From contig NC_135355.1 of assembly GCF_051622035.1 (NCBI RefSeq), positions 7,626,501-7,690,500 of the forward strand: 64,000 nt of DNA, read 5' to 3'. This document shows positions 1-64,000 of this stretch, piece after piece. The notes beneath the pieces are model-generated. The model saw nothing but the letters and a program-made list of their open reading frames with translations. It was not told the origin of the DNA and did not search any database. The stretch comes from Arctopsyche grandis. Lineage: Eukaryota; Arthropoda; Insecta; Trichoptera; Hydropsychidae. Position 1 is the first letter of the stretch, and every line of letters begins with the position of its first letter. Position numbers and translations under genes: made by a program.

Positions 1-545
1 CCAATGCATCACACCAGTCTTACAAAACAATAAAAATTGACAATCATTCATTTCATTCAAATAGACTCGTGTTGAATCTCATGAAACTGATTCATCAACA
101 TGACAATCAAACAGGTCTAAATGTTCATCTATCACATTAAGGAACCGGATAGCCTTTACAAGAGATGAATTATTGAAAGCAAACGTTTTCGCAGCAATAG
201 CTTGGAAAAGTAAACGATGACGCAAAGCTCTACCGCATTCAGGCGCCCAAAATTTAAGTTCCGATAAAATCGAAGGGTTGTCAATACTTCCCTTTAATAC
301 TCCATAGAAGTATTTGGAAATGGTAATAATTCTTCTCAAAGATAGTGAGTCAAAGCCTAGAACACCTTGTTAAAAGGTAGTGGGAAATAAATGGGGGTAA
401 TATTTATATTTCCTCATATAAAGGTATCGAAGAAACTTTTATTGAACTCTTTCTATCACGAGAGATAATTTAATTTCAGTGGGACTCCAAATTACAGACC
501 CAAACTCTAATATGCTCCGGACAAGCGAACAATAAAGCAACATAC
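1..545 (-). mobile_element. 3' fragment of a non-LTR retrotransposon (LINE), reverse strand
   Basis: The minus strand between about 540 and 79 reads as the C-terminal part of a LINE reverse-transcriptase protein. It starts with a segment like LVRSILEFGSVIWSP, followed by LERVQ-like residues and KFLRYLYM, then a D-SLRRR-like stretch and the tail found in 79-339 (RRIITISKYFYGVLKG, ALRHRLLF, then LFDC). This order is typical of the region after the RT domain in Jockey/R1-group elements. Several stops interrupt it, so it is a decayed, 5'-truncated copy. The clade assignment is from memory of the motif order and is tentative. Confidence 0.6.
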
Positions 546-1450
546 ATATATGTATATATGATGATGATGCAAAGATCATTTTTTTGATCAAAATTTAGAG
601 AGTTTTCGACGTTTACGTAGAACAGGATGCATTCGAGATTCGAATGTATGTACCTACGTAAATACATATGTATGTATATGCATTTGAATATTCGTGTTTT
701 ATTATTTTTACTTTCTAACATGTGTTGGTATCAGCCATTGTGCGATGATCAGCCTAAAGAGGAAGTTAAAAATGAACGCAACTCGCTTTTTTTTTCGAAA
801 CACCACTGCAAAAATGTTCATCCTGTGAAATCTAATATCAAATAGGCAGTTTCATAACGAGTTGGTTTCTTGGCTAACGAGCTGTCGTAACCAGACTATT
901 GGAATATATACCTATATTCTAAATAGAGGTCTTCATAAATCATATTGAATTGAAACGGATTGAAGCATGGTGATGTATAAATTTACGTTTGCAATTCATC
1001 ACTACCAACAAGCCAATGTGGTGTTTTTGTATATATTTTCGAAAATAAACTGTTGAAAAGTTAAGAGGCACTTATGCATGAAATTGTTACAGATATCCCA
1101 ATTACGATGAGGTACTTGTATGTGTCTCGAAAGCGTTTACGTTCATGTGTCGACAATTTCCAAATAGTAAAGAAAAAAATCGCAATATTTGATCGTGCAA
1201 CGAGTCGTCCACACAATGTGCATTCATAATCTCATTCAACTTTCGCCATTGTCTGCGCACAATGGTGAAAAAGTTGAACTATTACACCATACCGATACAA
1301 AGAATGCCCACAAAACGCCACAGCCATAAAACATATAATGAGATTAAGAGATGAGTTTAATTAAATAGTAGTTCATGTCTTTACTTCTTTCTTCTGTTCA
1401 CTTTTTTTTGTGCACAGCGTGAGTGTACTTGGTATTTGTGAACCGTTTAA
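546..1450. other. Gene-free AT-rich stretch
   Basis: I see no gene here. The stretch has short TATGTA-type simple repeats (about 640-680), a small inverted pair around CATTGTG (about 1216-1268) and otherwise unstructured AT-rich DNA. Small ORFs at 476-845 lack any recognisable motif. Confidence 0.5.
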
Positions 1451-1667
1451 GGTCTGTTCATACCTATCCAGCACGACCCGTATCCTGCAGGTATCCTGCA
1501 AGTGCGGATAGTATTCTTTGGTACATTATATGGACGTATTCATACTCCATTCGCGCATGCGCATTTACGCATTCATGCGCGTCCATATAGAATGTACTAA
1601 AGAATACTGTCCGTACTTGCAAGATACTTACAGTATTCGGGTCGTGCTGGATAGGTATGAACATACC
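1451..1667. mobile_element. Foldback MITE, copy 1 (GGTCTG family)
   Basis: An almost complete 217-bp palindrome. It begins GGTCTGTTCATACCTATCC and ends with the reverse complement, GGATAGGTATGAACATACC. The arms carry matching blocks (GACCCGTATCCTGCAGGT, CGGATAGTATTCTTTGGTAC, CGTCCATAT) and meet around an alternating GCGCATGCGC core. It is flanked by TTTAA (1446-1450) and TTTAT (1668-1672), a near 5-bp duplication. A second copy lies at 6120-6340. It has no coding capacity; the 76-aa minus ORF and the 60-aa plus ORF inside it are products of the palindrome. Confidence 0.85.
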
Positions 1668-2010
1668 TTTATCCGATATCCATTTTGGGTGCACTGTTAA
1701 TTTTATAAAAAAAAATTTTTCGCAAATATTTTGGTTGAGTTAGTTTATAGGTTTATAATAAATTAAATTCATAGATTGCATCCTCTCTTTCTCTTATATT
1801 CCAATATAAAATAATACAATTGATTGAAGTACAAGTATTCAAATCATCATCATCATCATCTACAGCCATTCACCATCCACAGCTAGATATAGGCCTCTCC
1901 AACACGCAACTCTCATCGATCTTACCCTGCAAATTTTCCTAATTTCATCTACCCATATTCCCTGCGGTCTTCTTTTTACCGTATTACATTCTCTCGGGTT
2001 CCATTCTAGT

Positions 2011-3390
2011 CAGTGGCGTAACTACTATGTATTGGGATATACATATGTAAGCAATGCTTACGGGCCCACGGAGATAGGGGGCCATAAATCGACAAATACA
2101 TGTTCAAATTAAGACACGTTTTGCGGGAATGAAGGTGGTGAAAAACTATTTTGGTTTTCTTGAACCTAGGAAAATTACACTGAGCAACAAAAAATCACGT
2201 TTTTGAGTTACCAGAGCGGAGACTAACCAATCTTTACTAAGTTTGACTTCTTTGAAATCTTTACCACTGAATTCGAATATGATATTGATTTTTGTTGGTG
2301 GGTGATCGTTTACGAGATATGAGCGTTTAAAAAAATCCGCGATTTTTACAGTTTTTTGGCTTTTGCGGTCTTTAAATCAAAATTTAGGATTGTTGCGCTC
2401 AAAGTGAGTATTGGCATCAATAGTCAGATATTTTTCCTATTAATTGTTATATTTCATTGCTTTAAAATACTTCTAATTAATTGTCTAGCAAATTTTAAAA
2501 GTCAAAAATATATATTTTTTTACGGATTTTTTTTCCGTGCTATTTTTCATTTATTTGGCAAATTTTTTATTTCACCACGTTTATAAGGATTTGTTTTCTA
2601 TCTCAATATTTTTTTTTTTATCTAAATGTACTAACTAAAGCGGTAATTGCAATTTAAATGCTTTCGTTGTATATATGGTTGTATCGGGTAATATGTTACA
2701 TAGGTGCAAGCGAGATGGCATATAATCCACCTCACAGAGTACAGCGGTCGGACGGTCGGTGTTTGGAAAATGATTTTTCAGAAGTATCTATTATGTATGT
2801 ACATATATACATACATACATATATTTATGTATGTATGTATATACCGCGTTCATGTTATCTTTTACATACCTCTTATTACTAGTCACCGGACCCAGTAGGT
2901 GCCGCGTATTGTTCAAAGGTTGTAAATGCATTGTTAAAGGTTTGCCGAACCTTTTTTACAAAGGATTTACAACAATTGAACAATTGATAGCACTGTTACT
3001 ATCCTACCTCTACTTATTACTCTTCCGGTAACTGGCTAGTGTAGAAAGAATAATCAATAAATAAAAAATAATTAAAGATTACAAAGAAATTCGATCGGTC
3101 AAACTAGACTCAATGAACTATCTTTACTTACAATTGAGCACAAAGAAGCAGCCAAAATAGACCTTAAACAACTAATTTATGATTTTGCAAACTGTACGGC
3201 TCGAAAGAAGAAATTTTAAAATAGGCGAGTTAAATTAAGAAAATTATATTATGTACCATAAAAATAATTATATTTATATTAATACTGCGTTGCGAAACCA
3301 AAATTTTGGTATTTCGATTTAAAAATTCGAGGGGGGGGGGTGCTTGATGATTTTTTGCTTAGGGGCACAAAATTCCTAGTTACGCCACTG
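2011..3390. mobile_element. Non-autonomous hAT element with perfect 8-bp target duplication
   Basis: The left end CAGTGGCGTAACTA and right end TAGTTACGCCACTG are inverted repeats. They are bounded by ATTCTAGT at 2003-2010 and again at 3391-3398, an exact 8-bp duplication as expected for hAT transposases. The 1380-bp interior codes for no recognisable transposase, so it must be mobilised in trans. It contains simple TACATACA repeats and a nested palindromic MITE at about 2886-3028. A G-rich run (about 3331-3339) lies next to the right terminus. Confidence 0.9.
2886..3028. mobile_element. Palindromic MITE, CCGGACCC/TATTGTTCAA family, copy 1
   Basis: It starts CCGGACCC and contains TATTGTTCAAAGGTTGTAAA, then GGTTTGCCGAACC at the centre, and an inverted TTTACAACAATTGAACAAT. 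The reverse complement of 6378-6494 matches it block by block (CCGGACCC, TATTGTTCAAA, the GGTTTGCCGAACC centre, then ACAACAATTGAACAAT). It is inside the hAT element at 2011-3390, so it is younger than that insertion. It has no coding capacity. Confidence 0.75.
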
Positions 3391-3925
3391 ATTCTAGTAC
3401 TTCTTTTGTCCACCTTTCATTCATTCTTCTTGTCACGTGGCCCGCCCATTGTCATTTCAATTTCTTCACTCTATCCACTACCCTTGTCATACTTTTCACC
3501 TACGTATTCCGCTTCCTGTCTTTCCTCGTTATACCAAGCATACGACGTTCCATACTTCTTTGGATGCATTAGACTTTGAGTAGTAGCTTAGCTATTTAAA
3601 ATCTAAATTTCACATCCATACATCATCACTGGCAAAATTCATTGATAGAAGATAATTTTCTTCAGGCAGTGGCATTTTTGATTAAAAAACATTTATTCGC
3701 CCAAATGCACTCCATCCTAATTTCATACGTCTCTTCTTCTTACTACCGGACCTGTTTATCATTTGACCTAAATATAAAAAATTATTGACTACTTCTATTT
3801 TATCATCTAATGAAATGCTATCAGGCATGCAATAACTATTGAACATTAGTTTGGTCTTATCTATGCTAATTTTTAATACGACTTTCCTATTTTCCCTGTC
3901 CAGCTGTGTTAGTATGTTAAATCAA

Positions 3926-4870
3926 GTATTCAAATATCAAAGTTAAAGTGTAGAGTAGGTTCTGAATATCATACCTTAACAAAATTCTCCATAGCCAACA
4001 AAAAAAGACACATATATACATATGTATAGCTTCAAGAAAAATATTTTTTTGGTTACAAAATATTCACAAAAGCACGCATTCAATGAAATAAGCATACAAA
4101 TCTTTGATAAAAATTTTCAATCTGATTTGCATCTGAAATTGTAAAATTTCGGATACAGTAGACATGTTTTTCATACTCTTATATCAATATTACATACATA
4201 TGTACATATATCTGACTCATGTATAAATTGTCACCACAAAGCATTCACACTACCCATTAAATTATTACACATTATTTTAACTCCATCTATCCTTTTAATA
4301 TGTAGCATAACCATTAGAAAAAAAGCACCTTTGTTCAGAGTCAACATTTTCAACAAAAGTAATAATTAATGGAAAAAACATAAATAACGAAATAAGCATT
4401 GATATTGGATTAACAAAATAATAAATAAAACGATTTTTAACATATCGTCGGTTCGGTGGCAAAAAGCTTTAAGTCAAAAATCCTTGTTTTGAGTTAATAG
4501 ACTTTTTCGAAAATCAAGAAGTTTGCAGCTCTCTATTTTGCGATTTAAATCATTATCCATTAAACTAACCACTAAATAAAATGTGTTCATCATTTATGTA
4601 TACGATTAATGTATTAACAAGTATTTTTGTAATAATTGTTTTTCCATTAACAAGCGAGGACATGACTTAATTCGTATTGAAATCTTTAAATTATGCCAAA
4701 AATAAATCAAGTATGAATCGGCTTATTTTTTCAAATGACAGCATGCTGAAATCTACCGAGTTGAATTATTAGGTTACAACAGCCAATTTTTGACTAAGCT
4801 TTCTGCCACTAAGCCAACAATATAAGTGATAAGTTCTATTAAGGCTGTATTTTTTTAAATACAATTGATG

Positions 4871-4936
<66 letters not shown>

Positions 4937-5219
4937 TAGTTAGTAATGTCCAAATTTCTATTGGCTATTTTAGTCCAAATTTGTATTGAGCATGCACATT
5001 TTTTATAAAGAGGATTTGCAGAGAAAAAAATACGACAAACACTATTTAATCATTTTAATATACATACATTATAAATATCACAATTCAAAATAATATTACT
5101 TCATCGAAAGTTCATTCGCAAAGAAGGTACTATGAGTTCTAGAGCAAAATAAATGATATGCGGAAACGAGGAAAGTATTCTCTCATGGGAAAAAGTATAC
5201 ATGTGTAAGTCGAGAGCGA
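3926..5219. other. Gene-free AT-rich stretch with a (TA)n microsatellite
   Basis: No gene or recognisable element was seen. A TA dinucleotide run of about 50 bases lies at 4880-4932. The part closest to 5219 probably holds the 3' UTR and polyadenylation region of the ENY2 gene, which is transcribed leftwards. Confidence 0.5.
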
Positions 5220-5574
5220 CTACAAGTCCTTTTGCGACACCAAGTGGCTCTTGATCTTTTGCAGGAGTTCTTTCTTGACAGTGTCGGGAACGAGGGAGCG
5301 CGCCCTAGGCGTGACGGTAGTGACTAAAGTGTCGATGCTGATGTTGGATCCCTCGTTCTCCTTGACGACGTCCCTGCACAGCATTCGGATCTGATCTCGC
5401 CATCCGCACTCGAGCAGGCGTCTCCGGAGTAATTCTTTGAACCTGCGCGACAGAAGAAAACGTCAGAGAAAAAGTCAGGGGTGCTAGTAACGAAGAATGG
5501 TACTCGTAGTGTTGGTACCTCTCCCGGTCTCCGGTGAGCACCAGCCTTTGGTTGGCGACTGTGGTGAGTGTCAT
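5220..5574 (-). CDS. e(y)2: ENY2 / enhancer of yellow 2 homologue (SAGA and TREX-2 subunit)
   Basis: Two exons on the minus strand, 5519-5574 (start) and 5220-5442 (stop TAG), joined by a 76-bp intron with GT-AG ends, give a 92-aa protein; human ENY2 is 101 aa. The join reads GDRERFKELLRRRLLECGW, matching the family signature GERERLKELLRAKLIECGW. Further on come VVKE, an ITP-like TVTPRARSLVPDTVK stretch and KKELLQKIKSHL. The family protein is a small all-helical subunit shared by the SAGA deubiquitinase module and the TREX-2 mRNA export complex, linking H2B deubiquitination with nuclear-pore-coupled export. The start ATG is preceded by a GC-rich region that is probably its promoter. Identification is firm from the motif order; the exact first Met is likely but not proven. 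Confidence 0.93.
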
Positions 5575-5790
5575 GGTGGGGCGGAGCGCCTTTCTCTGGG
5601 AAGCCCCCTGGGCCCCGACTCCGCCCTCGCCCTCTTCTGAAAAAGCGGCCCACTCCCCGCCGACCCCCGCTGAGCCCGACGACGCTGCCACCTGCCGGCC
5701 GCCGGCGCGAACCGACTCCACTCTACTCCACTCCACTCCGCTCCACTCTGCTCCACTCCCCTGTCTATTATGGCCGTAAAACCACAAAAA
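5575..5790 (-). promoter_or_regulatory. CpG-rich promoter / 5' UTR of the ENY2 gene
   Basis: An abrupt GC-rich island lies immediately upstream of the ENY2 start in an otherwise AT-rich region. It holds CCGCC and GGCCGCCGGCGCG-type blocks and a short degenerate repeat of CTCCACTC units at about 5718-5760. Apparent ORFs here on both strands follow from the base composition and are not counted as genes. The TSS was not located. Confidence 0.5.
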
Positions 5791-6119
5791 TACAACAATT
5801 TTATTACATTCGACATTTCACAATGGCGCCGTCCACACTACCGATATTTCTAGATCTAGTAAATACCGTGTGTTCGAACGCTTTTTCTTGTTTTCAAGGC
5901 CGTAATCCGAAATGTTTGGAGATCCACGCGCCCCTCCATAATTCCGACAGTACCATCGGATTGCCTTGGGAGGAAGTCGTCGATATTTCAGAGACCGTGT
6001 CGCGAACATATTTACGACATTTGCTCGGCATTATTACTTTATTAAATTATCTTTCTATTTATTACTTAATAGTGTTTTTACCCGGGTTCGCTCGGTATTT
6101 GTAATATAAACCGCTTAAA

Positions 6120-6340
6120 GGTCTGTTCATACCTATCCAGCACGACCCGTATCCTGCAGGTGTCATGCAAGTGCGGATAGTATTATTTGGTACATTCTAC
6201 ATATATGGACGCGCATGAATGCGTAAATTCGCATGCGCGAATGGAGTATGAATACGTCCATATAATGTACCAAAGAATACTATCCGCACTTGCATGACAC
6301 CTGCAGGATACGGGTCGTGCTGGATAGGTATGAACAGACC
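6120..6340. mobile_element. Foldback MITE, copy 2 (GGTCTG family)
   Basis: A 221-bp near-perfect palindrome starting GGTCTGTTCATACCTATCC and ending in its exact reverse complement. It is flanked by TTAAA on both sides (6115-6119 and 6341-6345), a clean 5-bp target duplication. The arms are better matched than in the copy at 1451-1667, which suggests a more recent insertion. It sits inside the 5825-6859 element. It has no coding capacity. Confidence 0.9.
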
Positions 6341-6377
6341 TTAAACATGGCCATTTATACATATAATTAGAGGTAGG

Positions 6378-6494
6378 ACCGGAAGCGTGCCTTTTATTGT
6401 TCAATTGTTGTAAATGCTTTGTAAAAAAGGTTCGGCAAACCTTTAACAATGCATTTACAATATTTGAACAATAAACGGCCCCCTCAGGGTCCGG
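6378..6494. mobile_element. Palindromic MITE, CCGGACCC/TATTGTTCAA family, copy 2
   Basis: The reverse complement of the same structure as 2886-3028, with a GGTTCGGCAAACC centre flanked by TATTGTTCAATTGTTGTAAA and TTTACAATATTTGAACAATA. It lies between two other MITEs inside the 1-kb element. No target duplication could be read with confidence. Confidence 0.7.
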
Positions 6495-6508
6495 GCTTTA
6501 CATATAAT

Positions 6509-6723
6509 CAGTGCCGGTTTTAGGGGGGGCTGGGTAGGGCGGCGCCCGAGGGCGCCAAATAAGTTAGGGCGCCACTCGATGCGTCAAAGGCACTTTAAAT
6601 TTTAAAATTAGAGCGAGAAAAGCCATACAAAATTATAGATTAAAGCGCCAAAGACGAAAATTTTTTCTAAGGGTGTTTAGAAAAAATTGCCCGAGGGCGC
6701 CATTCGGTGTAAGACCGGCACTA
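6509..6723. mobile_element. hAT-type MITE with CAGTGCCGG ends
   Basis: The left end CAGTGCCGGTTTTA and right end TAAGACCGGCACTA are inverted repeats with one difference inside and one at the tip. The interior has GGCGCC-rich blocks and no ORF. The same terminal motif (ACCGGCACTG) closes the hAT remnant at about 16430-16820. No 8-bp duplication is visible, perhaps lost or never formed. Confidence 0.6.
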
Positions 6724-7639
6724 CACGGCCGTAAACCAAAGTGCTAAGGCTGTAAACGAGGTATATATCGTTGGTGCAAACGCACTCATGCGTACGATTC
6801 ACGGTATTTACTGGACCTAGTAAATATCGGGAGTAGATATCGGTAGTGTGGACGTAGCCAATCAGTTTCTGATATTTTTTTATTTAATAAGCTGTCATGA
6901 TTACAAAATATCATGAGGAGTGACATAACAAAACGACAAGTGGCTAGTTTATATTATTTGATTGTCCAAATATGCCGCTACAACGTTAATCGTTAGTGAA
7001 TTGGTTGCTCCCTTTTATACATTAACCAATATGCACACGCATATTGGTAAAGCCGGTAAGTATGAAGAATTTTGACTTACAATAAAATAAGGGCAACAAA
7101 TTAAATGGACCAGTATTATAATCAATTTTGGTATATAAATCAGTTTTCGGCTAGTATTTTATTAACAAAATGATCAGTTTGAGATTATTGAATCATTCAA
7201 TTTAATTTGAATAAACAACAAAATAATGGATAGTATAAACGTCTGATGTATATTCGTCAGAGCAAACAGCAATGTATCTATCACAGGGGCGTCATTTGGG
7301 AGGCAGTTAACTCCCCCCCTAGATTTGAACAGGAGTATTCACGTTGTTTAATGAATTATTATATATCGCGGGTTGAGCGAGCTCGGTGCGGACGTGTGTT
7401 TGTGTGTTGTTCCCGATAAGTATGTAGAATTTTGTGTTAAATTGGAGCTAAAGAGGAGGTGCTGGGATGAGTATGTAGCTCTTCTGGCGCCTCGCAAGTT
7501 AGTACATATTCAGAATCATTACCTATGCTTGATTTCATATTTTTTAAATGGAATTTAAATTTATAATATTTTCATATTTACATAATTACCCACATAATTT
7601 CGATCACATTTCTTTTGATAATAATTTACTATTAACGTC

Positions 7640-7870
7640 GATTGATTTATTAATGATAGTATTGATAATATTTAACGTTGAATTATTTCATATTTAATAT
7701 TGAGTGAATGGTTTGATATTTAATGTTGAATTATTTCATAATTGATTATTTAATGTTGAGTGTTGAATTATTTCATAATTGATTATTTAATATTGAGTGT
7801 TGAATTATTTAATATTTAGTTTTGATAATTTAATATTTGATATTGGATACTTGTACTCAACGTTAACGTT
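7640..7870. repeat. Degenerate AT-rich tandem repeat
   Basis: Repeated variants of TTGAATTATTTCATAATTGA and TTTAATATTGAGTG follow one another with irregular spacing for about 230 bp. It is probably an internal minisatellite of the surrounding 7284-11708 element. No coding capacity. Confidence 0.6.
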
Positions 7871-7949
7871 AATGTTTGGTACTAATTTAATAAATATTAT
7901 GATTGTGAATAAACTGTCAATATATGTAAATATATCATAAATGGAAACA

Positions 7950-10900
7950 CACGTCCGTCCGCACACAGTAATTATTAAGCTCAGAGCAGAGCTCCATGCA
8001 ACCGCTCAGGTCCCCAAGTTGCAGATAGGGGAACGACTCTTGTAGTCAACTGCCATAGCGACATGGTGGTCCTGGACAAGGAGCGCTGAGATAAGAGTGG
8101 TGATGAGTGAATCCGTGGTAAGTTTCACTCTATAAAATGTCACACAACACTATGACGGTCTCAGGTCAGCGGCGAGTAAGTGCCGCCGCTTAACAAAAGC
8201 ACAACCCGGTTTTCAAAGGTACCGTATCATCTTTGACAGAGAAGGAAACTCTATAATAAATCCCTGGTAGTGGGCAGCAGCTCTGCCAGTATAAGATGTC
8301 AAAACATTTACTGCGCTGTAGAAGGAAGTGGGAATCCACTGCAGTATTCTCCCAAGATAACTATGATGTACAAAAATAAAAGTGTGAAGAAGTCTGACTC
8401 TCCGGCTGACACCCGGCGCCTTCGAGGTTCCAGGTCTCACGGTGTGAAATTGGCTACTGGCCACATGCATGTGACTCACCAGGCATCATGCATCATGAAA
8501 ATATGCGACTGGAGAAACTTTACGGAACAAATCCAAAATAGGTACTTGGAACGTTAGAGGACTCCTGAATCCTGGGAAAACACTGGTTGTTGAGAAAGAG
8601 ATGTACAGTCATGGGCTAGATATACTCGGAATCTCGGAAACGCACTGGAAGAACAACGGCCATTATAAAACTTCAAATGGAAATACGATATATTTTTCTG
8701 GTAACCAAGATTCGTCACATAGCGGTGTCGCGGTGATCTTAGCATCTAAATTAACCAGTGCACTAATTGGCTACAACCCCATAAGTGACAGACTTATACA
8801 CTTAAAACTCAACACGCATCCGTATAAACTAAACATCCTTCAAATATATGCTCCTACTGCAGATGCCGAAGATATTAAAATAAATGCGTTCTATGCTTCA
8901 CTACTCGATACATTGTCAAATATCTCAAACAAAGAAATGACCATCATTCTTGGTGATTTTAATGCCAAAGTCGGTAATAATAGCAACATTGATAACATAG
9001 TAGGTAAATATGGATTGGGTATTCAAAATGAGAGAGGAGAGAAACTTATAAGTTTCTGCATTGAAAATAAAATGTCCATTATGAATACTTGGTTTCAACA
9101 TCATCCTAGGCGATTGTACACTTGGATATCTCCTGGGGATCGTCACCGCAACCAAATCGATTATGTATTAATAAATTGTAGATGGAAATCATCGATACAT
9201 AACGTCAAAACATATCCAGGTGCAGATTGCGGATCGGACCATAACTTACTTGTTGCTAAATTTCGACTGAAATTGAAAATGATTAAAAGACATCAAAATA
9301 AAGCAATTAAACTCACCAATGATGATGTAATTAATTTTGGCAATGTAATCAGAGAAAAAGATGCAGAATTCCAAATAAATCCTAATGTAGATGTAGAAGA
9401 GTCTTGGAAAATTTTTAAAGATCTCATAATTCGGTATGCCAGAAAACATCAAACACCGCAAAATGAACATCGTAAGTCTTTTATCTCTGATTCAACTTGG
9501 GTTAAGATAAAAGAACGTAAAAGACTTAAACAAACTGGCATAACATCGACAGAATATCTTGAAAGGTATGCAATATTACATAAAGATATTCAAAGGAGTT
9601 GTAGGCGGGATAAAGCTAAATATATAAATGACATATGTGAGGAGATAGAAAAACACGCATTAAAGAATCAGGCAAGGGATATTTTTCACAAAGTAAAAAT
9701 CGTCACTCAAAAATTTTCACCCAAAACTTGGACAATAGATGATCAATTTGGAAACACGCTTACAGATATTGATGTGATACTCAACCGATGGAAAGAATAC
9801 TGTTCGGAATTGTACAGTGGTAGTTCGTCGACCTCAATTGTTTCCCTAATTGATGATGTCAGGGAGCCTGACATCTTGACATCTGAAGTTGTAAATGCCA
9901 TAAAGAAACTGAAATGTAAAAAGTCTCCTGGCAGCGATGGTATACAAGCTGAACTTCTGAAAGAGCTTGGTGAAACTGCGATAAAGGCGCTATGTAATAT
10001 GTGCAACAAGATCTGGGTAAACGGAGTATGGCCGAAAGATTGGGTCAATTCAATATTCATTCCCTTACACAAGAAAGGATCTACAAAAAAATGCGAGAAT
10101 TACAGGACCTTAGCCTTAATATCGCACTCTAGTAAAGTATTGCTGTATATAATTAAAGATCGTTTGAGCAGTTACCTTGGATGGCAAATACCGAACGAAC
10201 AAGCAGGGTTTGTAAAAGGCAAAGGGACGAGGGAACAAATACTGAATATACGTCAACTCATTGAAAAATGTCGGGAGTTTCAAACTCCAGCCGTTCTTTG
10301 TTTTATAGACTATAAAAAAGCTTTTGACTTTGTGAACTGGGACTATCTGTGGAAAGTTCTACTGGACATGGGAGTCCCCATGCATCTTGTAAAAATAATA
10401 CATAACTTGTATAATGATAACAATGCAGTAGTTCGAATCAATTCGCTAAACTCGACAAATTTTCGAGTACAACGTGGAGTAAGGCAAGGGTGTATATTAT
10501 CTCCAGACCTATTTAATATATATGGAGAGTATATAATGCGTAGAGCACTGGATGGTTGGAAGGGTGGAGTGTCCATTGGTGGAAAAAAACTATCCAATCT
10601 TCGGTATGCGGATGACACAACGCTCATAGCTAATAATCATGAAGAAATGGCCGAACTGATCCGTCGTGTTGAGACAGAGAGTAATGTGCTTGGCCTCCAG
10701 ATAAACCGCCCCAAAACAAAAATTATGATAATTGACCGTCACCAACAGCTGCAAAACAACAACTCAGCTTTAAACGGTATAGATGTGGTTGATAATTTTG
10801 TCTATCTGGGGTCACTCATATCTAACAACGGCGGCAGCGAATTGGAAATACGGCGCCGGATTACATTAGCAAAATCGGCAATGTCACAACTAACGAAGAT

Positions 10901-11432
10901 TTGGAAGAATAGAGCCATTACAACTGCTGTCAAAATCCGTCTCGTGAAGAGTCTCGTTTTTTCTGTCTGCCTTTATGGTGTCGAGACGTGGACCATGAAG
11001 GCGGCGGATAGACGGAGAATCGATGCCTTCGAGATGTGGTCCTGGAGACGGCTACTGCGCGTGCCTTGGACCGACAAACGCACGAATGTGTCTATTCTTG
11101 AAGAATTGAAAATCAAGGATAGATTGTCAACAATATGCCTGAAACGTATATTGCAGTTCTTCGGCCACATTGCACGAAGAGGTGAGGAGAGCCTGGAGCG
11201 GTTGGTTGTGGTTGGTAGCGTCGAAGGCAGAAGAGCCAGAGGCAGATCCCCCGCACGCTGGACTGACCAAGTATCTGCAGCGACGGGCGCTTCCACGGTA
11301 GCAAGTCTTCGCCTGGCCGAATTTAGAACTGAATGGAGGCAGCTGGTTGACCGCACATCATAGTCACGATCCTCAGTGATGAGGGAACCGACAGCAATAT
11401 AATGAATTATTATGAATTTGAATTAAAATACT
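7950..11432 (+). mobile_element. Near full-length RTE-clade LINE
   Basis: The element has a GC-richer 5' leader from about 7950, a single long ORF (8499-11363) and a short 3' tail with a small hairpin (CCTCAGTGATGAGG at about 11371-11384) ending in AT-rich repeats. This layout of one endonuclease-RT ORF with a short hairpin-bearing 3' UTR is that of the RTE clade. It sits inside the hAT-like element 7284-11708. The 5' boundary is approximate and no target duplication was identified. Confidence 0.8.
8499..11363 (+). CDS. RTE-type endonuclease / reverse transcriptase ORF, uninterrupted
   Basis: The frame is open for about 954 codons. The first ATG is at 8601, but the conserved APE-type endonuclease start IGTWNVRGLL is encoded at 8538-8567, upstream of it, so the true start is either further 5' or non-ATG. 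Endonuclease motifs follow: DILGISETHW, the IILGDFNAKVG block, then NQIDYVLI and SDHNLL near the end of the domain. The RT domain has KSPGSDGI, FIDYKKAFD, GVRQGC and the catalytic LRYADDT. The tail has CLYGVETW, FGHIARR and a WTDQV-like block. Both enzymatic domains read without a stop, so the copy is probably young. The product nicks target DNA and copies its own RNA there. Confidence 0.9.
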   Translation, partial: KYATGETLRNKSKIGTWNVRGLLNPGKTLVVEKEMYSHGLDILGISETHWKNNGHYKTSNGNTIYFSGNQDSSHSGVAVILASKLTSALIGYNPISDRLIHLKLNTHPYKLNILQIYAPTADAEDIKINAFYASLLDTLSNISNKEMTIILGDFNAKVGNNSNIDNIVGKYGLGIQNERGEKLISFCIENKMSIMNTWFQHHPRRLYTWISPGDRHRNQIDYVLINCRWKSSIHNVKTYPGADCGSDHNLLVAKFRLKLKMIKRHQNKAIKLTNDDVINFGNVIREKDAEFQINPNVDVEESWKIFKDLIIRYARKHQTPQNEHRKSFISDSTWVKIKERKRLKQTGITSTEYLERYAILHKDIQRSCRRDKAKYINDICEEIEKHALKNQARDIFHKVKIVTQKFSPKTWTIDDQFGNTLTDIDVILNRWKEYCSELYSGSSSTSIVSLIDDVREPDILTSEVVNAIKKLKCKKSPGSDGIQAELLKELGETAIKALCNMCNKIWVNGVWPKDWVNSIFIPLHKKGSTKKCENYRTLALISHSSKVLLYIIKDRLSSYLGWQIPNEQAGFVKGKGTREQILNIRQLIEKCREFQTPAVLCFIDYKKAFDFVNWDYLWKVLLDMGVPMHLVKIIHNLYNDNNAVVRINSLNSTNFRVQRGVRQGCILSPDLFNIYGEYIMRRALDGWKGGVSIGGKKLSNLRYADDTTLIANNHEEMAELIRRVETESNVLGLQINRPKTKIMIIDRHQQLQNNNSALNGIDVVDNFVYLGSLISNNGGSELEIRRRITLAKSAMSQLTKIWKNRAITTAVKIRLVKSLVFSVCLYGVETWTMKAADRRRIDAFEMWSWRRLLRVPWTDKRTNVSILEELKIKDRLSTICLKRILQFFGHIARRGEESLERLVVVGSVEGRRARGRSPARWTDQVSAATGASTVASLRLAEFRTEWRQLVDRTS

Positions 11433-12039
11433 AAACCAACAAAAATAGAATATTTAATTTTTTTAGAACACTGTCAGGTATAAACACGTCGATTTTTTCC
11501 AGAAAAATTTGTTAACTCCCAAAAAAGATATTTTGTTTTGTTGTTTGTCTTGCTTTGAAAGATTTTTAGGAGATTATTTTGTACTTTATATACACTTATT
11601 TTTTTAATATAATACACCCCCCCCCCCTATAAAGTCATTCTCTATTGATGAAAAATTATGCCCCCCCCCCCCCCTCCCCCATTGAGAAAAGCGGAAATGA
11701 TGCTCCTGTCTATCAAAATCATACCAACCTTGTGTCGATACCAATCAAAGAGTAGTATTGGCCATTAATGCGCGCCTTTATTTTCAATATACATATGTAT
11801 GTATAATAAGCCGCCGCTGAATATAAATACTGTTTTTTTTATTATTATTTACTAGTGTTGGACCCGTTGATTTCAACGGGTGGTTTCGAAAAGGAATTGA
11901 AACTCGAATAAAAATAAAGTTAAAGATATTGAATCGACTGGTTTCGGAAAGAAATTGATGCACGAATTACGAAGTGATTACGAATTACGAACTACGTTTT
12001 GTGCATCGCCGACCTCCTGACGCCTTTGCCCCCGATGCC

Positions 12040-12610
12040 TCCGTCGCTCCGGGGCCTTCGGCCCCAGCGCCGCCGGCGCCTCCGGCGCCCCCGACGCCTT
12101 CGGCACCCCGGGGGCTTCGCCCCCAGCGCCGCCGACGCCTCCGGCGCCCCCAGCACCCCCGATGCCTTCGGCACCCCGGGGGCTTCGCTCCCAGCGCCGC
12201 CGACGCCTCCGGCGCCCCCAGCCCCCCCGATGCCTTCGGCACCCCGGGGGCTTCGCCCCCAGCGTCCCCGATGCCTTCGGCACCCCGGGGGCTTCGCCCC
12301 CAGCGCCCCCGATGCCTTCGGCATCCCGGGGGCTTCGCCCCCAGCGCCCCGATGCCTTCGGCACCCCGGGGGCTTCGCCCCCAGCGCCGCCGACGCCTCC
12401 GGCACCCCGGGGGCTTCGCCCCCAGCGCCGCCGACGCCTCCGGCGCCCCCAGCGCCCCCGATGCCTTCGGCACCCCGGGGGCTTCGCCCCCAGCGCCGCC
12501 GACGCCTCCGGCGCCCCCAGCACCCCGGATGCCTTCGGCACCCTGGGGGCTTCGCCCCCAGCGCCCCCGATGCCTTCGGCATCCCGAGGGCTTCGCCCCC
12601 AGCGCCCCGA
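12040..12610 (+). repeat. GC-rich minisatellite
   Basis: A tandem array of a unit near 45-50 bp built from GGGGGCTTCGCCCCCAGCG and GATGCCTTCGGCACCCCG blocks, with variants. Each unit can form GGGGGCTTCGCCCCC hairpins with a stable UUCG-type loop. Long proline- or glycine-rich ORFs in several frames on both strands are a by-product of the repeat and are not genes. Confidence 0.9.
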
Positions 12611-12611
12611 T

Positions 12612-12890
12612 GCAAAAATGAAAAAAATGAAAAAACTGAAAAAATGAAAAAAATGAAAAAACTGAAAAAATGAAAAAAATGAAAAAACTGAAAAAATGAA
12701 AAAAATGAAAAAAATGAAAAAACTGAAAAAATGAAAAAACTGAAAAAATGAAAAAAATGAAAAAAATGAAAAAACTGAAAAACTGAAAAACTGAAAAAAA
12801 TGAAAAAACTGAAAAAATGAAAAAAATGAAAAAACTGAAAAAATGAAAAAAATGAAAAATATGAAAAAAATGAAAAATATGAAAAAAAAA
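12612..12890 (+). repeat. A-rich minisatellite (AAAAAATG/AAAAAACTG units)
   Basis: Irregular alternation of 9-10 base units AAAAAATGA and AAAAAACTGA for about 280 bp. A shorter inverted array lies at 13115-13213 in the other arm of the same palindrome. Confidence 0.9.
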
Positions 12891-13485
12891 AAATTTTGTT
12901 CCCCATACTGGTTGATGGTTGATCGTCCGTCACATACAAATATACAAATATACAAATATACAAATATATTTAGCGACAGTCCGTTTTTATATATAGTATA
13001 CTGATCGTTTGTATACTGAACGATGGATACTGGCCGTTTATCATATATATAAAGACGGTAATCTGTGTGTCCTAACTTTCGCCGAACATAATGAATCAAC
13101 CAGTATGGGGAACAATTTTTTTTTTTTCATATTTTTCATTTTTTTAGTTTTTTAATTTTTTTAATTTTTTCAGTTTTTTCATTTTTTCAGTTTTTCAGTT
13201 TCCCAGTTTTTTCAGGCCCCGGGGTGCCGAAGGCATCGGGGGCGTTGGGTGCGGTGCGGCCGCCGGAGGCGTCGGCGGCGGGGGCGAAGGCCCCGGGGTG
13301 CCGGAGGCGTCGGCGATGCACAAAATGTAATTCGTAATTCGTAATCACTTCGTAATTTGTCATTTGTAATTCGTGCATCAATTTCTTTCCGAAACCAGTC
13401 GATTCAATATCTTTAACTTTATTTTTATTCGAGTTTCAATTCCTTTTCGAAACCACCCGTTCAAATCAACGGGTCCAACACTAGT

Positions 13486-13960
13486 TATAAATAATGGTCA
13501 TCTATCTTCTATATATATAAAAATGAATGTCTGTGTGTGTGTCTCGAATAGGCTCCTAAGCCACTGAAGCGATTACGATGGAACTTTCAGGATTTGTTGA
13601 ATGCATGTCCGGGAAGATTACTGTGAAAAAAAACGGGAAAAACGGGAATGAGTGTCATTCGCTATAATTTCAAATGTTTTCGCGCTGCGACCAGGGTGTT
13701 CGCTGCCTGCGTTGTTCCGAAAAATGGGAACGAGAACGGGAACGGGAATTGTATGCGTTTTAGTGTCATTGCAACGCATGCAGGGTTTATCTAGTTTAAT
13801 ATAAATCTGACTAAAATACAAGCCATTATTAATTGCAATGTGATGTTTTGAAAACACAAAGACTCGCATCACCGTCTTGGGTACCAGTTAAATTCGCGAC
13901 CATGCAATATACATATTGTATTGAATTTGTGTCATTGCATGTTGTACATATAATGTTGTA
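13486..13960. mobile_element. Probable non-coding Helitron-like or other dispersed repeat
   Basis: It begins with an AT-rich block and ATATATAAAAATGAATGTCT, then GTGTGTGTCTCGAATAGG and an ACGATGGAACTTTCAGG block. This opening is of a kind dispersed widely in insect genomes. Related TGTGTGTCCTAAC..GCCGAAC text occurs at about 13052 and 28210, next to other repeats. There is no coding capacity and the borders are uncertain. Confidence 0.35.
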
Positions 13961-13984
13961 CAATCCGAGTTGAAAAGTTGTGCA

Positions 13985-14183
13985 ATGCCGTCGATCGCGG
14001 TGTTAGGACTAGTGTCTAGGTGCAGGGCTGGAGCGAGCGACGAGCAGTGACAGCCGGCTGGTCTGCGGTGGGGGTGGGGGTGGGGGTGTTGGTGAGGGCG
14101 GTGGGGTGCGGCGGGCGGGCGGAGGGGCGTAGCGGCCGAGGGCGGAGCCCCGCATTCTCGTCCTCGAGGCGCGAAGGACGAGA
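13985..14183 (+). promoter_or_regulatory. CpG-rich 5' region of the zinc-finger gene
   Basis: GC content rises sharply from about 14020 and stays high into the first coding exon. There are GGGGGTGGGGGTGGGGGT-type runs at about 14070-14090 and GGGCGGGCGGAGGGGCG at about 14110. It probably holds the promoter and 5' UTR. The TSS was not located. Confidence 0.45.
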
Positions 14184-17100
14184 ATGACGAACATGCGCGA
14201 CCGGCTGCGGGGGCCGAGGCGCGCCGCCGGAGCCCCGAGCTCGGTGGGCGGGGGGCGGAAGCAGAGGGCGGTGGGTGCGGTGAGTGCGAAGCCGCGGCCG
14301 CACGTGTGCGAGGCGCCGACGTGCGGCAAAGCCTTCCTCAGCAAGAACGACCTGCGCAAGCACTCGCTGATCCACCTGGGCGTGAAGCCGTTCGGGTGCG
14401 AGCAGTGCGGCCGGTGGTTCCGACAGGCGGGCAACCTGCGCAACCACGTGACGTCGCACCACTCGTCGGTGGTGGAGAACGCGGCGGTGTTCGTGTGCGA
14501 CCACTGCGGCAAGCCGTTCCTCATCAAGGAGCGGCTGCGACTGCACCTGCGCACGCACACGGGCCTCAAGCCGTACGCGTGCCCGCAGTGCCCCGGCAAG
14601 TTCGCGCGCCTGGGCCAGCTGAAGCAGCACGCGCGCGTGCACAGCGGCGAGCGCGCGCACTCGTGCTCGCACTGCGCCGCCACGTTCACGTGCGCGGGCA
14701 AACTGCGGCTGCACGCGCGCCGCCACCAGGACCGCCGCGACTACACCTGCTACCTCTGCGGCAAGCGCTTCCTCCGCCCCGACTCCATCAAGAAACACCT
14801 GCGCTGCTACCACGACGGCGAGAAGCCCTTCCAGTGCGGCATCTGCAACAAGCGGCTCAAGGGTCACCTGCAGGTACCCCACACATATTAACTATAGTGA
14901 CACTTAAATTATATTAACCTGGGTGATATTAAAAAGTTCAATTACCACAGATTATTTTCTAAAATACTAAAAAAGTCACTAAAGAGGTCGCAAAAAAACG
15001 CTTCTGGATTGTCTCTAAATGCCCAATGTGAGTTTGGTAATAGGGAGACCATATGAAGACATTACATATTACAGATTTTTTTGATTTTTAAATGAAATTA
15101 CATCTTATATCTATTTTAATAGCGACTGATCTACTGATCATTTTCTATTTTACAATTTCATTTAATTTGGTTATTAATCACAGTATTATATTATTCTAAT
15201 GTTAATCTAAAGCATAATAGGAAAAAGAGCTCAAAAACCGATTTACAATCCTTATAAATGTTCATAATATTAATTAAAGACTCTCTAAAGTCGATGACCT
15301 AAAGCAGATTGTGTTTAGGTAATCTGTGTGTTATACCTGAAGGGTATAGACATTTTGTTGTAATCACCGAGACTCTTCACAAGTGTGTTAGTATGGTTAT
15401 TAGTGATTCTGTCATAGAATCTACTGGTTAGTTTGTTAGTAATGTCTGTAACAAACGGAATATTATATATGGATGCAGTTTTTTCAGGTTAGTATATATG
15501 GATGTATTATAAATTATTTTTAGGGATTTATTTTGTATTACTTGGAGCTTGGAAAGGTTAGTATTCGAGGCGTTATTCCATACAGGTGAAGCATAGGTTA
15601 ATAATGGTAATATGAGCGCGCGATATAATTTTATTTTATTTAGCGTTGATAAAAAACTATGGCGATTAAATATTGGATATATTGAGGATATACCCCGCAT
15701 CGCCTTGCATTTCGCTGCCTCAATGTGAGGTGCCCATCTCATTCTTGTATCAAACGTTACTCCTAAATATTTTATTACTGACTGCCATTTCAGACTTTCT
15801 CCAGAAAGGATTTTCAGATCTGAACTTGGCTTATGCTTTCAGATATTACAGATGTGTCAAGAGTACCATTAGCAATCTTGTATAAAATTAACAAATCAGA
15901 AACCCTTCTGCGCTGAGACAAACTTGCAATATGGAAAAAAGAAAGTCTGTCATTATAAGATGGTAACAGTTTTTTAAGACCAGTCTTATAGGATAAATGG
16001 CGCAAAAAACGCTTCTGAATTGTCTCTAAATACTCAATGTGAGTTTGGTAATAAAGACACCATTATTAAACTTATTTGAATCTAAAATAATATATTCAAC
16101 GATATCAATATCATCGGCATGGACATTTTGGTTATTTTATTTGGTGGTGCCGAATACTCAATTATATTAATAACCAATTATTTCAATTTAATTAATATAA
16201 ACATATTTTTGTTCAAACTATGTATATATTACACGTTAATTTAAGATTTCCCAAGAACAGATAAATACAATAAAGTGGATAAAAATAATCCGCCCACTGA
16301 AAAAAGAAACGAATTGGCCACCCAACCCAACATAATATCGAATTTGGTTTTTTATACTTCTTATATTCCTCGAATACGTAAAGTCTTGGGTTGGTCACAT
16401 CCGAATTTTTTTATAAGCGCCCCTAGAAAAAAATTATAAAAATCCTTAAAAAAAATTGATTACCGTCCTCCTTTTTCCGGGCTTGGGACCGGCAGCAAAA
16501 TGTTTAAGAAGATTTCCCAACCCCAGGTGGAGTTAAAAATAAATAAGATATTTCAGAAGTGAACTTTCCGAGCCTTTCTTTCAGCAAAATCTTTAATTAA
16601 AGCTGAAAAATCAAGATTTTCAATTGATATATTACCCAAACTGGAAAGTCTATTTATTTTGTTACATTGTAGACCGGAATTAGTTTTAATTTAATTAAGT
16701 TTCGAAAAACTATATTCACCACTTGCTACAGTTTCAGGCAGTGTCTACAAAATTCGCATAGCAACCCAAATGTTCGGATATAATTCTTGTAAATTATGCC
16801 CCTCCCCAAAACCGGCACTGAATACATTTATGCTTTCTTTTTTTTTTTTTGTCTTTAACGGTTGACTCATAGGCTACACAAGTTTACGCTGAATATATTC
16901 ATTTTTATTAGGTTTTATATACACTTTTTTCTTCATCTATTGTGACTACGTACATAGATAAAGTAAAATATAGATACTTTTTTAATATGGTATTTGCTAA
17001 CATCGAACTTTATTTTCAGGAACACTTGCGTACGCACGAAGCTGCCCGTCCGCATGGTTGTCCTGACTGCGGTGGGCGTTTTGCACAGAGATCTCAACTA

Positions 17101-19517
17101 GTAGTACATCAGCGAACGCATTCAGGTGCCCGGCCGTACCGGTGTCCCGTATGCTGGCGGGCCTTCTCCCATTCCACCGCTCTGAAACTGCACGTGCGAC
17201 GACACACTGGTGAAAAACCATTCCAGTGTCCTATGTGCTCGGCCACGTTTTCTCAACTGCCGCACAAAAAGAAACATGTCTACTGCATCCACGGCGAGAG
17301 ACGGTCGTATAATCATCCGGCGTGCGGCGCCCTCTTCAAAATGAAGCACGATCTCGACAAGCACATTGCCACGTGCACGTTTGTAGGCGCTTCCGATACT
17401 GAGAACCTCTCGACCGAGGAGCAGCTGTCGAGACGTGTGGCCGATGCGTACAAGTCTGTCGATCCACCGATGGCTCTCACCAAAATGCGTCTACTTCTGG
17501 CCGTACTCTTGAAAAAGATATCGAGCTCCAAGAGGTTGGACGAGTTAGGTCTGTATGTCGCAAACGTTTTTGGGATTATGAATGTGTGATTTTTTTTTGT
17601 TGTTTTTTGCAGTGTGTGGTGTTTTTAATTATTGTTCATCCAGGTCTTTCAACGTCGTGTTCGTGCCAACATGCTCTCATTCGTCGTCCGGTTAGTTGAG
17701 CTTTGCTTAATGTGATACGTGATCCAGGTGAAATGGTTTTTTTTAACAGGTTGTGGTGGTGGCAGCTGTACGTCTAATATGATATTGTATTAGATTTTAC
17801 ATTATCTCATAATTTATTTTTATATTGTGTATTCTTTTATAGCTAGTCATTTTCAGTGGAGATACATCACTCATAGCTTCAAGTTTTATATTCCAATATA
17901 ATCTTTAGAATTGAAAAGCATAATGTTAATACAAACTCAAAAGTCCATTAGACTTCATTTATATAGTCAGAAAGTTAGAATATTTACTCAAAATCCAATT
18001 TCCAATTAGAATATTGGCAGGTGGAGGATCCAAATGAAAGGCCAAAGACGCTTCACAGCATTTATTGACTGATTCAGGAGGTCCACGCGCAGCCAGCGTT
18101 CGTTCCAGAATAATCTGATATGGCCTAAGTACCTTCTTAAAAAGGGAAGGTCACTCACTACAGCATCCCCGATCTTTTTGTTTCTCGATTTTCTAGGCAC
18201 GTACAGTTTTAAGTGGTTCACACTCAGGGTTCTAGGAATTCTACCAACGAATCCCGCTAAGCCAATTCGGGGTTCTCCATTGTTAGCCCCCTAATGCACT
18301 TTAGGCGGCAGCTAATCCCCATAAATAATCCACGTTACAATATTAAAAATAAAAAAAGACATGTAAACTCTTCCAATGTACTTCCAAATTTGACAAAAAT
18401 AGTTTAGAAGATATATGGAGGAGGATATTGCATAACTGTTACATTGCATATATAACATATACAATTCCCACAATAATTAAAATTACTTACAAGCAAAATA
18501 ACTTAAATTAATACACATTTAGCTATCTCTGACAGAACTGGTTTGTTCAGAAAATATTTCCAGATATGTAAATGAAAGTCAGAAATTCGAATAGTCTGCC
18601 CAGGTCCCCAAAACAAGTCAGATAGAACCAAAATCACTCGCATTCCTCTGATCGAAAATTGATGTTTACTTCTAAAGGTGCTTCTAAATCTCAAATGTAT
18701 TGTTTATTTATTTTTATGTACATATGTATATATGAACATATTTCACTTTTAAACTGTGACTGACTTGAAAGTTAATGTCACATATGATTTGGAATATGAC
18801 AATCATCAGTGGTGGTATAGTAGCTTGTCAATGATATTATATTTTATGTACATATTTGTATATTTGTCTGTGGTCATTATGGTGAAGTATCATATACGTA
18901 CGTATATAATTGAGTATTTTTTATTTTCTTTGGGTGAAGGATATTTATTATTATATTGACTTTTTTAGTAATTTAATTTTAAGTTTGGTAAAAATAATGT
19001 ATTGGTAGCAGTCTTCCAAAATAAATTATCAGAAATTTATCTTAATAAATCTCTATTTGTGCATATTTTGTTAACAATTTTTACTTTGAGCTTAAATTGG
19101 TGATAATAATCAAACTTAAAAAAAAGCAATCAAATAAAATTATTATGGCCTATTTTTTCCGTATCAATTTCAAATACCCTTCGCATAAAGTTTTAATCTA
19201 TCCCGAGTATTTAATAAAGTATGCAATTTTACTTCTTCTGTATGTGGTGGTGGGAGATTGCCTAACGTTGGTGTGTTTTAACATTTGTTGTGTGAATTTT
19301 TTTAGGTTTTAATAAGCGATTGATCGATGACATCTTGACAGAATCGTTGGAGTCATCCGGTCACACTCCTATGAAAGACCAAACGGTGAGTTGTGCGGAG
19401 AGGCTGCGTCACAATGTACAGCTGTTGTTAGAGTGGACGATACCGCCACACTTTATGAAACGTTTCCGCGAAGAGCGACGCTCCACCGAAGAGCTTCTCG
19501 AAGAACTCACGAGTTAA
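14184..19517 (+). CDS. Poly-C2H2 zinc-finger protein, unnamed
   Basis: Three exons, 14184-14873, 17020-17548 and 19306-19517, join in frame at GT-AG introns and give 476 aa. Fingers run from residue about 40: six good C2H2 fingers in exon 1 (for example HVCEAPTCGKAF...H, FGCEQCGRWF, FVCDHCGKPF, YACPQCPGKF), then a seventh shortened finger split by intron 1 (FQCGICNKRL|...EHLRTH), then HGCPDCGGRF, YRCPVCWRAF, FQCPMCSATF and one degenerate finger with the first Cys missing. HTGEKPF-like linkers mark a DNA-binding array, so a nuclear sequence-specific role is inferred. The last 110 residues are finger-free and predicted helical, rich in Leu, Glu and Lys, and split by intron 2. Exon 1 is far richer in GC than exons 2 and 3. 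The start could lie further upstream. I do not recognise an orthologue. Confidence 0.88.
14985..16070 (-). mobile_element. Two reverse-oriented Jockey-group LINE fragments in an intron
   Basis: Minus strand 15742-15428 encodes MRWAPHIEAAKCKAM, then KLYRALILPLLTYASPVWNN and LSKLQVIQNKSLKII, typical of the region after RT in Jockey-group LINEs. Minus strand 16005-15814 encodes HLSYKTGLKKLLPSYNDR and RRRVSDLLILYKIANG, which belongs C-terminal to that region in an intact element. Because the order is reversed, these are two separate truncated copies, consistent with the repeated 60-bp block seen at both ends. Both are decayed. Confidence 0.65.
16430..16820 (-). mobile_element. hAT transposase remnant (C-terminal end) with ACCGGCACTG terminus
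   Basis: The minus strand from about 16760 to 16545 reads, with a stop, as the C-terminal dimerisation end of a hAT transposase: EYSFSKLN, then KINRLSSLGNISIENLDFSA, then LIKDFAERKARKVHF. The usual family text is a SFSKLK...RLNSLAILSIE...F.E.KARK-type stretch. The right edge ACCGGCACTG at about 16812 matches the terminus of the MITE at 6509-6723. The copy is 5'-truncated. Confidence 0.6.
17549..19305. other. Intron 2 of the zinc-finger gene
   Basis: A 1.76-kb AT-rich intron with GT-AG borders. I see no coding exon or classified repeat in it; small ORFs have no recognisable motif. Confidence 0.5.
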
Positions 19518-22107
19518 ATTATTTCAGGTGCACAACGAATAGTGCATAACCTTACTACAGTTCAAATGCTTACAGTCGATGATGCATGTGAGGTTCTCCC
19601 ATATTTTATTTACTTGGTGCCATTGTAGTGATTTATCAATGCAATATGAAAAGAATTTTTTACTTTTCTTTATGTTGCTAAATTACTATTTTATTTTGTT
19701 CTAATATACAAATTTACCTTATAAGTTACCAAAAAAAAAAAAAGCATATATGTATGTTGCATAAAATTTTCATTTTTAATGTGCCATATTTTTACTATAC
19801 ATACATGCTATAGTTCAAAATGGTTCTACTCGGAGTAGTAAGTTTGTTTGAATGAATGTTTTCGCAAAAGATGTACATCTGTGTCATATCTGTAATGTGG
19901 CAGATAATATTTTAGTTGTTGTTACATGCGTTTAGTTAATCTTGCCAAAAATATTGTTATTATTTTTTATTTTATACAAATTTTTTAGGTATATGTATGT
20001 AGATATTTGTTTTTTATGACAAGGTTTTCAATACAGTTATAATTTCAAGTGTGAATGGTTATAAAGTAAATAATATTTTATAAATTATTTCCTCTCTTTA
20101 TAAAACTAATTTATATTGATCAGCATTAAAACTATTTAGTTTTCTTATAACCGTAAAGGAAATCTTGTTATGACTGTAACAGAGATACAAATAATTTATT
20201 ATTTTCGTACATTTATTATATTATTTTCATTCATATATAACATATTTATATTTTATTATTAATTAATAAGTTCAATTTAAATCTAATTTTTTTTTAGTCA
20301 CATTTCGAGTAATTGAGCGATTCTCAAAAAAATTTTAATCTCAAATATGTACATGTAATAAAATTTTGCAACTATTAAGTCATTTATTGTTGGTTGCATC
20401 GTCATAAACAACATTTACAAATTACCAAAAATTATTTATTTAAATTCTTTTATGTGTTTTCTAACCAGTCAATAAATGTGTAGTTCAAATATTATGATTC
20501 TATATGTAAAAAAGCACTTCAATTCCTATTGTTTGAATTGTTTATTTAATATTTATAAAATAAACTTATCATAAGCACATAAGTAAATACCAAATAATGT
20601 CAGAGTTTAATGTTGAGCATAAAAATATATTTTTCATGTAAAAATCACTTGCAAAAAGCATTTCTTTGCTAGTTTCTACTAATACACAAATATAGATTCA
20701 TAATATTCGCGCAAATAAATATATGTACTAAAAACCTGTAGAATGTAAGTCCTTTTGTTTATTTAGAAATCATTTTATAACCAAAGATCTTAATATATCC
20801 CACCAATAGTAAAATTGTTATAAAACTTGCATAGCTTTATATTTAAAACTTCACTACCAAAGAATCCAAAATTTACCACTAATTTTTAAACTCAATTAAA
20901 ATGATATATTATAATATTTATAATATTCCAAAAATGTACGTATAGCATTAGCATAGTGTACTATTGCACATATTAAGATTTATAACTAGAAAACCAAAGT
21001 GTTTTAAGACTTTTCAAAATTACACTACTAATATATAAATCAAAACAAAATATATAAATCGTTTTCTATTACTGTAAGTTGAACACGGCCCAATCTACAT
21101 ATTATGTATAAGAATGGAATTTAATATACTTAATAGACTTATATATGTATGTATATCCAAAACATGTGCATACTATTGGTTACATTCATTGCACTAATTG
21201 CAATTTTTTGACAAAAATAGATTTTGCGTATTTAATATGTATGATTATCAGTGACATGTGAAAGTTAATATTAATCCAGATATCACGAAATCATAACAAT
21301 GTATGATGACAGTAAACAACTTATTTGAAATAATGCATAATATGAATAACGCTTTAAAACCTGTACGTTGAGAGCTGAAATAGAAAAATCAAACCGTACT
21401 TGATGCAAAATAAATTATCATCATGTTCGCTAATGTATTGTACTTTTCGATTATCTCGTTATGAGGGACCAATTTCAGTTCGATTGCAATTCAGTTATTT
21501 AACGTGTCACTAATAAACATCATTAAGTCGGTTTTATTTTCACCAATGTCTCGTGTTTGAAATTGCCTCAAAATCATTTTAAGAATTGTCTGGCATAATA
21601 TCTAATTTTATATTGAAAATATAAAATCATAAACGAGTGTATTTTATTTGAATTATTTAACGCAATTTATTCACAACCCTGCTATCCTTCATATCCCTTT
21701 TCTTTAATACATTATTCTATACATAACTGGGAAGATCTAGTTGACAGTAAAACCAGGACAGGGTAGAGTCGGAGTCGTAAAAAATCAGCCGACTCCGACT
21801 CCTTATTATTTTCTTTAGTTAATAGTATTACAGTGTGTGTCAACTAGACTCTAGTTACTATAGGTAAATTCACTAATTATATTGAAATAAATTGTAATTT
21901 AATAATTTCTTTATGAAAATCATAAATTCAAATTACATCATCATCATATGTATGTATATATATAATTGTGTGTCTGTAAGATAACGCTCGCCGTACTATA
22001 ATAGTCGTTTCGATTCGAGATACATATGTATGTACATAACAAAGCGTACGAACATAATAACAAAAAACTTCTATATATACTGTTTACTATCAATGTTTCC
22101 TCTAGGG
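19518..22107. other. 3' UTR and gene-free AT-rich intergenic DNA
   Basis: The first part is probably the 3' UTR of the zinc-finger gene. The rest is AT-rich with TACATATGTA-type repeats and no recognisable gene. A short GGAGTCGGAGTCG-like stretch with its partial inverse lies at about 21767-21803 and may be a repeat fragment. Confidence 0.45.
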
Positions 22108-22270
22108 CAGGCCTGGGCAAACTTTTTGTATGAAGGGCCACATTAGAAATTAAAAATATATTTAGATATAAATTATTCATTATCGTGAAAGGAATTAAAA
22201 CATAATTTTTTTTAAACTTCATACAAAAAAATAATTTAATTTGACGAATGAAACTGTTTTACATCTTTAA

Positions 22271-22352
22271 CCGCTTAGCTGCCCAAAGCGCCTTAAGGCG
22301 CAAACAGCCGTATCTATTATACGCTCAGCGCGTCGGCTGGGCGTCTAAGCGG
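22271..22352. mobile_element. 82-bp miniature TTAA element
   Basis: CCGCTTAGCTGCCC at the left pairs with GGGCGTCTAAGCGG at the right, with TTAA on both sides (22267-22270 and 22353-22356). The centre GCGCCTTAAGGCGC is a perfect palindrome. The terminal GGCTGC/GCTGCC-type sequence and the TTAA target suggest a piggyBac-dependent MITE. Confidence 0.75.
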
Positions 22353-22558
22353 TTAACAGTTTTTTTTTTATTTCAGTAAAAATGCTTGTAAATTTTTATT
22401 GATATTCATGATTGAAAATGTTTGTTAACATATGTAGGTTGATCAAAAAACCACCAGCATTTTTTGAGCAAAATCTCAAAGTTTGTTGTAAAATTTACTT
22501 TACTTTGAGGGTGGTGTAAAATTTTTCAAATTTCTTCATGGCGGTGTATTTTTCTTAA

Positions 22559-23517
22559 CCCTTTGGCTGCTACTAGGTTTTTCAATGTCCAAGCGAAAAA
22601 TGCTAACATTTGTAATTATTTTGAAAAAAAAAAATATAATATTTTTTTTTTACATACTTACTTCGCCGAACACTCGTAATTTTTATAATACTTTATATAC
22701 ATTTTTAAGAAGCAGTCGTGGACTCGTGCTCTCTCTTTCTGTCTTGCTTTTACATGCGTGCGTGCGAAAGAGATACCTACATATATACACTAAATAAGTT
22801 TTGACGATTGTTTTCCGAGGCTTTATTCTTTTCAATAATCTATTTTTAGATATCGATGTATCCTTACAACATGCGATATATTCGAAACAGGTAGCGGTCT
22901 CTCTCTCTTTCTTTCTTGGTTTTAATTGTGTACGTATGAGCGAGACACACAAGGATGCGAAGTTTCTAATAATCAAATAATTTTTCAACATGTATCATAA
23001 ACATTTTGTATGCATTTCAGTTGCATTTGATTGATTGCATGAATTCGTGACGTCTCGTGACCTATATAATTGAAAGCGGATTTCTATTGTTTTTTGCCAT
23101 TTATTTTAACTCTGCAAAATGATATCGGACAGTGAAAGTGATGAAAGCGAAATAATAGCTCCTCGCCGAGGAACTCGACAAATCAGCAGCTCTACTGATT
23201 CTGAAAATGAATTTATCGATAATAATCAATTCCCAAGTAATAACTCCTTATATGACATTGACAACGAACCCGAAATTTACTTTGATGATGAACCCGAAAT
23301 TGAAGAGCTTTTATTTAAAAAATTGATAAATATTTATAAAGCTTGATTGAAAAATAAATATAAATACGTATATAAAAAAAATGTTTCGTGCCACTGATGC
23401 GCTGGTGGCTCAAAGAAAGTATTGAAATACGACAATTAATGACGTCAACAACGATCGTCGTAGCAATCTTCGCCGATTTCAAAACAACGATTTATCGTTG
23501 TTGTAGCAGTCAAAGGG
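22559..23517 (+). mobile_element. piggyBac-like element with TTAA target and a short ORF
   Basis: The left end CCCTTTGGCTGCTAC and right end GTAGCAGTCAAAGGG are inverted repeats, with TTAA at 22555-22558 and 23518-23521. The 959-bp body contains a 75-codon ORF and no transposase catalytic core, so it looks like an internal deletion derivative. It lies inside the hAT remnant 22108-24250. Confidence 0.85.
23119..23346 (+). CDS. Truncated acidic N-terminus of a piggyBac-type transposase
   Basis: A 75-aa ORF beginning MISDSESDESEIIAPRRGTR and continuing with STDSENEF and further acidic residues, then a stop. Acidic, Ser/Asp-rich N-termini of this kind precede the DDE core in piggyBac transposases, and the ORF lies between piggyBac-type ends. 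No catalytic residues are present, so it cannot be an active transposase. Assignment rests on context and composition. Confidence 0.5.
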   Translation: MISDSESDESEIIAPRRGTRQISSSTDSENEFIDNNQFPSNNSLYDIDNEPEIYFDDEPEIEELLFKKLINIYKA

Positions 23518-24250
23518 TTAAATCAGCATCCCACTGTAAATATATAATCTTAATTTATATCTCCGTCGATACGCTATCAATATGTATTGCAATTGATCTC
23601 GTATAATTGCCAAGCCTATCTCAATTTTTCGGAAGTCGCCAAATCTTCATGGAAACTCAACACTTAAATCGTTGATAATTTCACCATATTCTTCAAATTT
23701 ATTTTCTGGTATATTCAGCAATTTCATGGTTGAAAAGTGGTCTACCCGTTTAAAAATAAATGGTGAAGAAACAGTCGTAGTTTTAATTTAAATCCATTCA
23801 AAATTTTCACCATATCGTGGACATATAAATTTTCCCTTTGGAACACTGTGTTGAAAGTATTTAAATGTGTCACGATGTCCAAAGTAAATGCAAAATCACA
23901 CAGCCAGTCATTATCAGTTGATTCGGGAAAGTCGATAATATTTTTCATTTTTAAAAATAGAACGATTTCTTCTTTTGTATTCCATACTCGCCGAAGTATT
24001 TTTCCTAGGCTAAGCCATCGAATATGATTATCATAAATAATATCTGTGAACTCAGATTCAATATCTTGAAGAAAAGCAATGAATTGTCTGTTTCAAGCCA
24101 CTCGATCGTATTAAATTTTCAAGTTTAATGATACAAGATGTCACATGTTCAACTTTTAACACATTTTTGTACAATACTTGTTGATGTATAATACAATGAA
24201 TTATAATTAAATTGTAATCAGGACAATTTTCGCAAATTTTATCCTGGATA

Positions 24251-26198
24251 AAATTTGATCATTAATTAATTTTTCTATTGGTGTTTTATATTGTTTATAT
24301 GTAGGTAGGTAGTTAGTTTTTACTTATAATACACCCTGAAATTTTCATCGGGTCAAAAACCACCCGTTGAAATATCAACTGGCACAACACTGGTTATAAA
24401 TAAAATCGTTGACTTGTAGGTATTTAGATGTGTTGTGGCCAAAGGCAATTATTTTTATTCTTATTTTTCTCATTGATTTATTTGTGTATGAAATTCATAC
24501 ACTTACCATTTAATTTCCAGTAATTCAATAAATTACATTTCAATTTTTAGTGACTTTAAAAATTATTTTTTTTTTAGTACTAACAATTTTATACGTTGGC
24601 AAAAAAAGTCGATCTTACTAAAATCGTTCAAGTTGGAGCCCGAGTCGAATCATAAAATAAAGTTCAGTAAGAGTCAGTAAATTTTGAACCAACTCTCCAC
24701 ATCCCTGAATAAAATGAAAGACTCGTTTCTACAATAATAATAGTTAATATTTTTCAATAACTTTATTTATATCAATCAATATACAGGTTTTTACGAGATC
24801 ACATTACTTAATATTATACATAGTGTGCGACTTTATACATATATACGTACATATAATCATAATATCCAATAATTAGTGATGACACATTTTATATATTACA
24901 CAAAACACAACCAGAAAACAAATTATACGCTGTTTTTAAAAATGGCAATCGAATAAATACATATTACTAAAAAGCGCATCCCACGAGTTATTGCTTGGCA
25001 ATTGATATGTATTTTATAACTTACCATTCTATAGTGAACCTTTCACACAGAATGAACACCGCTAAAGCAGTTAAGTATCTAAAACAATACTGAATAAAAC
25101 ATTAAAAATGCTTTTATTTTACATGAAGATTAATAATCGACGGGAAAATTCTTTCTAATGTGTATATCATATAGTACATGCATAATAAAGTACAATATAA
25201 TTATATCAGTGCAATTTACATTACAACGGAAATAAATGTGAAGTTCATACCGACTGTTAACATAAATACATAATGCCTTCTTACATTCTAAACATTGTTA
25301 AGTGCATATATTATATTTTTATTCATTTTCAGTGTATATAACGTTTTCTCGTCGTCTTCAAATTCCACGTCAGAAGTAAATTGATTCAATAATATCTCGT
25401 CTAAAGATATACTTGCTAATCTGTCATACGGGGAAATATTACTAACACTACAATTACAGTATATATGTATATATAGATCAGCATTAATAATCACTGATCC
25501 ATTTAACATATGATAACTCTATTTTCTGAAGTGTCGTCAGGTTAAAATATACATATTAATAATGTAAAACTACTTTTAAGAAACTTTGGTAGATAAAATA
25601 TCACAAAAAATCGACAGACAGACATATAATAACTATGTACAACGGTTAATTTTAACCATTTCAATTCTGTACAGTAAATATACATAAATTTTCAATACAA
25701 TTTAAAACACATACATACACTAAATGTAAGGCGTAACAAATTGGCTAACGAAAGGAACAATTAAATAATGTAAATTCAATTAGGAAGCACAGTTTTAAGA
25801 ATGGGAAAAATCAATCAAAAGGTACTAACGTTATGGCACATATATAATAATCAGTTTTTCAACAGTAATACATAGTCTAAATTTTTTTTAATACATTTAT
25901 TTTTTGGACACGTCAGTTCAGTAAGGCGTTCGCCGCAGGAGCAAGCCGTAAAATGTATATTTATAATATGATGACAATTTAAGATCACGTGGGAATCTTC
26001 ACAGCGATGGCTGTGCTAAGATGCATTACGACGACAACACACAAATTTCTCTCGTTGTCCAAGTTACGGATGCCCGACTTGGACCAGTCATTTATTTAGT
26101 CACAAACATAAAATCTTCCATGACATACGATCCTCGATCGGCTTATTCCACGGGTTTAAATTTACTTAGGATAATAAAAACTAGAATCGTTGGTGTTT
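24251..26198. other. Gene-free AT-rich stretch with one Helitron-like tip
   Basis: At about 24347-24396 a sequence reads ACCCGTTGA...TCAACTGG, then CACAACACTGG before T, related to the tips of the 11851-13485 palindrome. The remainder is AT-rich with no recognisable gene. A short antisense ORF at 25288-25509 has no motif I know. Confidence 0.4.
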
Positions 26199-26204
26199 TA
26201 CTAT

Positions 26205-26206
26205 TT

Positions 26207-26288
<82 letters not shown>
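26205..26288. repeat. (TA)n microsatellite
   Basis: About 80 bp of nearly pure TA dinucleotide immediately left of a pogo/Tigger element. The TA-rich tract offered the TA target. Confidence 0.95.
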
Positions 26289-26289
<1 letters not shown>

Positions 26290-26291
<2 letters not shown>

Positions 26292-27500
26292 GTACACTCT
26301 CGATTATCCGGGCTAATGCTGGGGACGAAGGGCACGGATAATTAAAAAACACGGATAATACGAATCATCAAATTTTGATTTGGTTTCAAATATAATATCA
26401 TATTTACAACCGATGCGATGCAAAACGATCGACAAGCGCCAGACAGACTGAACCACAGATTAACGACGCGTGTACCTTATGCGTGCGCACTGCTCGCACT
26501 TATACTAAGCGAAATCTATTCGAAGTCCCGACATACCTAACCTGTATACGTTCTGTGCTTCTGATACTTTAGTTCCAAATTTTGCCTTATTAAACTCGCC
26601 AGAAAGATCCAACTCAATTTTAATAATTGCATCTGTGCACATCGAAAGGTTACTCGTCATCTGATGTGCAATCTATCATTCGTGAAGTCGAGAATTGCGT
26701 TTAAAGCAGCCATCCAATTAATCTGTGGTTCAGTCTGTCTGGCGCTTGTCGATCGTTTGCACCAAACCCATTTACAACACAAATTTTTGATTCATAATTT
26801 TAATACTCATTATTTATTTAGAAAAACTCTCATAGTTAAGCAAATAAGTGGCCTTTAGTAGTTATTACTCGTGTTGTACCGTTTTATAACTAATGTAAAT
26901 CACTGGTATCTTCTTCATTTGTAGTGTCTTTCTCATTTTCTTTCACTTAAGAAACAAAATAAACGAAATCTGCATCATCCATGCATTACTTAAATCATGA
27001 TTGAGCCACTCCTTGATGTTTTCCTTATCCACGTTTTCAAAACATTTTAAATTTTCCAATAATCCAAATATTTCAGATATATCATTTGCTTCAATCTCTT
27101 CAGAATCCACTAAATCTGTTTCTATGGCAGAAAGAATCTTTCTCCATGATCGTACAAGTTCTGCTGGCTTTATTTTTGACCAATATTGTGTTATTCCGTG
27201 TATAGCATCCAATATCGTCATTTTTAAAATAATTAAACATACGTATGTTGCGAAAAAATATGCTCTGAATACATGCACTTGTTACTTCTTCGCTGATCAA
27301 AAGCGACTGAAAGAATTAACGCAATAGTAAAAGACATTTAAAAAGGAAACGAAAAACATTTCTGTGACATAATTTTTTTCAAATAACATGCCTGTTTACG
27401 GTCGCAATCAATCGGTGCGTCTCATTATCAAATAAGAAAAAAATTCATTATTATTTTTCAAGCACGGATAATCCGCACCCGGATAATCGAGAGTATACTG
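26290..27500 (-). mobile_element. Tigger/pogo element, internally deleted
   Basis: CAGTACACTCTCGATTATCC at the left pairs with GGATAATCGAGAGTATACTG at the right, and TA lies on both sides (26288-26289 and 27501-27502), as in pogo/Tigger elements. The minus strand ORF 26943-27278 (about 111 aa) contains TILDAIHGITQYWSKIKPAE and LVRSWRKI, the C-terminal end of a Tigger/Jerky-type transposase. The N-terminal DNA-binding and most of the DDE domain are missing. A perfect inverted repeat of about 40 bp sits in the deleted half (26422-26462 with 26718-26758). Confidence 0.85.
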
Positions 27501-27690
27501 TATATATATATAACGCACGTCTATAATAACTCTCGTTCAGTCGTAAGTTCTTCGAGTCGAACAACTATTGGATGGTGATTTAGACGTGTCATCGAAATTT
27601 CGATCGACTTATAATAATCATACGTCGATATAAATTGACACCTAAAACTGAAAGGCTTTTTATCTTGTTTCTGTTTTCTATATACGTATT

Positions 27691-35947
<8,257 letters not shown>

Positions 35948-36559
35948 TCTGAAATATATAAGCAAGAAAATTTAATGTTTTAATTATTGATTCATATATT
36001 TATTAAAAACAGAAACATACAATATTTCAATATTTTTACAAAACATTAACACCAAAAAAGTTTCTACATATTTATTTATATATCCATTATATATTAACTC
36101 CGACCATAAGTGTCACAACAGATTGGCCAAGGTGACACCTACGATCAATAATTATTACTATTATATTGAATCAATTATTCAGTTTTGAACAGGGACCCGA
36201 ACTCTAACAAGCAAACGTCATATTTTTCCATATCACATATGTTAAAATAAAAGCTATATACATACATATATTGAAAGGATTGAACAAAAATGTTGATACA
36301 CTTTATTAATAGCTTATCGATTCTTAACTAAACAAGGCAATTATTTAGTAACAGTAACATATGCTAGTGTAACAACAGTATATACATACGCAAATCAAAC
36401 AACAAAACCGATAAATATGTCGTATATACAATAACGAGCAACTGTGATAGCTTTGCAGGATAAAATGAAAATGTTCGATCCGTAAGGTGAAAAGTGACAG
36501 TTCGTAATTTGAAACCGAACATGTACCTGTATTATTTCAAACGTACTTGAAATGTCCAG

Positions 36560-36800
36560 CTGAAGGGCAAAAGCTCGAAGAAAGAACGGGTCGTTTGCAG
36601 AGCCCCTCGACAGTCAGGTGTAGAGGCTACGCCCCCTCACCGTGAGCCCCTCGCCTTGGATCTTGTCGCCCCCCGAGCCGCCGCCCCCGAGTCAGAAGCC
36701 AGAAGCCCGAATCCAGGGACCGAAAATCAGCTGCGAACGAAGCGCACTGCGACGCGACCAACAACACAACGCAACGCAACGCAACGCAACGCAAACCAAT
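36560..36800 (-). promoter_or_regulatory. GC-rich region upstream of the GH31 gene, with (AACGC)n
   Basis: A GC-rich island about 0.7 kb upstream of the GH31 start. Runs of CCCCCCGAGCCGCCGCCCCC and a short tandem array of AACGC units (about 36768-36794) lie in it. A splice acceptor (TATATTTCAG) immediately before the GH31 ATG implies a noncoding first exon upstream, and this island is the best candidate for it. Confidence 0.4.
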
Positions 36801-38182
36801 ACATTAAATACACTTCCCAATTTTCATGAGTATGGAGAATGTACTAACAGTAAATACAAATGCAAATCCAAATATACATACATCAGCATCTCAGATTTTC
36901 GTTAAAATACAATTTAACTACCAAAATAGCTCGTCGCTTTTTTTTAGTCATTGCATTTATCGAATCATTGCGAGTTTTCTTGGAGGAAAAATCGCAATCG
37001 ACAACATTTCATTCACCAATTTTAATTTGAAACTGTCTATGAAAAAGCAATTCAATTGAAAATAAATATTGCTAAATGAATTTGCTTTTTTACAAACACA
37101 AAAACATTTCATAAAATCCATTCGAATGCGTTTGTTGAGCGCAATTTATATTTATTCCCGTTATTTCGTAATTCGAAATTTTTCGCATGGTGCATTATGT
37201 ACATATTAAAATTTTCTTCTATAGCTTAAAAGTAAGGTGACCATTCGTACTGATTTTACCAGGACAATACTGGTTTTTTGGGTATCTGTTCTGGTAAAGT
37301 CGTAAAATAAAACCAATACACTTTTTTATGTAATAGAATTTTTTATTAATTTATTTACCTAATAGAGATGGATAAATATACAAATGCTTCGGCGAAAATG
37401 ATGTCTCCTACAAAAACATTAGCAAATTACTCAAATGTTGTTTCCGTTTATCAGGAACAAATGCAACAGCCGACGGATTTTTTACTTCGTTTTACAATAT
37501 ACAGTAGAGTGATAAATTAAAATTTAATGTTGAAATCTTAAAATGTTTGCTAATCACTTAGTATAATTTTAACCAGTCCTATGTAGAATTTTATAAGAGC
37601 ATTCAAAATAAATGTGCGACCATGATTCTTTAATCTTCGTTTTAAATAATTGAAGTATTTAGAAAAAATGTTCTGGTTTTGAATTTGGAAAAAATGATCA
37701 CCTTACTTAAAAATTAAGTCTAATATTTTTATAGTGAACTATAATAGCCTTATGAGAACCTATCAAATTATAGCCTTGTTGAAAATTTATCAAAACAAAA
37801 CTGAAAACTGTTGTCAAATAATTTTTTTCGGAATTGTAAAAGTGCTTCAATATACTGGAAATATGTTTATAGTAAAATTTAGCTGAATTATTAAATCAAA
37901 ATATGCGTTTTTCAATTGGAGTTTTTTAGTGCGGGATTTTTGAACGTGTGTTCGCGAATGTACTCGACGTTCATAAGTTAATGTATTAAAATTGACAGAT
38001 GACGTTTAGTAATCCGCAGTGAGTGTCAACTGTAAAAGGTGTGCTGAAACGATCTATTTTTGTATTAAATTCGTAGCAGTGTTTTTTTTATTATTTTTTT
38101 CTTACATTCCCCAAATTTATCATATTTTTAACTTTTATTCTTTAATTGAAATCACATTTATAATGCTTTTCCATTAGAACTA
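36801..38182. other. Intergenic region between divergently transcribed GH31 and ORP-like genes
   Basis: No coding sequence is recognised. The right part near 37930-38040 probably contains the noncoding first exon of the PH-domain gene, because a splice acceptor (CCATTAG) lies just before its ATG. A donor-like AAAAGGTGTG occurs at about 38035. Confidence 0.35.
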
Positions 38183-38429
38183 ATGGAGTCTTCGGGACAT
38201 TTTAACAACTTAAAAACAGTGCTGAGCCCAAATCGACAATTATCTGGACAATTACAAAAGTATACGAATGTTATGAAAGGATGGCAGTTACGATGGTTTA
38301 CTGTCGATGCTGAAACTGGAATATTGAGCTACTACCTGTGCGAGGGGCCAGGTGACACTGTCGTACCGGGACAGCCTCCCAGAGGAGAAGTAATATAATT
38401 TATATCTTAACTCTGGTGAAATAATAGAA

Positions 38430-38461
<32 letters not shown>

Positions 38462-40117
38462 TGATACGAATTCGATTAATTGTAGGCACACCTCGACGCT
38501 GCGGTAGTTTGTCCTAGCGACGAAGATTCCAGGACGTTCACAATCAATTGCGCGTCTGGAGACATGTTAAAGTTGAGAGCTGTCGACGCCAGAGCCAGGC
38601 AGGAGTGGGTTGACGGCCTTCGAGCCATCGCGGAATCGCACACTAAAGTATTTTACTCATATTATAATGTTAAACATTGAAATTGACAAACTAAGAATGT
38701 CTGTTAATGATAACAGGGGCGGATTGACGACTTCGAACGTGCCTGGGAAAATTTTGTATGTAGTACCCAAAATCAAAACTAGCATGAATGTCGTTCTTAT
38801 TGGATGTTTAATCCTAGAACCCCATTAAAAATAATATAGATTGATAAAAAGCGCCACAGGCATTATTTAAATAAACATACTTTTAATTTTACCCAATATT
38901 ATTTCAAAACCTATCAGTTTTTGTTTTAAAACATACACCATAACCGAAATCTTTATCCAAAATTAAACATACTTAAATTACTGTACTTCTTTTATCAATC
39001 TGCTTTTATATTAAACACTATGCTCTTTATTTCAAAACAACTTCTTTTCATTGGAAACACTATTTAAATTAGCATGTCCTTATCTAATTTTCTTTAAGAT
39101 GACTTTGAATGTTACTAAATTTAGTTGTAAATGTCACTTTCGATGCTAATCATAGCTGTCGTGATAGTAGCAGTTCCATTCCTATTGATGTCTATTTATA
39201 TTACATTACTAATTGGATTCAAACCACCAGTTTACATTATTATTTGATGCATTTACACTTATACCATGAGTCAGGTCTATCAGCTGGTGTTTTGAATTCA
39301 GTTTACCATATTTTCATCAAAGATCAGGCCAAGTATTGGATATGTATTAATTAATTTTAATAATTTCCATCTCAAAGCCATTCATTCGATTCATCACTTT
39401 CCACTTAACTTATACACTCTGGCTTATAAAAAATGTTATTTGCAGGCAATAGACGTCCAATGTCCATCACTTCCTATTAGAGAACGCCTGGCTGTTCAGA
39501 ATGCTATGAACTCTGTCCGACAGCAGATTCAACAAGCAGAACTCAGGTAATAAGTATATTTATTTTATTTTAGATGTATACCAATGCGTAGGCAAAGGTA
39601 GACCCCAATGTGGCTTCCTAGACAATTAATTACAAACAAATCAGATAAATCGGCAAACTCTGATAAGAAACGATCGACTTGGAGTCGCAAATATCCAAGT
39701 CTTACCAGCGGCATTAAAAAATGGGGACCGAACCCAATAACCTCTCGGTGCTAAACATAAATGCAACCACCGAGCCATACTGATAGCTAAATTATGTATG
39801 CACATTCACATAAAACTTCAAGACATTTTTATGCAATACTTATTATTTGTAGCAATGCAGCCCTCGCTCGTTCAATTGAATCTGCCACTAAACCATTCTC
39901 CCACACAGATCCCGATTTGTTATTGCTGAAGGTAAAACTTTTCAATAGTTTCAATTATTTAATCAATTTCAATGCAATAATGCTTGGACTGTTTCAGGCA
40001 ACGTCTGCAGCTAGTATGCAATGTCTCCTCCAGTGTCTCGGTATTTTGCACCGGCAACAACAAATGGGATCCATCCACATTTCGCACAATGATGTCGATG
40101 CAGATTCGGTGTTTTGA
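38183..40117 (+). CDS. PH-domain protein of ORP9/10/11 type without the lipid-transfer domain
   Basis: Five exons, 38183-38389, 38486-38647, 39446-39546, 39853-39931 and 39998-40117, join in frame to 222 aa. Residues about 18-120 form a PH domain: [36 protein letters not shown], then the second strand set with [18 protein letters not shown], and the C-terminal helix with [15 protein letters not shown]. The following helices ([36 protein letters not shown]) match the segment after the PH domain in OSBPL10/11. The protein then stops (VDADSVF) where human OSBPL11 continues to its oxysterol-binding domain and FFAT-like region. The downstream 600 bp has no such domain and meets the convergent snf gene. 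It is inferred to bind phosphoinositides at Golgi or endosomes and perhaps dimerise with a full-length ORP. Confidence 0.85.
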
Positions 40118-40741
40118 ACAACGCTTTCAGCAGGGTGTGTTCACTGTCTACTAAAGTGTATTATGTGTAATAGACCCTGTAGAATTTAGATTACATTCCC
40201 AAACTATCTTACACTACAAACTTAGAATTTCACCACTCTAAAACCCTAGTCGTATGTTATTATATATTTATTAAAATAACTCTTAGCAAAGTTTATTATA
40301 AAATTGTTATAATTCCGATAAAAACTTGTTTCTTTTTAATATATAAATATCTTGCTTTTTTTAAATAAATCTTTTTGTGTTATATTTCGTATTTTACGAA
40401 TTGTAACAATATTTTGACATATCATTAATAATTAATTTTCACACATATGAAGAATTTTAATTTAAGACATCAATATACCCAATTTGTTTGTCATGTTTCA
40501 ATCATTATAAATTATATATTTTAATAAATAAATGTAGTTTCATTCTCTCATATATATATATGTACATATATACAAAAGTGCAAGAATTCTGCAGACCTTG
40601 TGCAATGTCAAACAGAATTCATATTTGTAAATATTTTTATTCTTCTTATACAAATTACATTTTGTATTATATTTCGACACAACTTCTCACATTGGCTGTG
40701 CAAAAATCACTCAACACACAGAAAGTTTTTGTTTTGCCATT

Positions 40742-41597
40742 TCATTTTTTAGCAAACGATATTTTCATTGCATGAGACGGCGTAATTTTGAAACCTTGCA
40801 GCGCATCCTTAGCAGCGGCAGATTGTATTTCGTTGGCAAACTCAACGAATGCAATGTCGTGTCTGTTTGGTACGAGTCTGACTTCTTTGAAACCGGGAAA
40901 CCTAAAAATCAAACAATCAATATTAATATGTCCAATGAATAAAAATTCTCTACGAATGAAAAACTCATGAAGTGCATACTGGTTAAAAAGCATGGACAAC
41001 ATCATCTCTGATGTTTCATCAGGTAGATTGGTCAAGAACAATATTTGATTGGGCGGTTGTTCTGCTGGTGGACCACCCAGCATTTGTTGCATGGGTGCAT
41101 TAACACCCATTGGTAAATTGTTCATAGACATGGCACCGGCGTTTCTATTCTCTTTGGATTTTTTCTTTTTGCCGCTTCCATCCTCGTGAATACCTTTAGG
41201 TTGTTTGACGCGCTTGGGTCGCTCCTGGAATGTTCCTTTCATCTTTGCTATAACGTCACTGTCAGATTTACAATACTGAATACGCTGGAATTGACCAATT
41301 ACATACATATGTTAGTTTATGACGATTAATTTGTTCACCCAAATTTTGCAAAAAAATTACCATCGGTTTATCGTAGAACGGAAATCCTTGCATACTCCTC
41401 AGTGCGACGGTGGCACTGGAAATTTCTTTGAATATAACGAAAGCCTGTCCTCTCATTTTGAATGTCCTTAAAGCTACGATCTCCAATATTTGTCCGAATT
41501 GAGAAAATATTGCATACAATGACTTTTTCAATTCTTCTTTCTTAATCTTTTCATTTAGATTGTTAATATATATCGTATGATTCGGTCGTATATCCAT
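40742..41597 (-). CDS. snf: snf: U1A/U2B'' spliceosomal RNA-binding protein
   Basis: Three coding exons, 41361-41597, 40980-41284 and 40742-40901, give 233 aa; Drosophila snf is 216. The first RRM begins [20 protein letters not shown] and contains [12 protein letters not shown] and the RNP1-like RGQAFVIF, followed by [10 protein letters not shown] and the SKSD-like [16 protein letters not shown] Lys- and Met/Pro-rich linker follows, then the second RRM ([37 protein letters not shown], ending MKISFAKK). The insect protein serves both U1 snRNP (as U1A) and U2 snRNP (as U2B''), binding stem-loops of those RNAs. A splice acceptor (TTGTTCACAG) right before the ATG points to a noncoding first exon. 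The gene converges with the PH-domain gene on its left. Confidence 0.96.
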
Positions 41598-41756
41598 GGC
41601 TGTGAACAATTGATTACTTAATTCAAAATATACACAAATTTAAATAAAGGTTAATAATTTATTATTAATTATTTCCATCACTAAAGTTTGTATATATGGA
41701 AATATTTGATAAATGGAATTAAATCGATAAATATGTGAATGACAAAATTTCCATGA

Positions 41757-42020
41757 AATAAATATGGCGCGAGAACCGGCACGCGCAAATACGAACATAA
41801 CCTCAATGAAACCAAACTTATATCCAACAAGGAACTGGCTGCGTTCAATGGGGATTGGGAAAAGGAAGACACTTGCGAATATGTGAGAATAACGATTGAT
41901 GGCTTGTATGATGGATATTCTACTAACCGAGATCTACGTCGAGTGACGCTCACACCTAATTCAAGTTACGGAGATAGAAGCCTCTACAGAAGTGTGAAGA
42001 ACTGGAGAAAAGTGAAATGA
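41757..42020 (+). pseudogene. Unrecognised coding-like frame of 87 codons
   Basis: This stretch reads without a stop as NKYGARTGTRKYEHNLNETK, then LISNKELAAFNGDWEKEDTC, EYVRITIDGLYDGYSTNRDL, RRVTLTPNSSYGDRSL and YRSVKNWRKVK, then TGA. The composition (Trp, Cys and Tyr scattered, charged and balanced) looks like a real protein rather than chance AT-rich sequence. There is no ATG in the open stretch and no convincing splice acceptor in front of it. It lies head-to-head with snf, where the snf promoter is expected. It may be a relic of a host gene, a piece of a transposon protein or an exon I cannot connect. The family is not recognised, and the pseudogene label is only one of these options. Confidence 0.35.
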
Positions 42021-42665
42021 AGGGTGTCAGCAAGCAGCAATTAGCAATCAGCAATTGACACTCGGAACTTCACGAAAGCTGCACTTATCACCTGGCACTT
42101 GCCGGCTTCAAGCTCAGCATAACGCCACTTTCGACATGGCCGCATTTAGAGCATCGCCTATGCTTTTGGCGCATAACAAGCTTCTTAACGACCGTATACT
42201 TTGAATTTATTTGTACTTTTCGCATTTTCGGCGTCTACAAAATTCAATAAATCCATCGAAAAATTCATTTAATAAAGCCAGCAAATTTTTTTGATATTCT
42301 CATAGTGGGTGGTCGCTTATTTTTTTACATTATTTATGAACATATTTTGATATGCTCGTGACACAAAATTGACTTTCTTTATTTAATTAACAGAAACTAC
42401 TCTATTTTTTAATTTTCAAATAAAATTTCCGAATATGCATATCAAAGTAGGTAGGCAGCGGATCTTCATCATCGGTCATATGGTCTCCTTATTACCGAAC
42501 TCATATAGATCGTTTAGGGCTGGTCTTGTAAGATTTTTATCAACTCTCTTATTTCAAGATCATAAGTTTGTCTCGTCGCAGAAAAGTTTCTGATTTGTAA
42601 CTTTTGTATAAGATAATTAATGGTGTCCTTGAAACGTCTGTTTTGAATGAAATTAATTTTAACGT
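42021..42665. other. Gene-free stretch
   Basis: It starts with CAGCAATTAGCAATCAGCAATT-like redundancy in which TTAGCAATCAGCAATT recurs partially at 42037-42057. The rest is AT-rich without a gene or classified repeat. Confidence 0.4.
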
Positions 42666-43715
42666 TATGGAGGATGAACGAATGAGACGACTGGCATGTT
42701 AATGCACGTGTTTATTATATGACAGCTGAAGACAGAGTGAGTAACGGCTCTCCGAACCCAGCCGGGTTGGTCCCCACTCGCAGGAAGGCAACCAAACTCG
42801 ACCATGTCGTATAAGCGAGCCGCCACATCACTCCCCCCCCAGCATCAGCGATACCAAAATTACAAAGAAACAAATTTTACAAAAGAAAAAAATTATTGTT
42901 ACACAAAGAGAAAAAAATATTACGTGGGGAGAAAAAAAATTGTTGACGTGGGTCATCCGCTGTGTACATAGGTGTACCGCCCTGAATGGTCGGTAGATTC
43001 GAGGGCGGTGACGTCGCGAGCAGGACGGTGGCTGGTCCGATGGTCGCGCCGATGCGATGCTGCGGCGGCGCCGCTCTTCCGAGGCTGATGTCGGTTGGTG
43101 GGGCGGCGGGGGCGGCAGGAGCATCGATGTGGTTGATGATACTCCGAGCTGGACTGTGAGTCGTTGTGGCTCGTGGAGGTGTTGTAGCGCTACCGCCCGT
43201 CTCGGCGTGACGACGCTCGTGGGGACGGACGGGGCCTTGATGATGATGATGATGATGGTGCTGAGGTGGTGTATGTCTTGTGGTGCTGGATGACCGTTCT
43301 ATGTGTAGTGGATCGCGCATGACTCCACATCCAGCTGTCAAGATCGTCGTCTCATTCGCTCCCCCATTTTTTTAAGCACCTGTCATCGACGTTGTGGCTG
43401 GACGTCGGTAGGTAGGTAGCCGTGTCTGCTCGTTTATTGTCACCCGCGGACCGCGGCGTGCTGTGTTGATGGCGATGGGGGCGCGGCGAGGCAGGGATGA
43501 GCGGCATGTTGAAATTGATCGAGGCTGCGTGACTCGATGTCGGGGGTCACCAGTATGGAGGATGAACGAATGAGACGACTGGCATGTTAATGCACGTGTT
43601 TATTATATGACAGCTGAAGACAGAGTGAGTAGCGGCTCTCCGAACCCAGCCGGGTTGGTCCCCACTCGCAGGAAGGCAACCAAACTCGACCATGTCGTAT
43701 AAGCGAGCCGCCACA
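42666..43715 (-). mobile_element. Small non-autonomous LTR retrotransposon (TRIM-like)
   Basis: Two direct 162-bp repeats, 42666-42827 and 43554-43715, are almost identical and bound a 726-bp interior. ACGT lies on both sides (42662-42665 and 43716-43719), a 4-bp target duplication as in Ty3/gypsy-type elements. Read on the minus strand, the LTR begins TGTGGCGGCTCGC, a primer-binding-like site (CTGGTGACCCCCGAC) follows the 5' LTR, and a purine tract (GGGGGGGGAGTGA) precedes the 3' LTR. The interior has no recognisable polymerase, so it looks whole as a non-autonomous element. The near identity of its LTRs suggests it is young. GC content contrasts strongly with its AT-rich surroundings. Confidence 0.85.
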
Positions 43716-43719
43716 ACGT

Positions 43720-44286
43720 CAATGCCCGATTCACCAGATGTACAAATCTTTTATATCCATCAATTTGTCATAAAAATACATCATTTAATAGTGCAATCGC
43801 ACAGATATGTCGTCTTTACGATAGTATGGATGATTACCCTGACCTTTTTGCAGACTATCAGTATTTTTAAGGCGAAGGTGAAGTAGCAAATCTGTAGTTG
43901 ATTTGCTTCTTTGCCTTCATTGTCATTTACTGTCTCCGTAATTTTTCATTTTTGTTTTCTTTATATTACCATGTGGTGCTCACTGTACTTGGAATATAAA
44001 TATTTTCATTTATATTTGTATCTTTTTTGTCTCACTGTACTGCTTTCTTTTATAATTTATTCTTTGTGTGCCAATTTAAGTAAATAAATTCGAAATTCAG
44101 ACTCAAAACCCGAGATAAACGACAAAAATGTCAATAAATCGCGATAAACCGAAGCGAAATATGTTTTTCTATGTACTTATATTAAAATGCGAGACATGTC
44201 CAAAATAATATGGGTCGGTGATTATTCCGCACACATCACTAAAATTGCGATCATAGAACATCTAGCACCCGAAAATTGCATCCATT
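43720..44286. other. Gene-free AT-rich stretch
   Basis: No recognisable gene or repeat was seen; small ORFs lack motifs. Confidence 0.4.
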
Positions 44287-44427
44287 GGCAGCGTTAACAC
44301 TAGAGGTATCTACCGCGGTATTTGATAGATCTATCAAATACCCTGTGTTCGAACGCTATTTCTTATTTTCCAAGGCCGGATAGATCTATCAAATACCGCG
44401 GTAGATACCTCTAGTGTTAACGCTGCC
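44287..44427. mobile_element. 141-bp palindromic MITE with GGC...GCC ends and ATT duplication
   Basis: GGCAGCGTTAACACTAGAGG at the left pairs perfectly with its reverse complement at the right, and the arms extend through GTATCTACCGCGGTATTTGA. ATT flanks both sides (44284-44286 and 44428-44430). The spacer (about 44345-44378) carries GTGTTCGAACGCT and CAAGGCCG, the same text as inside the 1-kb element at 5825-6859, which ties the two together. No coding capacity. Confidence 0.85.
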
Positions 44428-45707
44428 ATTGAGAGTTAACCACGCGAACCATCACGCTAACGAAAACTCGACTGCCAGTTATTTCGTATCCGCGATTTTC
44501 GTGGCAATGATTGTCGTGTGCGCGATCGCGATGTTTGAAATAATTCGTTTACCATAAATTTAATATGAACCGAACCAATTTTTTTCGATTCGTCAAAATC
44601 CGCTCTCTATTCTGCGGTGCACCAATTTCAAGCCGCACAAACTGCAAGTTGGTTTTAATTGGACCATTTGATACATTTAGAAAATAAAAATGTTTTTATA
44701 TACTTACAAGTCTCCTGAGATTAAACCCATAGAAGGGTACATACAAGGCCACCTGGAAGAATCTCAGGCCCTGGAACTAATTTCGGACCTTATGGCAAAC
44801 TATAAGAAAAGATCTTGTAGATATATTTTTAATATGCAAAAAAATTATCAGAACTTTTAAAAAAACACCTATGTATGTGTATGTTGATTGTTATTTTTTA
44901 AAATAATTCAATAAGTGTGATATAACAGGTACGATTTCAGACAGGGGGCTGTGGTGTCACCCTAATGGTTCTCGGAAGCCCGTTATTTAATCTAAAAATT
45001 CATATAATTCTTGTCAAAAATTATACGAATCTTGAAAATTTAATGAACTCTCATGTAATAGTGCCTTGGACGAAATAGAAATGTATTTACATATATATTT
45101 TCAAAATAATTTTATTGAAAAAAAATTGGAAACACATTGTTCCAAAATTGGAGTCTGGGCCCTGGAACTTTACCTGAGCTCCCCCTCCCTCTCGTGGGCC
45201 CTGAGTATACATATATCCATCAAGAATAGAAAATCAGCATAAATGGGGACTATTATCAGTTTTTAACTGGATGCATATGTACAAATAAAAACTATGGATA
45301 AATCGGTCGATTGATGATGAAAATACTTACCGTCATGAACTGAAATTATTATTTTTATATTAGATAGAATCCCTTAGACATTCCTTTTTAAATAATAACA
45401 AAAAAAATATTTTAAGCTATTTATTTGTCTGTACTCACTACTTACATATGCATGTGCTACACATTTCCCTCTTTTAATTTATATTGTGTAATTTCATTCC
45501 CATAACCTACATATGTATTCAAAAATACCATCAGTATTCTTGCATCAATAACAATAAAATGCAGTTATATATTTGTGGCATTTATTCAATTATTTTACTT
45601 TGTAATGAAACAGAAAAGAAGCAATGTTTAAAAAATCAAATTTAACAATACCATATCAACACTATTAAGTAATGGCTACAAAGTTTCACCCATCGCAGCA
45701 AATTAAA
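44428..45707. other. Gene-free AT-rich stretch
   Basis: Some GC-richer patches (GGGCCCTGG and its inverse near 44765 and 45170) may be old repeat remnants. The right end is probably the 3' UTR of COX6B. No gene is recognised. Confidence 0.4.
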
Positions 45708-46034
45708 TTATATATTTCCTGGGAAGGTTCCATTCTCCCTTTGACCGTCCCACTTTTCAACCCACGCATTGGGGCACAAAGAGTGATATACTCGTTGGAA
45801 ATACAAACACGGTTCGTAGTCAGAACCCTTGACTTTCTGGCAACGATGAAAATCTAAATAATATTGGTAGCAGTGCCTGGAATCAAAAATAGAATCAATC
45901 AATACAAGATAAAAGACTACTATTTGAAATACAGAAATAACATACTTAGTCTGATTTTGGTTTGGAAATCGAGGATCAAAAGGAGCCGTACGAAGATCCG
46001 CACTAGAGTTGAGTTGACTTACTGAATACGACAT
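45708..46034 (-). CDS. COX6B: Cytochrome c oxidase subunit 6B (COX6B)
   Basis: Two exons, 45946-46034 and 45708-45876, with a 69-bp GT-AG intron, give 85 aa; the family is about 77-86 aa. The protein reads [15 protein letters not shown] across the splice to [12 protein letters not shown], then [27 protein letters not shown] and [10 protein letters not shown]. The twin CX9C/CX10C cysteines ([11 protein letters not shown] and [12 protein letters not shown]) form the disulfide-bonded helical hairpin. The subunit sits in the mitochondrial intermembrane space on complex IV and helps hold the dimer together. It is imported by the MIA40 pathway, in which the ALR homologue at 57342-57994 is also involved. 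Confidence 0.97.
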
Positions 46035-46244
46035 ATTGCTGAAAACAAAAATTAGCGTTAATTCAACGTTTCATACGAATATGCACAACTCATTAATAAA
46101 CTTAATAATTATTATTACCAATTTAACATATAGTAAAAGATGAATTATGTTATGTGTTATTATTAACATGTACGTAATATAGTATATATATATATATTTT
46201 TTTTTTAGATTCATAAATAAGATTGCAACTAGTTTTTAAACAGT

Positions 46245-47186
46245 TTATTTAACAAGAGGTCGTGTTTTGACCTCTTCGTCGCACTTGGCTTCCCTGTACT
46301 TTTTAACTTCTTGCATATACACAGTCCACGCGTCTTTCGGTGCATCTTCGATAGTTTGATCCTCGATGACTTTGGCTTTTTCGACCACTCCCGTCTTCAA
46401 AACTCTACCGCCTCTACGCTTGCCGATAAACGATAAAGGGGGTTTCTTTATTTCGCTAGCTGCAGACTGTTCTGCAGCCGCCTGTTCCTTCTCTTTATTT
46501 TGCGATTCCTGCATCTTTTTGAACATTTCTAAAAAGCTGCCGTCGTTTTTAAAGGGAGCGACGGCGGGGGGTGCCGCTTGAAAATTTTGATACTGAGAAT
46601 ATTGACCGTCATAGTTGGATCCATAAGAGTATGTTTTATTCTTTTTAGTGCTCCACGACGGCGGGGGCGATTCGTCCAATCCGATACCATCGATGTCATC
46701 TTCGGACTCCTCTCGAGACGTTTCGTCCGTGCTATAATTCCTCGAATCTCCTCTTTGGTGACGACGATCCAAAGATTTGGATTTGTTGCGCCATCTGGAA
46801 TGTTTTTTGGAATATCTATCTCTGGACCTCGATCCGCTCGTAGAACTGGGACATTTCGATTTTTTATCATATTTGTCAGTATCGTGTCGACTTTTCGAGT
46901 CTCCGTGGAGCTGTTGGTTCGTTTCTTTGGAAGAATTGGCAGGATGGTTTTTCGAATCTGGATCTTTGACAGTCCGCTTGTTGCAATCCGAAGATTTGGA
47001 ACTAGACGAGGGTGAGCGGTCGCGTCGTCGAGCACCCTTGGAGCTATGTCGCTCTTCACTCGTCGACGACGAGCGTCTTCTGTTATCTCTGGAGCGACTT
47101 CTGCGATGCGACTCGGATCGTGAAGGCGGTACGTGAGAGCGTCGAGAGACGGTCGGCCGGGGAGGAGCCCCCTCCTGACCTGACAT
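46245..47186 (-). CDS. TRIR / C19orf43 homologue with RS-rich N-terminus
   Basis: One coding exon of 313 aa. The C-terminal third matches the TRIR family: FLEMFKKMQESQ, then PPLSFIGKRRGGRVLKTGVV, then DAWTVYMQEVKKYREAKC and the terminal KTRPLVK. Residues about 1-170 are a low-complexity Arg/Ser-rich extension (many SR, RS and RD pairs) that is much longer than in human TRIR (176 aa). Human TRIR was reported as an exoribonuclease acting on telomerase RNA; RS-rich tails usually mean nuclear speckle association. A splice acceptor (TTCATTGTAG) 9 bases before the ATG pairs with a donor (TCGCAGGTGAGTT) at 47998, giving a noncoding first exon. The gene runs head-to-tail with COX6B 210 bp downstream. 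Confidence 0.88.
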   Translation of the reverse strand: MSGQEGAPPRPTVSRRSHVPPSRSESHRRSRSRDNRRRSSSTSEERHSSKGARRRDRSPSSSSKSSDCNKRTVKDPDSKNHPANSSKETNQQLHGDSKSRHDTDKYDKKSKCPSSTSGSRSRDRYSKKHSRWRNKSKSLDRRHQRGDSRNYSTDETSREESEDDIDGIGLDESPPPSWSTKKNKTYSYGSNYDGQYSQYQNFQAAPPAVAPFKNDGSFLEMFKKMQESQNKEKEQAAAEQSAASEIKKPPLSFIGKRRGGRVLKTGVVEKAKVIEDQTIEDAPKDAWTVYMQEVKKYREAKCDEEVKTRPLVK

Positions 47187-47195
47187 GCTCGCCTC

Positions 47196-47997
47196 CTACA
47201 ATGAAGACTTCTAGGTGTAAAAATTGCTTGGGTAATTTTAGTTGTCGTATTATGACTTAAATAAGGTTTTAGCACTCGGGAGGTGAAACACTCCCTCGTC
47301 ATAGTTGCACCTCTCGACAATCCCAATTCGATTGCATTCCTTATGAAATTTATTCTTTAACACGCAGACATATATGATATAAGAATTGAAAATATGGGGA
47401 CAGATATACATATACATAAAACCCTGTTGACTGTTGAAATATTAGCCCACCATGTCTGTGCCAAAATTGTCAAGAGTCGAATGGCAAACTCGTTTTAAGA
47501 AAGTACTTTCCTTGATAAAAAAATGTTTTATAGATTTCATACATTGTTTGATGTTAAGTGTTAATTTTTGAAATAAAATCATGAATCTAACCTAAAATAA
47601 TCCAGTGTTTACATAACGTAGTCAATTTTGATACTAATCTTTAAAACATCTAACGAGAGGTACGTCACACTTGGGGGTGGGGTGGGGTGGGGTGGGGTGG
47701 GGTGGGGGGGGGTGGGGTGGGGTGGGGGGGGGGTGGGGGGGGGTGAAAATAGTGGACGATTAGTCGGGTGATAGCGGGAGGTGGGGCGGGGGCGGGGGCG
47801 GGGGTCAGACCGGGTGGGGCCTCGCCTGGAAGTCTGAATGTGTGGAGATCGGATCGGATTGGTCGAATTACGTAACTCGAAGGGGCACCCTCGAGCGAGC
47901 GAGCGAGTGAGAGAGAGAGAGAGAGAGACTTTCTGTCGAGAGCGAGAAGGGGCGCGGCGCAGGCGCTGAAGGGGGGGGGGGCGCACGGCGAACTCAC
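47196..47997 (-). other. 5' UTR intron of the TRIR gene with G-rich repeat arrays
   Basis: An 802-bp intron inferred from the CAG|GTGAGTT donor on the minus strand at 47998 and the TTGTAG|GAGG acceptor at 47195. On the plus strand it contains (GGGGT)n and longer G runs at about 47673-47745 and a GGGGCGGGGGCGGGGG tract at about 47783-47803. The pre-mRNA from the minus strand is correspondingly C-rich. Confidence 0.6.
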
Positions 47998-48100
47998 CTG
48001 CGAGACTCGACCGCGAGCAATCCGAGACAAACTGACACAAAGACGCACTAAACCGACCACCCGACCACCCGACGACTGCTCGTTGAATGAAAATTCACGA
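47998..48100 (-). promoter_or_regulatory. Noncoding first exon and promoter region of the TRIR gene
   Basis: A GC-rich segment that ends, on the minus strand, at a consensus splice donor (GTCTCGCAG|GTGAGTT). An A/C-rich plus-strand repeat of CGACCACC units lies at about 48053-48071. The TSS is not located; exon extent is inferred. Confidence 0.5.
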
Positions 48101-48353
48101 ATGCGTCGTCTGCCGTCGCTCGATATCGCCCTGCTGACACCACTTCTGCCAGCCTCGAAATTTTACCATAAACTTCATCTTCACGGCCAGCTAAAATTGG
48201 TGTATTGGTTGTTTCTCTCTCTCTCATTTAAATGTAATAAACGGAAAATTTCATAATGTATCGCATTGACCAATTTTTAAGTTAAAATATTTGGAAAATT
48301 TATATTTTTGAGAAAATATGAAAGTTGTAAAAATCCTTTACCCTTTACCTAAT

Positions 48354-48500
48354 GGCTACGTTTTCACTACCGATATTTAGGAATTTTTCCATAGCCAGTT
48401 CCTAAATAGCAACCACCGGTTACAATATGGGAACTGGATATGGAAAAATTCCAAAAAATCGAGTGTATCGGGTGTAGATATCGGTAGTGTAAACGTAGCC
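48354..48500. mobile_element. 147-bp palindromic MITE with GGC...GCC ends and AAT duplication
   Basis: GGCTACGTTTTCACTACCGA pairs with TCGGTAGTGTAAACGTAGCC, and inside it GGAATTTTTCCATAGCCAGT pairs with ACTGGATATGGAAAAATTCC. AAT flanks both sides (48351-48353 and 48501-48503). The terminal CTACCGATATTT/ATATCGGTAGTG blocks are shared with the element at 5825-6859. No coding capacity. Confidence 0.85.
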
Positions 48501-48703
48501 AATGATGCCCTCGAGTCGAACCCCCCCATATTAAGCATATTCATCTTTCATTTTAGTGAGTGGCATGTTCAATTTTAGCATTTATTGTGTAGAAAATCAT
48601 ACATATCAGAAGTCACACTCGTTAAAAAAAACACATGCCATCGACCCATAAAAATCAACCTCGTCCGACCCAAACATACTTGATTTTACCAGAAAACTAT
48701 GAC

Positions 48704-48877
48704 CAGTGGTGTGCGGTGAAAACCTCCCTGTTTTTGTCGCGCAGCCTTACTTATTTGTGTGCGAGTAGGACACAAGGGGACTCAGTATGACGTCACCTAG
48801 CCCCCTTGTATCCTGCGCACACCTACATAAATAAGGTTGTGTGACAACAACAGGTAGAATTTCACGGCACACCACTG
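48704..48877. mobile_element. 174-bp hAT-type MITE, CAGTGGTGTGC ends
   Basis: CAGTGGTGTGCGGTGAAAAC at the left pairs with TTTCACGGCACACCACTG at the right, and inner blocks (CCTTACTTATTTGTGTGCG and CGCACACCTACATAAATAAG) extend the foldback. The CAGTG tip fits hAT, but no 8-bp duplication is visible. Confidence 0.65.
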
Positions 48878-50544
48878 CTGCGACTTATAAACGGAACAAA
48901 GGATTATCTCGACCACAAAAACAGCATCTATGGAACGAATAGTTTCGTTACACACGTGTCCAAGCATGACCTCGATTCGCCCAAAGAGATAATGGAATAT
49001 CTCAAAGCCTACACCATAACCGTTCCACACGCTCCAGATGACCGGGAAAATAAGTAATCGATGTCAAAATTCAAATCGAGTCTAGGATTTAAGTACTCAT
49101 ACTTCGAATTTACTCTTGAGTTCAATTATAACCAACTATTTCATTCATATCAAGGCCGCGCACCATCTAATCATTCCCTCATCGAGCGAAAAATAATCAT
49201 CGGATTTTGACCAGGACAGTGTCCTCTTAGGGCGAGGCAACTAATCAATAGACCGTATTGGTTACACATATAAATTAAATAATATCTAAATATAATTAAT
49301 AATGTTCTCTTTTTCCACCATTAACCTAAACGAGTGCTTGGCACATATATATATGAACAACTTTTTTTTTTACATTAATCAGTGAAAGAATTTTGGTACT
49401 CGCGGTTCATATAAAATATTCAACGCTGATGTTAAATGTCTATTAATTTAGTAAATATATAGTTCAATTATTGTTTTAAAAATTATTTAAATTTTATAAA
49501 TTACGTATATGTATGTAATAATTATGAAAGAATAATAAGAGGCTTGTAAATATAAAGCAGTTGCAGAGTTCAACCCACGAAATGTCTTTTTTTTCATTTG
49601 CAATTTACGTTTACAAATATGCATATATTACATTATGTACTTGTAAAAAACAAAAGTAAAAACTTAATTAAAACTCAATTGAATTTGTGAAGACGCTGAC
49701 ATTCTAGCTGTGATATCAGTCTTTTTCCTACCGACAACTGGCAGTACGATGTATTTAATTTCTTTTATACATCATTTTCAGAATAAAGATTTTTTCAATA
49801 CATAAGTATTCGAAAATAGCAATACCTGTTGATCGAATAGTGATAAAAAAGGTAGACAGTGCGCATTCTTTTCTCACACACGCAACCGCGTTGTTTTCAC
49901 ACATGCATATTTTTGAACTTATTTGAAGAACGAACATAACTTGAGAAAATACATAAACGTTGATATCTAGCTCCTATTGCAAAATGCTAAAAATGCGGAT
50001 CTCTTATTACGGGTGGGACACTATCCCATTAATCGTGTCGAGAAAAGTATTCCTATTAGAATTAACATCAAGTGAATGTGTAGATGGCTGGAAATAAGAA
50101 TGTTTGGAGTGGCAATAGTCGTCAGTCGTTTGTATCGTGGTTGTAAGGCGGTTGTCGTCCTGGCAGCAGCCGGTCGCCGGTCGCCGGTCACCAGTCGCGA
50201 GTCGTCAGTCGTCAGTCGTCAGTCGTCCTTCGACAGTCGCAGTTCGCAGGTGGTGGAAACCGATTTTGGCGTTTTTGGCGTTTTTGGCGGCCTTCACTGG
50301 ACTCCAGGCTCGACCGAAATGTCGGGTCAGTACAAAATACCACTGTGTTTATATGTTTTTAAGAAAGCATTTCTTGTCATCGATCATTCTACGCAAACCG
50401 CTGCATTCAAATCACATTTACACGAACAATTATCAGCGAGGCCGCTGGCCCAGCCTGTTTATTACTATTCCCGCATTTATTTTATTAGTGCTAAACACCC
50501 CCTCATTACCACACTCGTTACCATGTTTTAATTAAATCGTTGAT
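48878..50544. other. Gene-free stretch with a GC-rich, GTCGTCA-repeat patch
   Basis: Mostly AT-rich and without a gene. At about 50135-50330 a GC-richer patch holds short tandem GTCGTCA and CGGTCGC units and GGCGTTTTT repeats. It may be a promoter or the distal 5' region of a gene (E(z) is the next one rightwards), but no connected exon could be shown. Confidence 0.35.
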
Positions 50545-52346
50545 AGGGTTGCCAAGTGTCAGGGACAAAAAAAAGAGAGCATTAAAAAAAAATGTTTATT
50601 TTTAAATTTTATTTATAATTGTGCTGGCTATTATTATTAAAGTGAAATAAGTCATGTAAGGTGCCAAAAATACCATTATTTAGGTAAGGTAATCGTAAAA
50701 TTCCACCAGTACTGGAAAGATTATATCTATAAGGCTAAGAATCATAATGTATACATATATTTTTATGTAGTATCAAAATAATTTTTAAAACAAATTTACG
50801 CAAAATCTAATTATCTCAAATGAAATCTTATATGACTTATTCCACTTTCATAATAACCGGAACATACATACATATGTATTTAAGAACGTAAAAAGTGCGC
50901 TTAAAAATCAATTGTTGAATTTAATCATCTTCATTCTCACTCTCATCTCTGTTGCTATATTTATCTACATTGCTAATTTCGTGCAAAAGTTTCTTATTTT
51001 CTTTTATTTCTTTATAAAATTCTAAACATGAAATATTTTTGTAATTATATCATCATCTACAGCTATTAACCGCCCACTGGTGGATGAAGGCCTCTCCAAC
51101 ACGCTTCCACTCGTCTCTGTTTTGCGCAACTCTCATCCATCTCACCCAACACATTTTCCTTATTTCGTCTTCCCATATTCTTTTACCCTTTTGCATTCTC
51201 TCGGGTACCATTCAAGCACTAAATTTGTCCACCTTTCGTCCATTCTTCTAACCACGTGGCCCGCCCATCGCCATTTCAATCTCTTTACTCTATCCACTAT
51301 GTCCACTAACCTTGTCATACTTCTCACCCACATGTTCCGCTTCCTGTCTTTCCTTGTTATGCCGAGCCTACAGCGTTCCATATTTCTTTGAGTGCATTGG
51401 ATTTTGTGTAGCATCTTGGTGTTCAGTGTCCAAGTTTCACATCCATACATCATCACTGGCAAAACGCATTGATCGAAGATCTTTTCTTCAGGCAGAGTGG
51501 CCTTTTTTTTATTTAAAAACAATATTCATTCGTTCAAATGCACTCCATACTAATTTCATACGTCTCTTTATCTCATCATCTTTACTATCGAACATGTCAA
51601 TTATTTGACCTAAATATAAATAATAATTATTCTACTGGTTTATCATCTGATTAGACGCTATCAGGCATGCAATAACTATTGAACATTAGTTTAGTCTTAT
51701 CTACGTTAATCTTTAATCCTACTTTCCCTGTCCAACTGTGCTAGTCTGTTGAGTAGGTCAGCTGGACCGCGAGCTATTAAAATTATATCGTCTGCAAACT
51801 GAAGATGATTCAAGAAGCGACTGTTGATTTTTACTCCTGCTGTGTCCCATTCCAAGTTTCTGAAAACTCCCTCACGTACCACATTGAATAACTTGGGCGA
51901 GATGGTATCTCCTTGTCTTACTCCTTTTCCTATGCTAAATTTATCAGTTTCTGAAACAGTTGTAATTATACACTGGGCTTAAAATACCTCAGACAGTGGA
52001 AAATTTCAAATTTTTTTTTTCTTTAGTCCACTGATCATGGAAAATATTATTTCTACATTGGCCAGGTATTGCAAAAAAAAATTGAGTAATTTTTTTTTAT
52101 TGACAAAGTATTTGTATTGAAATATTCTATCCATTTGAGACAGGAAATCATATTTTTATAATTTTCATTATTAAGATTTTTTCTACAAATATATTTAAAT
52201 TGCCTCTTTACTCACGTCATATCTTGTGAGGCGAAAATATAGTACAGACTGCGTGAAATTATTTTCAAAATTGAAAAAAAGGACATTATGGGTATAATAT
52301 TAAAAATAGATCGTGTTCTCTTAAAAAGAGACCTGTTGGCAACCCT
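50545..52346. mobile_element. 1.8-kb DNA element with AGGGTTGCCAA ends and a 10-bp duplication
   Basis: AGGGTTGCCAA at the left pairs with TTGGCAACCCT at the right. AATCGTTGAT lies immediately outside on both sides (50535-50544 and 52347-52356). A 9-11 bp duplication is long for hAT and fits Mutator-like elements better, but no transposase is visible. A reverse-oriented RTE fragment (51048-51965) is nested inside and makes up half of it. The insertion is about 200 bp upstream of the E(z) start codon. Confidence 0.75.
51048..51965 (-). mobile_element. RTE-type LINE fragment, reverse strand
   Basis: The minus strand encodes SIGKGVRQGDTISPKLFN, then the catalytic-type LQFADDIILIA region at about 51780-51830, then MMYGCETWTLNTKML, RMDERWTNLVLEWYPRE and the 3' tail. 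The same family occurs at 1846-3925. It is 5'-truncated, carries stops and frameshifts, and lies inside the 50545-52346 element. Confidence 0.8.
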
Positions 52347-52561
52347 AATCGTTGATAATTAATCAGTAAGATCTATATCATTAATAGTCATATTACTTTT
52401 CTTCGATCCTAAGCCGTTAAATTTACTAAATTGGCATTTCCAATTACTACATATTATCGAAATCTCTCTTCGTTTACGCGTGTTAATAAACGTTTTCCGA
52501 ATAGGTACGATTTAAAAAAAGAAATTACTTTGTTTAAAATTATATTAATTTAATTTATTAA

Positions 52562-56677
<4,116 letters not shown>

Positions 56678-57341
56678 TTTACTAAAATTAGTATAAGCTG
56701 GGTACGATGGAAGTTACATCTCAATATTTTAAATTCATATATTGCATAATTAACGACTTGATGTTTATTTTTTGTATTTATACTTCTTTGGGGTATATTT
56801 TATTGATTGATGTATTCGTATTTTTATTTACTCGTGTAAGTTTTTATAACTTAAATATACACATGTGTAATATGTAAGTGTATTAAATATTTTAATACTG
56901 TCAAAATGTTTTTTTTTTTTTCACAAAGACTTGTGGAAGGAACCCTTTGAAGATTCAATGAATCTTTTATTCAGTGCAGAGCTTGCATGTGGTAGCTACT
57001 AAATTTATCCGAAACATCTTTCAAAATGATATGGATATTAAAAACGACAAATCAATATGGATTTTTTTTTATGAAATTCAATTTGCTTGTGCGGAAGTAC
57101 GTAAAAAATTAAGGTTAAAAGAGAAACGCAGAAATATTTCATTTCTGATAAACAATTTAAATATTTATATACAAAAATAGCATCATCAATTACATACAAA
57201 CAATATCCGATGTGTAAACATTAAAATACCAGTGGTAAAACTTCCACGTATGTAATACATACATATTAAATTAAATAACATTATAAAAATAACTACTTCA
57301 CTATAATAGAAACACTTGCAATTTGCATACAAATTGGCGAA
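56678..57341. other. Convergent 3' flanks of E(z) and the ALR gene
   Basis: AT-rich region without a gene; both genes end towards it, so it should hold both 3' UTRs. An ORF at 56974-57180 has no recognisable motif. Confidence 0.4.
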
Positions 57342-57994
57342 TCACGAATCACACGAACCATCCAGCCATCCGTCTCGCCATCTTTCGTTTACTTTTGTGC
57401 AGTCAAACTTGGGCTTTCCCAATTTTAAATTGACAATGTTGTGCATGTCACACAACCATTTCGATAATTCACTTTGGGATGCAGTTTTTGGCGGATTTTT
57501 AACTAAGCTGTAACTCAAAGTAGAAAAAAATCAAAAATTATTTGAAACAACGAATGTGAAGTGTGTATTGAAATAAAATCTCACTCTTGTCTAAAGTCTG
57601 AAGCGCAGTGATCGCATGGATAAAAATTCGAGAAAATATTGAAGAAATGTTTCATATCTTTCGATTGCTTTTCAGTAGGTTTTTCTGGATAATATGCTGC
57701 CATTGTGTGTAAAAATCCCCAGGTCTTTCTGCCTAATTCGTCTTTATCCAATGGGCAGTCATCTCGATGGTCCTAAGCAAACGAGATTAAGTTAAACATT
57801 GAAAATACAAAAAAAATATGATGTCCAAAAACGTTAAAATATACCGTAGAATTGTTTTCTGATTTTTGGGGTGTTGCTCCGGCATTGTAATTTCCTCGTT
57901 GAATTTTAGCCCAAGATTTGAAGTCATTGCAAGCTCTGCATGGTTTCTGATATCCGATTTCACCTTCAGAACCCCCAACACCAATGAAAGGCAT
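57342..57994 (-). CDS. ALR/Erv1-type FAD-linked sulfhydryl oxidase (GFER homologue)
   Basis: Three exons, 57845-57994, 57585-57772 and 57342-57507, give 167 aa. The first has [12 protein letters not shown] as in ALR N-termini. The core has [20 protein letters not shown], then the [10 protein letters not shown] segment, the redox CXXC in [14 protein letters not shown] and, after the third exon joins, the [19 protein letters not shown] helix and the closing [17 protein letters not shown]-binding His and Asn of the HNxVNxxLGKP motif are present. The enzyme reoxidises MIA40 in the mitochondrial intermembrane space, allowing import of disulfide-bonded proteins such as COX6B. It is divergent from the MADF gene and convergent with E(z). 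A stop lies in frame just upstream of the Met, but an upstream exon cannot be excluded. Confidence 0.94.
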
Positions 57995-59563
57995 ACCTAG
58001 TCAATAAACAGTGCCAGAATGAATAAAACAATAGAGCTAATGTCAAAAAGAGTTGTGTGTAGATTTCGTCATAGAACAAATTTGACATTTAATCCAAATT
58101 GATTTTTGATCAATGAAATATGATATAAAATTATGCAATCGTTTCATCATTACCCTCACGATTGATGAGTAAGTGAGATGATAATTTCAAAATGATCGAA
58201 AATAGACATACGTATGTATGTATATTACAATAAAACAAAACTCACCGAAAACTCGAAGTTTTATAAAAATCTGATAATGATTTCTGATCTTTTAATCAAT
58301 CAAGTCCTGTACTGCGATAAGGAAACGTACTACCGGCCCTTAAAAATTGTAGGTTATCCGATTGACAGCCACACGCAGTGTTGCCACTACTAAAAATGTC
58401 ATATATACTTGTCAGCATAAAAAAATATCCGTTTCATCAAAAATTTAAGAGGGCTGTACACCCGAAACCTTAATTTTGTTGCCGTTCCTTTCTTCGATAT
58501 ATATATTGAGTGAATGCGACAGTTGCGCTTCGACCAGATAAAACGTATTTTAAATTGACAAAATCGAGGTTTCGTATTCTCCTATTTTCTCCTCCGAAAC
58601 TGGACCAATTTTAAAAAAAACATCATCATCGGTATGAGAAAGATATTTTCTGTGCAACTATGTGCGTATTTTTTTTTAAATCGACCGTTAAATAAGCACG
58701 CTGGACTCTTTTCGTGGGTGTAAAAAAGAGGCGATTTTATTAATTTTTGGCGGCTCCTAGCTCCTATAAAAATAACTTATCAAAAAAATAAAACGATAGA
58801 TGCAACCCAATGGTGGATATCCATAGTATATTAAAAATAATTTATCTAGTGCTATAATTGAGGAAGGGAGAAGTGTAATACGTTTGTATGGACAAGGCGC
58901 TGGTGTCCAGCCTTCTTAAGTACATAAATAGCTAGGATATTGGGTCGCTCAAGTTGACCTGCTTAAGTTACATGCATTTGAATGTTTGCCTTGATCTCTC
59001 TCGCCCTCCTAAGTTAAATCTGCAATGTCGATTTCAATCAAGTCAAACCTGAGGCGCAGCACGTCGATGGTACTCGCGCAAGTACTTTCCCCCACCGCTG
59101 ACGTGACGTCACACGCGAGCTAGTTGCTTGCGCCTATTTTATGCGATGTGGACGTGTACACGCCGTTTACTTGTACACATTTAGACGGTCATCTTATGTA
59201 AAATTTCACCTGCATATTATTGCAATAAGTCATAAATTTACCGTAAATGCATACTGACCTAACATGCTTCAGATAAGGTCGTGCAAGTGGACCTACTCAA
59301 GTCACATATACATTTTTTATATGTACGATTGTGTATTACTTGCGTATAGAAACCTAATTTCAATTTCAAGCAAATCTGACTGATGTGACGTCACACGCAA
59401 GTAACCTTGCCTATTACCTGCTTGGTGTAGATCGTTAATGTATTATATATACATCACTCTTTGAGTTGTAGTCTGTAATCGCAGATTGTAATCTGCAAAG
59501 TAAAAAAAAGTACTCTTGCACATCTAAATGTATATAGAATCGAAGTCATTTTAACTTTCGAAA
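57995..59563. promoter_or_regulatory. Divergent promoter region of the ALR and MADF genes, with a duplicated segment
   Basis: The 1.57-kb spacer between the two divergent starts holds two diverged copies of one segment, 58943-59140 and 59276-59420. Both copies contain GGTCG...CAAGT.GACCT and an exact GTGACGTCACACGC with a CRE-like TGACGTCA (59104-59111 and 59386-59393). The rest is AT-rich. No gene is seen. Confidence 0.55.
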
Positions 59564-60510
59564 ATGTCTAGATGGGCAGACGATCAAACGTGTAAATTTT
59601 TGGAGATGTACAGACAGTTTGAGTGCTTGTGGGATAAAAAGAATGAATTCTACTCGAATAAAGATGCGAGGGAAAGTACTCTAAAACATATTGCTCAACA
59701 AATGGACATAGATGGTTTTGGTGTAGAAGAAGCCAAAACTAAAATAAGAAGTTTACGTTCTACCTATATGGGAGAAATCGCGAAAATAAAGAAATCCAAA
59801 TCGAACCCTGCCACTACACGTGTCTATCAGCCAAATTTAAAATGGTTTCCTATTTTGGAACCAATAATGGCCAGTCGTTATGTGAAAACAAAGACACACG
59901 ATCCAGTAAGTTACATAATTTGTTTTACCGAATAAATATACATATGTACCTAGTTATTATTATTGTATCATATTTTGCAGTTTTCATAAGGCTATGAGGC
60001 CACTTGACTTGAATTTTAAAGCTGAAAGTTAAGTCATATCCTAAAAAAAATGTTACTTTTAAAATCTTTAATTTATTTAACATTTAAGTCAGTAACTGAT
60101 ATCAGATTGATTTTTGACTCCCTTTTTTTCTGGATATTTCATTCCCTCTAAAAATCTGCGATTATTAAACAGTCATTTCCAGATGCTATTATTAATGGGA
60201 CTTATCTTACTTTTAGGAATTAACTAGTGATGTACAAAACGCAGTTAAAAGTGAGGTGAATACATTTAACCTCGTATCACCTGGATGTTCAACAAGCAAG
60301 AAAATTAAATTACATGAAGGTAATGAAGATGAGTTGTTAAATATGGCCGTACAGATAATGACCAAACCGCCAGACGATGCCCAAACATTTGGAAATTTTG
60401 TAGCATCATCTATAAAAAATTTACGATCCGAAGCAAATAGAAGAAAACTGAAGCGAAAAATTCAATCTGTAATTTTGGAAATAGAAGAACTGGATGATGT
60501 TTATGAATAA
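59564..60510 (+). CDS. MADF-BESS domain transcriptional regulator
   Basis: Two exons, 59564-59905 and 60217-60510, joined at a GTAAGT donor and TTTTAG acceptor, give 211 aa. Residues about 9-100 form a MADF domain: CKFLEMYRQFECLWDKKNEF, then AQQMDIDGFGVEEAKTKIRS, LRSTYMGEIAKIKKS and WFPILEPIM. The C-terminus (about residues 155-205) resembles the BESS motif: FGNFVASSIKNLRSEANRRK, then LKRKIQSVILEIEEL. Insect MADF-BESS proteins (Adf1, Dip3, Stwl, and many unnamed) bind DNA through MADF and use BESS for protein contacts. The orthologue is not named here. Confidence 0.88.
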
Positions 60511-62593
60511 TTTCATAGTAAAATTTAATGCGATTTTCACTATTCAATATTTATATGTATATAGAGTTCAAAGTGAAAAGGCTTTCATCAAATTTGTACA
60601 ATCAATTTTATATTTCATAGATTGTTATATGACTCATGTGTTCAAATTGGTAAATCAAACTGTAAATGATTTAAAAATATATATTTATTCCACACTTTAC
60701 AATTAAGATAATACAATATACTACATTCAAAAAGTTACCATTATTTATTAAGAACAATAGTTATAAGAAAACAATAGTAAAACTTATGGTAATATAAGTT
60801 TTAGCTTAACAAAATCAAAACACGCAAACACACACACAATCTAACATAATTTAGCCCTATTAAAAATATCACATTATGTAATAATTTACTTAACTACCAA
60901 TTCTTGGACTTCTTTAGTGAGATAATTTACCCTCAATTGATAGAACTTTTTACCCCTTCAAAATCCTATATTACTTTTCAGAACAAGAATACAAATTAAT
61001 TAAATCTCTAACCTTCCCTGTTTACTAAAAATTTTATGTCAAACATAAACGCTACAGTCATTGGCTTTTTATAGTTCTTTCGCCTTATTATTCTAAATTA
61101 ATAAACACACACGAAATCAATATATGTATGTAATATGTAGATAGCCACATAAGGAAGGTTAACTACTTTTATAAATATTATTATTAGAGGAATTTTGTAT
61201 TGTAATAAAATAAAAAAATACAATACCACAGTTACACTTGAAAGGGTAATTTAATCGAGATTTAATTTACAACTCATGTAAAAAATAAATTTAATTCAAC
61301 AAGTTTTTCTCTATATTTAGAAAACTTTTTCAATCAAATTAGGAATTTATTATCTATTTAGATGAATTTACATATAACTGATGCAGTTAAAAAAAACATT
61401 TCTTTGTTCTAGTAAAAATTAAACGAATTTATTCTAAATCACAGGAAACAACATATGTCAAGCTGCTTATTCAAACTTGTCAAAAACAATATAATCAGTC
61501 ATAATAATGAAAGCAATTGGACCCAGGATGATTGCTTTTAAAATATAATCAATTTTAATAAATTTAAACAAATTCAAAAATCATCCACCGAAGAGTTTGT
61601 CATACACACAGATGTATAATGCAAAAACTCACGAAACCATTACCATTACATCATACATAAAAGCAACACATTAGTTAAATATTAACGATAATATTATATT
61701 AGTGGTTAATTCAGTTGCAATATTCTTTATATTTTTCAAACAGCGATATTAATCTACGATCACAAAAATACATCAACAGATTTTTCATTGAGTTAAGCAA
61801 TTCTATAATTATAATAAATTACTTTCGGTATACTTATGTAAATGAATTAAGTTAACTACAATCACGGAAAACGTTATAATAAATCAGTATTAATTTCTAA
61901 AATTACTTCATATATGTATAATATGTTTATGTAAATAAAAATCCTATTTTAAAAGAAATGCTCAAAAATGCATTTAATCAGGAATGAACATTTAAAAAAT
62001 TATATAGTAAAAATGAAAACATTTATATTGACTAGCGAAGTCTAAAATCAACTATATTTTACTTATAGAATTGGGCAGCAATTAATCCAATTCCTTTATT
62101 TACAGGTCAAATATGTATATTTAAATAGGAAGGACAGTACTCAAAATTATAATTAACAGTTTGTTTCAGAAAATACTTGCAATAGATATTTAATTTACTT
62201 TCATAGCAGTTTTATAAAAATAAAGTAAAAATTATTTTTATAAATAGATTTTACCATCAGTTAACATTTAGATTACAAAAATAAACCTAATACTTACTAG
62301 CCTCATTAGATAAGTAGAATGTGCTCAACAAAGAAATAATAGCTTTACGATTGCATAAAAATACGTTTTTTTTTTCAAGGTTTAGTAAAAATAAAGAGTA
62401 AATTTTTTAACTTTCAACTTGGAATAATATTCAAAAAGTTAATAACAATTTATATGTTAGAAAGTTCAACGGAAAAAATCTTATTTTTTATATATTATTT
62501 AATATATAACAAAAATTAGAAAATAATAATTTATGTAGATCTTCAACACAGAAATTGAACTAATTTAGATAAAATGAAAAAAATCAGATATAT
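60511..62593. other. Convergent 3' flanks, AT-rich
   Basis: About 2 kb of very AT-rich DNA, between the MADF gene and the F-box gene that ends towards it. It should contain both 3' UTRs. I see no gene or recognisable repeat. Confidence 0.4.
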
Positions 62594-63956
62594 TTATAGC
62601 GAGAAGAATTTGAGAAAGGCTGCCGGAGGAATTGGATGCGGAGCCAAAGGGCCTCCAGCTTCTTTAAGTCGTTCACGGTACTCGGGACACTAAAAATATA
62701 AATTATTATTATTGCCAAATAGAATCACAGTGAGGCATATGTAAGAATGTAAATATATAATAATACCTCATCTGCGATACAAGGATGACCCAATGATCTC
62801 CAAAACAAACATTTACAATGCCTACAGAGTGACAGCGTTTCGGCATATTGAAAATCTTCACGTAAACCAAAAGACCTAGTCATAAAAAGTTAGTTTAAAA
62901 TAGCTGTAGGACAAGATAACATTTTGAAAACTTCGTTATCCTAACTTTGTACATACAGTTACTGTAACGGTATATATATAATAAAAAATATAAATATTAT
63001 ATGTAATTACTTTCGCAATGAATGATAGACTGCTCTCCAATCCACTTTATCATCCGATTGGATATTTAACTTTGCGAAGGCGCAATCGGTTTGAGATGGT
63101 GTAAAGTGGAACATCACTAGCTCCCGCCAAATCCTCTGCTCGGAACAAACAGAAGCCATGACACCCCAAGCTTCCGCACTAGCCTAAAATTATAAATAAA
63201 TAAATACTGCACAGTACACAAAATAAAAATGGCAGAGTAGAAAATTAACCTCCAAGTCTTTATGGTCTGATATTCTCAGAAGTACTTCTCTGATGCATTC
63301 TTCAGGCAATTGTTGTAATTTAGGAGCCACTTCGGGACCCGGCTATAAAAAAATAATCAACCACTGCGTTAATAAACATTCAACCGATATACTTACTATC
63401 TAAACAGTTAATCGCTAGTAAAAGTTAATTTAAACCTCATGAATTCTGATTCTGTCTGCTATGTTATGTATACGACGAATGGTATTCCTATGATGTCCCC
63501 ACAAAGCACGACTGCCGAGAGGGCGACCCCAGCATGATCTACGTTCTTGTTCGCAAAGGGCACCCAAAGCACCTAAGAGGATACGCAACGCACGAGGATT
63601 TTGCTGTGACGAGCTAACTGTAATTCACAAATGAAAATGTATAAGAGCATATATACATATGTATAATAATTTTTTCTACAATATTTTGTCCAGCTGTCAC
63701 CAAATTTGTTACCAAAGTTATTATATGATCAAAGTTACAAATCTATACCTTGCATCAAACTCATACCTTGCATTGCTACTTCCTCTAACATAGTCAAGAG
63801 CACTTTCTGAGCTGCTCCGGGCAAAGCAGTCAATTTTTGACCCGACATCAGCAATTGTAGTAGGGCACAAATGTAATTGAATCTACGCACATCTCTGACG
63901 GCACTCATAAAATCTAATCGACGAACAGCTTCAGACAAACCATTAAATCCAGCTAT
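62594..63956 (-). CDS. FBXO25/FBXO32-type F-box protein, 3' part
   Basis: Six exons are in the window: 63767-63956, 63436-63617, 63250-63342, 63011-63183, 62767-62875 and 62594-62689 (stop). Earlier exons lie beyond the right edge. The protein reads RRFNYICALLQLLMSGQKLT, then ALPGAAQKVLLTMLEEV, a middle region, the F-box-like LPEECIREVLLRISDHKDLE with MASVCSEQRIWRELVMFHF, then DWRAVYHSLRKSFGLREDFQ, YAETLSLCRHCKCLFWRSLG, HPCIA and the terminal PAAFLKFFSL. These follow the order of human FBXO25/32 (LLxLI-type helix, F-box near the C-terminus, LC.HC..LFWK..GHPC, then FIDLFKF). The family is a substrate adaptor of SCF ubiquitin ligases; FBXO32 is the muscle-atrophy factor. An alternative donor 18 nt further on (63749) could add six residues. 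Confidence 0.85.
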
Positions 63957-64000
63957 CTGTAAAAATGTAAAAGACATATGAAAATATTATTAAAGAAAAA

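Follow-up and report, generated by a model that had tools for sequence, protein, structure and literature searches.

Two Helitron copies in opposite orientation as the probable origin of a palindrome-like locus in Arctopsyche grandis

Is a lopsided palindrome with a Helitron-type tip at each end a single unusual transposon, or do two ordinary ones happen to face each other? The question is raised by a locus in the window, the whole 64,000-nucleotide stretch of Arctopsyche grandis DNA that was analysed (GCF_051622035.1, contig NC_135355.1, positions 7,626,501–7,690,500); coordinates below are those of the window. A first-pass annotation, made from the sequence alone, had described the locus as a head-to-head Helitron-type dimer whose minisatellite arms expanded unequally. 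We conclude that it almost certainly consists of two independent non-autonomous Helitron insertions of one family, belonging to two 5′-end subfamilies and lying in opposite orientation 42 bp apart.

Anatomy of the two halves

The near-identical inverted ends that gave the locus its palindromic appearance are real: self-comparison of the window pairs 11841–11973 with 13363–13495 over 133 nt at 96% complementarity. Both outer tips also bear out their description as Helitron-type 3′ ends, with CTAG at 11852–11855 on the left and 13481–13484 on the right, a T as the next base on the element strand and, in DNA folding, a hairpin 10 nt inside each end (left, −7.9 kcal/mol, z −3.8; right, −5.8 kcal/mol, z −3.1). 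The left 3′ end (11852–11881, minus strand) is made up of the hairpin ACCCGTTGAAATCAACGGGT, the 6-nt spacer CCAACA and CTAG, and the right one (13455–13484, plus strand) of the hairpin ACCCGTTCAAATCAACGGGT, a spacer and CTAG. The same two blocks, a GC-rich minisatellite and an A-rich array, are present in both arms and shorter on the right, as had been noted. What had been missed is that each half has a 5′ terminus of its own and that 42 bp of host DNA separate the two.

We read the left half as a non-autonomous copy of 1147 bp on the minus strand (11852–12998), with a 5′ end of class F1. From its 5′ T at 12998, where dispersed copies also end, it runs through the terminus TACTATATATAAAAACGGACTGTC (12975–12998), which recurs at many sites with differing flanks, the box CAACCAGTATGGGGAACAA (12896–12914), a tandem array of 9/26-bp units that is A-rich as read and T-rich on the element strand (12614–12888) and the GC-rich minisatellite with 41/68-bp periods (about 12037–12613) to the hairpin end. 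The right half is a copy of 444 bp on the plus strand (13041–13484), with a 5′ end of class F2. It begins with TC at 13041 in the terminus TCATATATATAAAGACGGTAATC (13041–13063), which likewise recurs at other sites with differing flanks, and carries the same box CAACCAGTATGGGGAACAA at 13097–13115. Next, within 13116–13315, come a short T-rich array (13121–13215) and then a GC-rich block, also short (about 13214–13315). The left copy begins with TA (TACTATATATA) rather than the canonical TC; for this reason the name Helitron is applied here to the right copy, and the left one is described as a copy of the same family with a non-canonical second base. The left terminus was placed by comparison of flanks and by junctions at which CTAG is directly followed by TACTATATATA; in the fetched loci, termini of this type read TAC or TAA and then TATATATAAAAACGGACTGTC, and their flanks differ at most sites.

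The centre of the locus (12880–13120) was searched against the whole 475.7-Mb genome, which gave at least 45 matches (40 of 1676 candidates scored). Among the matches listed, the only full-length one is the window itself; the others reach at most about query positions 1–123 and end at the 5′ end of the left copy, except for two short matches to the shared box on the opposite strand. As each half has its own recurrent 5′ end, the locus resolves into two copies placed head to head (5′ to 5′) with 12999–13040 between them.

The two 5′ ends belong to different classes. Over the 22 bases from TATATAAA onward, the left copy is identical to every one of the 51 other F1 copies, and just inside its own 5′ end the right copy agrees with the best F2 copy equally fully (22/22), whereas the two window copies are alike at only 13 of these 22 positions. 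The whole 5′ head of the right copy gives mixed signals: its best match, at 79%, is again an F2 copy, but its mean identity is 40% to six F2 heads versus 55% to 50 F1 heads. Whole heads vary greatly in length, and those of F2 contain GT arrays that are longer in some copies than in others.

The 3′ end is shared by the family. Over the last 168 bp the two window copies differ by three substitutions and by a 14-bp stretch that is present on the right and absent from the left; the identity of 83% between the arms over this span reflects these substitutions, the indel and the resulting frame shift at the cut end and is not a measure of divergence. In the same 168 bp, the left copy has the same sequence as 34 of the 61 other copies, and only three positions separate the right copy from five unlinked ones, of which four are F2 and one is F1. 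The last 120 bp cannot separate the hypotheses, because there the right copy is equally near to the left copy (two differences) and to its nearest unlinked relatives (two differences).

Other sequences in the window deserve mention. Directly to the right of the pair, 13508–13900 begins with TCTATATATATAAAAATGAATGTCTGTGTG, a start that we take to resemble another Helitron 5′ end, and contains 28 nt with 79% identity to the 5′ region of the right copy. A diverged tip with four mismatches, ending in CTGG and then T, lies at 24376–24393, and a G-rich array of about 14 GGGGT units at 47673–47745.

The host repeat and its empty sites

The spacer at 12999–13040, to which no strand is assigned, is a piece of an older dispersed repeat. 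Its first base, T (12999), pairs with the host A at 11851 across the left copy, and its last base, A (13040), with the host T at 13485 across the right copy, so that both copies are flanked by A and T. The left flank, spacer and right flank were joined, with both copies removed, and searched against the genome. This query gave at least 41 matches (40 of 179 candidates scored), 39 of them outside the window at 78–94% identity, and 37 of these 39 listed matches span both joins. Eight of the 39 were fetched, having been picked for spanning both junctions, and all eight align continuously through them, with no duplication or loss at either join. The spacer is identical to these paralogues in 35–39 of its 42 columns; the match of the left flank is patchier.

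The first junction reads A/T in 8/8 paralogues. At the second, seven read A/A and one A/G, whereas in the window the base after the join is T; we put this one-base difference down to variation of the host copy, and a pre-insertion AT at this junction is an assumption that the paralogues themselves do not display. Target duplications of fixed length, which had been named in advance as evidence against a Helitron reading, are absent from both junctions of the pair. Together, these observations indicate that the copies inserted separately into an older AT-rich dispersed repeat, probably at different times. Each would have gone in where a host A was followed by a host T, and no target bases were duplicated.

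The family across the genome

A 33-base tip sequence has 149 exact matches on the forward and 156 on the reverse strand of the 475.7-Mb genome (305 in all). Its reversed-pattern control has 0 and 0, and the occurrence of the tip is therefore not due to chance. Complete copies were defined as those running from a 5′ end to the tip within 1650 bp, identical ones being counted once, and were taken from the fetched loci and the window. This gave 63 distinct copies, 52 of class F1 and 11 of class F2, the window pair included. They run from a 5′ end to a single tip, with no terminal inverted repeats within the element; one F1 copy (L017) has a reversed tip inside. In this copy and at one further locus (L050), the same tip is inserted within the F1 5′ region just after TATATTTGTA, a nested insertion.

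All listed family 3′ ends carry the CTRR terminus as CTAG, as do both window copies. Most copies of the family lie between A and T. T follows CTAG in 63/63 complete copies, and A precedes the 5′ terminus in 46; the others have G (5), T (1) or other 5′ forms (11). G before the terminus fits the CTAG of a preceding tandem copy. T stands directly after CTAG at 47 sites where a tip is followed by a neighbouring 5′ end, which begins at that T. In the loci read, such head-to-tail tandems (CTAG then T; for example L002, L026, L029 and L038) join F1 and F2 copies in mixed order.

Single copies vary widely in length, from 392 to 1358 bp in F1 (n=51) and from about 445 to 1086 bp in F2 (n=11), the F2 minimum being the right copy of the window, the shortest F2 among those extracted. 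With the window pair and L017 set aside, both arrays are present in 49/50 F1 and 9/10 F2 copies; GC blocks measure 89–663 bp in F1 and 0–408 bp in F2, and T-rich blocks 0–622 bp and 50–346 bp, respectively. The GC and T-rich blocks of the window copies, about 617 and 288 bp on the left and about 114 and 86 bp on the right, lie inside these ranges. Since both halves fall within the single-copy range in length and in array size, no special event in the arms is needed, and the unequal expansion proposed at first drops out: the unequal arm lengths follow from the copy-to-copy variation in array length within the family. The palindromic look of the pair comes from what its two members have in common, namely the family's 3′ end and the two internal arrays.

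CTAG, the hairpin, A/T flanks, the lack of target duplication, single-ended tips and head-to-tail tandems together identify the anatomy of the family as that of non-autonomous Helitrons. Helentrons insert between T and T; we rejected membership in that group on the ground that most copies have A before and T after. From this anatomy we infer that the copies would move by rolling-circle copying through a Rep/Hel enzyme encoded elsewhere. The genome contains 16 matches to PF14214 (Helitron_like_N), and no autonomous relative with the family's ends was found in the roughly 3-kb loci around them or in L090, the latter as scanned for a hairpin plus CTRR. In G000:C3:20710636-20738225 (L075-L078, L080-L082, L086-L090), PF14214 matches repeat with an exact period of 9,032 bp in four units; 3.3-kb stretches are identical in three of the units and differ by 18 bases in the fourth. 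The pattern is suggestive of a recent tandem array in which the element's frames are interrupted, of a segmental duplication or of an assembly repeat.

Alternative origins and known systems

Several other origins have to be set against two separate insertions. A single head-to-head dimer that transposed as one piece and whose minisatellite arms expanded to different extents afterwards would account for the long inverted arms at 96%, for arrays in the same order in both arms and for the mere two differing positions in their last 120 bp. It is nonetheless highly improbable, for the pair with its spacer is found at the window alone among the matches listed, the spacer is part of a host repeat that runs on into both flanks, the arm lengths stay within the single-copy range and the empty-site paralogues contradict it directly. 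The halves have different 5′ ends, each common to unlinked copies, and a 14-bp indel separates their arms; on the same two grounds we rejected a local inverted duplication. Of the dimer as first described, the head-to-head arrangement of two copies thus stands, and the single palindromic element does not, given the different 5′ ends and the host spacer. Foldback elements have long inverted arms with tandem arrays of variable length, and the locus resembles them in both respects. A TIR transposon of the foldback or another type, with arms of tandem repeats and moved by a transposase, is nevertheless scarcely credible as an explanation: complete copies elsewhere bear the tip at one end only, neither junction has a fixed-length target duplication, and CTAG is always followed by T in the listed copies. 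The inverted repeats at both ends and the fixed-length duplication that define this class were thus not found, and nothing in the copies and junctions analysed pointed to the tip as a member of a TIR family.

Two separate insertions might still have become neighbours other than by accident, the second Helitron having been drawn to the AT-rich (TATATA-rich) 5′ end of the first. Exact patterns for the 5′ ends match 889 times on the forward and 942 times on the reverse strand of the genome (controls, 18 and 21), and head-to-head sites within about 60 bp number five, each found on both strands. About 0.1 such pairs are expected from random placement (889 × 942 × 64 / 475.7 million), so the five sites are an excess, and four of them have F1 or F2 ends on both sides with up to three mismatches. 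The fifth (L073), however, has an AT-repeat spacer and a generic short motif only, and the same excess would be expected if the copies shared a preference for AT-rich targets; we therefore regard attraction as unlikely. Each of the five sites has a spacer of its own sequence and length, the outcome to be expected of separate insertions. Tail-to-tail sites number 0 in the genome under a pattern stricter than the head-to-head one, and this count therefore carries no information on asymmetry. If attraction to older 5′ ends were true, it would make head-to-head pairs far commoner than random placement does.

Two separate insertions, the reading we prefer, leave the general understanding of Helitrons unchanged. 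The locus is an empty-site demonstration for two neighbouring insertions and illustrates how a Helitron family that carries repeats can, by inserting twice in opposite orientation, mimic one large palindromic transposon. No report of a palindromic Helitron was found in the literature searched, which is no proof of absence.

The anatomy of non-autonomous Helitrons in insects is described in PMC6544945, PMC4344730 and PMC3789558, here drawn on in excerpt. As far as these excerpts go, the present family resembles Hel-2 (PMC4344730) and Hel1 (PMC6544945) in its 3′ CTAG/CTRR, upstream hairpin, A and T flanks and lack of target duplication, and Hel-2 also in having an internal repeat array of variable length. 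It differs from both in its two long arrays, one T-rich and one GC-rich, and in the TA start of its left subfamily. Neighbouring Helitrons are also on record. In the excerpted text of PMC2267711, two dissimilar maize Helitrons lie side by side and are attributed to consecutive insertions; the abstract calls them head-to-head, and the body describes a head-to-tail junction without a spacer. The same text cites head-to-tail tandem Helitrons in a bat. Unlike the maize pair as described there, the copies in the window face each other 5′ to 5′ across 42 bp of host DNA.
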